Shown: piece after piece, positions 1-64,000 of the stretch | Layout of the letters: each line of letters opens with the position of its first letter | Position numbering within the stretch: position 1 is the first letter of the stretch | NCBI GenBank assembly: GCA_024305745.1 | Contig: JAHRBS010000009.1 | Location: 1,302,001 to 1,366,000 of the forward strand | Direction of reading: 5' to 3' | DNA length: 64,000 nucleotides | Source of the DNA: Polyporus tsugae | Lineage: Eukaryota > Basidiomycota > Agaricomycetes > Polyporales > Polyporaceae | The notes under the pieces: model-generated | Databases searched by the model: none | Told to the model about the DNA's origin: nothing | What the model saw: only the letters and a program-made list of their open reading frames with translations | Made by a program: the position numbers and the translations under genes

Positions 1-1296
1 CCCCGATCCACTTCTCGAAACGCCTCGTTTCCTACGCTGAGCCCCCCGAGCTACCCATCGTCCTACAGTTCCGCGACGGCACCTCGGCCACGTGCGACAT
101 GCTCATAGGTAGCGACGGTATCCGATCGGCGGTGAGGCGATCAATGTTCAACGCGCTTGCCGACGAAGCATGCGTGCGCGGGAACACGGAGGAGTCCTCG
201 CGACTGCGATTGATGGTAGACCCCGTGTGGTCCGGACAGATTGCGTACCGCGGTTTGATACCAATGACCGCGTTGAAGGCTTCGGGTTTCAAGGATGAAG
301 GTTCTCCTATGATCGTGAGTCAAGCGAGTTCTATGCTACAAATACATGCCAATGAGCTTCTACGTCATGCCAGCTCCTCGGGAAGGACAAGGTAAGCCTA
401 CATTTGTCGAATAATCATCGTGCTGTTCACCGACGCTGCACCCCGTGCGTAGCACATTGTTCAGTATCCCATCAACCGAGGAGAAGTGCTCAATATCGCC
501 GCCTTCGTCAACCATCCCGGACGTGAGGATACGGTGTACCTCGGGCCGTGGGTCTCTACAACCACGGGAGACAAGGTCAAAGAACACTTCGCGGATTGGT
601 CACCTGGTATACCACGGATCCTTGAGGTACGTTATATCCTCACCTCTCCACAATTATTGCATGGTTGCAACCGGCAGATGCTTACGTCTGGTCTGAACAG
701 ATATTGGACAAGCCTCTATGTTGGGCTGTACATACGGTCCGCGAGCTCCCTACATATGTGAGAGGCAGGGCCGCGCTGATAGGCGACGCGGTGAGTCGCT
801 ACCCGCCTGAAATTGCTGGCTCGAAACTCACATATTCCATCGTTCACTCAGGCACACGCCATGACACCACACCTTGGTGCAGGGGCAAGCCAAGCACTCG
901 AGGTAGTCGCCCACCCCATTGACCGCGTCCCTGTGAATACTAAGCGGATTTTTCTCCGCGCAGGACGGCTTCATCCTCGCCGCCATCATCGCGCAGCCCA
1001 CGATCACAATTCGCAATCTCGCCGCCGCACTCCATATTTACGACTCTCTTCGTCGACCGTTCGCCGAACACGTGCTCCGTCGCTCCCGGAGGAACGGCCT
1101 GCTCTATCAGTTCAACACCCTCGGCTGGGAAGATATGACGTCGGAGCAAAGCAGGGAGGGAGGATTTGCGTCTGAACGGCTAGCAGAGATCGGGACGGAG
1201 CTCCAACAGCAGTTCAACTGGTCACTCACGAGTAGTATCATGGAGGTTCGGGACCGAGCCATCGACATGGCCCGCGGACTCGCGCGGGACTCGTGA
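1..1296 (+). CDS. FAD-dependent monooxygenase (salicylate hydroxylase-like), 5' truncated by window edge
   Basis: This is the C-terminal two thirds of a flavoprotein aromatic hydroxylase. Such enzymes use NAD(P)H and O2 to hydroxylate a phenolic substrate in the cytosol. The window opens in frame at base 3 and soon reads TCDMLIGSDGIRSAVR, the mid-protein DG region contacting FAD. Later exons give RAALIGDA, then AHAMTPHLGAGASQALE, which together form the GD motif and pyrophosphate/ribityl contact of the family. The last exon ends MARGLARDS at the stop 1294-1296. Introns are short GT..AG; one predicted exon of only 18 nt near 371-388 (LLGKDK) bridges to HIVQYPINRG. The N-terminal GXGXXG dinucleotide fold lies off the window. 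Substrate cannot be told from sequence; salicylate or another benzoate derivative is family-level inference. Confidence 0.85.
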
Positions 1297-2199
1297 GTGG
1301 CATTGAAATGCGTGTGGGTTGTTTTCGTCGTAGTGACTAGCTGCACGAATCCTTGTCCGGTATGGGTATGGGCATTAGCAAGAGCAGAGCAGTAGACAAA
1401 ATTTTTACGCACATAGTAGTTCTGTGAAGATCCCATGATAAGCAGACACGGCACGATGGGACTGATGACGGGTTCACCAATTCATGAAGAGGTTGGCTGT
1501 AGTAAGTTAGTTGGAATTTCAGGACGAGCGGCGATTCCGTTGTCGTACTACGTCCTTCCATCGTAGTGACTGCACAAGGAGTCGCCTGCGTAAAGTCCCA
1601 GCAATCCGGCGCATTCAATTGGGTTTTAATCGAGAGCTGCCTGATCAACATGTGACATGCGGACGGCGAGAGTCTCGAGCATCGCGACTCGCGAGCTCGT
1701 CAACTATGACGACATACCTTGAAGTTCCAGGAACCATAGTACGTACTAGAACAATACGTACCGAGCATGCCACCCGGGCCTCCGACCGCGTGATCCTTGG
1801 GTTGGCCCGGTAGACAGTTGGTGAATGTCCTATACACGATTTGCGATTCCAGGCAAAGGCCTAGTCAGGACACCTAGTTTATTAGCGAGTGGCGGCTTCC
1901 CACTTGCACCACTCCGAAGTTGGTTATCAATGTACTACGATGCACGGTCCGGCGAGGAAGTTGGACATCTAAAGGCGTCACTGTTGTGAGCCCCTTACGA
2001 AGAGGGTCCTAAACCGGTCCTTGTATAATAATCTGAGCCTTGGTAATAAGTAGTCGCCACGAATTTAAAAACGCTTACAACTGGAAGATGGTAAAGAATT
2101 GAACTGGGCAACCTAACCAAATTTGCCAAAAACTTCCTCCAGCACGGCGCTTAAGTTACCTAAATCGGACAAGGCCACGAATTTGGTTTACGTGGCATC
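1297..2199. other. Intergenic, no gene seen
   Basis: About 900 bases between the monooxygenase stop and the decayed membrane-protein gene. Open frames here are short and show no family-like residues or plausible exon chain. No repeat or RNA gene was recognised. Confidence 0.5.
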
Positions 2200-3897
2200 A
2201 TGCTCTTGCCTTTGGCCACTGCCGTCAGCGGCTTGTACATATCCACCATCGTTTTGGTGACCGTCCCATCGCCCTATCTATGCAAGGCCACTATTTACGG
2301 TCGGCAATATGCAATGTTCCATCGAAGACGTCGCACAACTCATGATCCACATGGCCCAATCGCTACCGGTCCGACCCCTGGTACCTATCGACTCAGCCGG
2401 TCCGCTATCTTTCGCGAGAGGGGGTGGGGGGCGATAAATTTGGTGAGTTTCTCTAAGCTCTGTTATTGTGGTACGCCCAGTTTCCGCTGTGGTGGCTGAC
2501 AACTGGAACCGTAGGATCTTGGGCTGGCAGTCAGCCTCTCCTCCAAAATATTCCAATCGTCGACTTACATCGAGTCCTCGCACCTTTCTTCCACCCGTCA
2601 CCGTCATCTCCCAGTGATATTCGTACCCGGTGCCGCGTCGAAGTCCGCCTTGCCTTGCTCACATCCTTTATCTCCCCTTTCGCCCCCTCTACTGGTCAAT
2701 ATGCCCCTTGCGTTCGCCCATGTGACCGCTCGGCCCTTCTCTAGCATGACGGTCATGGCCCTTATATTTGTGGTGCTTGCGTCCCTCCTGCCTCTATCAC
2801 CATTTGGCTGTTCTTTATCCGCAGTCGCCAGCACCGTCTTCGTGCCTCCACCACTGAAATCGAGGTTCAAATCGAGGGAGAGAAGCATCAAGATGCGACT
2901 CCTGTATCAGCAGCTGCGTCTTCGAGTCGTTCCCCGATAATTCCTTTCCCTGTGGTCACGGCTCCGAACGCTCATGGACAGGTTCAAGAGAAAATCTTCC
3001 GACGAAGCCATCGGCGTCTCCCCACCCAGTCCTCCTATTGACGACAAGTATACCGAATTGCCTCCGAGCCCCCGTGACAGTCGGCCCCCCATCAGGAGGG
3101 AGATGCGGCTAGCCTTCGACTCCGGTACTTCTCTGGCAACCCTCGACAATGATCCACTGGAGGACGGCGGCAGTTTCTGAGGCCAATTTCCTTTACCTGC
3201 GTCCGAGGACGACTCGGATAGCTTTCCGGCAGTGTCGACACCCGTTCTCGTCAGCGGGACAGCAAGTCCGGCTTCGGCTTGGGAGCCCCAGACGCCTCCT
3301 GTGCTCAGCCCCACTATCCGCGCGAGGTGTCCTCCCGTCCAAGCAGTTATCTTCCCGGACTCGGCGCGATTGGTCTCAGTGATCGGTCCTGCCCGCAACA
3401 CTTCTCCCGTCGGTGTCAAGGGTCCCATTGAGGATGTCTTGAAGATTCCAGAGACGGAGTCCGCTGATCAGCGTTCTACGCGCGCGGAAGGGTTCCCCTC
3501 ACCCTCGAACTTTGTCATCAGTGTCTTCGACACGCCACCGGACGGCACGCCCGACAGCTCATTCATCTCGAATACCGAAACCGACTACGAAATGGAGCTG
3601 AGCGAAGTCAAGGCGGACGACAAGCACTACGCGGCCCTGATCAATACCTTCTCTGCTTCGTTCTCCGCCTCGAGCCTGGGACTCTCGGGCAGTGAGCGTG
3701 ACTGGTACTCCCAGACTGGTTTCCTTCATTTCCACGGTCACAGCTCGGACTTCGGCAACGTCTTCGACGACTCTTCTGGCGACGGCGACAACAGCGACAG
3801 ATGGCCGTGCTATGACGATGACGATGAGTGGGATCTTGGGGCCCTTATCCTCCATCGGAGCAGCCCGCAGGCCGAGTACTCTCTCCTCGCGATCTAA
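2200..3897 (+). pseudogene. Decayed gene for a single-pass membrane protein with long acidic cytoplasmic tail
   Basis: Family not identified. Coding-like pieces line up on one strand but in shifting frames. A hydrophobic stretch near 2742-2800 (ALIFVVLASLLPLSP) looks like a transmembrane helix. After a frame change follow basic residues and tail text (IRSRQHRLR, EGEKHQDATP, APNAHGQVQEK). Another shift near 2990, at an A-run, leads into SSDEAIGVSPPSPPIDDKY, which stays open to a TGA at 3178-3180. The same frame continues past that TGA with equally Ser/Asp/Pro-rich residues to the final stop at 3895-3897 (PQAEYSLLAI). A 60-nt intron at 3173-3232 could remove the TGA, but the upstream shifts remain. 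The architecture resembles basidiomycete proteins with an ectodomain, one helix and a disordered tail. Assembly error is the alternative to decay. Confidence 0.45.
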
Positions 3898-4372
3898 TTG
3901 ACGGCATCCTCTCTGGATCCCCTTCCATGTTTACCCGACGTCGACTAACAGCAACAAGGATGCGCACCTTCAGACCGTCTCTTCCCCTGTGTCTGAGATA
4001 TCCAACAAGAACTGATGACTCCGACCTGAGCTGCGATGATGACCTCCTACTGCAATTCTACATAATTTCGGTTGTAACCTCTACTGTAGTTGTATGAATA
4101 TGAAGGAAGCGAGCCTGTATTTGCAATTATATAGAAATACACGTTCCTCTGAGTACTCTTCCGAGAATGCGCCAAGCTTGCTTTCGGGATCATATCATCC
4201 TCCAAAGACTGGGCCGTAGCCGGAGTTTCTACGCCTCGTCACTGCGCATATTCACGGCCCGTCGACCGGGCCGGCGCACTGGACGAAGGTCCGCCCGATA
4301 TCGTTCTCTTCGCTCTCGACCACCACAAGCAAACGCGTTGCTGGCCTGCTTTCTCGATTACAGCTTTGAAAA
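3898..4372. other. Intergenic between decayed gene and aminopeptidase
   Basis: Roughly 475 bases holding the 3' end of the upstream unit and presumably the aminopeptidase promoter. No exon or repeat stands out; the open frame at 4167-4409 has no family-like content. Confidence 0.4.
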
Positions 4373-6411
4373 ATGGCGACAAAATCATATCCTGGTATGT
4401 TTTGGCTGACATGGTGCACTATGCGTGTTTGACCATTGATCTGAAGCATCCCAACATGTGTTGAAAACGTTCACGAAGCTCGTCGAGTTGCTGCCTGCCG
4501 CAGAGCAGAACAAGGTAACTCACAAGCCGATCGTCTCACGTACGCGCACTGTTAATCTTTCCTTCTGTAGCCCCAGATCGTTCTTCTAGCGGGAGAGGTA
4601 ACTCCTTTCCGCAATGACACGGATCGCGAGATGCCTTTCCGGCAGGTCAGTAGCCACACCAGTCACCCACGGCAAGGAAGAAACCCTGATGCTAATAATG
4701 CATCTTAGGAGTCGAATTTCTTCTACTTGACGGGATGCAAGGTCCCATCATCCTTCGCTCTGTTGACTTTCCAGAACGGGACGTCCCTCACAAACACGCC
4801 CTCGACGCAGCTCTTCATCCCGAAGGCGGAGCTCGCAGACCTCATGTGGTCTGTGCCCCCTCCATCGCTTGAAGAAGCCTCAGCGATGTACGATTCCACA
4901 CGCATCCCGCATCCCGCTACACTCCCCGATGCCATCCAGGAACAGATCAAGGCGTTCCCCGGGGTGATCGTGCACACACTCCCAGCATCGCCGCTCTTTC
5001 CCAAGACTCCGGCGGAGTACGCAGCCGGGTTCCTGGCTGGAAACGTTCGCGTCACCCAGGACTACCTCTTGTCCGCGCTCCATCGCGCGCGGCTCATCAA
5101 GGACGCGGAGGAGATCGAGCTCATCCGACACGCGAATCAGATCAGCTCGCGTGCGCACGAGACGGTCATGCGCGTCCTCGGCCAGGGAGTGCAGGGGCAG
5201 ATCAAGTGCGGTAAAGGCGCGGGCACAGAGCGCCCTCTCCTCCCGAGCGAATGGCTGATCCAGAAGGAGTACGAGGCCGAGGCGCTCTTCGTCGCGTCTT
5301 GCCGCAGGGAAGGGTACGTCTGCCGCTACGTTTGTATGTATCGTGGTCGTTGATGTGCTGTTAGCGCTGACCACCAGGCGTATTTGCCAATCGTCGCGGC
5401 ATCGACGCGCGCGTCGACGCTACACTACTGCTGCAACGATCGCGAGTTCGCGTGGGGTCCCGTTGGCCCGCACGACCATTGCAACTCGAACGACCTCGCG
5501 CACGACCATGAGCGGGTGCTCGACCCGCAGGTGCTCCTGATCGATGCCGGGTGCGAATGGAAATACTATGCCGCGGACAGTAAGTCCTATTCCACATAGG
5601 CTCTCAACCTCAATACGCCATCCACTGATACATTTTTCAGTCACGCGCACCATGCCTGTGGGCAATGGCGGTAAGTTCACGCCTGAGGCGCGTGCCATCT
5701 ATGAGCTCGTCCTTGAGATGCAGAAGGTACGTCCCGCCCCCTCTCGCTCTCCCTCCATCTCTATCACTCCCATGACGACGATCTTCGCAGCTTTCCATGG
5801 AAGCGCTCAAGCCCGGCCTGCACTGGGACGCGGTGCAACTCCTCTGCCACCGCACGCTCGTCCGCGGCTTCCAGAAGCTCGGGATCTTCAAGTCACCCGA
5901 GTCGCTCGGCTCGGGCTCGTGGAACTCGGAGGAGGCGATACTCGCCAGCGGAATCAGCGCCGCGTTCTTCCCGCACGGCCTCGGCCACTCGCTCGGCCTC
6001 GATGTGCACGACGTCCCGAGCGCGAGCAAGCCCGACGTGAACCCGACGATCGAGCGGCCCGTGCTCGGCCACGAGTCGTTTTATACGTACTTGAGGCTGA
6101 GGTTGCCGCTCGAGGAGGGCATGGTCGTGGTGCGTTCACTTTCGGGTTGTTTGTTTTTTGGGGCTTGCTCATGCGCTGATGTCGGGCATGCAATGTAGAC
6201 TGTTGAGCCAGGGTGCTACTTCTCCCCGCACCTGATTGCGCCGGTGCGCGACTCAAAGCACATCGACCAGAAGGTGCTCAAGCGGTACGAGAGCGTCGGT
6301 GGCGTGCGCATCGAGGACGTCGTCGTCATCACCAAAGACGGCTACGAGAACCTCACCACGGTTCGCAGTGACCCCGACTGGCTGGAGCAGGTCTGCGCCG
6401 GGGAGATCTGA
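4373..6411 (+). CDS. Xaa-Pro aminopeptidase / prolidase-type metallopeptidase (M24B)
   Basis: A complete gene for a PEPP-group enzyme that removes the N-terminal residue before proline using a dinuclear metal centre. ATG at 4373 gives MATKSYP, followed by a 52-nt intron (4395-4446) and SQHVLKTFTKLVELLPAAEQNK. The N-terminal creatinase-like domain carries NDTDREMPFRQ and ESNFFYLTGC. The pita-bread domain follows with its metal ligands in order: LIDAGCEWKYYAAD (two Asp), HGLGHSLGLDVHD (His), TVEPGCYFSP (Glu) and VGGVRIEDVV (Glu). All five ligands appear present, so the enzyme should be active. Introns interrupt at about 4395, 4518, 4646, 5311, 5580, 5728 and 6129, all short with GT..AG ends. 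No signal peptide is seen, so a cytosolic or mitochondrial-associated location is expected. The length fits the family. Confidence 0.92.
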
Positions 6412-6654
6412 GTGGCGGAAGCAAATGGGAACCCACAGGCGCGTGTAAGGACACGAAGGAAATGTATTTCCAGTGTATGCGTGGACGATGCAAATTACTC
6501 AAGCGGCGGCTGTATCATAGGATGGGGAGACACAGAGGGGGTTATCGTAACGGGAATATAGTAGTAGTGCAGAAATAACAGCGAATTTATGGATACAGTA
6601 TTGGGCTTGGGGGAGTGACGCGATGCAGCCTGTGTGCGCCAACGAGCTCAAGCT

Positions 6655-9300
6655 CTACTTCAACCCCTTGATGATATCTGCTGCCCGCTCGGCCACGGCA
6701 ACAACGGGGATCGCAGGATGACCCGACACCTGGTCGGGGAACACAGATGCGTCGCAAACCCGCAAACCCCGCACGCCGTGAACGCGCAGCTCGAGGTCAA
6801 CAACGCTGTTTGAGGGATCTGTGCCCATCCGTGCCGTCGATGTCTGTATCGGGCCATCGTAGGTCAGTCAACATCTGAGTCGAGAGAAGGGACGGTGGCG
6901 ACTGACGGGGTGAAGGCATGAGATCGACCGCATTCGGAGGATGCGCTTGAGCTCGTCGTCCGAGATCGTGTTGGGATCAGCATCTCCCGGCCAGAAGATG
7001 TCGTCCGGGCCGTCCGGGCCGAACCGCGAGCGGAGGTCGAGCTGGTCGACCAAGGGCGCGGTGCGCGCGATGTTCATCGTCAGTCGCATCGAGCGCACAA
7101 TTAGGTTTACGTCGCTCTCATCTGAGAGATACCTGGCGAAGCGATATATCAGCACGAGCACGTTCCAGAACGAAGGGGAGGAGAGGGAGAAGGGGCACCT
7201 GGGGTCGATAATCGGGTGATCGTACGGGTCTGCTGAGTGGAGGGCGATGTACCCGCGACTAGCAGGCTTGAGGATGACGGGGCCCTAGAACGGATCATCA
7301 CAAACATCAACAGTTTGCGAGCATGCAGCAAGGTGCGGGGAAGATGAGCAAAGGATACGCACAAGCGAGACACCGTAATTGCCAGCCGGCGCGACTCCCA
7401 TACCAAGCTTCGTGACCGCGAGCGGGAAGAGAATTATCTCAAGATCGGGCGAACGAGGGCCAGACGTGAAGTTCTTGATCGGCAGAGTCTCCAGGTGGGG
7501 GCCGTACGGCAGGCTGCACGACGAAACGAGTTATCAGTTTACGTTAGCGAAGGTTGTCACCGATTAAGATAGAACAACTCACGTTTCGTCGTCCGACCGG
7601 GTGAAGATGCCTACCTGACCGGCGAGGGAGGCCATGGGGCCAGTTCCAAACATCAGCCATTGCAGGGCGGCGAGGGCGCCTCGAAGCGGGCTCTGAACAA
7701 GATTGTCTAGTGTCTTGCCGGGCTTTGCCCGGAAACAGATCACGCCAGGGGTGAAGTGCTGCCGAAGTGATAGCAACCCTGTTAGCCAATGTGAAGGTCA
7801 AACATCCATCCCAACTAGGCACTCACGTCTAGCAAGTTCTGGCCGACCGAGGGAAGGTCATGGACGACGGGAATTTGAAACCTCTCCAAGTCATTGGCAG
7901 GGCCGACGCCCGAAAGTTGAAGGATTTGTGGAGACCCGACGCTGCCTGCTGATAAGATGACTTCGCGCTTCGCACCAACGACGAACTTGGGGCCATCGCG
8001 CGACTGCGAGAAGAGGACGCCGACGGCTGTCGGCAAGCCGCCGTCATTTTGGGTGAAAAGCACCCGTTCGGTCGTGCACTTCACCGCAACTTTGAGGTTC
8101 GGGCGAGCCAGAACGTCGGCGTTCAAATATGCAGTGGCAGTAGAGCTCCCTATAAAGTCTTCAATATTCCGTCGGGTTACGTCAGAAGAAGGACGTGCTC
8201 ACGTTCGTTCTTTCCATCCGCCATGGCATGGAATACACCAGCGCCGAGGGAACCCTCGGAAGTGTTAAAGTCCCTGCATAGCGCGATGGGTAAAGTGATT
8301 GATAGCACAACCCAGCAGGGAACCTACGTCGACGTTGACATACCAATATTTCTTGCAGCTTCAATGACATATTCGCTGATAGGCTGCATGGGCATTAGCT
8401 GCGACTCTCTATGTATGTCCTAACCTGCGGAATGCACTGACGGCAATAGGAGGGCTCTTGTTGATGCGAGGGCCATCCTGGGAGACCTTGTCGAAGTACC
8501 TGGGGGTAAAAGAAGGTTGAGCGTATTGTAGGCGCACGCCCCACTTCCGGACTTTCGGACTGACCTTCGCATCGTGGTATAGCCCCACCCAGTGGCACCG
8601 TGCTCCTCCCACGCGTCGTAGTCTGTTGAAACGTGAGCATCATGAATTTTGTTACAACACTGCGAAGCCAACCTGCAGGGTCAGAGGTATGGTAGATGAG
8701 AGCGTTCAACGAGCTGCGAGATTCATGAATGACACGGGCGATGGCGGGAAAAGCTCCCCACAAACCTAGTTCCGCCGAGGATCTTCCCCTTGGGCCAGTA
8801 TAGTTTTCGGCCATCAACGTTGTCTTGCGGGCTGTAAATGATACATTAGAGGTGACCTCACAGGTAGGCAATGCGAATGTATCGATGGTCACGCACGAGG
8901 ACCAAAACTGCCAATCTGCGGAGCTCTGCAAAAGGTTCCGAAAGGCCATCGGAATGCGTGTGAAGACGTGATCTTCATGGCTGGGCAAAGCGTCAGTCGT
9001 CCACGTTCTGATTCTGAAGTGTCTGAACCATCTCACCTAGCACCGGCTTCAATCAGGAGCACGGTGATGCTGGGATCCTCCGACAGCCGGGATGCGAGGA
9101 CACAGCCCGCTGTACCTACATGGTTGTGAGCGTCAACAAAATTGCAACATCCAGTGACGCTCACCTCCACCCACAATAACATAGTCAAACGACTTCCAGT
9201 GGGCCCGTTCGTCGTCGGTGACGAGGTTGGACCGACCGGGAGCATGGGAGATCGCAAATGCTGAGGGGTCGGTTATGAATTTCGATGCTGAGAGACCCAT
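6655..9300 (-). CDS. GMC oxidoreductase (glucose-methanol-choline family)
   Basis: A flavoprotein oxidase/dehydrogenase gene read on the minus strand from ATG 9300 (MGLSASKFITDPSAF) to the stop at 6655-6657 (ERAADIIKGLK). An ADP-binding fold is split by an intron: FDYVIVGGG then TAGCVLASRLSEDP, closing with LLIEAGA. Next comes the GMC signature region, KLYWPKGKILGGT joined across an intron to SSLNALIYH, then DYDAWEEHGATGWGY. The second signature appears as GAKREVILSAGSVGSPQIL followed by LSGVGPANDL. The C-terminal domain has TSTARMGTDPSNSVVDL and FPDQVSGHPAIPVVAVAE, the latter carrying the catalytic histidine. There are at least ten introns. No secretion signal is present, unlike typical secreted aryl-alcohol oxidases, so an intracellular alcohol or choline-type substrate is possible. 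The exact substrate cannot be deduced. Confidence 0.88.
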
Positions 9301-11196
9301 GTAGAAGCTTGGAGGAGGTCAGAGTCGCGTCTTTGTTGACTGTTGCGAGACGAGGGGAGAGGAGAACACGCGTACGCCGGTGGGGGTCGGATATTTCAGA
9401 GCGTGGATAAAGTTACAATGCTAGGCCCTGGGAAACCTGAAGACGCGTCTGTCAGTGCGCGATGAGTGTGAAACGCACAGGTATACTGTACGGCCGTCTC
9501 CACGCAGAGGATCAGCGGCGTTTAATGACAAATGCAGCGCACGACTTGAACCCGATGAATCTGTGGGCACCTTTATGTTGACTCCGAACGGTGGACGAAA
9601 GGATCCGTCACGATGAAGACCGATATCTCGAAACTGCAAGTGAAGGGGACTGGCCTTCAGCATAGTGGTCAGATCTGGCATGTTCTCACGGGTGTCACCA
9701 CCGTATGACGAGGCCTATGATAGGACATTATTCAGTGGAACTGGAAGGCGAGCGTATCTGGCGTCTCAGCCGTCTGAGGTGGGAATGCGCTCGAATAAAG
9801 TTTTCGTAGCGTCTAAATTCGCCAGATCTTCTGACAAATACGGTTTCCGACACTTCTCCAAGGCCGTGCACTGGCATACGCCGGGGTTATCCATTCGCCT
9901 ACAAGCCTACCAGTGAGACTGTGAGCATAGCTCCATACCGTGCTGCGAGAGTGAGATCAACACCTACCAATTTCTCAGCCTGCACGTTGCACTGCCGATG
10001 CAGTCGCCGCCGTGGAGTTATTGTTTAAGACTTGGCTCTGAGTGATATTGTGGGGATTCCGAGCACTTGTGTGAAGGAGAGGAATATTGATGTCCCATAG
10101 TAAAGTGGTGGAGGACGAGGGATGTGCCAATACTAGTGGCGATGAATCGATATATAAATCGACGATGATGCGCGTGTCCAAAAAAGGTGCGAATTCCTCA
10201 CGGACAAGATCTGCTGACTCCGTCGCCACGTGGGAAGCCCTCCTCTGCCCCCCGGCCGTTCCTGGCGCTATCCCCGGTTCGCATCCACTGCCCCGGGTTC
10301 CCAATGCATGTTCTTGGAAGAAAGAGAGGTTAGCTATTGATATTGATCAGTCTGTTTGGGATCTGGATCTGTTGAAATCTCTGCATGCAGAACGATGACA
10401 AGATGGGGATGCCTCCAATAAGTTCGCCGCAGTTCTCGTGGTCCAAAAGTGCCCAAGTAGCAGGCAGACGGCATAACTTGTATCTTCCCGTGAACGGCCC
10501 GTGGTTAGCCAAGGTTCCCAGGTAATTACTGGCTTAGGCAACTTTAGTGAGGTACTACCCGGACGAAGAAAGAGGCATTCACGTCAGTTGTGGCAAAACG
10601 GGCTACTAAATAATGTTGACGGGCCGCTACTTACATCGTGTCGCCGCTCGACATCCTCAGGCTCTGCCAAGGCCCGGCACCGGCTCATCATGATGATAAC
10701 GGCGAGGCTTCAAGCTTCAAGTTCGGGCCCACCCCACTTCTGCTGGGAACGAAAGTACAGGTACTTCGAGACACTGAGAACCGTCATAGTCTGCGATGCT
10801 CTGCGTCGTTGACCGAAATCAACTCTTCGAAGGGGCAGATAAGCATGCCACTGATGAGATATGGGTCAGGTTACTATGCCAGATCAGTCATAGCGAGGTG
10901 CCACTCACCGCTCGCGACGGTATTCGCGTTGTCCTTATCTCAAGGAGCCGAAACGCCGATGCTTTGCTGCGTGCCAGTGGGTGTGACGAACTGCACATGG
11001 TTGATACATCGATACATGGACTACGCAACTACAATCTATCGTGATGACATACTGGGTCGTATTCGACTCGTGAATCTGTGTAACTAGGACCATTCTAATG
11101 ATGTGTGTACATAATGAATGCCGGCAGAACAACAGCCTGGTGCCGTGAGAGTGACAATGTCCGGACGGGTAGGACGGAACATACCGAAGCCAGCCT
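9301..11196. other. Intergenic, no supported gene
   Basis: Nearly 1.9 kb between the 5' end of the GMC gene and the 3' end of the MFS gene. Open frames on both strands are at most 149 codons and show no recognisable motif. It must contain the GMC promoter just above 9300. No repeat with the rest of the window was noticed. Confidence 0.5.
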
Positions 11197-12793
11197 CTAC
11201 CCGGTCTTGGCCTTCATATGCTTCCAGACAGTGATAAACATGATATACCCCACCGCCACGCACGCAAGCTGCACCCCGATGTACTTGATCATACCCACCT
11301 CGACCCCCGCGCCGCCGAACACGGCGCCGGTCACCCGCCCCGTGTAGTTGCTGTACTGGATCATCAGGCTGATCCGGTTGTTCCACTCCCCGGGGAGCTG
11401 CTTCGACATCAGCGAGAGCGTGACCGTGCTCGCGACGTTGAACCCGAGCGCGATGAGGAACCACGCGAGCCACAGCGTGCCGAAGTTCACCTTGCGCCCC
11501 TGGATGATCCCGATCGCGAGCAGGAGCCCCGCGACGCCGACGGACGTGCCCGCCGCGAGCGTGTGGCGGTCCTGGATGCGGCGCGCAAACGCGAGGTTGC
11601 AGATGAGGAACGGCATCGTGCAGATGCCGCCGAGCGCGATGAGGTTTCCCGCGGCGTACGGCGAGAAGTTGAACGGGTTCGAGGGGTCGTCCGAGCTCGT
11701 GTAGACGGGGAGGTTCGATTCCCACGCGCCGAGGATGAAGAAGGTCGTCATCGCGAACCAGCACATCGTCGCGCAGACGCCCTTCTGGTAGCGCGTCATC
11801 TTGAGGAGGGGAGGGGTGGGCGTCGACGTCTCGGAGACGGTGACTTCGGCCTCCTTAACGCCGGCCTCTGCATCCTCCTTTTTCTCCTCATACGAGGCCG
11901 CGCGTATGACGGGGGATGGGACAGATCGGGGAGGGGTAGGCCTCTGGGCGTCGAGGGGGACGTCCTCGAACCAGATGCAAGCGGCGATCCAGAACAAGAG
12001 CCAGCATCCAGCCATGACCCAACCGGGGCTGGTGTACCCGTTGAAGATCGCGTTGCCGAAGCCGACCTTGTACCTGCATTGGTTTCAGCTGAGACCCCGA
12101 CACTCAAGGAAGATGTGGGCTTACAGTAGACCACCGAAGAACGGCCCTGAGCTGAAACCGAGTCCTTGGCAGAGAACGAGCCATCCAGCGAGTGTTGTCC
12201 TGCGGCGAACGCCGACGATCCTGGGGTCCGAGCAGTACCGCTTGTTGTACATCCAGAAGGTGTAGCCGAAACCGCAAACCATGCGCCCCAGAAGGATGAG
12301 GTAGAGCCAGTTGGCGTAATATGCGAGGCCATACAGGATGTTCCCGACGAGCATGGACCCGCACATGAGATGCAACGGGCGCGTGTAGAGAGCTGCGGGT
12401 CTTTAGCCTGCAGACCAACAAGGATGATTCACAGCATCAACGCCTCACTTTTGTCGATCATCGTGAGGGGAAGGAGCGTAAGAAACCCGACCCCGGTTGG
12501 GATGCCGATCGTCAGACCGGAGAAGGTCGATGTACCTCCGAGATATGCTGCGTACTCGTTTGACGAAGAAACGACGATGAAGAACGTGTTCTAGAAGCAA
12601 GGATACATGGTCACCCTCTGAGTGAGCGTAAGTTCAAAGGAGACACCCGTACCTGAAGTAACACATTTGAAAAAATGACGATGGCCAGGGACGACCGCTT
12701 TGGGAGCTTGAACTCGTCGTCGATCTCGGAGCCGACGGTGGCTTCGTCGGCCTGCCTCAGGCTGTTCTGTGCTGATGTCGCGCCGCTCTGCAT
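11197..12793 (-). CDS. Major facilitator superfamily transporter
   Basis: A multi-pass membrane transporter on the minus strand. The likely start MQSGATSAQNSLRQADEAT at 12793 opens a hydrophilic N-terminus (EIDDEFKLPKRSSLAIVIF) before the first helix. Successive exons give IVVSSSNEYAAYLGG, GIPTGVGFLTLLPL, ILYGLAYYANWLYLILLGRM with CGFGYTFW, then GWLVLCQGLGFSSGPFFGG and GWVMAGCWLLFWIAACIW. A charged loop (about 40 residues rich in Glu/Lys/Thr) separates the two halves. The second half reads KMTRYQKGVCATMCWFAMTT, LIALGGICTMPFLI and GYIMFITVWKHMKAKTG before the stop at 11197-11199. Coding-like text continues upstream of 12793 to a TAG near 12870, so a short first exon may exist further out. Substrate unknown. 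Confidence 0.82.
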
Positions 12794-15700
12794 TTTCGGG
12801 GTGACCCAACGGCTAGCTGGGAAGAAATGGAGCGAGACGGAGTCGGTGAGCGGCGTGGCGACGCCATTCTAGCACGCTCCTCAGGTCTATAAGGCTATCA
12901 GCACGGTGAGCGTCAACAACGAAGTCTGCACAAACGGAGAATGCACTTTCAGCGAACAGGATTATAAGAAGTGGCGCAAGAGGAGGAGGAGGAGGACAAG
13001 GAAGAGGCGGAACCCCGAGCTCGCGATCGTCAGCGGTGGCCCGGGATGGCACAGCTCCAAGCGCGGGATACTGGTGTAGACGCCCATAGCGTACGTACTT
13101 GTCCGCGTTCCACGACTCGCGTCCGCAGTATCCTCCACACCAAAGGCCCAGCACCATTCCCCACTCCCGGTCTTCGGCCTGCGACGTGCGTGCTTCCATA
13201 CAGTTCCGATCGTCGCTGCTCACTGTAGTTTCTAGGAAGCGTGCGACGCGCTCGGCTAATACGTACACGGCATCGCAGCGGACTCCGAGTCCACTTGGCG
13301 ACTTCGTGTAAGTCTGCACCCCATAACCGTTGACCACGAGCCCGTTCGCGATGCTGGTGTTTGGCGACAAAATTCCACGCTGCTTGGCGACAACAGCATG
13401 TAGCCAGTCCTTAGAAAGACCGAGAACCGAACATGCCACTATTCATTCATTTACAGGTGAGCTCGTCACAAAGACCACTCATTTTCATTTATCACGAGAT
13501 GCTCTGTTTTGGTTCGGTAATGAGAACGGCTTCCCCGTCTTCACCTCAAGGTGCAGGCACGGCTTGCATGCTAGGCGTCGGGCATTCGCCCAGAAGCGCC
13601 TCATTCACCACCGCCAACACGCCCGTTGCGCGGCCGAATGCGAGCGACCACCCTGACTCGACGTGTGGATGATACAGCTGCACTTTGCAGGCGAATCGCC
13701 CACGACGGGGTGGAGCTCGCGCTCGACCCCGTTCCGCGCGCGGAAAGACGGGAGGCCTTGCTCGACCGAGTAGTCGGGTTCAACGAGCCGTGACCGCTTT
13801 TTTCCTGGTTAAATATGTTCCGGGGCCGCGCAGGCCTGGGGACAGAGGTGGTCGCCGTTAACCTAGGTTTTTGCTCGGGTTGGAAACGTGACTATTGTTA
13901 TCCAGTACCCACAAATCTGGGGTTGTATGTGGGGGTGCGTTATCGTCCCACGTCCGTGGGTTCCCACCCCATATCGGACAAGTTCCTGGTGACGGGCTCA
14001 CCACTTAGACCCCCAGTTTTCCAAACAAGGCTTCGGGGAGGTTGCCTTCATTACCAATATCTCCTCTCATATTTAGGCACGGTGGCCGTTCCCAGTGCAT
14101 TTTTTCTGTACTTTCGCATCGTTATCACATGGTCCCTCGTCAGTCTCTGCGTCATGCCGTGGTACTATGTACATAGCTCCTACGTATCTCTTCGGCTACA
14201 TGCTCCGGGATTTATCGGACTTGCCTCCCGATACCACGCTCAGACCCACCTTTCCATATCAGGCGGACAGACTCGACGGTCTCCCCGGGGTGTTTCCATG
14301 TGCCAGTTCCCCGGTGCTGGCCTTGGTAGTGCAAGCCCTTTCTGGATAGAAACTGGAATATCCATACCTTTTCAAAAGCCCAGGCCCCGTACACGCTCGG
14401 CGTGCGTTCTATCGATTGGGGGCTGTCGCGCACTCATCTGCAAGTCGCACCATAGTATTATCGGGACGTTCTCCCAGGATTTCCGGACTCGAGGCCATCA
14501 TGCAACGCCTTCCACAGGACGTCTCCGGTTTGACATGGTACATCATCGTTGCTCAAGCTTATCGCCTCCGGTATACCCTCCGTCCCATGAGGTCCGGCCC
14601 TCGTCTTGCGAGTCCGTCCGTACCTTCGTTTCAAGCCACGCTGTCTTGAGCTGAGGCAAGAACACCTCGCAGCGGGTACGCATGCGCGTGTTCAAGTTGG
14701 TGTGACGGGGGTGTAGTCGAGTTCCCCTTAAGGGTGTGCGGCAGCCTCGATGATAAGGATCTTGTCGTTGCAGGGAACGCGGGAGAGATGATCCAGTCCG
14801 CGACGTCGGCGGAAACGCCCAGGGCCCAGTCGCTGATGGGCCGGGAAGTCGCACCCTTCGTTGATAGCGCGGACGAGCTCGGCGCAGTTTGCGTACCGGG
14901 TCGAGTTCGCACCCGCGTTCCGTGTCCAGGATGCCCGCCATGCTCATGATGACGTCCGCCGCGGCGTATGTACTTGGGGTTGCGGGTCTGCTCTCATTCG
15001 AGGAGGTCGGCGTGGATGGTCCCGGTGGGATAACCTATTTAGGCCCAGGCATACCGATTCGCGTTCTCTTCATGAATATCTTCGGGACCTAAATGCAAAT
15101 CTATGCACATGTCATTGTAGGAGCCAATTGGCGACTGAGATAGCTTTTGGTGCGAGGGGGAGGGTGCGGATGGTGGTATATTCGTACCTGATTCTCGGGT
15201 TACCCATCCTTATAAGTATCGGTAGCCCCACGAGTCTCGGAGTACATAACTTAGCCGACTGTGCCCTCGGGTATACCCGTGCACATCCCTGGATTCAAGT
15301 GATGCGTCCGCACTGACCTCGCGATTGACCGCGGCATCTGTTGCTGCTTCGGTTTCTTTAACCTCCTCGTGGCCCTTCGTTCCCCCTGGTTGAATCATCT
15401 TGTCCTCTGAACAAGAGTGGTATTCCAAATCCTCAAATCATTGATAACCAGCCTCTATTCTGAAGGCCTGTGACCTCGCGGCCTGGCCGATGCCCACCGG
15501 CTCAAGAGACCACTCTACCTCCGCCGCCGCGATCAGCGCAGTGTTTGTATCGACTTGGATCTGAAGGTTTTTACGATGCGGTGCAAGGCTGAGATATGGC
15601 ACTCCCACCATTGCGGACGGCGATCAGCCTTGACCGCATGAGATACACACTCGCCTTCCCATGACTAGGACGGTCACCGCCCTTCGTCGCATTATCTCTG

Positions 15701-16158
15701 AAATTAAAATCTGCTCCTGCACTGCTACTGTACCTCCCTTACCGGTTAATCCCCCGCGATTACACGGGCAAACACGTTGGCGTACCTGTGCCAAACATGT
15801 TACATAATTGATATCTCCGTTTCCCCTTCCGCCGCTTCCGCTCTTCTCTCTCCCGATCTCTCAACCTCCCTTCCCAAAAACGCCGCAAGCACCATCGGTG
15901 TTATCCGCGGGTTGAATTGTCGAGTTCCCACTTTACGTATCTTGGCCCAGACTACCGCTTAAGCTGGCTGTACTTTTCTACTCAATGACTATCGATTTTC
16001 CCACCAGAGAACTTGCTTCACTCACACACTCGTGCCTTCGTTCGCAGCACATTCTTAACTTTGCGTGGATTATGTCGGGATGATTTACGTTACGTCGCCG
16101 TTCGTCACTGACCAATTCTCTTCTTCCACGGCCGATGCCGCCCTCCAGCATGGTATTC
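12794..16158. other. Gene-poor stretch
   Basis: About 3.4 kb without a supportable gene. The longest open frame (13815-14654, plus strand, 279 codons) is rich in Ser/Cys/His/Arg, has no motif or intron pattern and overlaps another fairly open frame. A minus-strand frame near 13200-13400 reads NTSIANGLVVNGYGVQTY, which looks protein-like but could not be assigned. It may be a remnant. Confidence 0.45.
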
Positions 16159-16380
16159 CTATTCTTCTCCATCCACCTGTTGCCCCCACCTCTGTTCCTG
16201 AGCATCCGGGTGGTCAACCAGCAAGTGCCGGACGTGCTCCAGCACTTCAGTTCTGTTGAATGTCATGATGCGCTGGGAACGGTAAGCACAAGCGGAAGGG
16301 ACGTACGGCATCTGCGCAATAAGCTGGTTATCCGGAAGCTTATCCTCCGCCGCGGCAGTCATGTCCCCTGAGGGTCTCAC
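16159..16380 (-). pseudogene. Cytochrome P450 relic (region around the I helix)
   Basis: The minus strand reads MTAAAEDKLPDNQLIAQM. After a possible fungal intron (GTACGT donor, CAG acceptor, near 16258-16311) it continues HVRHLLVDHPDAQEQ. These match the stretches just before and after the oxygen-binding I helix in basidiomycete P450s (compare ASEEDRLPDEEVLAQM in the P450 at 22.5-24.9 kb). The AGxDTT segment between them is missing. No ExxR or heme-binding exon was found on either side. This looks like a heavily decayed fragment, not a working gene; chance resemblance cannot be ruled out. Confidence 0.4.
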
Positions 16381-19300
16381 CCTAGTTAGAAGCTGCGCGG
16401 GGGCGAGATCAGTGCGAGATGCTGGAATCTCATTCGCCTCTAATATTTATATAAGTAGGGACAGTGTTCCGTACATAATTTGTGACTGGGCATGCGGATT
16501 TTTGCAAACACAACCGGCCGCGATCGAAAGGATAGAGACGTCGATGGACCGTCGATTATCGTCACCCTGGAAAGATCAGCTTCTCATTTGCTCGACGTCA
16601 ATTGAACTCGAAGGCAAACCGAGATCCCTCATCCCGACCTGATCTGCTGCACGACCGCCTCCTCGCTGTTCCTGGATGTGGTCATTTCAAATGATGGATA
16701 TTACACGGGCCATACCGCCCAGCACCATCGGAAAACGTGCAGGAGCATGCATGTCCTTGCAGAGACAGGTCAGGATGATGCCTAACGGCATGGGCGAGGA
16801 GGAAGCACGACCTGCCTGGTCATCCCCATCAACCTTCTCCGGTCCGGGAAATCACATTTGAGGAGCGATGCGGAGCCTGAGGAACGTTTCTCCATGACAT
16901 CAGTGACGAGGGGATCGAGCGAGCATGTCTGAGCCTGACCGATAAGCCCGGATACGATAGGCGTCGTCCAGCGCATCAGGTCGAGGTTGCACCGTTTATT
17001 GACGACACAATCTTTCGGTTCTTGTTTTCAACTGAAGAGTGGAAATGTAAGTCAAAATCCACGGGGTTAGTACGCGGAGGAAGAAAGTGAGGAACGCACA
17101 CGGAACGGCTTGGTGGAAGATATAAGTAGCTCGGCGCCGTTTATCATGAAAAAAGGGGCGGGTATGGACTCCGGGATACTTGTGCGTGTCGTCTCCAGGG
17201 TACTTACGCTCGAGACAATCCACCTCAATAAAGGCACTCAAAGTCACCTAACACCGAGAGCAGGCTACCAGTCTGCCGAGTATCCCTTCCAACTCCGCTG
17301 ATCCGGACAACCCGGCGCGGGGCCACCTTCAGTTTGACTCCTTACTTCAACCCCGTCTTCGAGTTCACTCAACGCTCTTTGCTCAGCCTTGCAGCTGTTC
17401 TCCAAGCTTACCTGCCAGGTAACCTCTCCTGACGATCCTTCCATGACCTCCCTCTTGACGTCGTCAAAACTTTCTCTCAGAGCCCATTCTGGGCACACCT
17501 TGCGACTTCGTCTGCGATCCGCGCCTTTCGACACGTCCGAAGACCGGGCTCCGCCACTGCGACAAGGGCAAGATGGGATCAACATGCCGACGTGGGCGGG
17601 TTGGCAAGTATCAAGGAGTTCACAGCGGTCGTCGGTAGCGGCGCGTAGAAGGGCTAAACCGGAAAGACTATCGCATGAACTCGGTCGTTGACACGCTGAC
17701 ATCGGAATTGGGGAGATGACATGAAATCAAACGGTGCGTCAATCACTTGCATGGACGCGGGGGGCGTTATACAGTAACGAATAGACCGGTGTACGCGACT
17801 ATCCAAGCTTCTTATGTCATTGTTTCCGCGTTCGAATGTCCTGGTTTCCAGCTCATCATCTACGGAGCTGCGGGAATGAACGGCCAGCACTCCTTTCCAC
17901 CAGCTCGTCTAATAGGGCATGAAACTCGTCTCCGTAAATTTCACTGTCCTTGCGACGCCGCGCAACCCGACCGCACACTCTAAACATGACACTATCTTAC
18001 TCTCCGGAGCGCCTGATCTCCCCCGTCTTCACTCAGCCAGAAGTGCTCGAGCTTGACGAGTGACAATGCCGAGCAGGGACCCGCCAGAAGCTCAGCCCCG
18101 ACACATCCGACATGCCACCGCTTGGCCGTGAAGTCCAAAAGTTTCGACGGAAACCGGCGAGGCAACAGTATCGTCTTCCCTCTCCTGACACAGGCGACGC
18201 TTGGTGTACAGTGTACTCATCGCGCTCTACGAATACGAGGTCTTCCCGCAGGTCTCATCTGGGGTTCTGAATCATCATGTATGTACTCAGTTCATCTGCT
18301 TTAGACCAAACGGGCGTTGGATCTGGGAAGGATATCGGAGCGATCACGCAGTTTGATAAGCCAGAGAACGTCACTGGTTTGAACAGTTAGGTATGTGCAT
18401 TCCTGCGGCTTTTGCCCTGGCCGCGATGGTTTCTGAATCAACGTTGGTTTAGACCGTTCGCCTTGTCGACCACTTTGCAAGGCGGGATAAGGGGTACCTC
18501 ACTAGTCGCAACAGGGAGCACGATTTGGTCGGTATGTCGCGTACCGCGTCGAATTCAAGCATTTCCTGGTTCTGTTCCATCTTGCCATTGAATAGCTGTG
18601 TAGTACGTAGTCTCCACTTCTCTTAACGGTGTGCGTGCAGCGCAATAATCATGAACCCCCAGACCGTGTATGTCCTCTTCCTTCTCCCTGCGACTCTTTC
18701 TGGCCCAGCGAAGCCGCCCGCTCCGACGACCCTTTGCATCGCTCACGGTCCCCGAGACGGTCGAGCTCTCCGATTGGGTCTCGTCGCCCCCGTGCAGCCC
18801 GGATCTGATTGTCGGAGACAAGGTGTGCATCACCAACGACTATGTCTACTGCGTCGAAAACTCACCTTCCCTGCAGGGTACGGTCGCATACTTGGGCCAC
18901 CCGGCGAGACCGGGCCCGGAAGGATGCGCGCATAGTGTTATTCACGGTCGTGCCGCATCCAACTTTAACCTTCCAAGACTATCTCACCAAACCGGTTCCC
19001 GTCTCCAAGGAACGACGATGTGGCAGCCCTTCGAAATCTACCAGCGCAGCCTTGGGCTGCAGCGCACGCAGGTTCAACGTTCATGACTCAGGCTAACGCC
19101 GAGAGGCGGCGCATCTGCTGGTGAAGATCATGCCAGCTGTCGCGGAGGTGGTTTAGCACCGGAGAAGGCTGCGAACCCTTGGACATTTGACGAACGCGGC
19201 GCACCACTGGTGAATTGCTTATAGGGCCATATTTTGCGTACATGGGGATGCGAACCTGTGGTCTTGGCGGACAGCCGACTGCAGCGCCTGCTACTGCGGA

Positions 19301-19520
19301 GATACACAATCAGTGGTGAGAGTCTGGTGAGAGCATTCCATCACACAGATAGAATCAAATGCGAGGCTATCACTGAGAAATTTGGCAGAGCAATCGTTCG
19401 GACTCCGATGGGTGTCAACCGAGCGTTGAGGACCCGTTCCGTCGACTCACGGGATGTTTTCGCCAGACCATACAAAGGGAGGATAGGTTAGACTCGCATT
19501 TCATCATCCCCTAGCCTCTC
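16381..19520. other. Gene-poor stretch
   Basis: About 3.1 kb with no supported gene. Two patches look weakly coding: plus strand 18670-18900 (text including VGDKVCITNDYVYCVE after a basic N-terminus) and minus strand 17400-17560. Neither extends into a convincing exon chain. It may hold further decayed sequence. Confidence 0.4.
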
Positions 19521-19524
19521 GAAG

Positions 19525-21202
19525 ATGGCTTCTCAGTCCGGCGTTGCCATGGATGGAATAATCGCATTTTCCGCTGTGGTCGCGAATCATGGCATGCCTA
19601 ACTCTCACAACGCACCGTAGGCAGCCACAAGACTATTGCGGGGTCGCTGTAACGGGCATGTCTTGACTCTGAAGATACCACGATTAATCATCTCACGCCA
19701 TGACATCCAGCATTGGTTGTGTACGACTGGGTAGGGACACTGCCCCGCGAGGTCCAACTTTTCTGGAACAAGAAAGCCCGACCCCTCTCCGCCATCCTTT
19801 ACTTTTCGAACAAGTACTTGAATCTACTCGCCCAAGTCATAAACCTTCTTGATTACGCCCCAATATCCGATAAGGTATGCCAACATCTCCGTCGCTCAAG
19901 TGCTTAAACGTGACCCTGAGCGCCATACCCACAGAGGTGCCACGTCCGAACGCGGGGAAATAGTTTATCTACGCTGACGTTGTCGGCGATTGCAGTTGCA
20001 CCAGGGTCATACTTGTGGACAGCACATTCATATATCTAGCCTTCCTTCCCCCGGCAGGTACGTAGTTTCCACGGCCGACATCCAAGCTCTAACACTTCGT
20101 TTTGACTGCTGAATTTTTGCTTTCAGCGTTCGCCGGGTTGAGGGCGTACGCGTTGACTCGGCGTCGCTGGCTATCAGCCCTCGTCTTTTTGCTCTCAAGC
20201 ACGTCATTTGCCACCAATATGGTATGGCGGCGCTGGTTCTCTCTAGTTCATGGCCATGCTAACGGTTTCTAGGTGTTCTTCGGATTCGATCTCTCCGGTA
20301 CTCAGGTCCTTATGATGGGGTGCGAGGAACATGCTACCATTCCTCCTTCACTCGTGCAGATGTACGCCAACTCATAATTCATCCTCCGTATCTGTACTGA
20401 CCCTGGTCCCCGGCATAGTTGTTCGTAAGGTGGTACCTTCGACGCCACTGCGGAATGTTGACATCCACTCGACAGTCTTCGTCACCAACCGTATATCAAC
20501 TATTCTGGCAGATACCTTGCTCGTCGCAATCACCTGGAAGCAGTTCCTCCACGAAGGGGTGAGTATGAAAAACAACCTTGAAGTCATGAAAAAGGGTCTC
20601 ATGTGGATAATGCTATGTGACGGTTCGTCCGCAACTTGTTGACTATTACGCTCTCTGCTCAGGTGTTCACAATATTCACAGGCATGATCTACTTTGTGTA
20701 AGTTAGCTACGCTATACATCTATTTGACCTACGTATATAACGGCAACACGCAGCGTGCTATTGATGCTGAACATCACACACCTCGTGCTTACAGAACTCT
20801 CCGTAAGTGCCAGATTGTCCGGCGCCTTGTTACTTTTGTTGGTGCAGCAATGACCCTCCTTCCAGACGGTGGTAAATGGAGAGAACAGTCTTCTAGCAAG
20901 ATTTACTGGTCCGTACGTGAATAATTCTACATAACACATTGTCGCCGCTTTCCACGCAGCACTGACCATGGCGCCATCTCGTCATGAGCAGAATTTCATC
21001 CGTGCTTGTATCCCGTTTCCTCCCGGACCTCCAAGAAGCTCATCAGAGAAGGGTAGCTGGACTGGACACCAACGACCCGTTGCACACCTTGCAAAGCTTC
21101 GGCATTCGTTCGGGCAACCTTCCACCCGCGCGGCTCGGGTCGCTCGGCGCCACAGTCATTCTTTGTACGCTCGAAGCTGGTGGAAACCAGACTGGCCCAT
21201 GA
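19525..21202 (+). CDS. DUF6533 multi-pass membrane protein, 3' end at a rearrangement boundary
   Basis: Family diagnosis rests on LVVYDWVGTLPREVQLFWNKK at 19715-19777, the hallmark first segment of the basidiomycete-specific DUF6533 proteins (about seven helices, function unknown). Later exons read AFAGLRAYALTRRRWLSALV, VFVTNRISTILADTLLVAIT, VLLMLNITHLVL and finally SVLVSRFLPDLQEAHQR with DPLHTLQSFG. This order and tail are typical of the family. The first exon is uncertain: MASQSGVAMDGIIAFSAVV at 19525 is one choice, but its splice phase does not join cleanly. The 20.3-20.5 kb exons also need frame choices, so a partly decayed gene is possible. The last residues (about 21151-21202) fall inside a segment duplicated elsewhere, suggesting the original C-terminus was replaced. 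Confidence 0.55.
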
Positions 21203-22153
21203 AAGTCGGTGGGAGCGATATCAACTCAGGCGAGAACACAGACGTAGACGAGGACTCAGATCTCAGATTCGGATTCGGGGACTCGGACGACGAGATGGAG
21301 GACACTCAAGACACCAAGGCTCTCGCCGAACTACTCGTCCGCCTCCTCCCGCGCATGTCTCCTCCCCCGCGGCCCCGCCCAACGCGCCCCCAGAGTGGAC
21401 CGTCATCTTCCACGACGACCTCTCGTCCCAAAACATCCTCGTCGACGCGTCCGGGACGCTCACGGGTTTGTCGACTGGGAGTGCGTCTCCGCGCTCCGCG
21501 CTCCCGCTCTCGCGCGCGTACACGCTGCCCTGGTTCCTCATTGGGCGACACCGCGCAGAGCGACCGAACCTGGAGACGTACGCCAGGGCGGAGGACAAGG
21601 TCGAGGACGGGAACTGGGACCAAGACGGGACCGGGGGCGGGGACGGGGGCGGGCGACCGAACGCGCTCTACTTTGAGCACTCCTCGAGTGGGAGCGGACG
21701 CAGCTCCGCGCTGTCGATGAGACGGAGCGCGTGCAGCCGGAGTGGGTCGGTGTGCATCGCGCGGGCGTGCCGCGCAACGACTTCTATACAGCGGTGTTGC
21801 GCTGCGATGATGAGCTGTCCAGGCAGCGGGTGCGACAGTTGGTCCGAGCCCGCGTCCGAGTCTGAGTCCGCGTCAATGTCTGTGTTCGCATCTGACGACT
21901 CCGGATCCGACGACCAGTTGTGTGGGTTGGACGCGCGTGAGACGAGACGTACATGGGCCGCTCTCCGTGAACATTGTACCGTACGCGTATTCCGAAACAA
22001 CCCAAGGAATACGCAGGCAACCAATCGAACCTTAACGGGGAGTTGCGCGTGTTGCCGGCATGCACTATCCCGCTGCTGACCAGTCAAGCAAGCTGCGAAA
22101 GAAGACCCGGATGTGACGAGTGCCATACCAATTCCAACACGCTGATACTCTAG
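21151..22153 (+). repeat. Inverted duplication, left copy (APH kinase block)
   Basis: This segment recurs in reverse complement at 27242-29121. There it is interrupted by the 971-bp foldback element. Similarity covers the kinase pseudogene and its GC-rich 3' flank and ends near 22153. The two copies differ by scattered substitutions and small indels. Confidence 0.85.
21211..21900 (+). pseudogene. APH-type phosphotransferase pseudogene, left copy
   Basis: Fragment of a protein of the aminoglycoside phosphotransferase/choline-kinase-like fold. The catalytic loop is clear: TVIFHDDLSSQNILVD, with the HxDxxxxN arrangement, followed by ASGTLTG. The activation-segment equivalent FVDWECVSAL lies immediately downstream but in another frame, so a frameshift sits between them at about 21465-21470. 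A second frameshift near 21370 separates KALAELLVRLLPRM from the catalytic loop. Downstream text (TLPWFLIGRHRAERPNLETY, GRPNALYFEH) again needs frame changes. No N-terminal lobe is visible. The copy at 27.5-28.1 kb carries the same break after TLTG, so inactivation preceded duplication. Confidence 0.7.
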
Positions 22154-22337
22154 GTTTAGACCCCAATAGGCATCTCGCCGCCCCCTCCTAGAACGTCCGT
22201 GATTGTGGAGTCATCTTCGATTCGCAAATCCTGGCTGGACTCCGGGCCTTTACTTGGAGGAACACCTTCCGAGGCCGCGGAATCGTCGTCCGACCATTCG
22301 TCGCCTTTCTCCCAGCCATAGGTCGTGGGATCTATGG

Positions 22338-24982
22338 GACTGGACTGGACGGATAACGCCGCGCACCTACGTATGAAGATGTCTCGCCCAAGCCCGAATC
22401 GTGAAAAGACATTCCTCATAACATTGTACGCTAGATCGATAGGCTAGACCAACATCACAGTAATGAGAGGGGCGTGCAGTACGGTACGCTCTTCTCATCC
22501 TGGGCTTCAGCGAGACGCGAGGCTGACGTTGAGGGTCATCTCAGGCTTCGAGTTTGCGTGGTCGGTGACTGGATAAGCAATGCCAGCGAAGTTCCAAAAG
22601 ATGGGCTTGTCCGACGAGAGCGCGAACTGGAAGTTCGACACGAGCGTGAAGAGGACGATCTCTGAAGAGCACGACGGTCAGAAGCTCTGCGTCAGAAGGA
22701 AAAGGGTGCGACTCACTCATTTCCAGCTGAGAGAACTTGAAACCGCTGAGTATACGTTAAGTAACAAGAGTAAGTCAGCCGAGAACGACATTGGAAGCCG
22801 GTGGGAGGGATCGGAGCTCTCGAACGCACATGCACGCATGTCCACCACTGATAAAGGTCATCCTGTCGCGCACCCCGGCGTCAGATACATTGTCCACGGA
22901 TAGCAGCACATGAATGCGCAACACGCACAAGTTCGCATAGATACCGGGAATGCGCGCGTCCTCGACGGCCTTGGGCAAGGGCTGCAGCCACCGCTCCGGT
23001 TTCCACTCCCACGCGTCCTCGCCCCACAGCGCCTTGTTGGTGTTGCACCCGCGCAGGTTGAGGAGGATGCTCGTGCCCTTGGGGACTGCCACCTCCGTTA
23101 TAACGGTGCCGTCGGTGCAGCGCATAGGCTCGGAGAGCGGGATAACTGTGTCGACCTTCGCTCTGAAAAACGAACATGGATCAACTCAAGTTGACACGAG
23201 TCAGTAATTGAGTAGGGGCTCACACTCTACCGTTGATATTCACCGGGGCATACCTGGGTGCGTCGCAGCGGTCAGTGACGGGGATACATGAAAGGTAGGG
23301 GGGAGGGAGGCGAGGCTTACAAACGGAGCGTCTCGCGGCAGATCGCGTCCAGGTATGGCAGAGCGCACAGCTCGTCATACTGAATGTCCTTGCCGTACTG
23401 CTCTTGCGCTTCACGCAGCTCCGCGCGGAGCTTAGTTTGCACGTCCTGGTTCATACACAGGAGGTGCAGGACCCGCGAGAGTGCGTTTGAGGTGGTGTCG
23501 ACGCCTGCCAAGATGAATGTTCTATGTTCGCACCCAGGGTCAGTCGAAGCTGGCCACTGACGACAGTTACGAGAAGACTCGAGACGCGTACCCCATTTGC
23601 GCAAGGACCTCTTCGTCCGGGAGCCTGTCTTCTTCAGACGCCTTCATGTTCTCCCTCACTATCGAAGCCACCATGAGGATGTGATTGTCTTAAAAATAAC
23701 ATATATGGCCCTGGACTCACATAGCACGCTCATGATATCCTTCCCCTCTCCCAGGGCGTGGAGCAGCTCCTCGTCACCACTCTCGATCGCAGCTTTCTTC
23801 GCGTAGTATATATCTTCTGTCCTCTTGGACATGATATCCGTGATGGTCTTCAAGCGTTGGATGCTCGGGATAGGAACGAGCTGAAGAAGGAACCGACGGA
23901 ACCAGGCCGGACCGAGATAGGACAGGTACGGGGTGATTTCTCGAGTCCATAGGGTGTCATTGGTCGCGGGTCTTGAAACAACGCCACACGTAAGATCAGT
24001 TATCCCCATGCGCACGATATACGCTGGGTACGAACACGAAGGATTTGACAGATTCCGTAAACACATCCCGGGTCTCAGCCACGAGCGGGTCGAAGGAATA
24101 GCCCAAGCCACCTCGACCGACCAGCTCGAGTGCGGTGCGTCCCATCCATGCGAGGACGTCGAGGTCCTTCGGCCCGTCCTTGACTCGGGACTCGATGGCG
24201 GCCCGAAGCTAATTTGGTGGAACCGTCAGAGAAGCTTGTAAGCATAAATGGGGACAACGTCTTACTCTACCGGCGACGTCATAAAACAGGGGCGTCAAAT
24301 TCCGCATATGTGCTCCCGAGAACACTGGGTTGAGCATCTTGCGCTGTTTCTTGTGGGTGGCGCCATAGGTTCCCAGTAAACCCGGACCAAGCAGCAGGCA
24401 TATCGCGCTATCCGAACGTTTAAACTTCCTTCCATGTGGGGTTCAACGCTGAACTTGGAACATACGTAATGTTTTTCTCTCCCCGGTAGTAGTTGTCCTG
24501 GTCCTTGACATAGACACTATGCATCGCCTTCGGATCGTAGATGTGCAACATCCTAGTCTATACAATATATTCAATGTTAAACCAAGATCTTCAAAGTAGT
24601 GAAAGAACCTACGCCGAAGAAACCGTAGCATTTGGAGAGCGGGCCATAGATCTGGACGAGGTCATCGACGAACTTCCAACTATTATGGTTGAAGATCTGG
24701 AACATGTTCCCTGTTGCCACCGCGGTGCGAGTCAGCCTTCGCATAATCCAATAGCAGCCAATATCCGTGCACCTGAAATGATCGACCCGGAGGGAGGGCC
24801 GGGAACTTTGTCCAGCGGAGATCTCACGAGATAGTTTCGTATAAAACGCCATATGAAGTGGAGGATAAGACCCGACGCGACCAGAACTGCAAGTTGCGGC
24901 ATAGGAGAGACGATAGGTGGATGTGAAAGCGACAGGAGGGCCTGAGAATATAGGCATGCACCACGGACCTCCTTATATGCGA
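22338..24982 (-). repeat. P450 duplication block, copy A
   Basis: Direct repeat of 29118-31753. It covers the entire P450 gene with its introns, about 160 bases beyond its stop and about 80 bases upstream of its start codon. Both ends were read by eye: the 3' end lies at a GACTGGACTGG motif, and the upstream end just past the shared TTATATGCGA. Confidence 0.85.
22507..24902 (-). CDS. Cytochrome P450 monooxygenase A (tandem pair)
   Basis: Complete P450 gene from ATG 24902 to the stop at 22507-22509 (LNVSLASR). An N-terminal membrane anchor (LAVLVASGLILHFIWRF) and hinge KVPGPPSGS predict an ER enzyme. Then come TRMLHIYDPKAM, KQRKMLNPVFSGAHMRNL (C helix), GRTALELVGRGGLGYSF, the I helix FILAGVDTTSNALSRVLHL, the K-helix ExxR motif in ICRETLRL, and WEWKPERWLQPLP. 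The heme loop, rebuilt across an intron, is FISGGHACIGFKFSQLEM: cysteine present, but the usual Arg two before it is His. About eleven introns are shared in position with copy B. It belongs to the common basidiomycete group with LLNP.FS and RLYAPV motifs. Substrate unknown. No redox partner gene is nearby; the usual partner is the general P450 reductase. Confidence 0.9.
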
Positions 24983-26836
24983 TGCGATTAACGTTCTCTC
25001 TCAAGAACAGGTCCATAGAGCGACTGACCGCTGACTCGGAAGCCTTACTTTTACGTACGCAACAACTCCCGGATTCCGTCTGCAAGAGCTCCTTGTAGTG
25101 CTGCAATCTCGTGACTTGGCGCGACGGTCAGGGAAGGATTGTCGAAGCGGTCAAAGAGGGGTCACAGGGCGGGTTTCTCAAGGACTCGAGTGTTCCATTG
25201 CCACGGTCGACCGCCGTTGGCCGAGCAATCCGCGGAAGTCATTGGACTCGATTCAATTTTCTTTGATGTTCAGGTGCGTCGCGGTACCAAATGCTACACC
25301 AGGTCGAGAACTTATGAGCTTGCTAGGAGGACCGGAGTTCCTGCACTGGAGTCTCGGAATTATGACGACGGTCCTGATCGGGGCCGCGCGGCAGTCTCGT
25401 TTACTGGTATAGCCCGGCATTGCTCTCTGCAAGTCGTTATCGGTATTGTCAGATTGGTCGGCTTCTGTATCCAAGAACGCGTTGGACGACATACCTTTGA
25501 CTGGAAGTTTGAACAGAGCTTTCGCAACGAGAGTCGTCGGAAGAATGGTGTATGGCAGGCGCTAATGCCTGCGCTCCCACGGCTTCTCCAGTGGCGGGCG
25601 CTGGCCGTACGGACGCGCTGTCCAAGTGGCAAGTGTTCACGTATCATATATCAGCTAACTTATGATACAGTGGCCCGATGTTGCCGCACTCTCAACTCCT
25701 CAAGAGCAGCGACACGAAGCATGTTACACAGTGAGTCACACACCGATTGCAAGTTACTACTTAATGCCACTGACTGGACGATCTTTTGCCACCGGAATCG
25801 TGTGCCGGCGGTGGGCCCAGGCTGACTCAGTAGACCTTTGGGCAGGAGTGCTGGGATGTCCTTCCGTTCGTCAACACAGTTGGAGCACTCGAGTGGACGA
25901 AGATGGTCATTCAAAGCCCTGTTACAAGGGCTCCGCCCTTGGCGGTATTGTAGAATGTGCGCACACAAAAGACATCCTGGGCACTCCGCCGAGGTACTAA
26001 ACACCTCTCCAGCCATTCATCACAGCCATTTTCTGGGACCGAAGAAAGCCGCGATGCGAACAACAGAATCATGCGCAATCTGGACCCGAATTCGGCTGAC
26101 CTCTCGTCACATTTCTAGGCTGCCAACACGAACATGAACATGCCGACACATGCCGGGCACGCCAGCCTCCGCCCTATAAAGCCCCACTTCCTCGCTCATC
26201 CTCTCTTTCCTCAGAGCTTCCATGTTCTCTTCCCTCTCCACACCCCTAGGTGCGCTGGCGCCTCGCAGAGATGCGGTTCGCTGGTCGTACGCTTTCGTGA
26301 AGGGTTGAACGTTGAACTGGGATGTTTCTCCCCCACATGTCCTCGCGGTCTCTTCCTGCGGGACGGGGATACATAGGCACCTCGCCAAAGACACGTACGT
26401 CGCGTCATTCTCGTCCCTCGTCCCTTTCCAACTGTTTCTCCTCCCCCAGGCTACGTCGGAGGTGTCCATTCACCCACTTCTCTCGGTACGTCCCATCGCA
26501 TGCTTCCTGACAATCTGTCGCTCATCATTGTGCCGGATATTTTTCTTCCCTTTCTCTCTCTCTCTCTCTCTCTCTGTGGCGTGTTAATCACCATAGGAAC
26601 ACAACGTCGCACGGCATAGCTGACCCACCACCACGTACGTTCCTTCGCCTCCTCACTTAGCTGACCAATACTTGAGCTCACCGCCTCGCTTCTAGCGCGC
26701 GCAATGCACAAGGTGTCAGCCGCCCGTCGACGGTAAGCCCACCTTGTGGCAGTCGACGTTCGCGGCGTGTCACACTCGGGCTCCCCACCTTCGCCGCGAA
26801 TCACTTGACTGTGACGGCGAAGAGGTGGACGAGCCA
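24983..26836. other. Intergenic, no confident gene
   Basis: About 1.85 kb upstream of P450 A. Plus-strand frames at 25139-25825 are open but unassigned. A short exon-like frame at 26221 (MFSSLSTPLGALAPRRDA) ends in a possible splice donor. It could start a small multi-exon gene running to 27081, whose last exons are the duplicated cassette. This could not be confirmed. Confidence 0.35.
26553..26575 (+). repeat. (TC)n microsatellite
   Basis: Uninterrupted dinucleotide run of about 11-12 TC units, possibly within an intron of the uncertain gene at 26.2-27.1 kb. Confidence 0.9.
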
Positions 26837-27241
26837 ACGCCCTTCCGGTACAGTCGCCTGTCGGGGACGGGCGACTCGGATTGTGCGGAGTCGGCACGTC
26901 GCATTGCAAGGCAGAGCCTCCGACTGGTGAGTGTATGCAACGCTCGGTGCTCTTCGGTCGGATGCCTAACGAAACATTTGTAGCGTGCACCCGGATCTGC
27001 AAGGCTGGCCGAGGTGAGTTTCGAGCTTCCGCATGTTCACTGACGCTCGCAGGCCATTCCGGATACATAGTACCATCTAGAAGCTGTCAGGCCGAGGTAG
27101 AGTATCCTGGTAGTAGCCAAGCCAATGATATAGGGCGGGTTAATGACATGTAAATACAGTAATGGTTCAAGAATATAACATCGAAGGAGCAGCAATCACG
27201 GTGCCAGACCGGGTCTCTTCTCGGCGTAGCCCAGGGTACTA
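26837..27241 (+). repeat. 400-bp duplicated cassette, copy 1
   Basis: Direct copy of 34598-35006, with scattered substitutions and small indels. It holds the 3' end of a small gene: FRYSRLSGTGDSDCAESA, RRIARQSLRL, intron, RAPGSARLAE, intron, AIPDT and stop. It continues into a shared 3' flank ending at the GGTACT near 27240. The two copies have different sequence upstream of the ACGCCCTTCCGG start point. Here the frame continues upstream as CDGEEVDEP. Confidence 0.85.
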
Positions 27242-28116
27242 AATATCCGCGCGTTGAAATTGGTGTGGCACGCGTTTCTTTCGTCGCAGGCTCGCATTGA
27301 CTGGTCAGCAACAGAATGGCGCATGCCGGCAACACGCGCAACTCCCCGTTCGATTGGTTGCCTTCGTCTTACTGGGGTTGTTTCGGAATGCGCGTATCTA
27401 CGGTACAAAATGTTCACGGAAAGGACCTATGTATGTCTCACGCGCGTCCAACCGGTACACACACACAACTGGTCGCCGGAGTCGTCAGATGTGTACACAG
27501 ACGTCGACGAGGACTCGGACGCGGGCTCGGACCAACTGCCGCATCCGCCGTATATGCATGGACCGCTATAGGTCATCATCGCAGTGCATCACCGCGGTAT
27601 AGAAGTCGTTGCGATCACTTCGGCTGCACGAGCTCCATCTCATCGAGGAAGACAGCGTGGAGTTGCGTCTGTTCCCATTCGAGGTGCTCAAAGTAGAGCA
27701 CGTTCGGTCGCCCGCCCCCGTCCCCTCCCCCGGTCCCATCTCCGTCCCAGTTCCCGTCCTCCGCCCTGCCGTACGTCTCCGGGTTCTGTCGCTCTGCGCG
27801 GTGTCGCCCAATGAGGAACCAGGGCAGCGTGCACGCGCGCCAGAGCGGGAGTGCGGAGACACACTCCCAGTCGACAAACCCGTGAGCGTCCCGGACGCGT
27901 CGACGAGGATGTTTTGGGACGAGGGGTCGTCGTGGAAGATGACGGTCCGCTCTGGGGGCGCGTCGGCTGTCGCGGGCTGGAACACGCGCGGGAGGAGGTA
28001 GGCGAGGCATTCGGCAAGAGCCTTGGTATCTTCAGGTCCTCCACCTCGCCGTCCAAGTCCGACTCATCCAGATCCGATATTACTCCCACCGAGTTTCATC
28101 GGCCAGTCTGGTTTCC
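27242..28116 (-). repeat. Inverted duplication, right copy (APH kinase block), main part
   Basis: Reverse complement of 21184-22153. The remaining 34 bases of the block lie beyond the foldback element at 29088-29121. It abuts the 400-bp cassette at 27241/27242 with no spacer, so two independent duplication edges meet here. Confidence 0.85.
27480..28105 (-). pseudogene. APH-type phosphotransferase pseudogene, right copy
   Basis: Minus-strand counterpart of the 21.2-kb pseudogene. Catalytic loop TVIFHDDPSSQNILVD is intact, followed by ASGTLTG. The next conserved piece, GFVDWECVSALP, is out of frame exactly as in the left copy. A further 1-nt deletion near 28030-28040, relative to the left copy, separates the upstream piece (SDLDESDLDGEVEDL) from AECLAYLLPRVFQPA. 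In contrast the left copy's own frameshift near 21370 is absent here. The 3' part reads TLPWFLIGRHRAERQNPETY and GRPNVLYFEHLEWEQTQL. Kinase activity is not expected. Confidence 0.7.
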
Positions 28117-28316
28117 CTTGTCTCGTACCCACCCGTAGTAAGCTCGCACCCCACCACCGCATCTAACACGTCTGGGGCAATAGAACCGGCGCACCCCCCG
28201 TGCCAATTAGCGCCTTATTAGCGCCGGATAGCCGATGCCAATCCGGAAGGCAGTCTCGCGTCACCCTTCGCGCGACGCGTGCGGGTCGCTGCTCACCCAT
28301 CGCGCAACGCGCGAGA
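28117..28316 (+). repeat. Left terminal inverted repeat of foldback element
   Basis: Highly GC-rich, with internal short repeats (TTAGCGCC twice) and CG-rich near-palindromes around the inner end (CGCGCGACGCG). One mismatch to the right repeat lies near the inner boundary. Confidence 0.9.
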
Positions 28317-28887
28317 GGAAAGTGGCGGTAAAAGATCTATAATGCCTCTGGGGACAAGTGCGTAACATTGAGTAGTATAACATGTGTCAAGGAAAGGTGT
28401 GAAATGGTACGAACTGTGATGCAACAGTAACACCCAAGCTCAAGCCTACCGGGGTCGGAATTGAACGACAACAATTGTTTATCGGCTCGCATTACCATCT
28501 ACAGGGACGATTAATGTACAGGCACAGTACCAGTCCATGTTTCAGGAGGCTCGCGAAGAGCTGAAGCTGGAACAAAGGCTGCAGAGAACCTACTATGGCT
28601 AATTATAGTGATCTATCTACCAAGTCCACCTTGCCCTTGCGCGCGGTGGCATTTTTTTGTTACAAGAGTCTCAGTAGTGTAACATACAGTTCTTTAATGC
28701 TCCTTGGATATATCTGTGTAGATTAGGATATTTCTGCACAAGTTTTGCGTGTATCACGAGAACCTGGATTCAAGTAGTCCTGAAGTTGCTAGCGGCCTTT
28801 TGTGCGTCAAATAAAACTTTGCATAGCTCAGTGATTGTGTTATTCTCATACTCTTCCGAAATATAATTGCCTTTCCCTCACGCTGCT

Positions 28888-29087
28888 TCTCGCGCGTTGC
28901 GCGATAGGTGAGCAGCGACCCGCACGCGTCGCGCGAAGGGTGACGCGAGACTGCCTTCCGGATTGGCATCGGCTATCCGGCGCTAATAAGGCGCTAATTG
29001 GCACGGGGGGTGCGCCGGTTCTATTGCCCCAGACGTGTTAGATGCGGTGGTGGGGTGCGAGCTTACTACGGGTGGGTACGAGACAAG
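28888..29087 (-). repeat. Right terminal inverted repeat of foldback element
   Basis: Reverse complement of 28117-28316 over the full 200 bases with one substitution seen. The near identity points to a recent insertion. Confidence 0.9.
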
Positions 29088-29121
29088 GTTTCCCCAAGCT
29101 TCGAGCGTACAAGGAATGACT
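29088..29121 (-). repeat. Inverted duplication, right copy, distal fragment split off by the foldback element
   Basis: Thirty-four bases matching the reverse complement of 21150-21183, beginning with the second GTTTCC. They overlap by a few bases (GACTG) with the start of the P450 block at 29118, a microhomology at the rearrangement junction. Confidence 0.8.
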
Positions 29122-31753
29122 GGACTGGACTGGGTAACACCATGTACCTACGCGTGAACATGACTCGCCCAAGCCAGAATCATGAAAGGGACTCCCTACA
29201 ACATTCATTGTACGGTAAATTAATCTAGATATCACAATAAATAAAGGGGATTACAGTACGGTACACTCGACGCATCCTTAGCCTCAGCGAGACGCGAGGC
29301 TGACGTTGAGGGTCATCTCGGGCTTCGAGGATGCGTGGTCGGTGACTGGATAAGTAATGCCAGCGAAGTTCCAAAGGACGGGCTTGTCCGGCGAGAGCTG
29401 GAAGTGGAAGGTGGACACGAGGATGGCAAGGACGATCTCTGAAAATAACGACAGTCAGAGGGGGGGACGCGTCAGACGGTAAGTGTGCGACTCACTCATT
29501 TCCAGCTGAGAGAACTTGAAACCGCTGGATACGTAGAAGTAACGAGAACGAGTCAGCCTCTGAGAATGACTCCGAAGTGGAACGACAGAAAGAGAACGCA
29601 CATGCACGCATTTCCGCCGCTGATGAAAGTCATCCTGTCGCGCACCCCGCGTCAGATATACGGTACACGCATCGAAGCACACACAGAATACGAATACGGA
29701 GTACGCACAAGTTGGCGTAGATGCCGGGGATACGCGCGTCCTCGACGGCCTTGGGCATGGGCTGCAGCCACCGCTCCGGTTTCCACTCCCACGCGTCCTC
29801 GCCCCACAGCGCCTTGTTGATGTTGCACCCCCGCAGGTTGAGGAAGATGGTCGTGCCCTTGGGGACCGGAACCTCCGTTATGAGGGTACCGTCGGTGCAG
29901 CGCACGGGCTCGGAGAGCGGAACGACAGTATCGACCCTCGCTCTGAAAACGGAAAACGAATCAGCCCAAGTCGTGGCAGAGAAGCAATGGAGCACGAGCT
30001 CACTGTCGAGCATTGATAGTGACCGGGGCATGCCTGTCATGCGCGTCGCAGCGGTCAGTCCGAAGGGGGCACAGGATGTGTAAGGCGAAGAGGGGGGGGC
30101 TTACAGGCGGAGCGTCTCGCGGCAGATCGCATCAAGGTATGGCAGAGCGCACAGCTCGTCGTACGGAATGTCCTTGCCGTACTGCTCTTGCGCTTCACAC
30201 AGCTCGGCGCGGAGCTTGTCTTGGACGTCCTGGTTTATACAGAGGAGGTGCATGAGCCGCGAGAGTGCGTTCGAGGTGGTGTCGACGCCGGCCAAGATGA
30301 ACGTTCTGTGTCCGCATCCAATCAAGGCTTAGTCAAGACGCTGGGCAGTGATTGCGAAAATGGTTCCAGATACGTACCCCATCTGCGCAAGGACCTCGTC
30401 ATCAGGGAGCCTGTCTTCTTCAGATGCATTCATGTTCTCCTTCACTATTTAAGCCGCCATCAGGATGTGATGGAGCACACTGTGCAACCGTGGACTCACA
30501 TAGCACGCTCATGATGTCCTTCCCCTCTCCCAGGGCGTGGAGCAGCTCCTCGTCACCACTCTCGATCGCAGCTTTCTTCGCGTAGTATATATCTTCTGTC
30601 CTCTTGGACATGACATCCGTGATTTTCTTCAAACGCTGGACGCTTGGGATGGGAACGAGATCGAGAAGGAAACGACGGAACCAGGCCGGACCGAGGTAGG
30701 ACAGGTACGGGGTGATTTCGCGAGTCCATAGGGTGTCGTTGGTCGAGGGTCTAGAAATAACGCCACACGTAAGATCAGTTGTCCCTATGCGCACGATATA
30801 TGCTGGATACGAACACGAAGGATTTGACAGACTCCGTAAACACGTCCCCGGATTCAGAGTCAGCCACGAGCGGATCGAAGGAATAGCCCAGGCCGCCTCG
30901 ACCGACGAGCTCGAGTGCGGCGCGTCCCATCCATGCGAGTACGTCGAGGTCCTTCGGCCCGTCCTTGACTCTGGACTCGAGGGCCGTCCCAAGCTACATT
31001 GGTGGGACCGTCAGAGAGGGTTGCAAGCACAAACAGGGACAGCGTCTTACTCTACCGGCGACGTCGTAGAACAGGGGCGTTAGGTTGCGCATGCACGCCC
31101 CGGAGAACACTGGGTTGAGCATCTTGCGCTGCTTCTTGTGGGCCGCGCCGTATGTTCCCAGTAAACCCGGACCAAGGAGCAGGCGTATCGTGCTGTCCAA
31201 ACGTCAGGCGTCTTCCGCGGAGTACGAGGCTGGACGTTGAGCATACCTAATGTTTTTCTCTCCCCGGTAGTAGTTGTCCTGGTCCTTGACATAGATGCTC
31301 TGCATCGCCTTCGGGTCGTAGATGTGCAACGTCCTCGTCTGTACGATGCGTTAAACATTGATCCAAGACCTTCAAGCGGTGGAGGAACCTACACCGAAGA
31401 AACCACGGCACTTTGCGAGCGGGCCATAGGTCTGAATGAGGTCATCGACGAATTTCCAACTATTATGGTTGAACATCTGGAACATGTTCCCTGTTGCGAG
31501 TCAGCCTTCACGTACTTAATAACAGCCGACAATCTCACGCACCTGAAATGATCGACCCGGAGGGAGGGCCGGGAAGTTTGTCCAACGGAGATCTCACGAG
31601 ATAGTTTCGTGCGAAACGCCATATGAAGTGGAGGAAAAGACCGGACGCGATGAAGACCGCAAGTTGTGCCATAGGGGAGACGATAGGTGGATGTGAAAAC
31701 GACAGTAGGGCCTGAGAATAGGCATGAACTTCCACGGACGTCCTTATATGCGA
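29118..31753 (-). repeat. P450 duplication block, copy B
   Basis: Direct repeat of 22338-24982. Exons and most introns align, with moderate divergence concentrated in introns. Confidence 0.85.
29284..31672 (-). CDS. Cytochrome P450 monooxygenase B (tandem pair)
   Basis: Second member of the pair, ATG at 31672 (MAQLAVFIASGLFLHFIWRF), stop at 29284-29286. The same motifs appear in the same order: KLPGPPSGS hinge, TRTLHIYDPKAM, KKQRKMLNPVFSGACMRNL, I helix FILAGVDTTSNALSRLMHL, ICRETLRL with ExxR, and WKPERWLQPMP. The heme loop rebuilt across the intron is FISGGNACIGFKFSQLEM: the axial cysteine is kept, but Asn stands where Arg is usual. All splice sites seen in copy A are kept and no stop was found, so it looks expressible. 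Differences from A are spread along the protein. Membrane-anchored ER enzyme by its N-terminus; substrate unknown. Confidence 0.9.
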
Positions 31754-33223
31754 CGACTCAGTTTGCTGGCATCAGTAATTCATCAAATGTCTGAAACTGT
31801 CTGATTCAGAAGTGACCTAAGTTACAACGAGGTGTGCAGAGATGGGGACAGAAAACAGATTGCATAGAACCGATTACGCTATAGAAAATACTAGCTCAGG
31901 GACCAATCAGGGACGGCCGCGCGCACGAGCGCTACGCACGGCGCGAACCGCGTCCTATGCGCCTCCACGACCGCGCACCAAGTATTGCTCGCCGGAAGTG
32001 TTGCCCACCGACGCCTGCCGGCGCGCCCGCACGCGGTTACCGCGGGGCCCACTTCTTAGGTCCCGTCGTTGGCTAACTCTTGCAGGCGAATCCCCTTGCA
32101 CGCGCTGCCACTATCCCAGCACGCTGCCTTTTCCGTCACATACCCAGCGAGCGGGCCTCCCCTCGTCCTGGGCCCCGCCCGTTTCCTATCTTGTCGGCCG
32201 GTGGCGCACTGAGACAACATCGGCTCGGCAATGTGATACCTGTGCGCCCTGGACTCATCTCGGCGCATCAACGATTGATGCGCCACATGGGCAGTCAGGA
32301 CAAAGTTACAAACTCCGAGCAAGCACTGCCAAGGAGTCCTCCTCTCCCTGCTCCACGTGCATCGAGACTACTTATACGAATCCATTCACCCACGCGGGGA
32401 CGCCAGGACGAGGCGAAACACAATCAAACGAGCATTCATGAACTATACTGTAATACACCAAGCAAGCAACAAGATAATCAGACGACGAGGGGATGGACTG
32501 TACACGAGGAGGGGGGTGACCGTGAGCCGAGCCTACTATGCTAACTTACAAGGCCTCGCGCGAGGCTACTATTCTGAAGAACTACTAGTATTGTACATGG
32601 TAGCGAGAAGGCGAGACGTCCGAAGTAGAGAGACCAAGAAGCACAAGAAGGCCCGCACGCGCGCGCTGGGGGCAGAGATCATGATGACGTCGTGGAAGAT
32701 CATGGCGAGCACCTCTAGAGCAAGGAGTTATCCCGAATGGTGTCAACATCAGATACACGTCCGGAGAACGTGAGAATGTGCCTCTGCATAGCTACACGAA
32801 AAACGTTATCATATGAAAAGGAACGGCGAGAGAGAACACAGTACGAACCGTGTCAAGCTGACCGGTACCTCCGCAGATGACATTAAACTGGTGGAGACCC
32901 GCAGGAAGGGTGATCCCAAAGGAAAGTTGACTTTTACGAAGTCCAGTGTGTCGATGTGGATGAGGAGGATTCAGAATCGATGATGGGCGAAGTCACCCAA
33001 AACGGTCTTGTGTGGTCTTGATAGGATCCAAAGCTGTTGGTAAATAGGAACAAACACCTTCCCAAAACGGACGATTTCCACCCCACGATCTACGCGTCGC
33101 GCGGCGCGTCTCCGCTTTGCTCCCGCTCCTGCTCCTCTTCCTCTTCCTGCTCGGATCCTGCTCCTGCTCCCTCCCACCACGCTGCAGCCGTAGGTGCTCT
33201 CTGGCTTTAAATACTCTCGAAAC
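31754..33223. other. Intergenic, no confident gene
   Basis: About 1.5 kb between P450 B and the NSE4 pseudogene. A plus-strand open frame (31842-32441) is Arg/Ser/Thr-rich without motifs and is probably fortuitous. Near 33001-33058 lies one copy of a dispersed short repeat (minus orientation) also found at 39.5 and 41.1 kb. Confidence 0.45.
33005..33058 (-). repeat. Dispersed ~50-bp repeat, copy 1
   Basis: On the minus strand it contains TATTTACCAACAGCTTTGG followed by ATCCTA, similar to 41138-41187 and 39547-39593. Copies 1 and 3 match at roughly 32 of their first 36 positions. Confidence 0.6.
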
Positions 33224-34576
33224 ATGGCGATAGAAGACGTCGATATGCACGATGTGGTGTACGACCCCAACCAAGACCCAGAGTTGACACGCGATATCAG
33301 GAGGAAGTACAGACGTGCCGTCAAGCAGCTCACCGGTATGCCATCCACATTCTTCGCATTGCCTGTTTGCTAACTTCAAGCTCCGCAGAAACCCAGGACA
33401 TTAGCGTCGACGATGTGGCGGAGCAGCTACGGCAGGCAGACCTCCTGTTCAAAGAAGGTACGGAGTAACTCCCATCCTCGTCGCAATCCCTCCCCCACTT
33501 TGTATGCCTCTCTCACCCTACCATGCCTCCTCCACACAGTGCAAGTCATCTAAGAGGCGACGAACGACTCGGGCCTCCTTGTCCAGATCTCCCAGATCGG
33601 CGCCGCCAAGGCACGCGCGATGAAGTCTGGCTCTGGCACGTTCGACTTCGATGAATTCGTCGCCCGTCTCATCACCTACATGGGCGGCCGCAAGCTGCTC
33701 TCCCCGGTCGTTGTCGACGAAGACGATGGAGACGACGAGTACGACGAGGGAGGCGCGCCGCTCGACTGGGAGCGCATCGGCCGGCGCGCGCTGTCGAAGA
33801 GCAGGCGGGTGCCTGAAATGGACTTCATGTACGTGGTTTCGCGTTTGCCTCTGCGTGGTGTGGACAAAGAGGTTGATGTGTGTCTGCGGTCGGGTGCGAA
33901 TGTGGGATGCGATACGGACTCTGACGGCGATTGGGGAGGTAGGCTGGGGCCACTCTCGATCGAGCAGAAGAAGCGGGCACAGGCGAAGAGGGCGAAGCTC
34001 GAGAAGAACAAAGAGGATCTGAAGAAACCGCAGGAGATCACCGAGGAGGACATCACGGGGTCCGAGAACGAGACGACCAAGAACGTCGCTACAGGACGTC
34101 GCGTCGGTCGCCTACTGGCCGCCGGCTGTGGTTAATCCATTCGCATTGCCTCGGTACTGCCCTACAGATCGAACAATTGTCCAAGATTGACGGGAACGTG
34201 AACATTTTCAAATTCGTTATCAACCCACACGACTTTGGGCAGTCTGTGGAAAACCTGTTTTATCTCTCGTTCCTTATCCGAGACGGCAAGTGCGCCTTTT
34301 TTTTTTTACCGAAGAGGAGACGGGCGAGCCGGTCATACGTAAGTTGTCTCCTCGCGGTCACATTCGGAGTGCACCACTGATCAAACACACTTATGCAGTG
34401 CTGTGTGAGCAGGCCACACGAGAAGATTACAAGGATGGGCTACTGAAGCATCAGCTCGTCTTGGAATTTGACGTGGACACATAGAAGGTCCGTTAATGTG
34501 TCGTACCCCACAGCGCGCGATCGAGGTAGTCAACATCACCGAGCCGATGATCCCGCAGCGGCCCAAATCAGTATGA
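33224..34576 (+). pseudogene. NSE4: NSE4 (SMC5/6 complex kleisin subunit) pseudogene
   Basis: Nse4 is the kleisin bridging Smc5 and Smc6 in DNA repair. The exon chain is recognisable. MAIEDVDMHDVVYDPNQDPE opens it, with DIRRKYRRAVKQLTE and ISVDDVAEQLRQADLLFKE. QIGAAKARAMKSGSGTFDFD, DEFVARLITYMGGRK and GPLSIEQKKRAQAKRAKLEK follow. KIDGNVNIFKFVINPHDFGQ and SVENLFYLSFLIRDGKCA lead to TEEETGEPVI, then NITEPMIPQRPKSV at the end. Three lesions break it: TAA at 33551-33553 before EATNDS, where the family usually has Gln; an 11-T run (34297-34307) that shifts the frame inside the winged-helix domain; and TAG at 34482-34484 where Trp is expected (DVDT-stop-K). A later acceptor could skip the TAA but not the others. 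An intact copy presumably exists elsewhere, since NSE4 is normally essential. Confidence 0.75.
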
Positions 34577-34597
34577 CGGCGTCGGATGATACCGAGG

Positions 34598-35006
34598 ACG
34601 CCCTTCCGGTACAGTCGCCTGTCGGGGATGGGCGACTCGGATTGTGCGGAGTCGGCGAGTCGCATTGCAAGGCAGACCCTCCGACTGGTGAGTGTATGCA
34701 ACGCTCGGTGCTCTTCGGTCAGATGCCTAACGAAACAATTGTAGCGTGCACCCGGATCTGTAAGGCTGGCCGAGGAAATGTACGAGGTGAGTGTCAAGCT
34801 TCCACCTGTTCACCGACGCTTGCAGGCCATTCCAGTACCGTCTAGAAGCTGTCAGACCGAGGTAGAGTATCCTGGTAGTAGCCAAGCCAATGGCCGCGCA
34901 GTGATAGGGCGGATTAATGACATGTAAATACAGTCATGGTTCAAGAAATATAACATCAAAGGTGCAGCAATCACCGGGTCTCTTCTCGGCGTAGCCCAAG
35001 GTACTA
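34598..35006 (+). repeat. 400-bp duplicated cassette, copy 2
   Basis: Copy of 26837-27241, fused just downstream of the NSE4 pseudogene. Gene-end exons are still readable: FRYSRLSGMGDSDCAESA, SRIARQTLRL, then RAPGSVRLAEEMYE. Here the last exon reads through AIPVPSR instead of stopping after AIPDT. There is no upstream exon of the same gene, so this is an orphan 3' end. Confidence 0.85.
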
Positions 35007-35218
35007 TGTTATGTATGTATCGGTCTACATTCTAGAGTATCTGATGTCCTCGGTCGTACATCCGAGCCTCAAGCTTGTGGCGATCCGTATAGCTTCACAT
35101 TCTCAAATAAGAGCCGTAACGCGCAGGACGATGCGTAACGTGGGTTCAATCTTTACATAAGCTAAAGTTGATGTAATCCCTGGGGTTAGTCTGGCCGGGT
35201 CCAGCGTGTGTATCCTCC
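35007..35218. other. Spacer upstream of retroposed unit
   Basis: Short unique sequence between the cassette and the left target-site duplication. No gene seen. Confidence 0.5.
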
Positions 35219-35233
35219 GACGATGGTGCTTTG

Positions 35234-37036
35234 CATCCCTTCTCTCCCTCGTACCACCACCATCTGGTGGGCGCCTCCATCGTTTACGCTGCCCATACCC
35301 ACGTAGCGAGTACAGTACACCGGGGGTCCTACACCCCTTCCAATTCCTGGTCCCAGGGAGACCAAACATGCACCCAAGTACTACCCGGGCGGGGACCGGG
35401 GGGTCAAGCGGTGCGCACTACACGCGCAGCGCGCCCCCCTTGTACCTACCCCCCACACACATACCGGCCGACATGCCACTCGATGTGGCAATGTCGACCT
35501 TCACGCACTACCCCCTAGAGGGCGGACTGCCATATCGGCCCCGCTCTCGGGCACAAATCACGACGTTCGCGAAAATCGCGCTCGTCATCCCAGTCGACGA
35601 ATGGCACGAAATCCCCGCCCTTGGGGAACGTGTGTGCCAGGAGGTCGACGATACACAAGCGTTAATCGCACTCATCGATGTGATCATAAGCGAGGAGGGC
35701 ACGTTCGTTCCTGCGAGGAGCGCGTTCCATCTCCCCCCTTCACTCTTTGCCGAGGTCCCCGTCCTCATGGCAATTTATAACACACACACGGAAATGAGCA
35801 AGAATGTCCTGGTACACTTCCAGGGCGCTAGCGCTTATCTCCGATACATCTCCGAGCTTGAGGAGAACGGACACACACACGACCCGTGCGAAATACCCAA
35901 CGTAATCGCAGTCGGCGCTAGCCTGATCGCGGCCGGGTCGCTGTCCAAAACACACCCACAGGACGAAGTCTATCTCCCCGCTGATTCAAACTGGGCCATC
36001 TGGACCCCCTTTTGGGAGCGGTTCAGTACCGGCCACGCATACAGACGTATCCTGTTGATCGCCCAACGGAACACACGCCTCTTCGATGAGGTAGCGGCCG
36101 CTGATGGCAACGATCCCCGGAACGTCCCCAACAGCTGGCAACTGTGGCCGAGCGCCCACGCTGACCTCAGCCCGCCTCGCTGGCTCACGGAACACCGGCT
36201 TCGTGCCGCAGTTCCGCACGACCTTGATTCTGGACGCTACACGTACAGAATTGTCTCCTTCACAGACCCGTTCCACGGTGACTTTGTGGTTCGACAGTAC
36301 TATCACACACTCGCGCCTTGCACACGCAAAGGCCGAGTTCGTGCACACCGCCGCCGGCGCTGCGCCCCAGTTGCGCACCCGGAAGGCCCACCACCTGACT
36401 GCACGATCGGCTGCCAGCTCCCTGAGTGGCTGGTCGCGCTCGACCCTGATAAACCGCCGCCGTCGGCGGTGTTCCCCCACGTCCCTCCCTGCATGCTGCC
36501 GCCTGGCGCTGCGGCATGCAGCCCTCCCTCCGCAGACGTCACGCCCTGCATGCGTCCTCCATTGGATCGCAGCGCGTCGATCGTCGACACAAATCACACG
36601 GACACCACGCCCTGCACACTCCCACCGATGGAGCGCAGCGCGCTGATTGTCCATATCGACCAATACCTGCGCCCCCTCATGCAGGTGAACCATCGCACGC
36701 GCGGGTCCACAGTGGGTAGAACGAAGAGAAATCGTCCCCACCTGCAGATGCCTGCTATAGACGTAGCCCAGGCGGACGAGCTGGCGGGCCCCGCGTCTGA
36801 CGCGGAGGCTCCTCCTCCGGGAACACGATCGTCGGGCCGGCGGTAAGACGGAAAATTACCGACTGGCCCTCCCTACCACTCCTGGCCTTCGGCCATGGTC
36901 CTACCTGTGCACAAGCACATCGCGCCAACCGAACGTAGGATACCGGGAGACGCGCTGCCGTAGTTACATAAGCTCCTCATGTATTACAGTACTGCCGACA
37001 TCCTGAGATTATAAAAAAAAAAAAAAAAAAAAAAAA
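35234..37036 (+). mobile_element. Retroposed poly(A)-tailed unit with target-site duplications
   Basis: The unit ends in 24 uninterrupted A residues (37013-37036). It is bracketed by the direct repeat GACGATGGTGCTTTG at 35219-35233 and 37037-37051, with similarity continuing as CATCC on both sides after one extra G at the right. A 3' poly(A), variable-length target duplications and an intronless ORF are the marks of target-primed reverse transcription, as in LINE-mobilised mRNAs or LINEs themselves. The ORF inside lacks reverse-transcriptase motifs. So the unit is either a processed copy of a cellular mRNA or a non-autonomous element. The tail and duplications are nearly perfect, which suggests a young insertion. 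Confidence 0.82.
35368..36846 (+). CDS. Unknown intronless protein carried by the retroposed unit
   Basis: Not recognised. The ATG at 35368 (MHPSTTRAGTGGSSG) is the first in-frame one inside the retroposed unit and gives 492 residues. The same frame is open upstream to 35206, before the unit. The first 80 residues are Pro/Thr/Ser-rich. A globular-looking centre runs from about residue 80 to 330 (TTFAKIALVIPVDEWHEIPA, NVLVHFQGASAYLRYI, PADSNWAIWTPFWERF, RIVSFTDPFHGDFVV). A basic patch (GRVRAHRRRRCAPVAH) follows. The C-terminus is Pro/Cys-rich with degenerate repeats (TPCMRPPLDRSASIVD against TPCTLPPMERSALIVH) and a basic stretch. No reverse transcriptase, CCHC knuckle, integrase or kinase motif was seen. 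An uninterrupted frame this long suggests coding constraint or recent origin. Confidence 0.6.
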   Translation: MHPSTTRAGTGGSSGAHYTRSAPPLYLPPTHIPADMPLDVAMSTFTHYPLEGGLPYRPRSRAQITTFAKIALVIPVDEWHEIPALGERVCQEVDDTQALIALIDVIISEEGTFVPARSAFHLPPSLFAEVPVLMAIYNTHTEMSKNVLVHFQGASAYLRYISELEENGHTHDPCEIPNVIAVGASLIAAGSLSKTHPQDEVYLPADSNWAIWTPFWERFSTGHAYRRILLIAQRNTRLFDEVAAADGNDPRNVPNSWQLWPSAHADLSPPRWLTEHRLRAAVPHDLDSGRYTYRIVSFTDPFHGDFVVRQYYHTLAPCTRKGRVRAHRRRRCAPVAHPEGPPPDCTIGCQLPEWLVALDPDKPPPSAVFPHVPPCMLPPGAAACSPPSADVTPCMRPPLDRSASIVDTNHTDTTPCTLPPMERSALIVHIDQYLRPLMQVNHRTRGSTVGRTKRNRPHLQMPAIDVAQADELAGPASDAEAPPPGTRSSGRR

Positions 37037-37051
37037 GACGATGGTGCTTTG

Positions 37052-37638
37052 GCATCCGTGCACGTGGGCTAGGCCCGATCGGTGTGTCTTTCGGCGTGCT
37101 AGCGCTAGCTGCGTTGTTCTTCTCCAAGGCTCCACCAGTCGTGAATTATCGCGCGGATGGTACGTCCGACATATCGACCTTGCAATGGTTTCACGAATGG
37201 GATTAGGACATCTGCGAAGCCCTCGCGACTTCAAGAAGGTTAGGTTGTATGGCCGTAGTAGTGACAACGGCCCCGAAAGCATCTGCCAGACGATCTAGGT
37301 CGACGTCAGGCAATGCTTCGAGTCGCAGCATTGACTTGCGGTGGCATGACATCACGCACCACTGCGCTCGCACTGTCGGAGGGCTTGACAAGTGTTTGAA
37401 GTTGTTGCGCAATGCGCGTTGAACGTTAACGTTGAACCCCGGCAGAACCTGAATCAAGGACTACGATGTCACTTACCACAACTGTATACTCCAAGTTCAA
37501 TCGGCCCGACCCATTGCCCTCGAGTTCTACTCACGAGGAACTGTGCCATCCTATTATGTGCGTCTATCCTTAACATATCCGTCCCTAAGATCGTCAAAAT
37601 AGCCGCCACCGTAAGCTCCGTGCCGGCGTACCCCCAGC
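37052..37638. other. Intergenic, no gene seen
   Basis: Sequence following the right target-site duplication up to the 3' end of the GH16 gene. Open frames are short and unassigned. Confidence 0.5.
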
Positions 37639-38642
37639 CTAAGACGTCTGGTAGTCGAGCGTGATCCTCTTGATCCTCAGGATGGAGTCATGGGCGGGCG
37701 GGCCCGCAGTCCAGCGCACGTTCCCCCCGGACCACGAGTTCCAGAGGAAGGACGAGGGCTTGTTGGGCACGTTGCCAGTCAACGTCGAGACAACCTTGCC
37801 GTCGAAGAGATACTTGACCGACTTCGGGCTCCAGACGAGGGTGTACTGTGCGGCGGAGGTTCGGAGCGAAGGCGAGGTGCGTTATCGTAGGCGATCAGTG
37901 CAGCGAGCGAGGAGAAGGTGAAACGATGAGATGAGACGAGGGGTTGCGGGAACTGCGACGTACCTCGTGCTCGCCCGCGGTGGGGTCGGCTGGGTAAGCG
38001 ACCTCCGTGTGCGTGTTCCGCGAGTGGTCGCACTGCAGGTTCTGGTTCGTGAGCTGGAGCCCAGGCTTCACGTAGGTGTTGCCAGTTTTAAAGAACGAGG
38101 TGAGGAGCTCGATGTCGGACTCCTCGCAATCATTCTTGTACGTGAAGAAGCTAAAGGAGCATCGAATTAGAGAGTGCGAGGAATGGATCAGGCAAATTCG
38201 GGCTCACCCATGGCACACGCCACGGACCGGGGAAGCGATGGCGACGGTCTTGAACGTTCTGGACAGTGCGAGCAACGCGCCCAGCATTCAGCACTTCATT
38301 CCGTACAAGTCGGAATAGCACTCACCCGTAGAGGATGTTCGAGTCGTAGGTCCCAACTTCCGCGCTGTGGACAGCAGTGCCTCGAGCAGTGCCCCCAGAC
38401 ACCTTGAGTGTCAGGTATCCATTTTTGATGTCCACGTTCTCCTTGACGAAACGGTGCGGGAAGGGGTCCGCAGTAGGGTCGCTGGGGTAGTTGGTGTGTA
38501 CCTCGTAGGCGGATACGTACAGCGAGTGCTTGTCGAGGAACTGGGCAACCGTTAAGCCGGACAACGCGAAGGTTGAAAAATCAACCGAGACGGTCTTCGC
38601 GGTAGCGAGCGGGAGGAGGACAGCGAGGAAGATGGGACGCAT
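37639..38642 (-). CDS. Secreted glycoside hydrolase family 16 protein
   Basis: Beta-glucanase-type enzyme of the concanavalin A-like fold, expected to act on cell-wall beta-glucan. ATG at 38642 starts a signal peptide (MRPIFLAVLLPLATAKTVSV). The mature part has ENVDIKNGYLTLKVSGG, then FKTVAIASPVRGVCHGFFTY. The catalytic strand KNDCEESDIELLTSFF follows, where ExDxE supplies nucleophile, helper Asp and acid/base. Next come YVKPGLQLTNQNLQCDHSR, YTLVWSPKSVKYLFDGKVV, and SFLWNSWSGGNVRWTAGPP near the end. The stop is at 37639-37641 (ITLDYQTS). Short introns interrupt it, one splitting the coding sequence just before the catalytic exon. Length of about 280 residues fits fungal GH16. Whether it cleaves or transfers glucan chains cannot be told. 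Confidence 0.85.
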
Positions 38643-39546
38643 CGTAAACCAATGTAGGCAGGTAGAACAAACGGTAGAATGGAAGAAACCAAGGCGAGAA
38701 CCCCAGTTATATACAACATGCTGGCAAGAACATTGACAGAGTCCGGGCAAACAAATTCGGGCGTCTAAGGGTATTTGGACATGCGGCTCCGGATCGATCG
38801 TTGTATCTCTGCGCAATGATCGCAGTCATGTACCAACGTGGACGCGTGAAGAGGACGAAGGCGCGTACCCTCATACAGTAGTAGCATCGTCGTTACTGCG
38901 AAACGGAACGTACTTGGTAGTCTCATACCAAGACCGTCCACGTGTCAGCGTGGACGCGTGTGAGGGGATTGTCATGTCGAACCTATGTAACGTACTTGGC
39001 CGAAAAGACGGTCGGGCGGGGCACAGCGCTAGCCTTGATGAATGCCTCGATCTCCGATCCTGACCGCACTGCTGTCCTGGTGCGGTAAAATAAGCGGTAA
39101 GTATAAGTATGTACTTACTTGTGTGTGAGAGGCTCGATCCGGCGGCGCACTGTCTTTCTGTCGGCGCGGACACGGGGCGTGCGGCCGTCCCGTTTCTGAC
39201 AGACTCAGACTGGCAGGACGGTTCGAGAATATTGTCGTGTATCTATGACTCGTTGTAACCTTCGCGAATGAGATCCTATATTCCCGGAATGGTTACTCAC
39301 CTGCATCCAGGGCTCGATCATGCCGGAGTTCTGCTCGACCTTCAGTGATCGTGACGTAGCATCATCCCTCGAGGAGTCTGAGAATGGCTAAAACTTGGAA
39401 CAACTCACCATCCTAGCTCACCCGACATGGAGAGATCGCCTAGTGGAGAGTAGCACAAGCGAGAGGGCTCAGCATATGGGTAAGTACCGGGATGGGGCTG
39501 AACGGCAAGTACCGGCACGGCGGCTCACGGCGGTAGCCACAGCCCT
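38643..39546. other. Intergenic with a shared 35-bp hairpin repeat
   Basis: About 900 bases upstream of GH16 and of the truncated orphan gene. CGTGGACGCGTG occurs twice (near 38837 and 38949). The 35-bp segment at 38921-38955 recurs exactly at 62430-62464. No gene seen. Confidence 0.5.
38921..38955 (+). repeat. 35-bp dispersed repeat with hairpin, copy 1
   Basis: Starts TCTCATACCAAGACC and ends with GTCCACG, a 6-base loop and CGTGGAC. The identical 35 bases lie at 62430-62464. Flanks differ on both sides. It could be the end of a transposon family. Confidence 0.75.
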
Positions 39547-39593
39547 ATTTGTCGTTGTTTACCAAAGGCTTCGGATCCTAATAGAGACAAACA
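39547..39593 (+). repeat. Dispersed ~50-bp repeat, copy 2
   Basis: Contains GTTTACCAAAGGCTTCGG then ATCCTAA. It sits exactly at the 5' breakpoint of the truncated orphan gene that starts at 39603. Confidence 0.6.
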
Positions 39594-39602
39594 GCCGGGA
39601 TA

Positions 39603-40712
39603 GTGAACTGGATACCATCTTGCACTCCATTCCCTAACCTGACGCATCTCTTCATCTCCTTCGACCTTGAGCCAGGGCTGTACCATCCATTTGATATCCT
39701 TCAGCTCCTTTCCAACGTCCCCACGCTTGCATTACTCCATGTCGACTTCCTCCTCTATGACGCCTCCTACTCAGGCGATTGGCACCCTCCTTCTGACGCT
39801 GTTCCCCTCCTCCATCTCCGTTCTCTGGTCTTCACGCCCTGCTCGTACAAGCTACTGCGTGCAGTCTTTTCTCATCTTTGGCTCCCTGAAGACGTCTTCA
39901 TCCGCATAGAGGACGTTTCCATCGTCGCTGGCTCTGACGGATATCCTACCCCTCTTCCGCCCCTCGCTCTCCGTCTCGTTACCTCTCTCGATCTCTTCAC
40001 GGGAGATGAGCAGATCCTCATGGTCGCCGATGGGCCGACCTCCAGATTGTGGTTCGAAGGGCATCACGATGCCATGGACGCGCCGGCACCCGTCGGCTGG
40101 GAAAGATGGCTTCTGAGACTGCACGAATGTCTTACGCTGACCCACGTCACGTACCTGCATATCTACATTGACGGCGAGCCCATCTTCTGGCCGGACTTCC
40201 TGGGGCGGCTGCCTCAGGTCTCCCACCTCGCGGTCCTGTTCGGCGAGTCCAGCCATCCTTCCAACTTCATTATCCTATCCCCGATGGGGGTCTTGTGCCA
40301 CGCCCTTTCTCCGAACCTAACGGGACCCATTCCATGCCCCGTCCTCCGCAAGCTTACCGTCGAGTGGCAGGAAAATATTACCTTCGAGACCGCTGCAACT
40401 TTTCCCCTCCTCCCGGCGATGCTCACCGACCGAGCGCGTGCGGGGCATCCCATCCACTACATAGTCGTGCAAGCCGCGTCGCCCTCCCCCTCGTCCGACA
40501 CCGGCGCGGTCACAGCTCTGGACATCTTTCAAGACTTTGCGCCTTCGGTCAGCTCGGACGATACCGAGTACGAGATCAACAAGAGGGAGGACGGGGCTAA
40601 GGGTGTGTGCGCGTTCGAGATGCGCGACGTGTGGAAGATTGAGGGGGAGGACAAATATTGGGATGTGGACGATGTTGAGAAACCTCATTATGTTTTACCT
40701 CGGAGATGGTAG
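39603..40712 (+). CDS. F-box/LRR-like orphan protein, N-terminally truncated paralog
   Basis: An uninterrupted 369-codon frame. Its sequence matches residues about 110 onward of the longer open frame at 41682-43121. Shared pieces include HLHIYIDGEPIFW versus HLHVYIDGEPIFW, LPQVSHLAVLFGESS, PCPVLRKLTVEWQENITFET and AFEMRDVWKIEGEDKYWD. The F-box and following helix found in the downstream paralog are missing. Instead a dispersed repeat lies directly upstream. Such proteins are common, fast-evolving families in Agaricomycetes and are usually annotated as F-box-like substrate receptors. Without an F-box this copy may be non-functional, or it may use an unseen upstream exon. Confidence 0.65.
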   Translation: MNWIPSCTPFPNLTHLFISFDLEPGLYHPFDILQLLSNVPTLALLHVDFLLYDASYSGDWHPPSDAVPLLHLRSLVFTPCSYKLLRAVFSHLWLPEDVFIRIEDVSIVAGSDGYPTPLPPLALRLVTSLDLFTGDEQILMVADGPTSRLWFEGHHDAMDAPAPVGWERWLLRLHECLTLTHVTYLHIYIDGEPIFWPDFLGRLPQVSHLAVLFGESSHPSNFIILSPMGVLCHALSPNLTGPIPCPVLRKLTVEWQENITFETAATFPLLPAMLTDRARAGHPIHYIVVQAASPSPSSDTGAVTALDIFQDFAPSVSSDDTEYEINKREDGAKGVCAFEMRDVWKIEGEDKYWDVDDVEKPHYVLPRRW

Positions 40713-40796
40713 CAGAGACCGTCGTTTACGCTGGCGTCTTAAGATGTCCTTCGGTCGTGCTAAAGTTGTCGACTTGCTTGTGCTTCGTGCACTTCC

Positions 40797-40834
40797 GTGA
40801 AGGTTGACTTTGGCAGCGTCATACTAATCTGTTC
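40797..40834 (-). pseudogene. Relic of the last exon of a second formamidase gene
   Basis: The minus strand reads ISMTLPKSTFT after an AG acceptor, matching the last exon IGMMLPKSIFTKA of the formamidase at 43.3 kb. It stands at the same position relative to its F-box-like neighbour. Nothing else of the gene remains, so the duplicated unit once included the convergent formamidase end. Confidence 0.55.
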
Positions 40835-41137
40835 CAATCCATCCAGTAACGTCTGAAGCGCGCGAGAGAAACGAGGTGAATTTCTTCTCGTCCGTAAGGT
40901 AGTGCTTGCGATTATCGGATAGATTTAATTCTAGCCAGATGGCAGATGAACCGTGAAAATAGTCTATTACTGGTAAGTTAGGACTCGGGTGCGCACCGAG
41001 GTGTAGTAGGCGATGCGCCTTCTCAAGCAGACGGGGTGACTCCGTACGCGAAAGACGATACATGTAATATTCGGAGTGAAAGGACCAAATCGACACGGTC
41101 AGTGGTCACCACGGCAGTGGTCGATCCGGATCCATGG
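40835..41137. other. Spacer between the two orphan genes
   Basis: Minus-strand frame 40824-41096 is open but unassigned. No other feature seen. Confidence 0.35.
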
Positions 41138-41187
41138 TGTTTGTTGTTATTTACCAAAGGCTTTGGATCCTAACAGACGCAAACAAC
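41138..41187 (+). repeat. Dispersed ~50-bp repeat, copy 3
   Basis: Core TTATTTACCAAAGGCTTTGG then ATCCTAACAG. Ends carry a weak inverted repeat (GTGTTTGTTG against CAAACAACAC). Confidence 0.6.
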
Positions 41188-41456
41188 ACCCGCCACAGTC
41201 AATATCGCCCGACGCCACCGATTCCCCCGCAAAACACGCTCATTACATATCGACCACACGCTGTTTTCATACCGTTACTTTTGGCATTCGCTCCTCGTGC
41301 ATCTCCACCGGTGCGATGTTGAAGTCTTCAATCAACAAATGGTCCGTATCGTGCTCTCTCGTTTGTTTTCACGCGATAACATGTTCCACGTAGCCACACA
41401 GACGTACGTTCTCACTTTCTCAAGTCGTCTTTCCGAGGTTGACACAGTTCTGACTA

Positions 41457-43121
41457 GCTCCTGGCACCGGAGCTGCTCGTCATGGTCTTCCACGATGTCG
41501 CGGCGCTACATGAACGCAGCCCAATCGTTGTCATCCCCACATCAGGCGACGACCGTCAGGAGAACGAAGTCAACACGAAGCCATTGCTCTCTCTCTCTCT
41601 CATGTTTGCCGGTATTGGCGATATGTTGCCCTCGGAAACCCAGCTTTATGGAGACGCATACATGGGCGACGTCGCGACCAGATGGAAGTCTTCCTGGAAC
41701 GCTCGCAACCCCTGACTGTCACCCTCTTCCTCAACGTGCAACACTGGGGTGGACAGCCGGAAGGACCCCTCCCTATGGCATCTGTGGTCAAGACTCATGG
41801 TGCGCGACTACGCAGGCTCGATCTTTCCATGGTCCCCACTCGGGAAAATGTTGTTCCTTTGCTCGAGTCTCTCCAGGCACCGCACCTCGAATGTCTCACT
41901 GTAACATCGCCCTATGTATACAATTCATCCAAAGACGCAAGTGTATCCTGGGCGCCCTTGCTCAATGAAGACGCCTCATCGTTGCGAGCGCTCGCCATTA
42001 TGCCGGTGCTCGACTGGATGCCATCTTGCACATTCCCTCATCTTACACATATCTTAATCTCCTTCGATCGCAAGACTGCGCTGCACCATCCATTCGACTT
42101 AATTCATCTTCTTATCAACACGCCCGTGCTGGCATTCCTACATGTCAACTTCCTCCTATTGGGCGGACCCTACCTAGGCGATTGGCAGCCCCCTTCCGAT
42201 CCCGTTACCCTCCGCGATCTTCGCTCTCTAGTCTTCACGTCTTGCTCGTACGAGCTAATGCATACGTTTATTTCGCGTCTTTCGCTTCCCGAAGACGTCT
42301 TCATCCGCCTACAGGACACTTATAACGGGTTCAACTTTGATGGATATCCAGCCCCTCCGATTCTGCCCGTCGCCCTCCGTCCCGTTACCTCCCTCGACCT
42401 CTCGATGAGAGGTGAGCAGATCCTTATGGTGGCCGATGGATCAACGTCCGGGCTGTGGTTTGAAAGGTATCATGATATCGCAGGAGCACCTGTAGCATGG
42501 CTTCTGAGACTGCACGAATGTCTTCCCTTCTCGCACGTCACACATCTGCACGTCTACATCGATGGCGAACCCATATTTTGGCTGGAATTCCTGGCGCAGA
42601 TGCCCCAGGTTTCCCACCTCGCGGTCCTGCTAGGCGAGTCCAGCGATCCTCCCGACGCCAACGCCACTGTCCTAGTATCCTCGACGACGATCTTGTGCCG
42701 CACGCTTTCCCCGAGTCCAACGGCACCCATCCGATGCCCCGTCCTCCGCAGCCTCACCGTCGAATGGCAGGAAGAGATCACCCTCGAGACCGCTTCAACC
42801 TTTCTGCACATCTCAGCGATGCTCGCCGCCCGAGCACGCGCGGGGCATCCCATCCGCCACGTCGTCGTGCAGGCCGCGTGGCGCTTCCTCTCGTCCGACG
42901 CAGGCCCGGTCATACCTCTCTTTCAATACTTCACGCCTTTGGTCCGCCCGGACGATACCAAGTACCAGATCATCAAGAAGGAGGATGGAGTCAGGGGTCT
43001 GTGCGCGTTCAACGAGATGCGCGACGTGTGGAAGGTTGACGGGGAAGACCAGTATTGGGACATCAATGGTGACATCGTGCCAAAGGCACGCTACCATTTG
43101 CCTTATGGGGTGCAGTTGTAG
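41457..43121 (+). CDS. F-box/LRR-like orphan protein (longer paralog) with apparent frameshift
   Basis: The first visible exon begins after an AG acceptor with LLAPELLVMVFHDVAALHER, a typical fungal F-box start (LPPELL..IF). About 75 codons later the frame runs into a stop at 41713-41715. The protein resumes in another frame from MEVFLERSQPLTVTLFLNV at 41682 and stays open to the stop at 43119-43121. No GT..AG intron joins the two frames cleanly by eye, so a 1-2 nt indel near 41560-41690 is likely. The body has leucine-rich spacing (HLECLTVTS, LRALAIMPVL, LRDLRSLVFTSCSYELM) as in F-box/LRR receptors, which recruit substrates to SCF ubiquitin ligases. A preceding small exon with the true start is probably missed. 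Confidence 0.6.
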
Positions 43122-43261
43122 TGTACTAGCAGTCTTATCCTGGCGATTGCGTCCGTGCTGGAATCATAACGCTGTGAACTTGTCACGGTGTCTCGACTAC
43201 TCAACCGGCTGATCGTAGCATTACTGTTGCGAAAGGTGGGTATCGGCATTGTACAGTTGTT

Positions 43262-44617
43262 TTATGCTTTTGTGAAGATCGACTTTGGCAACATCATACC
43301 AATCTGTGAGACAGCATAAGCATCAGACTGCCTTCCAAATTGGTCACAGAGCCTTGAACGACATACCACATAGTTCGGCATGTCCACCTGACGTTCACGA
43401 AGCGAGATGACCAAGAGCGCCGATTCAGAGTCAACATGCAAGCGACGTGACTCTGGCACTCACCACTTCGTGCATCCGGAGGTCTCCAGCAACGCTGCAT
43501 AGTATGTACGCATCCACCGCGCTCAGGGCGTGCTCTGCACCGATGAAGGCGATCATGTTGCGCACAGCAGCGCGTGTCGCTTCCCGGATATCTGTGGCGC
43601 AGAGGTTATGAGAACGTCTGTACCCCGGGGATTTCGGACGTGGATCACTTACCGGAGTCGACGCCAGTCGTGCAGTAGAACTGCTCGGTGCCTGCGTGAG
43701 GGTTTCGCGTGGTGAAGTGCGGAGTCTTCACGTAGGGCTTATCCTTTAACACCGTCAGTCTGACCGTTACTTTCATGGGTGTCTCGATCGCGGTCCCTGT
43801 CGAAGGAAACATGAGGCCGGTCACTTTGGTGCGCGAGGATGACCAGGTGTTGAGGACGTACCACAGACTTCGCCGTCTCCCTGGGCCGCATGACCATCCT
43901 ACAAGGAGGGAGCCGTAAATCAGCGTCAACCCGTGCTCTAGAATAGACGAAAATCCACCCACACCAATGGAGAACAACGCGCCGGGAACCTCTACCGGCA
44001 GGTACAACGTCGACCCAGCGGTTAGGTGCCTCGTATCGATGTTGCCCCCAGTTGCGTAAGGCGGGATAGTCGAATGCGCCCCGCTCTTCCCTGGAGCGAC
44101 GCCCATCTCGCCGCAGAACGGCTTCAGCGGGATCTTGATGGCCTTCTCTTCGTCGAACCACGCATACCCATACTCACCATCCCCAACAACGTCCTTCCCA
44201 TCCCCGTTGCGGACCAGCTTCCACAGCTTCAAAGCCGGTTCTGGGAACTCGTCCGCGAGGAGCCCGAACCCCGGGATGAGCGCGGACCAACCCCAGTCCG
44301 CCGTCTCCAGGCCGCACACGTCGACGCGGAGGGTGTCGCCTGGATGGGCGTCGGCGATGTGTACCGGGCCGTTTACTTGGTCGAGCAGGGAGAAGTTTAG
44401 TGAGGCGAGGGTTGTAATGTCGGACGAAGGGGTGATTTGGCCGTTGGAGGCGTCGAGACAGTCGAAGGTGATTGTGTCTCCCGAGGAGACATGAATCACT
44501 GGAGGAATACTATTCCAGGTAGTAGAGGAGAAGCACGAAGAGCGAGAATGCATTGGATCCGTACCTGTTGTCCCAAGCAAGATGGGTCTGAGCGCGCTTG
44601 ACAGAGTGGACAGACAT
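43262..44617 (-). CDS. Formamidase/acetamidase (FmdA/AmdA family)
   Basis: Amidohydrolase releasing ammonia from formamide or a related short amide, a nitrogen-scavenging enzyme of the cytosol. ATG at 44617 gives MSVHSVKRAQTHLAWDNR. After an intron come IPPVIHVSSGDTITFDCLDA and SNGQITPSSD. NGPVHIADAHPGDTLRVDV, WSALIPGFGLLADEFPEP and IKIPLKPFCGEMGVAP are the conserved core blocks, with NIDTRHLTAGSTLYLPVEVP after them. C-terminal exons read VTGLMFPSTGTAIETP, TTGVDSGKDIREATRAAV, NMIAFIGAEHALSAVDAYIL and then VDMPNYV, with IGMMLPKSIFTKA before the stop 43262-43264. Length near 400 residues fits. It is convergent with the F-box-like gene, 140 bases apart. Confidence 0.88.
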
Positions 44618-46036
44618 GGTCGTCGTGTTACTCCTCGGGTAGAGTAAAATTGCAAAGACCCTCTTAATGTTCCGTTTCAGAGAGGCGGAATCACTGGGAA
44701 GAGGGTGCGATAACGAAGGGACGATAACAAGCAGTGGAACCTGGCGACTCGTCCAAAAGAAGAGCCTGAGAGAGAAAAGTGCCAAATGAGTATAGCCTCG
44801 TCAGCTGATGTTGCGTCCCTCTGGTAAAGGAACTTATTCCCGGTTGCACTTACCGCGATTTCCAGGAGTGTCCAGGGGGCTAAGTTAGTCTACAGGATGT
44901 GACGGTCAAGCGGGGTGACTTCAGCGTGGTCCCGACGGTCAACAATTCGGAAGCTGATCACTGATCGCTTTCACTCACCCAGGCTCACCCTTTCATTTTC
45001 AGTGTTTGCGCCAGCCGATGAACAGAAAGGGTCGAGGAGGGTACACATGACACAAGATCATCGCACGAAAACAAGACGAGGATCCACCTCGTCCCAGTTA
45101 CTTTACGGCTCGAGTCGTAGAAAAGCGCACGGCGAATCGCGGGCGAATCGAGACCCAGACATCCCGGCAATCGCCGGCCGAGGCTACGCAACTGGCACCA
45201 GTAAACCGGTCGGTTGCAAACCACCACCTATCCGTACTGCACGATGCACCGAATGACCCAGTTCCAGACTTATACCTTGTGCCAGAAGCCTGTTCGACCG
45301 TGTGAGTAACATACTCATCGCATGAGATGTTCGTTACCTCGTGAGTGTCCTTTCTCTAGAGTCATTTTCATGATTCCAACGAACTTTTTTCTGTGTAACT
45401 TATTGCCAGGTGTTCCATGGCGAAACCGGCTCTTCTACCGAGGGGCCGGAAGCATGCATGCGCGACATGTGATGAGAAATCCGCTGTATGTCCCTCTACC
45501 TCGGTCCTGTGGCTCGCCCGCCCCCCGCATTTGCCTTAATGAATTGTCAGACATTGTCGCCTTTCTCGGAACCTATATGGGTGTCATTGAGCCTGGTGTA
45601 TCTATTGGACTTCCCACTGCAGCGATGCTCATTGCCAGCCACCGTGAGTGTGTCCCCTAAGTCCCGAGAGCACATAACTCTTTCGTTAAGGTAACGTCTG
45701 GGGTTCACGGTCTGGATTCTTGGGGTTTCGAGCATGATGATCAACTCCCTTCTCATTCCTAAATGTTTGTTTACTTACCAGGTCGAAACAGTGAGAATCT
45801 GTTTCTCTTCTTAAGGGATTTCTCATCCCATGACGGATGACATTTGTATCTATGGGAGACTATGTCTTTCACGCTGCAAGGTGTGGTCAGCACATTATTC
45901 CCGCGCAAGAGGCTCTGGTCACATCTCTCGGACGCACTGCACATCGCCATAAAGTACTCAGAACCGACAAGGAGGGCTTACACACCGCTCCCCATCTTCG
46001 ACCTACCCCCCTCACCACTGCCGCGAAATAAGGATT
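44618..46036. other. Intergenic between divergent formamidase and hydrolase
   Basis: About 1.4 kb. Shared upstream space for two divergent genes. Frames at 44915-45256 and 45322-45660 are open but show no family signal. Confidence 0.45.
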
Positions 46037-47175
46037 ATGGACGTCGTTGCCGCCTTCACGGATGACGGGATTTATAAAGTCCTTGATCCTAGTTAGTGAA
46101 GTTGTCTCCTCCGTGCAATAATAAATGCTAACCCGTTCTTGCCAATGCAAGCTCGTGTTGCGTTTATGAAGCTACTAGATAAGCGTCGCGAAGAGATAGA
46201 GGGCTACCCTCGTCAGACCTTCCAGTTCGGTAGCACGCCAAGGCACAAGGTCTGCAGTTACTACCTTTGCCAGACCCTCAATACGTCGGTGCTTACTTTT
46301 GAACTACCGATGCAGCTCGACGTCTACTATCCCGAACCGAAGGCGATTCCCACCAAAGGCCCACAGCCAGTCCTATTCTTTGTCTACGGCGGTGCTTTCA
46401 TCGAAGGTGACCGCCAAATTGCGAAGCCTTACGACCTCGGGTATTCCAACCTCGGCGTCTTCTTTGCCCAGCGAGGGTACGCCCTTCCTTCTTTGACAGA
46501 CCGCACAGAACTGACTCGAACCACAGCCTGCTCACCGTCATAGCCGACTACCGTCTCTGGCCCGAAGTCACCTTCCCCACGCCGCCCGAAGACGTCCGCG
46601 ACGCCCTCGCCTGGTTTCTCGCGCACGGCCCCGCCGTCGCAGCCGCCTCGAACGGCCAGTTCCCCGCGACCGCCGACCTCTCCAACATCTTCGTCCTCGC
46701 GCACTCCGCGGGCAGCAACCATCTCGCCTCGCTCTACCTCTCCCCCGACGTCATGTCCCTCGACCACCCCGTGCGCGCCGCGACGCGCGGGCTCGTGCCC
46801 CAGGGCGGCGCATTCCGCTTCTACTTCGAGCCCGAGCCGAACGGCGACCCCGCGGTCCTCGAGGGGTACTACGGCTCGCGCGCGCGCACGCTCGAGAACA
46901 TCCCGCTCGAGCTCCTCAAGCGCGCGCCGGACGCGCTCATCGAGGGCCTCCCGGAGTGGTTCGTGCTCGCGAGCGAAAGGGAGCCGTCGGACGTGCGCGC
47001 GTCGAGCGACGCGTTCGTGCAGGTCCTGGAGGAGAGGCTGGGCAAGAAGGTGCGGTATGACTTCATGAAGGGGCACAACCACATCAGCCCGCATTGGGCG
47101 CTGCTCAGCGGGGAGGGGGAGGAGTGGGGAGAGTGGGTCGCCACGTGGGTCAAGGAGAAGGCCGCTGCTTTGTGA
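46037..47175 (+). CDS. Alpha/beta-hydrolase (esterase/lipase-like)
   Basis: Serine hydrolase of the alpha/beta fold. Exon 1 (46037) encodes MDVVAAFTDDGIYKVLDP; a GTTAGT donor joins to RVAFMKLLDKRREEIEGYP, a start shared by fungal relatives. Then LDVYYPEP, the oxyanion-hole region PVLFFVYGGAFIEGDRQ, the strand VIADYRLWPEVTFPTPPED, and the nucleophile elbow IFVLAHSAGSNHLASLYL (A-H-S-A-G). A late acidic/histidine region has LASEREPSDVRAS and FMKGHNHISPHWAL, which supply the acid and base of the triad. The stop is 47173-47175. Three introns. No signal peptide, so likely intracellular. The substrate is probably a small ester; the sequence does not narrow it. It is convergent with the methyltransferase gene 160 bases away. 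Confidence 0.85.
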
Positions 47176-47337
47176 AAGTGGGAACCGGGACTGGGGGCGT
47201 GGTATCTTTTATGGTCGCGCGTGCATTGCGAAGGGCTACAACGTGTATCGTACAATGGGTTCGTGTTCTTCGTTCGTTCGGAATACCAGCTATACTGTTA
47301 TACATGGGCTTCAACAGCTTCACACTCTGGTGATGGA

Positions 47338-48490
47338 CTAGGGCAAGAAGTAGAACTCGCCCGCCGCAAACTCGGTCTTGTAGCTCAACAGGTCCGCCTC
47401 TACCCTCACGGTCCCTTTCTCAAACACCTCCCCGTCCCAGAGCTCCTTCCAGGTCTCCGGAGAGTGGAGGAACTGCGTGATCGCGCTGTCGTTCAGTCCG
47501 CGGATCATCGTCTTCTCGCCCTTCTGCGGCGCGCCCCCATGCCAACCCGTGATGACAGAGCCCGGCTCCGGCGAGAGGAGCCCGGCGAGTCCGCGCGCAA
47601 GCCGAGCCTGCTCCTGCTCGGTGAAGAGGTGGAAGACGTTCCCGAGGTAGATCGCGGAGACGTGGCCGCGCAGGGGGTTGAGCGAGGTCAGCGACGGGAG
47701 GTCGGGGCGTGGGGTGTTCGCTGCGGACCCGGTGGGGAGGATCGGGAATATCTGGAGGTGCTCGTCGGTCAGTGCGTTCCCAGGGACGAACGTCGCTGGG
47801 AACGACGCGGGGTCTGTGTGAAAGAGCTTGTGGCCCATCGCCCAAAAGTCTGCACAAACAGCCCCGGTCAGCAGCACGGTCGGATGGGAAGTGGGGGGGC
47901 TTCAAGTCAGACCTGGGTTGATGTCCGTCGCGACGACATTCTTCGGATCCCACCCGTCCGTGATTACCTTCCGCAAGTCGGTGCCGACTACGACCACGAT
48001 ACGTGAGCGCTGTAATTAGGATCGGGACGGCTGATTCACTCACAGCAGGTGCCGACATCGAGGAAGATCGCGCCATCGCGGTCGTTTCCCAACTTCAGGA
48101 TGTGATCGTAGTTGGGCACGATGTCATTGATCCTGGAACTGCACCAGAGTCTTGAGTGAGCGTGTAGTATATCGATGGGGAGTCAGCGCACTTACGCCGC
48201 GAAGGAGAAGAATCGAATGCACTGGTAAGGCATGATCTGGAGGGTTGACGAGATGTAAGTGGATCTGTTATGGTCCCTCGCTCGTCGAGTCATACCGGAT
48301 ACGCTTCCTTCTGGATGTTAATGATGTGGGCCTTCACTTGCTCATTATCGTGTATCCCCGTATATTGTTTGACGAGGTCCAGATCTTGCTCGCGAAGAAT
48401 CTTGAACATCTTCTCGTCCAGAGGAAACGCATTGGGGTCGCGCTTCGGCGGGTTTGAGCTAGCGTCGCTGCTTGCTGTATCGGTAGCCAT
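47338..48490 (-). CDS. SAM-dependent methyltransferase
   Basis: Small-molecule methyltransferase of a type common in basidiomycetes. ATG at 48490 gives MATDTASSDASSNPPKRDPN and FPLDEKMFKILREQDLDLVK, then YQCIRFFSFAA. Motif I, rebuilt across an intron, is IFLDVGTCFG, followed by TDLRKVITDGWDPKNVVATD and INPDFWAMGHKLF. Later blocks are VSAIYLGNVFHLFTEQEQAR (motif II/III region) and GLLSPEPGSVITGWHGG. It ends KTEFAAGEFYFLP at the stop 47338-47340. About 280 residues. Relatives are often seen beside P450s in secondary-metabolite loci, but no core synthase lies in this window. The acceptor substrate is unknown. Confidence 0.82.
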
Positions 48491-48694
48491 AGGTCACTTG
48501 GATGGTCGTCGAGAGAGGCGAAGAGGGGAAGCTGTTGCCAGTGAGCCTAGCTTTATACCATGATGCCATCGAGAACCTTAAGGTCATCCGGTTTGACGAG
48601 CCCTGCCTCAACCGCCCCAGATCTGCCAGAAAATTGAAGCCAGCTTGATATATAGGGAAGAGGAGAGTTACGACAGGACTCGACCTTCCTCCGA

Positions 48695-48885
48695 TCGAAG
48701 CTTAAGGTTCGTGCGGAGCAGGAAATTCCGTTCAGAGAATAGCTTGTTCCGAACCCAGCACCTTGAAGGCTCATGCGGAGCACGAAATTATGGGCGGAGA
48801 AGGCGGCTTGTTCCGAACCTAGAGGTTTGCTGCGAAGCAAGCGCCAGAGCAAGCGCCTTAAGCTTGCTCCGAACCTATGACGGAC
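48695..48885 (+). repeat. Imperfect tandem and inverted repeat cluster
   Basis: Two imperfect units of about 63 bases (from about 48700 and 48763) share TGCGGAGCA, GAAATT and CTTGTTCCGAACC. A third shorter CTTGCTCCGAACC follows at 48864. The cluster is bracketed by AAGCTTAAGG (48697) and its complement CCTTAAGCTT (48857). It lies about 200 bases upstream of the methyltransferase start. Confidence 0.55.
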
Positions 48886-51801
48886 ACATGCACCTACACT
48901 CCTCCTCCTCCGAGCAACGAGGGACCTACACTGGCAACAACTCTGTAGTCGCGGTGGTCTATACCCTCGGCTTGAACTCCGGCGAGTCAACTGTGAGCTG
49001 TTTGTGCCAAGTCAGCGTTCGGTGCGTGTGCAACCTTGTGAATTTTCTTCGACAATTCGCACACTCACTTAATATAGCCCCGACAGCAACTCTAGATGGC
49101 AGGTCGTCGAGTGTCATTCGCCTCGTTGCAGGCCATTACTCTGTCTCTGTAGGCGGTGAAAGGTGTCGCAGTAACACCCCACACGCCTAGCAACAAGAGA
49201 GTTGAATATTCTTACTGTGGTCTTGAGCTCTGTCCAACGCTGAACTTCAAGTTCAAGTTGTTTCGGGTCCCAGACCTGTCGCCGATCAGAACCTCGGGGG
49301 CCATCGACCCCGCCGTACATATCAAGGGCATATCCAACGCGAAGTTTTCCTGCCGCGACAGATACCCGAACTCGCCGACGCTAACCCCGGCATGGCGAGC
49401 TTCAACTTGTGGGTCAGCGATTTGTGAGGCAATATGCGTATCCTGCATGGCCAACTGTCCTGGTCTCTGTGGCTTCCATACTTACCAACCGCTCCCGCTC
49501 TCGCATTGGCCTCCCTTCGTTTGTCCCCTTATGACCTACACGGTATCGTGCGGCTTGGGCGGCTTCATCGACTTCGAATCCTCGTTGTTCGAAATACAGG
49601 AGTCCAGCTTCCGCGGGAACCGCACCTGGGCGATGAAGTACCTCAATGATGGTCGCCCGACTAACGTCACTCTCCCATGATTATCACACCCGGAAAGTAC
49701 CTCATCCGCCACGAAGTGCTTGCGCTACTCACTGTACACTGCACAAACCATGGTCGGAGCCGAATCCCCTGGCGTATCCATGGCCGGCGATTACCCATTC
49801 CCTGGTCCGGTGATTTCGCACCTTACGGAAAGGACATCCGCGGAGAGCGTTGCCATTGTGATGACACGGCGTGTCCCAGTCAGCCCGTGTCCTCTAGCTC
49901 TCCAAACGTCTCCACTCAGCTCACCCTTCAATATTCAATCGGGGGCAGCCCTTACCTACCATATTTTCTCTCTCGGGTCTGGTTCTAGCCTTGGCTTATA
50001 TCCTCTTCAAAGCCATTCTGCTCACGATTCCGTTTCTCTCGGCGAACTGTCTTCGTCGGAACTTGAAACCTGGCGGCGCCGCTGCCCTACTGTTGGGTCG
50101 CGCCGCAAGAGCTCTGTTGTACCATCTGTTGAGTAACTCCGATGTTGCACATCAGTGGAGCATGGCAGGACTTTTTTCCAGAATTTAGTCCTCGAACTGT
50201 TGTCGACACGACGCCTGTAGATGGCCATTCAAGCCTAGCTTCAACGGCGCGCGCGGTCCCCGCCTTATGGCTAGCATTACGATTAGTACTAAGTCATTTA
50301 AGGGGCCAATCATTTCGCTTCAGGCACCTCATCGAATTGAATGCTGTCGATCCAGGTGGAGAGGCATACATCAATGTCCACAGTTGGATCATAAATAATC
50401 GAACAAGTTTCGCCCCAGCCTCCGACTCGGAGGGCAGCGCCGGTGGCAGTGTTCTGCCAGCTAGCTTGATCTCACCACCGCCTCCTCTGATCACCGTGAA
50501 GTGCGGCCTTTGTTATAAACCACTTTTCTGGGATATGGGAGCATTGATACTCGTGACACGGCTTCTACATGCTCCGAGTTGATCGTTCAACGTTCCCGGT
50601 GACCCACCCGCGGCCGCGAACTTAACAAAGGCGCGAAGACAACACCCCACACCGGCCCTTCACAATACCCATGATTCGTGCAAAATATTTCGGGATGAAC
50701 GCTTTTAGGAACGAACGTAGATCACCGGAGTGTGGAGTCTTTGTCGGGAGGACTGGAAGGCGGGGTTTACGAGTGCTCTTCGCTCCCGTCATGCTTGCTC
50801 TCAGTCTCGAGCGACCGGTGACGTGGAGCGCCTGGACGTGCGACGATATGTATTGATAAGACGGTGCGCTTTGTCTTACCAACCAACTATGATACAACGT
50901 AGATCGCTCCGGGGAGAGTGCGATGTTAATGATTCACCAGCCAGAACTTTTCTCCTACCACAGTTGTCGTTTCCGAACTCCCCGAGATTTTATCACTAAC
51001 ATTCCCTGTGAGTTCCTAACGGCATTCGTAAAATTTCTGAAACAGTTGACTGACATCATGCCTTGTAACCCTAGGACTGTCAAATCATGCAACTATGTTC
51101 CCCGACGACCCTCCGAATGGATTATACCAGACTGCGGTGTGGCCACAGGCGGTAGAGGTGCCAGTGAGTATCAACTCTGAATCGTTTAGACATTGGAGGT
51201 GTGCAGTAACCTCACCAACGTCCCCGTCTAATAGGCTGTGATCGAACAGCCGCGGCTCTTACAAATGTGTTGGCGTCCACTCCGGTTCGACTGGCACTCC
51301 AAACCGTAAGCGAGGTACGGGGGCTCCAAGTTTGGCACCGTTCACTTATCTCGCTTCGCAGGATAGTTGTGTGTATACCTCCGACATGACGGTAGACAAG
51401 CATGCAGCCGACTGGCGGGCCTACAATTCATGCGGCGCATGCACAACGGCATCCGTTGAGTAGCTAACATTCCCGGACCCGCTTTGAGTGAGCGACTAGC
51501 GGTCCGTATCGTAAAAGCATCGCTCTTACCCCGATAGACTTGCACGGTCCAAGAATAGGACAGGTAGCCATGAAACTATGCCAATAATGGTTTCGGTGGT
51601 GGCAAGGTTCTCCAGTTATGTTGCTGGTGTGTTCAGCGTTCAACCTCGGCCTCATCGCCTGATGCTAACGACCAATGACCGTCTCCTCTGTAGCCCGAGC
51701 GCGCGCCTTGATGAGCAGTATATCACCCTCACCCGTTCGCCCTTTTAAGTGGCTTGTGGACCACACCATCCCGCATACACTCATCTTCCACTGGCCAAGC
51801 T
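48886..51801. other. Gene-poor stretch, possible decayed gene
   Basis: Nearly 3 kb without a supported gene. Plus-strand frames at 49156-49680 (ending GGFIDFESSLFEIQESSFRG, then NRTWAMKYLNDGRPTNVTLP) and 49991-50188 (AYILFKAILLTIPFLS) look protein-like. They resemble an ectodomain followed by a transmembrane helix, but frames and stops do not join. A decayed membrane-protein gene is possible. Confidence 0.4.
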
Positions 51802-53993
51802 ATGGCGGACGATCAGGCCGTACTGTTCATCTCCGCCGGAATATTATTCTGGGTCATCATATACCGATGGCACACTAACCCCGTAAGTACTCCGCGCATT
51901 TAATGTAGCATTACCGCGGCTGACTGCCCGCCCATACAGTTGAACGCCATACCTACTGTGGGTGGCTTTTCGACCCCGCCGCTTTCCTATGTCGGTGCCG
52001 TTTCCTTCATCCGTCGCGGCAGGGAGACCCTGCGCGAAGGGTACAAGAAGGTACGCCACATACTCGTCCCCTAGTCCTTGTCCGTGTCCGTGCACCTGTC
52101 TCAATAATCGGCGCTGGGGATTGCAGCACTACGGCTCTGCGTTCAAGATCCCGTTGCTGGACCGCTGGATGGTCATAGTCTCCGGCCCGAAGATGGTAGA
52201 AGACATCAGGCGGCGGCCAGAAGATGAGTTGTCCTTCACTGCCACCGTCGAAACGGTTAGTCCTTGTTGTTATGGATATAATGTGACGGTCCTCCTGATT
52301 GTGCGTTCCACACTAGCTCCTGCAGTACAGGTACACAGTCAGCCAAAAGATGCACGATGATCCGTACCACGTCGCCATCGTGAAGGAGAAGCTCCAGAAT
52401 CGGATGCTTCCCGCTATAATGCCCGATTTGATAGACGAGGTCGGCACCACGGTGCAAAAGTACTTTCCGGCGGAGGGAAACGGTAGGTCCTCCAATAATC
52501 AATTAGTCTCAGGAAATAACACATTTTGATGAGGATCTTTCCAGAATGGATTAGCGTCGACGTGTTGTCCTCCGCCTTGAAGATCGTTGCACGCACGAGC
52601 AACCGCGTCTTCGTCGGCCTACCTGTCTGTGCGTGGTTCTCCCAGACCCGATTTCAATAGCCATGTCGCGCTGATTAGCACTCCATTGCAGGCCGCAACG
52701 AAGAGTACAACGACATCTCGGTCCAGTTTGCCGTCGAAATCGTCAAGGCCGGGACAGTTCTGTTCCTCTTCCCCGACGTTCTCAAACCGTAGGTATCTAA
52801 TCCACCGCTTCTCTGTCAGATATCGGGCTTACACATGGATCGTATTCGTGTAGGTTCGCAGCACCGTTCGTCAGCAAAGTGAAACAAACGACCGAGCGGG
52901 CATTGTCGCACCTCCAACCAATCATTCGCCAGCGCATCGCGGCCATACAGGAGCAGGGGAAGGAGGAGGAGTGGCTCGATAAACCCGTATGCTGCCACAG
53001 CCTCTCTGCAACGTTTCTTGACCGCTGAGAGGCTGCCTCGGTCCACCGTCTAGAATGACGTCCTCCAATGGATCATCGACAGAGCAGTGGCCAAACAAGA
53101 GACCGATGCCGAGATCACAGAAAGACTGCTCCTGCTGAACCTAGCCGCCGTCCACACTTCCTCTAGCGTAAGTATACTTGGGTTGTCTGATTAATTATCC
53201 AGAACCTCACCCTCTTCTCCCGCTGCCAGAGCATGTCGCAAGTGCTCTACCACCTCGCAGAACGTCCCGATCTTCTCTTATCCCTCCGGGAGGAGGTCGA
53301 GGCGGTCATCGACGCAGAAGGCTGGTCAACATCGTCCTTTGCCCGGATGTGGAAGCTCGACAGCATACTCCGCGAGTCCCAGCGCTATAACGGCTTCACG
53401 CTCGGTGCGCACTTTGCTTTGCTTTGACTGCACCTGCACCAACCCATTTTAACTACATCATGTCTGAACAGCGTCCCTAATGCGGGTCGCGATGAAGGAC
53501 ATCATCCTCGACAACGGCATGCTCATCCCCAAGGGCACCATCCTCGGCGCACCCGCGCACCCGATGCACTTCGACGACGCGCACTTCCCGAACGCGGACG
53601 TCTTCGACCCGTTCCGCTTCGCGCGCATGCGTGAGGCGGCGGGCGAGGGCGAAGGGTCCGCGCGGCACCAGTTCGCGAGCACCTCGTCCGAGTACATCCC
53701 GTTCGGACACGGACACCTTGCTTGGTAAGCCCCCCCGACTTATCATAGCGTACCGAATATACCGACTGATTGACCTGACGGCGTCCGGAAAACGTGAACG
53801 CAGCCCCGGACGGTACTTCGCTGCGAACCAGCTCAAGGCGGTGCTCTCGTACATCATCCTTAACTACGACCTGAAGCTTGCCGAGCGAGACGGTGACAAC
53901 CGTCAGCGCCCCCAGAGTACGTACGTCTCGCTCGCAGTCCTCCCGCCCATGGGCGGGATCATCCTCCTGCGAAAGCGCGCCCTGGCGGCTTAA
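51802..53993 (+). CDS. Cytochrome P450 monooxygenase C (ent-kaurene oxidase-like group)
   Basis: Complete P450 unrelated to the A/B pair. ATG at 51802 begins MADDQAVLFISAGILFWVII, an ER anchor, then NAIPTVGGFSTPPLSYVGAV. Mid-protein: YGSAFKIPLLDRWMVIVSGP, RRRPEDELSFTATVE, QYRYTVSQKMHDDPYHV. The I helix is LLNLAAVHTSSSSMSQVLYH, the His-Thr form typical of fungal ent-kaurene oxidase-like P450s. ExxR lies in SILRESQRYNG and the PERF equivalent in FDPFRFARMREA. The heme loop is FGHGHLACPGRYFAANQLK; the axial Cys codon is split by an intron (TG before, C after, near 53725 and 53804), and Leu replaces the usual His/Arg two before Cys. Stop 53991-53993. The natural substrate is unknown; relatives oxidise terpenoids and other lipophilic compounds. 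Confidence 0.88.
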
Positions 53994-54251
53994 CGTTCTT
54001 ACATATGGCGGTTCGAAATGGGTGTTGTTGGTATCCTTGGACATGGATATATAGAAGAATCGGGCTCCTATGTCTAAAGGGTACAATGTTATATCTTGTA
54101 GGCATCGGGTGGTAGATTCACGAGGGAGGGTTCGGTCTGGGCGGGTGGGCGGATAGCACCACTACGCGAAATAACAATGGAAGAAATCGTTGTGGCCTAG
54201 GCAGTTGCCTACCAAGAACAGAAAAACTATGCAGCGCAAATACTACTTAGG

Positions 54252-56194
54252 TCATAAATCGCCCAAATCAAAGTCGACGACCTGGATCGCCGTCCCGTTC
54301 CCCACGAACAAGCTCAGCACCCCGTCCCCGCCCGCGCTAGTGTCCAACCTATACCTATCGAAGAGCGGCTCCCAAGCGTTCCCGGACGCGGCCTCCCACA
54401 CGACCTCCCAGTCGCGGAAGTGGCCTGCAGCGGTGCTGCGGAGGATGCTGAGCCCTGTCGAGTTTGCGGCGTTGTCGGGCAGGATGAGCAGAATGGAGCC
54501 ATGAGGGGACTGGGGCGGGGCGACGATCTTGCCGCGCTTGCCGATGACGGTGGGAGTACCGGTGATGTTGTTGATGCTATGGAGCTCAGAGGGGAGGGGA
54601 AGGACAGTGCGTGTCCAGTGGTCGGTTGTGCTGCGCCAGTAGTGGTACCTGAGAGGGACAAAGTCAGCGCGGGCGAAGGAGGTGAGGGGGATTGTCAACT
54701 TACCACTGCTCGGTGCCTGTTGTGTTCTCCCGGTTGAGAACATGAATGCGGCCCTTCGAGTCAACTGTCTGCGCTTCCTGGTTGAGGATGCCTCTATACA
54801 TGGATGAGCACAATGGACGACGATCTTGGACTCAAAGTCACTTACCCATACTTCGGAATGCCGAAGATGACAATACCAGCAGAGACGGGGACGATGGGTT
54901 GTTCAGCGGTCATGTTGGCAATGCTTTGATTCCAGTTATTCTGCCAGGTCTCACCGAGATCCGTGCTGAACGCGAAGTTGAGGTCGTGATTCTGAGAAGA
55001 GGTTAGAACATGGTAAACGTAGAAGCGGGGCGTCGTACATTCTCAGGGCCGTTGGGGCCCGCCTGGACTGCGACGTCCTGGCCGGTATCGTTGACATAAT
55101 CGCGGTATGTCCTAGAAGTTGTGTCAGTAATATTGCTACAGTCAAATCGGACTGGATAATACCCCACCAGGTGGTCAGGAGATTGCCATTAAGGTCGAAG
55201 TCAATGCCGTTGATGTAGGCATTGTCTAGGAACGCAGTCAGAACGTCATATATGCACTGAAAGGGTTGCGCTGACTGTTTACACCCTGCCGTTATTCCGT
55301 AAGCCACTGGGATAGGCGAGCGCAGTATCGATTTCTCTTACCTCGAGATATTTTCCAATTAAACTCCATCCTTGGTTGGGGGTATATTTGTACAACCAAT
55401 CATCCCCGAGTCCAGAACGGCCAACACGCAACTCGAGGAGGAGATCGGCGCTACCATTATCAACCTTAGCAGTGGGGACCGAAAGGAAGCGGGGGTACGT
55501 GACATTGATGAAATAGACGGATTTGTCGAGGGCCTCGGTTCCCGGCAATTGGTCCTACAACACGGGTTAAACCAAACATGCTATTGGGCAGGGTGAACGT
55601 CACACACCAAGGTCACTCCAAACAAGTCAGCAGACCATTCGACTTCCAAAGGGTTAGTCGCGACCTCGGACTGCGATATTCGGTAGTTCAGGTCGTTGTC
55701 GTGCTGGTCCCAGCCGAGGTGCAGAGTGCCATCTCCATGGGAGATACCGAGGGATATGCTGTGTACAGACTGTCAGACCGTAGCACTAGAAAGGGCAGAG
55801 GAAAGGGCGTACATGTCGTGTCCGTCGTCCTCTGTCTGGTTGTAATCCAAAAACGAGAATGACTCCCAAGCCGTATCGTCGCTTGTCAGAGCCCTCCGGG
55901 CAAGGCTGGGATGCCTCACAGACGCGTTCGAGGAGTCGGAGATGTAGTATGCAGCGTATTGATAGCCTTAAATCCATCAACATATCATCAGCTGTCTTGT
56001 ACAGGTTCAGAATGCGACGATGGGGACGCACCGTTGAAGGTTACGAGGGCGTCCTGCTGGAACGACTCGCCGTTGAGGTGATTGGTCGTGTTCGGGTTCA
56101 CCCCAAGCGTCGTCACGTTGACAACGCGCAGGCTAGCCGCATACACCCCCACGGAAGAGCAGAAAAGCGCACCAAGTACGCCCAAGAGCCTCAT
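54252..56194 (-). CDS. Secreted BNR_4 repeat protein
   Basis: Beta-propeller-like extracellular protein of the BNR_4 type. ATG at 56194 gives a signal peptide (MRLLGVLGALFCSSVGVYA), then LRVVNVTTLGVNPNTTN and DALVTFNG. Exons continue with YQYAAYYISDSSN, SFLDYNQTEDDGHDIISLGI, SHGDGTLHLGWDQHDNDLNY, VYFINVTYPRFLSVPTAKVD, DNAYINGIDFDLNGNLLTTW, NHDLNFAFSTDLGETWQNNW, VDSKGRIHVLNRENTTGTEQ, and close with IQVVDFDLGDL at the stop 54252-54254. Repeated H-D-N and D-x-G-x-h motifs fit propeller blades. About nine introns. Family members are annotated as possible polysaccharide-active proteins, but an enzymatic role is not established from this sequence. Several NxT/NxS sites suggest glycosylation. Confidence 0.8.
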
Positions 56195-56574
56195 CTGCGC
56201 GAATCCAGCGACCTAGGTGCGGGTGGGGAGTTCCTCCGAGTCGTTGGCCAGGTTCCGCCTTCCATCCCCGCCTTTTGAACACGAAATCGTTTGTCGATCG
56301 AAGAAGGACGAAAAAGCGGACCGGATAAGCTGGAATCAAGGATATTTCCCGCGAGAACGGTCACTGGGTTGCAAGACCAGGACATCGTGACCGGCGAGCA
56401 AGAGGCGAAGGTGGGCGGGAGAGAGACGAGTCCGCGGCCCGCCCGGGTTGCTTCGGTTATCACGATGACGTCCGTCACACGCTCCCGGACCGCTGCGCCG
56501 GCCGCTGCGGCGCTGGCACGAATGCTTACTCGTCGTCCCTAACGCCTGACACCATTGTCTTGAGCTTGTACAAC
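56195..56574. other. Divergent promoter region
   Basis: About 380 bases between the divergent BNR_4 and cytochrome b5-domain genes. No exon seen; no clear regulatory motif recognised. Confidence 0.4.
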
Positions 56575-57287
56575 ATGGCTTTTGACCTCGGAACTCCTGT
56601 AAACACTGCTCTGCTGCTCTACATCCTCTACTCCATTCAGAGGATCATCTTCCCCTCGAACTCGCTGCAGCAGAACGTTCCGAACGAGTTCAAGAACGGC
56701 TACACATGGATGCCGAAGTCCCACCCCCCGACACTCCTCTACCAGACCTACACACCCAATACTCTGCTGCCATTCAATGGCCAGGAAGGAAAGCGGATTC
56801 TGCTTGCTATCAAGGGTATTGTGTATGATGTGACGGCGGGAAGGAATTTCTACGGTCCTAGTGAGTGCCTCGCGCGCTCTCCTTGAGTGCATATAGTGAC
56901 GTTTGCCAGATGGGATGTACGCCAATTTTGCCGGTCGAGACGCATCCCGCGGAATGGCCAAGCAGTCGTTTGATGAAGGCGCGTTCCTCACAGCTACGTT
57001 TCGCTAGATAGGGCCCTGACGACGAGGACAGAGATGCTCACACCCATCGACCAGCCCCTCGACAAACTCGAAGATCTCACCTCGGAGGAAATGTGCGTAT
57101 AGTTCCGAGTGTTGTATGCAACAAGTGTTCTCACCAATCCCTCCCAATCTCACAGTGAGAACATGAAAGGTACGCCCACATCGCACGCATCTTAGATTCG
57201 TGTATTGAGGTCTGTTTAGGGTGGATGGAACACTTTTCGAGCAAGTACATCGTCTGCGGGAAGCTGGTGGAGAACGGCGCTGTCTAG
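56575..57287 (+). CDS. DAP1/MAPR-like cytochrome b5-domain heme protein
   Basis: Small membrane-anchored heme-binding protein of the membrane-associated progesterone receptor family. Yeast Dap1 supports P450 enzymes of sterol synthesis. ATG at 56575 gives MAFDLGTPVNTALLLYILYS with an N-terminal helix. The b5-like domain follows: TPNTLLPFNGQEGKRILLAI, KGIVYDVTAGRNFYGP, then DGMYANFAGRDASRGMAKQS. After TEMLTPIDQPLDKLEDLTSE come ENMKGWMEHFSSKYIVCGKL and VENGAV with stop 57285-57287. The junction near 56972-57025 is odd: the frame hits a stop, and the best intron is only 44 nt with a GTTCCT donor and GAG acceptor. A small indel is the alternative. Its role could link to the three P450s here, but genomic proximity alone is weak evidence. 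Confidence 0.8.
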
Positions 57288-57810
57288 CTCTTGATGCTTT
57301 TGCCTTGCCTTGAGTGAAACCCCCTGCTCAGTGAAAACGCATTGATCTCAGGGTGCTCCGTTGACCCAGTTGTACAACATTGCATTGAATGGTTATTGAA
57401 GGAATATTGAACCGAACCTGTCGTGGGTAAAACGAATGCGCTGCTTCAGGCTGTCGGTATCAAGTGCCAGTAGTGCAATCCGTCCGCGCAACGTCTGTGC
57501 TCTTGGCCCGGTGGTTGAAATCGTCCTCGGAGTCTCCCCCGGGGGCACAGACTATTGTCTCGTAGGCTGCTGTACCGAAGTGGACGATGAGTTCGTGAGC
57601 ATGATTGTGTACCCCAAACGTCTTGAGCCGTACGTCCTGCACCAACGTCAACTGCATAGCCTCCCACCAATGTTTCATCCCCCACCCTTGTTGGCTGAAT
57701 AGGTCTATACACCATCAAGGTATGATTATTTACGAAAGCTAGATTACCAGTGGACAGCCATACTAATACAATGAGGACTGGGACCAAGTTATCCATTCCA
57801 CGCTCAATCA
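57288..57810. other. Intergenic between convergent genes
   Basis: About 520 bases between the ends of the DAP1-like and GH76 genes. An open frame at 57436-57702 has no family signal. Confidence 0.45.
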
Positions 57811-59509
57811 TCAGCAGGAGCCGTACTTCGCAGCGCTGATATGGGCAGCAAGACCCGAAGTCTGCGTCTGCGCAGTGAAGACAGAACCGCCCTTGTCCGC
57901 CGCATACCAGACGTTGCCGACCGTCCAGTTTGAGCCCGTAGCGTAGTGGATGACCGCCGATTCCTGCGCGCTGATGAAGTTCTTGTACTTGGACACACGG
58001 CTGGGCACGAGGTCGAGGTAGTATTGGAGGTGCTTCATCCAGAGGCCCTTGAACATGTCCCCGTCGGTGCCGCAGGTCGAGGTCGGGTTCGCGTTGTCGC
58101 ACGTCTCCTTGAGGATACCGTTCTCCGTCTTGAGGGCGATGGCAGCGTCGAGCGTGATCTCGGCTTGGGTGAGGTAGCTGGAGTTGCCCGTCGCGATATA
58201 GAGCTCGGCGAGGCCGGAGGCGATGACGCCCTGGTTGTATGTCCAGGTCGTGCGACCGTTGTTCTTGCAGGAACTCGTCTTCAAGCTGCAACCTCTATCA
58301 GCCGATGAGGATCCGTGCTTTACGGGAGGTGACCCACCCATCGTTCCAAAGGCCCTGAGAGTTGCGCATGCCAGAGTTAAGGACTATGTGAGTGTGTTTA
58401 ATGCATCTTCTTTGTACGACGATGCTATGTGTGCTTACGCCAAGTCCATGTCTATTAGGACAGATCGTCAGTGTCGACGCCATGTCAATTGTACTTAACA
58501 AGTACTCGCCTTCTCCGCGTTGTCGAGGTATTTGGCGTCCTTGTAGCGGTTGTACAGCTTCGCGGAGATATGCAAGAACAATTCGTTCGTTATTGCGTTC
58601 TTGTAGGCGTGGGCACTGGACCACCATACTACGTTCGTCAATGGTAAGCATGTGGAACGCGCGAAGTGTTTCGGCTACTTACCACCACCGCCACAAACAG
58701 AGCTGTCCCATTCCGCAGCGATCAGGTCATAGACAAGTTGTGCACTGTTCTGAAATTTGCGAAGGGAGGTCAGACCATTGGTTTGATCTGAGGACACCAA
58801 TGGTGAATGCCCAACGTACCAAGTATGCAGTTGCACTCTGATTGTGGGAGTTCCTGTAGTCCGCCACCTTCAACAGAGCAAGCACAACCCACTGCCGCAG
58901 GTCAACATGTCAGCTATCTCCACTTGCGGTCGTGCGCGCTGGAGCACTCACGCCGGCGTCGTCGTTGGCGCCGTGTAGCTGCTTTTTCCAGGTGCTGCTG
59001 TCCTGCTTAGCCGCGATCTTGCCGATGACCGTGGAGTCCGCGACGTTGAAATCCGTCGAGTCTTTGCCCAACATGAGGTTATAAAAGTCCTCAATCGTGT
59101 TCTGTCACCATCGCGCGGCATCGCAGATCAGTCGCGAGTCCCTCAAAGCTTCGAACTGGAAAGCGCGGAATGATACGCACGGCGTCGGTCCAGCAGATAC
59201 GCCCTCCTGAGTCGTTCCATCCTCCCCCGTTCCAGTACTTGCTCTGAAGGCGAGAGGCGACGCTCTTAGGTCACCGGCGGTGTGGGGATGCGGATGTAGG
59301 TGGAGCAGAGTCGGTCATTAGCGAGTGCGCTGTGCGTCGGGCTCGATCATGGGGATACTCACTGTGGCGGTGCTCAGCGTCGATGAACATTGCCCGCGCG
59401 ATACTAAGTGTGCCGAAGACGCGGTAACGACAGTGGGGTACGTGCTGAGCATGGAGAAAACGGTGACCATGGTGGCCATGGACACGAGCTTGTCGAAGTT
59501 GAAGAACAT
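57811..59509 (-). CDS. Secreted glycoside hydrolase family 76 protein (alpha-1,6-mannanase type)
   Basis: Endo-alpha-1,6-mannanase-like enzyme of the (alpha/alpha)6 fold, acting on fungal mannan backbones outside the cell or at the wall. ATG at 59509 gives MFFNFDKLVSMATMVTVFSM and a hydrophobic signal region. Then SVASRLQSKYWNGGGWNDSG, RICWTDA, NTIEDFYNLMLGKDSTDFNV, and the family Asp-Asp pair in LHGANDDAQWVVLALLKVAD, expected to be catalytic. Further exons give NSAQLVYDLIAAEWDSSVCG, NELFLHISAKLYNRY, TTWTYNQGVIASGLAELYIA and CGTDGDMFKGLWMKHLQYYL. KYGSC ends it at the stop 57811-57813. Many short introns. All key blocks are present, so it looks functional. Confidence 0.86.
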
Positions 59510-60033
59510 ATTGTCAGGGGATTAGAGACGAGGAAGCCAAGCGTAAAGGGTAAAGGAAGGGGGGTGAGGACGGGGACAGATGTCATTCCAACGCGGTGTG
59601 CAGCTCGTTTAAATGCTAGTGTGTGCGGTATATTAGGAGGCGTCATATCTTTGTACTTGATGCAGCACACGAGGCATAGTTAAAAGTTGATTCGCCATGT
59701 GGGGGCACTGCACATGAGTCCACACATGATGGTTTCTATCAGACAGACGCTCAATGGACCCCTGACAACGTTTGGCCTCAGATTTGTCCGAATATTTAAT
59801 CTGGCCCGACATTGCGCCCGATTTGGCCGGATTCAATCGGGCTTTCGGCCCCACAGGCACCTTTTGTCCGGACTAGGGGATGAGGCGTCCAGGAGCCCAA
59901 TTTGTCCGGATTTGAGAGGATCAGGTGCGTTTTCGCCTCGTTTCGTTGGATTATACTCAAAAATGGATATCTTGGATTGTAAAGCAGAGGTTGTGGGACA
60001 TTACGGTGCGAGGAACGAGCTCAGCGGGAGTAC
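59510..60033. other. Upstream region of GH76
   Basis: About 520 bases. Includes repeated TTTGTCCG words (near 59779, 59864, 59910) in a stretch that looks like decayed repeat sequence beside the mobile element at 60.0 kb. No gene. Confidence 0.4.
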
Positions 60034-60077
60034 TACAGTATTTCACCAGTCCTTTAGACAGGAAATCCTTGCTTCAT

Positions 60078-60142
60078 TACAGCGCCTTTCATATTGATAC
60101 GGAAAACGCGTTTTCGTTCGAGCCAGCGTCTCAAGGGCGCTC
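60078..60142 (+). repeat. Internal inverted repeat of the MITE, left arm
   Basis: Pairs with 60441-60505 across about 300 bases. Begins TACAGCGCCTTTCATATTG. Two mismatches seen. Confidence 0.85.
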
Positions 60143-60440
60143 TGAACCCGAACGCTGTGCCGGGCAGGCGGGAAGCGAAGAAAGCCGGAGAACCGGAGAG
60201 TCACTCTGTCACTGAGTTGGCGGAAGTTCACTTTGGTGTCATTTTCCTCCTTAGAAATGGCATAGGAATACCTCTGGGTGTATTAAATTGCGATTTATGG
60301 ATTAAAACTCGAATATGGGCCGTCTGAATACCCCGGAACCCTGGGGTCGAAGCTCACGGTCGTTTGTCACACTCATGTAACATTGAGTAACTCGTCACCC
60401 GGTCCCGCATTCCGGTCTCGTGATCCTTTGGCGTCTCCAG

Positions 60441-60505
60441 GAGCGCCTTTGAGACGCTGGCTCGCACGAAAACGCGTTTTCCGTATCAATATGAAAGGCG
60501 CTGTA
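60441..60505 (-). repeat. Internal inverted repeat of the MITE, right arm
   Basis: Reverse complement of 60078-60142. The two arms could be ends of an older nested element. Confidence 0.85.
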
Positions 60506-60927
60506 ATGGTTGTATCCTCCAATACCTTTTCGTCAATCGGGTGTCACAGACAGCACGTACCATTGGTGTACTATGTTTGTGTAAGATTATGTGGTGTTTT
60601 CCCGCAATGTCGCAGAGATCGAAGCCTATCAGCTGCAAAAGTTGTTATCGGGTGTTCACCAGTCCTTTAGACAGCGCGCTTACGCTCAAAATTGCCTGTT
60701 ATGGATGGGTTTTTACCTATATCGGGTAATTGGACGCCCGCAGGGTGCACGCCTCACCTCCTATTCACGTTCTCGGAGGACCTGTGGCCCAAAACTCAGA
60801 ATTCAGCGACCCATGAAGTAGATACATATACTAAGGTCCCTGTAGAATTGAATGTTTGGAGGGGGCGGGCGAAAAACCCCTTGTCTAAAGGACTGATGTC
60901 TGTCTAAAGGACCGGTGAAATACTGTA

Positions 60928-62906
60928 AGTACTTACCGCCGGTTCAAGCAACGCTGGGAGGTCTAGCGCCGCACAAGGCTTAACGCTTGTTCCGGTGCTC
61001 GCCGAGAATCCGATCTACCAATTGTTGACATAGTAAGTATTGTTAATGAACAAGCTTCCAATGAGCCCGCAGCACCGGCCCCGGGACCGGCCGTTGGATC
61101 AGGCATCGATCCGTCTCAGGCAACAACGTCCGGCTTTCCTACGCATTTGGCCAGATGTCCGGATAAAAATCAGGCATGGACCTCCGGATTAGGCATCAGG
61201 GATATGGGTGAATTGTCACTGAGGGTCCTCGTGCCGCCGGATCTTGCGCGTGGGAGGCAGATGTACATCTGGGCCAGTGCAGCATGATTGCGATTCTAGC
61301 ATTGATGGTATCATGAACAAACAAGTCGAAGAGGTTAACTCAAGGCATGCACTGGCAGAATAAGCTACTAGTAGTAGTACCTAAACATTCCTCGAAGTTT
61401 CGAGCGATGATTCTCCTAGTCCTTCAGATGCACAGTACCATAACTTTCTAACGTACAGACAGGGTTCATGTTCAAGTTGGTGTCACGGTTCATCAGGTAC
61501 ATATTGAATATTGAATATTGATGCCTGGCGAGAGCTGGCGGCGGTGACAGTAAGATGAGGCACCGATACATGTGCTCCCGATGCGATTCCGCACCAGGAC
61601 ATCACTGATTCCGAGGCAAATTAGCTTCGAATCTAGCATTCCCGTACACCGGTAGTATCATGAAACTACGACCCCTGCCAGAGAGTCGAGACTCAGAAAG
61701 CTGTCGAACAGCTTATAGGGGTGGGTTTGGCGTGCAGCGCGACCCCCAAGCGACCCCAGGGCCATATCCTTTTGGAATGTAGGTGTACGACTACTCCCAA
61801 TTCAGGATCGTCTGTCGCATGCGTGCTATCCTCTATTAGTAATGCTCGCGGTGCAGGCCTCCAACGTCGTCTTCTCCCCAAGCAAGGAGACTGACATCAA
61901 GTTCTTTGCATAGTACTAGCCTCTCAAGCGCCATGATGGAAATTCTCCAAGTCCTCAAGTTCTAGCCGATATGATCGCGAACATCGTGGACGCTAGCCTC
62001 CAGTCGCAACGCCAGCCGAATTGCAAGTGTGCGAGCAGCCTGTGTGCATGATCAGCAGGCAGCGCAGCTTCTACAGCATGAACGCACACGGGAGTTTTTA
62101 CGACGGGTGCACGAAACACACAGTGGCGATTTGAATGAGTAGTTACAAGGTACATTACTTGTAAATACTATGCGTGCGCGGACCATCTGCCACCTAACCT
62201 CCAAGGCACCTGGTCTTCCTCTTGATGTACAGTGGTATAATAATACCTGCCTTGTTAGGAAGGAGTCGGCGGCGTCGTGGAACGTGCCGCGTGGGCGGAT
62301 TGATCGTTGGTAACGGCAAGCACATGGCAGTCGTCGGCAAGGGGAGAGCGCACAATCGGGCGGGAGGGAGCCATTGCCGACGGGAGGCTCTCACTCTGGC
62401 CAGTGCTGCCGCGGAGCGGAGCCAGAGTTTCTCATACCAAGACCGTCCACGTGTCAGCGTGGACAGTTTCTCTGGAGCTCGAGTGTCGGGAACTCTGAGC
62501 CACTCCAGAGCACTCCGGAGTTTGTCATGTTACCGGGCGGTCCCATATGCGACGTAGCGCGCGATTCATGATCAGAGCATAGTACGTATATTGTACTACA
62601 GTACTGGCCGGCGAGAGGGAACAGATCATGTCGTACACAAGACCGCAGTCGACCTACATGCACTTGATACTGAGGATGACGACAAACCTAGCGATACTGT
62701 CGGAAATACGGTACTTGAGTATGTATGCAAGTGTAGTGAGAACAAGAGAGTGTACTATTACTCAGGGTATCCAGAACAGATCTAAGTCTATTGCTAAATT
62801 AAGCGACATATGCTATTTGCTCGAAGTAGTGTTCGGAGTGTAGCTATGAGTGGGAAGGAAGCGGACAGTAAAAAGGCAAGATCGATTCAGAGACTGTTTT
62901 GCGCTG
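60928..62906. other. Gene-poor stretch
   Basis: About 2 kb with no supported gene. Contains short repeats such as GAATATTGAATATTGA (61504) and the second copy of the 35-bp hairpin repeat. Open frames are short and without motifs. Confidence 0.5.
62430..62464 (+). repeat. 35-bp dispersed repeat with hairpin, copy 2
   Basis: Exact match of 38921-38955, 23.5 kb away, in the same orientation. The hairpin extends slightly further here (ACCGTCCACG...CGTGGACAGT). Confidence 0.75.
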
Positions 62907-64000
62907 CTACTGCCTTGTCGCCAGCGCTGTGATGAGGACGTCGTAGTCCAACTTGGCCACTGGAAGAAGCGGACCGACACCGCCTTTGTGAGCCTCGGCC
63001 CTACGCGAGTAACATCAATCAACTCTACTCACCCTTCAAGATTAACCTCGTGAATGCCCGCGCCAGCTCCGGCTTCTGTTGCTGGAGCCGGGCGAGGCTC
63101 TCAGTGGACAGCTTCCAGAGGACCGCAGCCCGCTCCACCACGCACGTCGCGTTCCGTTCGAGTCCGGATAGCATCGAGAGCTCTCCGGCAATCGTTCCGG
63201 GAACCATTGTCTCAACCATCGGCGGTGTTGGGTCGGCAAAATAGTACGTCGCGCGGAGGATTCCAGACTCGACTATGTATAGGCCGTCTGGGGGCTGGTC
63301 TTGGTTCCAGAGCACGGTCCCTTCCGGCACAGACATCCGCTCGAGGTAAGGTATTAATGGCGCATATGTCCCCTGGTCGATGTGCTCGTACGGGGAAAAT
63401 GCGCGGATGAGAGTGTTGAACGGTTCGGGTGCGGGTAATTCCTCGCGCGCAGAATGATCTGCGCAAGCACTGAGTCAGCAACCTATTGGATAAAGGTTTT
63501 ACAAAAGTAGACCTACCACGCGCAATGGTACGCCATCCAGCACTGAGGAGGGCAGCACGTCTGGGACTTTCAACAACAGAGCCAGAAAACGGTATGACGT
63601 CGTCTTGCCGGCCAGGGAGGGCTAGAAGACTGAGGTGAGACCCTTGCGAGACACATCCGAAAGCAGTCTTCACTCACTAACTGCGAGCACCTCCGTCTTC
63701 TGAGCAGTAAACCAGGCACGAAGGTACATGTTTTCCGTCCCTGTACACATGGCGCCGTGGCATCATCAAAATGTGTCAGTTATTTGTGATCGGAGAACTG
63801 CCCAACAAGCTCACATTCCATTGCGTCACTGAACGTCTCGAAGAGTTCGACACCAGCCATCTCGAGCAGCCCGACATTGGTCAGTGCGCGGCCGATGTTG
63901 CTGTCCTCGGTAAAACCGCACAAGACCAGCACAACCCGCTTGCTCGCGAGCAACCGCTGCACCCTTACGAATGCCTCTGCAGCGCTCATGTCAACGCCGG
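62907..64000 (-). CDS. SulP-type transporter C-terminus: STAS plus cyclic-nucleotide-binding domain, 5' part off window
   Basis: C-terminal cytoplasmic part of a sulfate permease-like (SLC26/SulP) protein with a fused cyclic-nucleotide-binding domain, a fungal architecture also known from yeast. At the window edge GVDMSAAEAFVRVQRLLASK, RVVLVLCGFTEDSNIGRALT and NVGLLEMAGVELFETFSDAM form the second half of a STAS domain. After linker exons (ENMYLRAWFTAQKTEVLAV) comes the nucleotide-binding-like fold: IPYLERMSVPEGTVLWNQDQ, PPDGLYIVESGILRATY, MVPGTIAGELSMLSGLERNA, CVVERAAVLWKLSTESLARL. The last exon encodes PLLPVAKLDYDVLITALATRQ with stop 62907-62909. The transmembrane transport domain lies beyond 64000. 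Whether it still binds cAMP is uncertain; the family position of the phosphate-binding Arg reads Ala-Gly-Glu-Leu followed by Ser. Confidence 0.85.

Follow-up and report, generated by a model that had tools for sequence, protein, structure and literature searches.

The unit at positions 35219-37051 of the window, the 64,000-nucleotide stretch of DNA analysed here, is probably a copy of a polyadenylated, non-autonomous coding retroelement that parasitises, or cooperates with, a 9-kb two-ORF LINE of the same genome; its ORF is selected and the encoded protein probably acts in cis. The family to which the unit belongs is most likely LINE-dependent, with a conserved orphan protein of its own. Including both target-site duplications (TSDs), the unit is about 1.8 kb long and is made up of the following parts:

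35219..35233, no strand: 5′ target-site duplication GACGATGGTGCTTTG, 15 bp, first bases GA
35234..35264, + strand: 5′ head in common with the partner LINE, 27/31 bases against LINE copy L035 in a by-eye count
35234..35367, + strand: 5′ untranslated region of 134 nt, 88.6-98.5% identical to 17 other aligned copies
35368..36846, + strand: 492-codon ORF (ATG at 35368, stop ending at 36846) for a protein of unknown family
36872..37012, + strand: 3′ tail in common with the partner-LINE 3′ UTR, 81-87% identity over 165-178 aligned positions
37013..37036, + strand: A tail of 24 uninterrupted A, as read in the sequence
37037..37051, no strand: 3′ target-site duplication GACGATGGTGCTTTG, a perfect 15-bp copy of the 5′ repeat

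The tail alignments of the unit with the LINE extend into the A tail. An earlier note on this DNA had described a 15-bp direct repeat, a 24-A tail and an intronless frame of 492 codons, and all three are present at the positions listed; its end point for the unit, 37057, was set 6 bases too far, as the repeat stops at 37051.

A DNA search of the whole genome (43.2 Mb in 18 contigs) returned 42 matches to the unit, the long ones being 77-97% identical to the window copy. Both ends are present in 22 copies (the window copy, L009-L028 and L029), of which L014, L024, L028 and L029 are interrupted. Three further copies are partial: L030 (contig C14, 5′ end not seen), L031 (C16, 5′ part) and L039 (C11), an 88-bp 3′ piece, probably a 5′-truncated element copy, that has a 9-bp direct repeat. 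The remaining matches are mostly the 3′ tail alone or the 5′ head alone. Convincing TSDs of 11-18 bp flank 19 of the 22 both-ended copies, with one mismatch in 3 of those 19, and none was found at L011, L013 and L017. Because 22 copies have both ends and 19 of them have convincing TSDs, the window unit is real beyond chance. The whole reading frame is open in 10 of the 22. When the genome was searched with the protein (E ≤ 0.01, best candidates scored), all 31 matches lay within or overlapped element copies, and thus no intron-bearing parent gene was found among them. The earlier note had left two options and had proposed a genome search for further copies to separate them: a non-autonomous retroelement that has coding capacity of its own, which these many A-tailed, TSD-flanked copies now support, or a processed copy of a cellular gene, which the assignment of every protein match to a copy of the unit speaks against. 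No tRNA was found in the element, and it has no Rfam match at E ≤ 5.

The element has both of its ends in common with a LINE. Its 3′ end matches seven LINE loci (L032-L038) at the identity given above, the matched stretch consisting of the LINE 3′ UTR and the beginning of the A tail. Two of these LINE copies, L033 and L035, were followed to their 5′ ends; each is about 9.0 kb long, with the TSDs GAGGCCACCGATATC and GAGGGACTTGATCTG, respectively, and each starts with an element-like head directly after the TSD, with a few odd first bases in L033. These LINE heads were recognised by reading and were not listed by the genome DNA search. In the part of L032 that was read no head is present, and this copy may be 5′-truncated. 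A longer pattern derived from the element head has 24 matches in the genome (23 of them in copies of the element, the other at L041) against 0 for a reversed control; the LINE heads fail this longer pattern, as their spacing differs. ORF2 carries reverse transcriptase (RT) and RNase H in both LINE copies tested (L032 and L033), with RVT_1 at E 8.8e-22 and RNase_H at E 6.5e-9 in L033; a match to Exo_endo_phos_2 at E 9.6e-4 in L032 is below its cut-off, and none is listed in L033. ORF1 of L033 has no Pfam match, and a CCHC knuckle can be seen by eye in the LINE ORF1. The partner LINE may be of the Tad1 type (I superfamily). Tad1 non-LTR elements have been reported in Ganoderma (PMC8955403). RNAalifold, run on the shared tail, gave 30 pairs, only 1 of them with any two-sided change, and a covariation term of 0.1; by this analysis no covarying RNA structure is supported in the tail.

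The head is also present elsewhere in the genome. It stands ahead of another LINE, L043, for which RT and endonuclease matches were obtained, and it is found at L041 and L042, so that, with the heads at L033, L035, L041, L042 and L043, the motif CCTCGTACCACCACCATC opens the element and at least two unlike LINE families. The motif is possibly a shared promoter or RNA signal. L042 (from oriented base ~894) and L043 (from ~1127) have a 5′ region of 1.15 kb in common at 98% identity and are diverged downstream of it, where tblastx pieces are mostly at 30-39%, as if 5′ regions had been exchanged between families.

The element and the LINE also have a target preference in common. Read by eye, GA stands directly behind the A tail in 17 of the 22 element copies and 6 of the 7 LINE tails (absent in 5 and 1, respectively). 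On the minus strand of contig C2, at ~2604513-2619067, the loci L010, L037 and L013 lie in a row. Element L010 sits behind GACCCGGTAGAATGC; after its A tail come ACCCGGTAGAATGC and LINE sequence that begins inside ORF2. Further along, an interrupted LINE end, L037, closes with a separate A tail, after which come GACCCGGTAAAATGC, element L013 and the repeat CCTGGTAGAATGTC, which is decayed. The junctions read carry versions of one 15-bp target. L010 and L037 are separated by an unread 1.27 kb, and the LINE coordinates on its two sides agree with a single uninterrupted copy. Most simply, the row records three successive insertions, of an element, a LINE and an element, at one target. When the flanks of L010 were joined without the element, LINE copies were matched on the 3′ side only; L010 therefore stands at the 5′ end of a truncated LINE, and the joined flanks were rejected as a paralogous empty site for L010. 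The common target preference and the one re-used target lend indirect support to the idea that the element may move only with the LINE ORF2 protein.

Across diverged copies, the ORF is under purifying selection. We estimated dN/dS by NG86 for 13 pairs of copies. An 18-copy alignment left out L014, L024 and L028 (insertions), L029 and the three partial copies; L023, from which 91 codons were recovered, was left out of the dN/dS set and L022 was included, the frames of both being open. Over residues 1-330, dN/dS is 0.28-0.44 in all seven pairs with dS above 0.2, with bootstrap intervals that all lie below 0.6: 0.39 (0.29-0.53) for window-L018, 0.38 (0.28-0.50) for window-L026, 0.35 (0.26-0.50) for window-L027 and 0.28 (0.21-0.38) for L018-L027. 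The most constrained part is residues 251-330 (0.16-0.35 in the seven diverged pairs). Constraint is weak over residues 331-492 (0.45-0.65 in six of the diverged pairs, L012 being frameshifted); these residues are frameshifted in some copies, and the window-L018 interval of 0.40-1.08 for this part spans 1. Among the youngest pairs dN/dS is not below 1 in this way (0.82 for L018-L020, and 2.63 for L018-L021 from 1 synonymous and 8 non-synonymous changes), as expected if single copies are not under selection; selection is visible only over the long term.

For six pairs compared on the DNA alignment, the sense frame gives 0.29-0.41 and the +1 and +2 frames 0.81-1.73; two of the reverse frames give 0.73-1.63, and the third gives 0.36-0.44 because its wobble positions coincide with those of the sense frame. 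This third reverse frame holds 9-17 stops per copy. Stops number 0-2 in the sense frame of the 18 aligned copies and 4-22 in each of the five other frames; the sense frame is stop-free in 11 of the 18, one of which, L012, has a 1-base deletion.

The protein resembles no family that we could name. The 492-residue sequence has no Pfam match at E ≤ 10 and the family profile matches no PDB sequence at E ≤ 10; together with the empty Rfam search, this agrees with the earlier note, which had placed the protein in no known family and had seen neither a reverse transcriptase nor a zinc knuckle in it (no Pfam match, and no CCHC by eye). The database relatives found are 481 and 382 aa long, both of them hypothetical proteins of Ganoderma leucocontextum; the same two were returned by a single sequence, by a nine-sequence alignment and by the core of L027, the copy that diverges most. 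The first two of these searches scored the best 7996 candidates by shared words, and candidates were limited to 0.55-1.75 times the query length, so that a relative inside a longer protein could escape. Between the element ORF and the partner-LINE ORFs, the best tblastn E value was 0.20, apart from the element copy inside L037, and hhalign against LINE ORF1, in a three-copy alignment that lacks part of the N-terminus, gave a probability of 0.2% (E 0.38). The ORF was accordingly rejected as a relic of partner-LINE ORF1 or ORF2, with no match by tblastn and none by profile to ORF1. Residues 331-492 are rich in Arg, His and Pro by eye, and an AlphaFold2 model from three sequences (mean pLDDT 31.7) is unusable for the fold. 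No sign of an effector was noticed in the element ORF.

In L012, L013 and L016, two-frame protein matches meet near residue 436, and these frame breaks fit the weak constraint on the C-terminal part. The C-terminus of one of the G. leucocontextum relatives, P0001, looks frame-shifted for a stretch when read by eye.

Divergence between copies is uneven along the element. The window copy and L018 have a synonymous divergence of 0.67 over residues 1-250 against 0.19 over residues 331-492, and their DNA identity is 90-93% in the untranslated ends against ~71% over residues 1-250. L017 (C2:683229-685043) is a recombinant copy: its first two thirds are L018-like, mostly at 89-97% per 120-nt block, and its last third is window-like, at 86-98%. 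This pattern probably arose by template switching or gene conversion between subfamilies.

Two readings would make the unit an ordinary by-product of retroposition. A lone unit with an A tail, a TSD and an uninterrupted ORF looks exactly like a processed retrogene or pseudogene of one cellular gene, but 22 copies have the same two ends, both common to the LINE, and their subfamilies have diverged under selection and recombined; a single retrogene was rejected on the number of both-ended copies and the absence of a parent among the protein matches, and we regard this origin as the least credible of those weighed here. Hardly more credible is a neutral ORF, that is, a frame that arose by chance or is a relic and has survived only because its copies are young. 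Stops are not to be expected in young copies (simulated neutral decay leaves a frame stop-free with P 0.60 at 1.5% divergence), and the high dN/dS of the youngest copies, near 1 or greater, would suit such a frame. The same simulation gives 0.032 at 10% and 0.0005 at 20%, yet the frames of L026 and L027 are open, and dN/dS is well below 1 between diverged copies.

The other two readings concern the source of the protein in a true element. The ORF might be the ORF1 of a LINE lineage that has been lost here, and the element that LINE minus its ORF2, with the ORF1 protein working in cis and using the ORF2 of a related LINE in trans, as in HAL1, whose layout of ORF1 only, poly(A) and TSDs (PMC5322556) is matched by the element. 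We consider this origin doubtful. From one lineage to another, ORF1 proteins are reported to be almost wholly dissimilar (PMC4641428), so the mismatch to the resident ORF1 weighs little against it, and the Arg/His-rich C-terminal third (by eye) would fit. However, no LINE with this ORF was found in the genome, all 31 protein matches lying within or overlapping 1.8-kb units; the protein has no CCHC knuckle by eye, no Pfam domain and no profile similarity to partner-LINE ORF1; and within the length limits of the search its only database relatives are the two G. leucocontextum proteins. A captured host gene, by which a cellular transcript gained LINE ends through template switching and became a mobile family whose protein is cargo or of help to the host, is unlikely. 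The absence of similarity to the LINE ORFs and the conserved core at residues 251-330 are in its favour, but neither the genome nor the protein-database searches returned a cellular relative, and repeated retroposition would not be expected to leave a cargo frame open.

For the preferred reading, a coding element dependent on the LINE, we infer LINE mobilisation, Pol II transcription, translation and a role of the protein as follows. A Pol II transcript would begin at the shared head, and its ORF would be translated. The LINE ORF2 protein would bind the shared 3′ tail and the poly(A) of the element mRNA, and a nick at a GA-type target would be followed by target-primed reverse transcription; because the 5′ head and 3′ UTR are shared, this protein could use the element mRNA as a template. 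Since selection keeps the element protein in a multi-copy parasite, it should favour the RNA that encodes it, and a role in a cis ribonucleoprotein (RNP) is our best guess: the protein would act mainly in cis, as an RNA-binding or RNP factor that replaces the LINE ORF1 protein or works beside it. More tentatively, the element may be a LINE satellite whose orphan protein replaces or outcompetes LINE ORF1 in RNA packaging and which evolves by exchanging segments between subfamilies. If this is true, a LINE satellite would be a third non-autonomous mode besides non-coding SINEs and ORF1-only half-LINEs.

Non-autonomous parasites of LINEs are usually seen either as non-coding, as in SINEs, or as deletion derivatives of LINEs in which ORF1 is kept. 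In the trypanosome pairs RIME/ingi and NARTc/L1Tc, the non-autonomous partner has both ends of the LINE and is a non-coding internal deletion of it; the element likewise has both ends in common with a LINE, but it is coding. The partner LINE is like Tad1-type LINEs in having an ORF1 (CCHC, by eye) and an ORF2 (RT and RNase H); the element has neither. Mammalian HAL1 is described as consisting of L1 ORF1 only and depending on full-length LINEs (PMC5322556). The element is like it in being poly(A)-tailed, TSD-flanked and probably LINE-dependent, with one ORF and without endonuclease or RT. The ORF of HAL1 is, however, L1 ORF1, whereas that of the element has no detectable similarity to partner ORF1. 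SINE/LINE pairs are reported to have 3′ tails in common (PMC3747384), and the 3′ end that the element has in common with its partner LINE is, as for SINEs with a LINE-derived tail, consistent with tail recognition. Unlike SINEs, the element is 1.8 kb long, has a selected long ORF and a LINE 5′ head as well, and matches no tRNA or Rfam family.

Among fungi, LINE-related sequences with their own coding capacity have been described in Blumeria, and in this the element resembles them: the EKA/AVRk1 genes go back to LINE ORF1 and have early stops (PMC4641428), and Eg-R1/ROPIP1 is described as encoding a 74-aa peptide, without a genomic poly(A) stretch (PMC6022598). In Marasmius oreades, a LINE family is reported to be active, with new insertions that lack protein domains (PMC9674265). 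Among the papers listed in searches of the fungal and Ganoderma literature for a non-autonomous coding LINE derivative, and judged by title and the opening of the abstract, none describes the element. If a coding parasite keeps, by purifying selection across diverged copies, a protein with no recognisable relation to its LINE, the benefit of that protein would have to arise at the level of the RNA, and cis-preference and the need for ORF1-like proteins would become testable in a fungus. The 'lineage-specific hypothetical proteins' of mushroom genomes can, moreover, be retroelement genes, as two G. leucocontextum entries match the family.

Other RT matches in the genome show regularities of their own. 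A 5768-aa open frame at the RT match on contig C6 was rejected, since it was not reproduced in 6 kb of sequence, where the longest of the three forward frames is 1250 aa. Three RT matches on contig C7, at 1399609, 1411271 and 1422933, have equal scores and a spacing of exactly 11,662 bp, and are probably a tandem array of a large repeat. Five more RT matches with equal scores lie at C1 4986388, C5 2110536, C7 3996650, C9 3270330 and C11 2443368, three of them ~30 kb or less from a contig end, which suggests duplicated blocks, perhaps subtelomeric.
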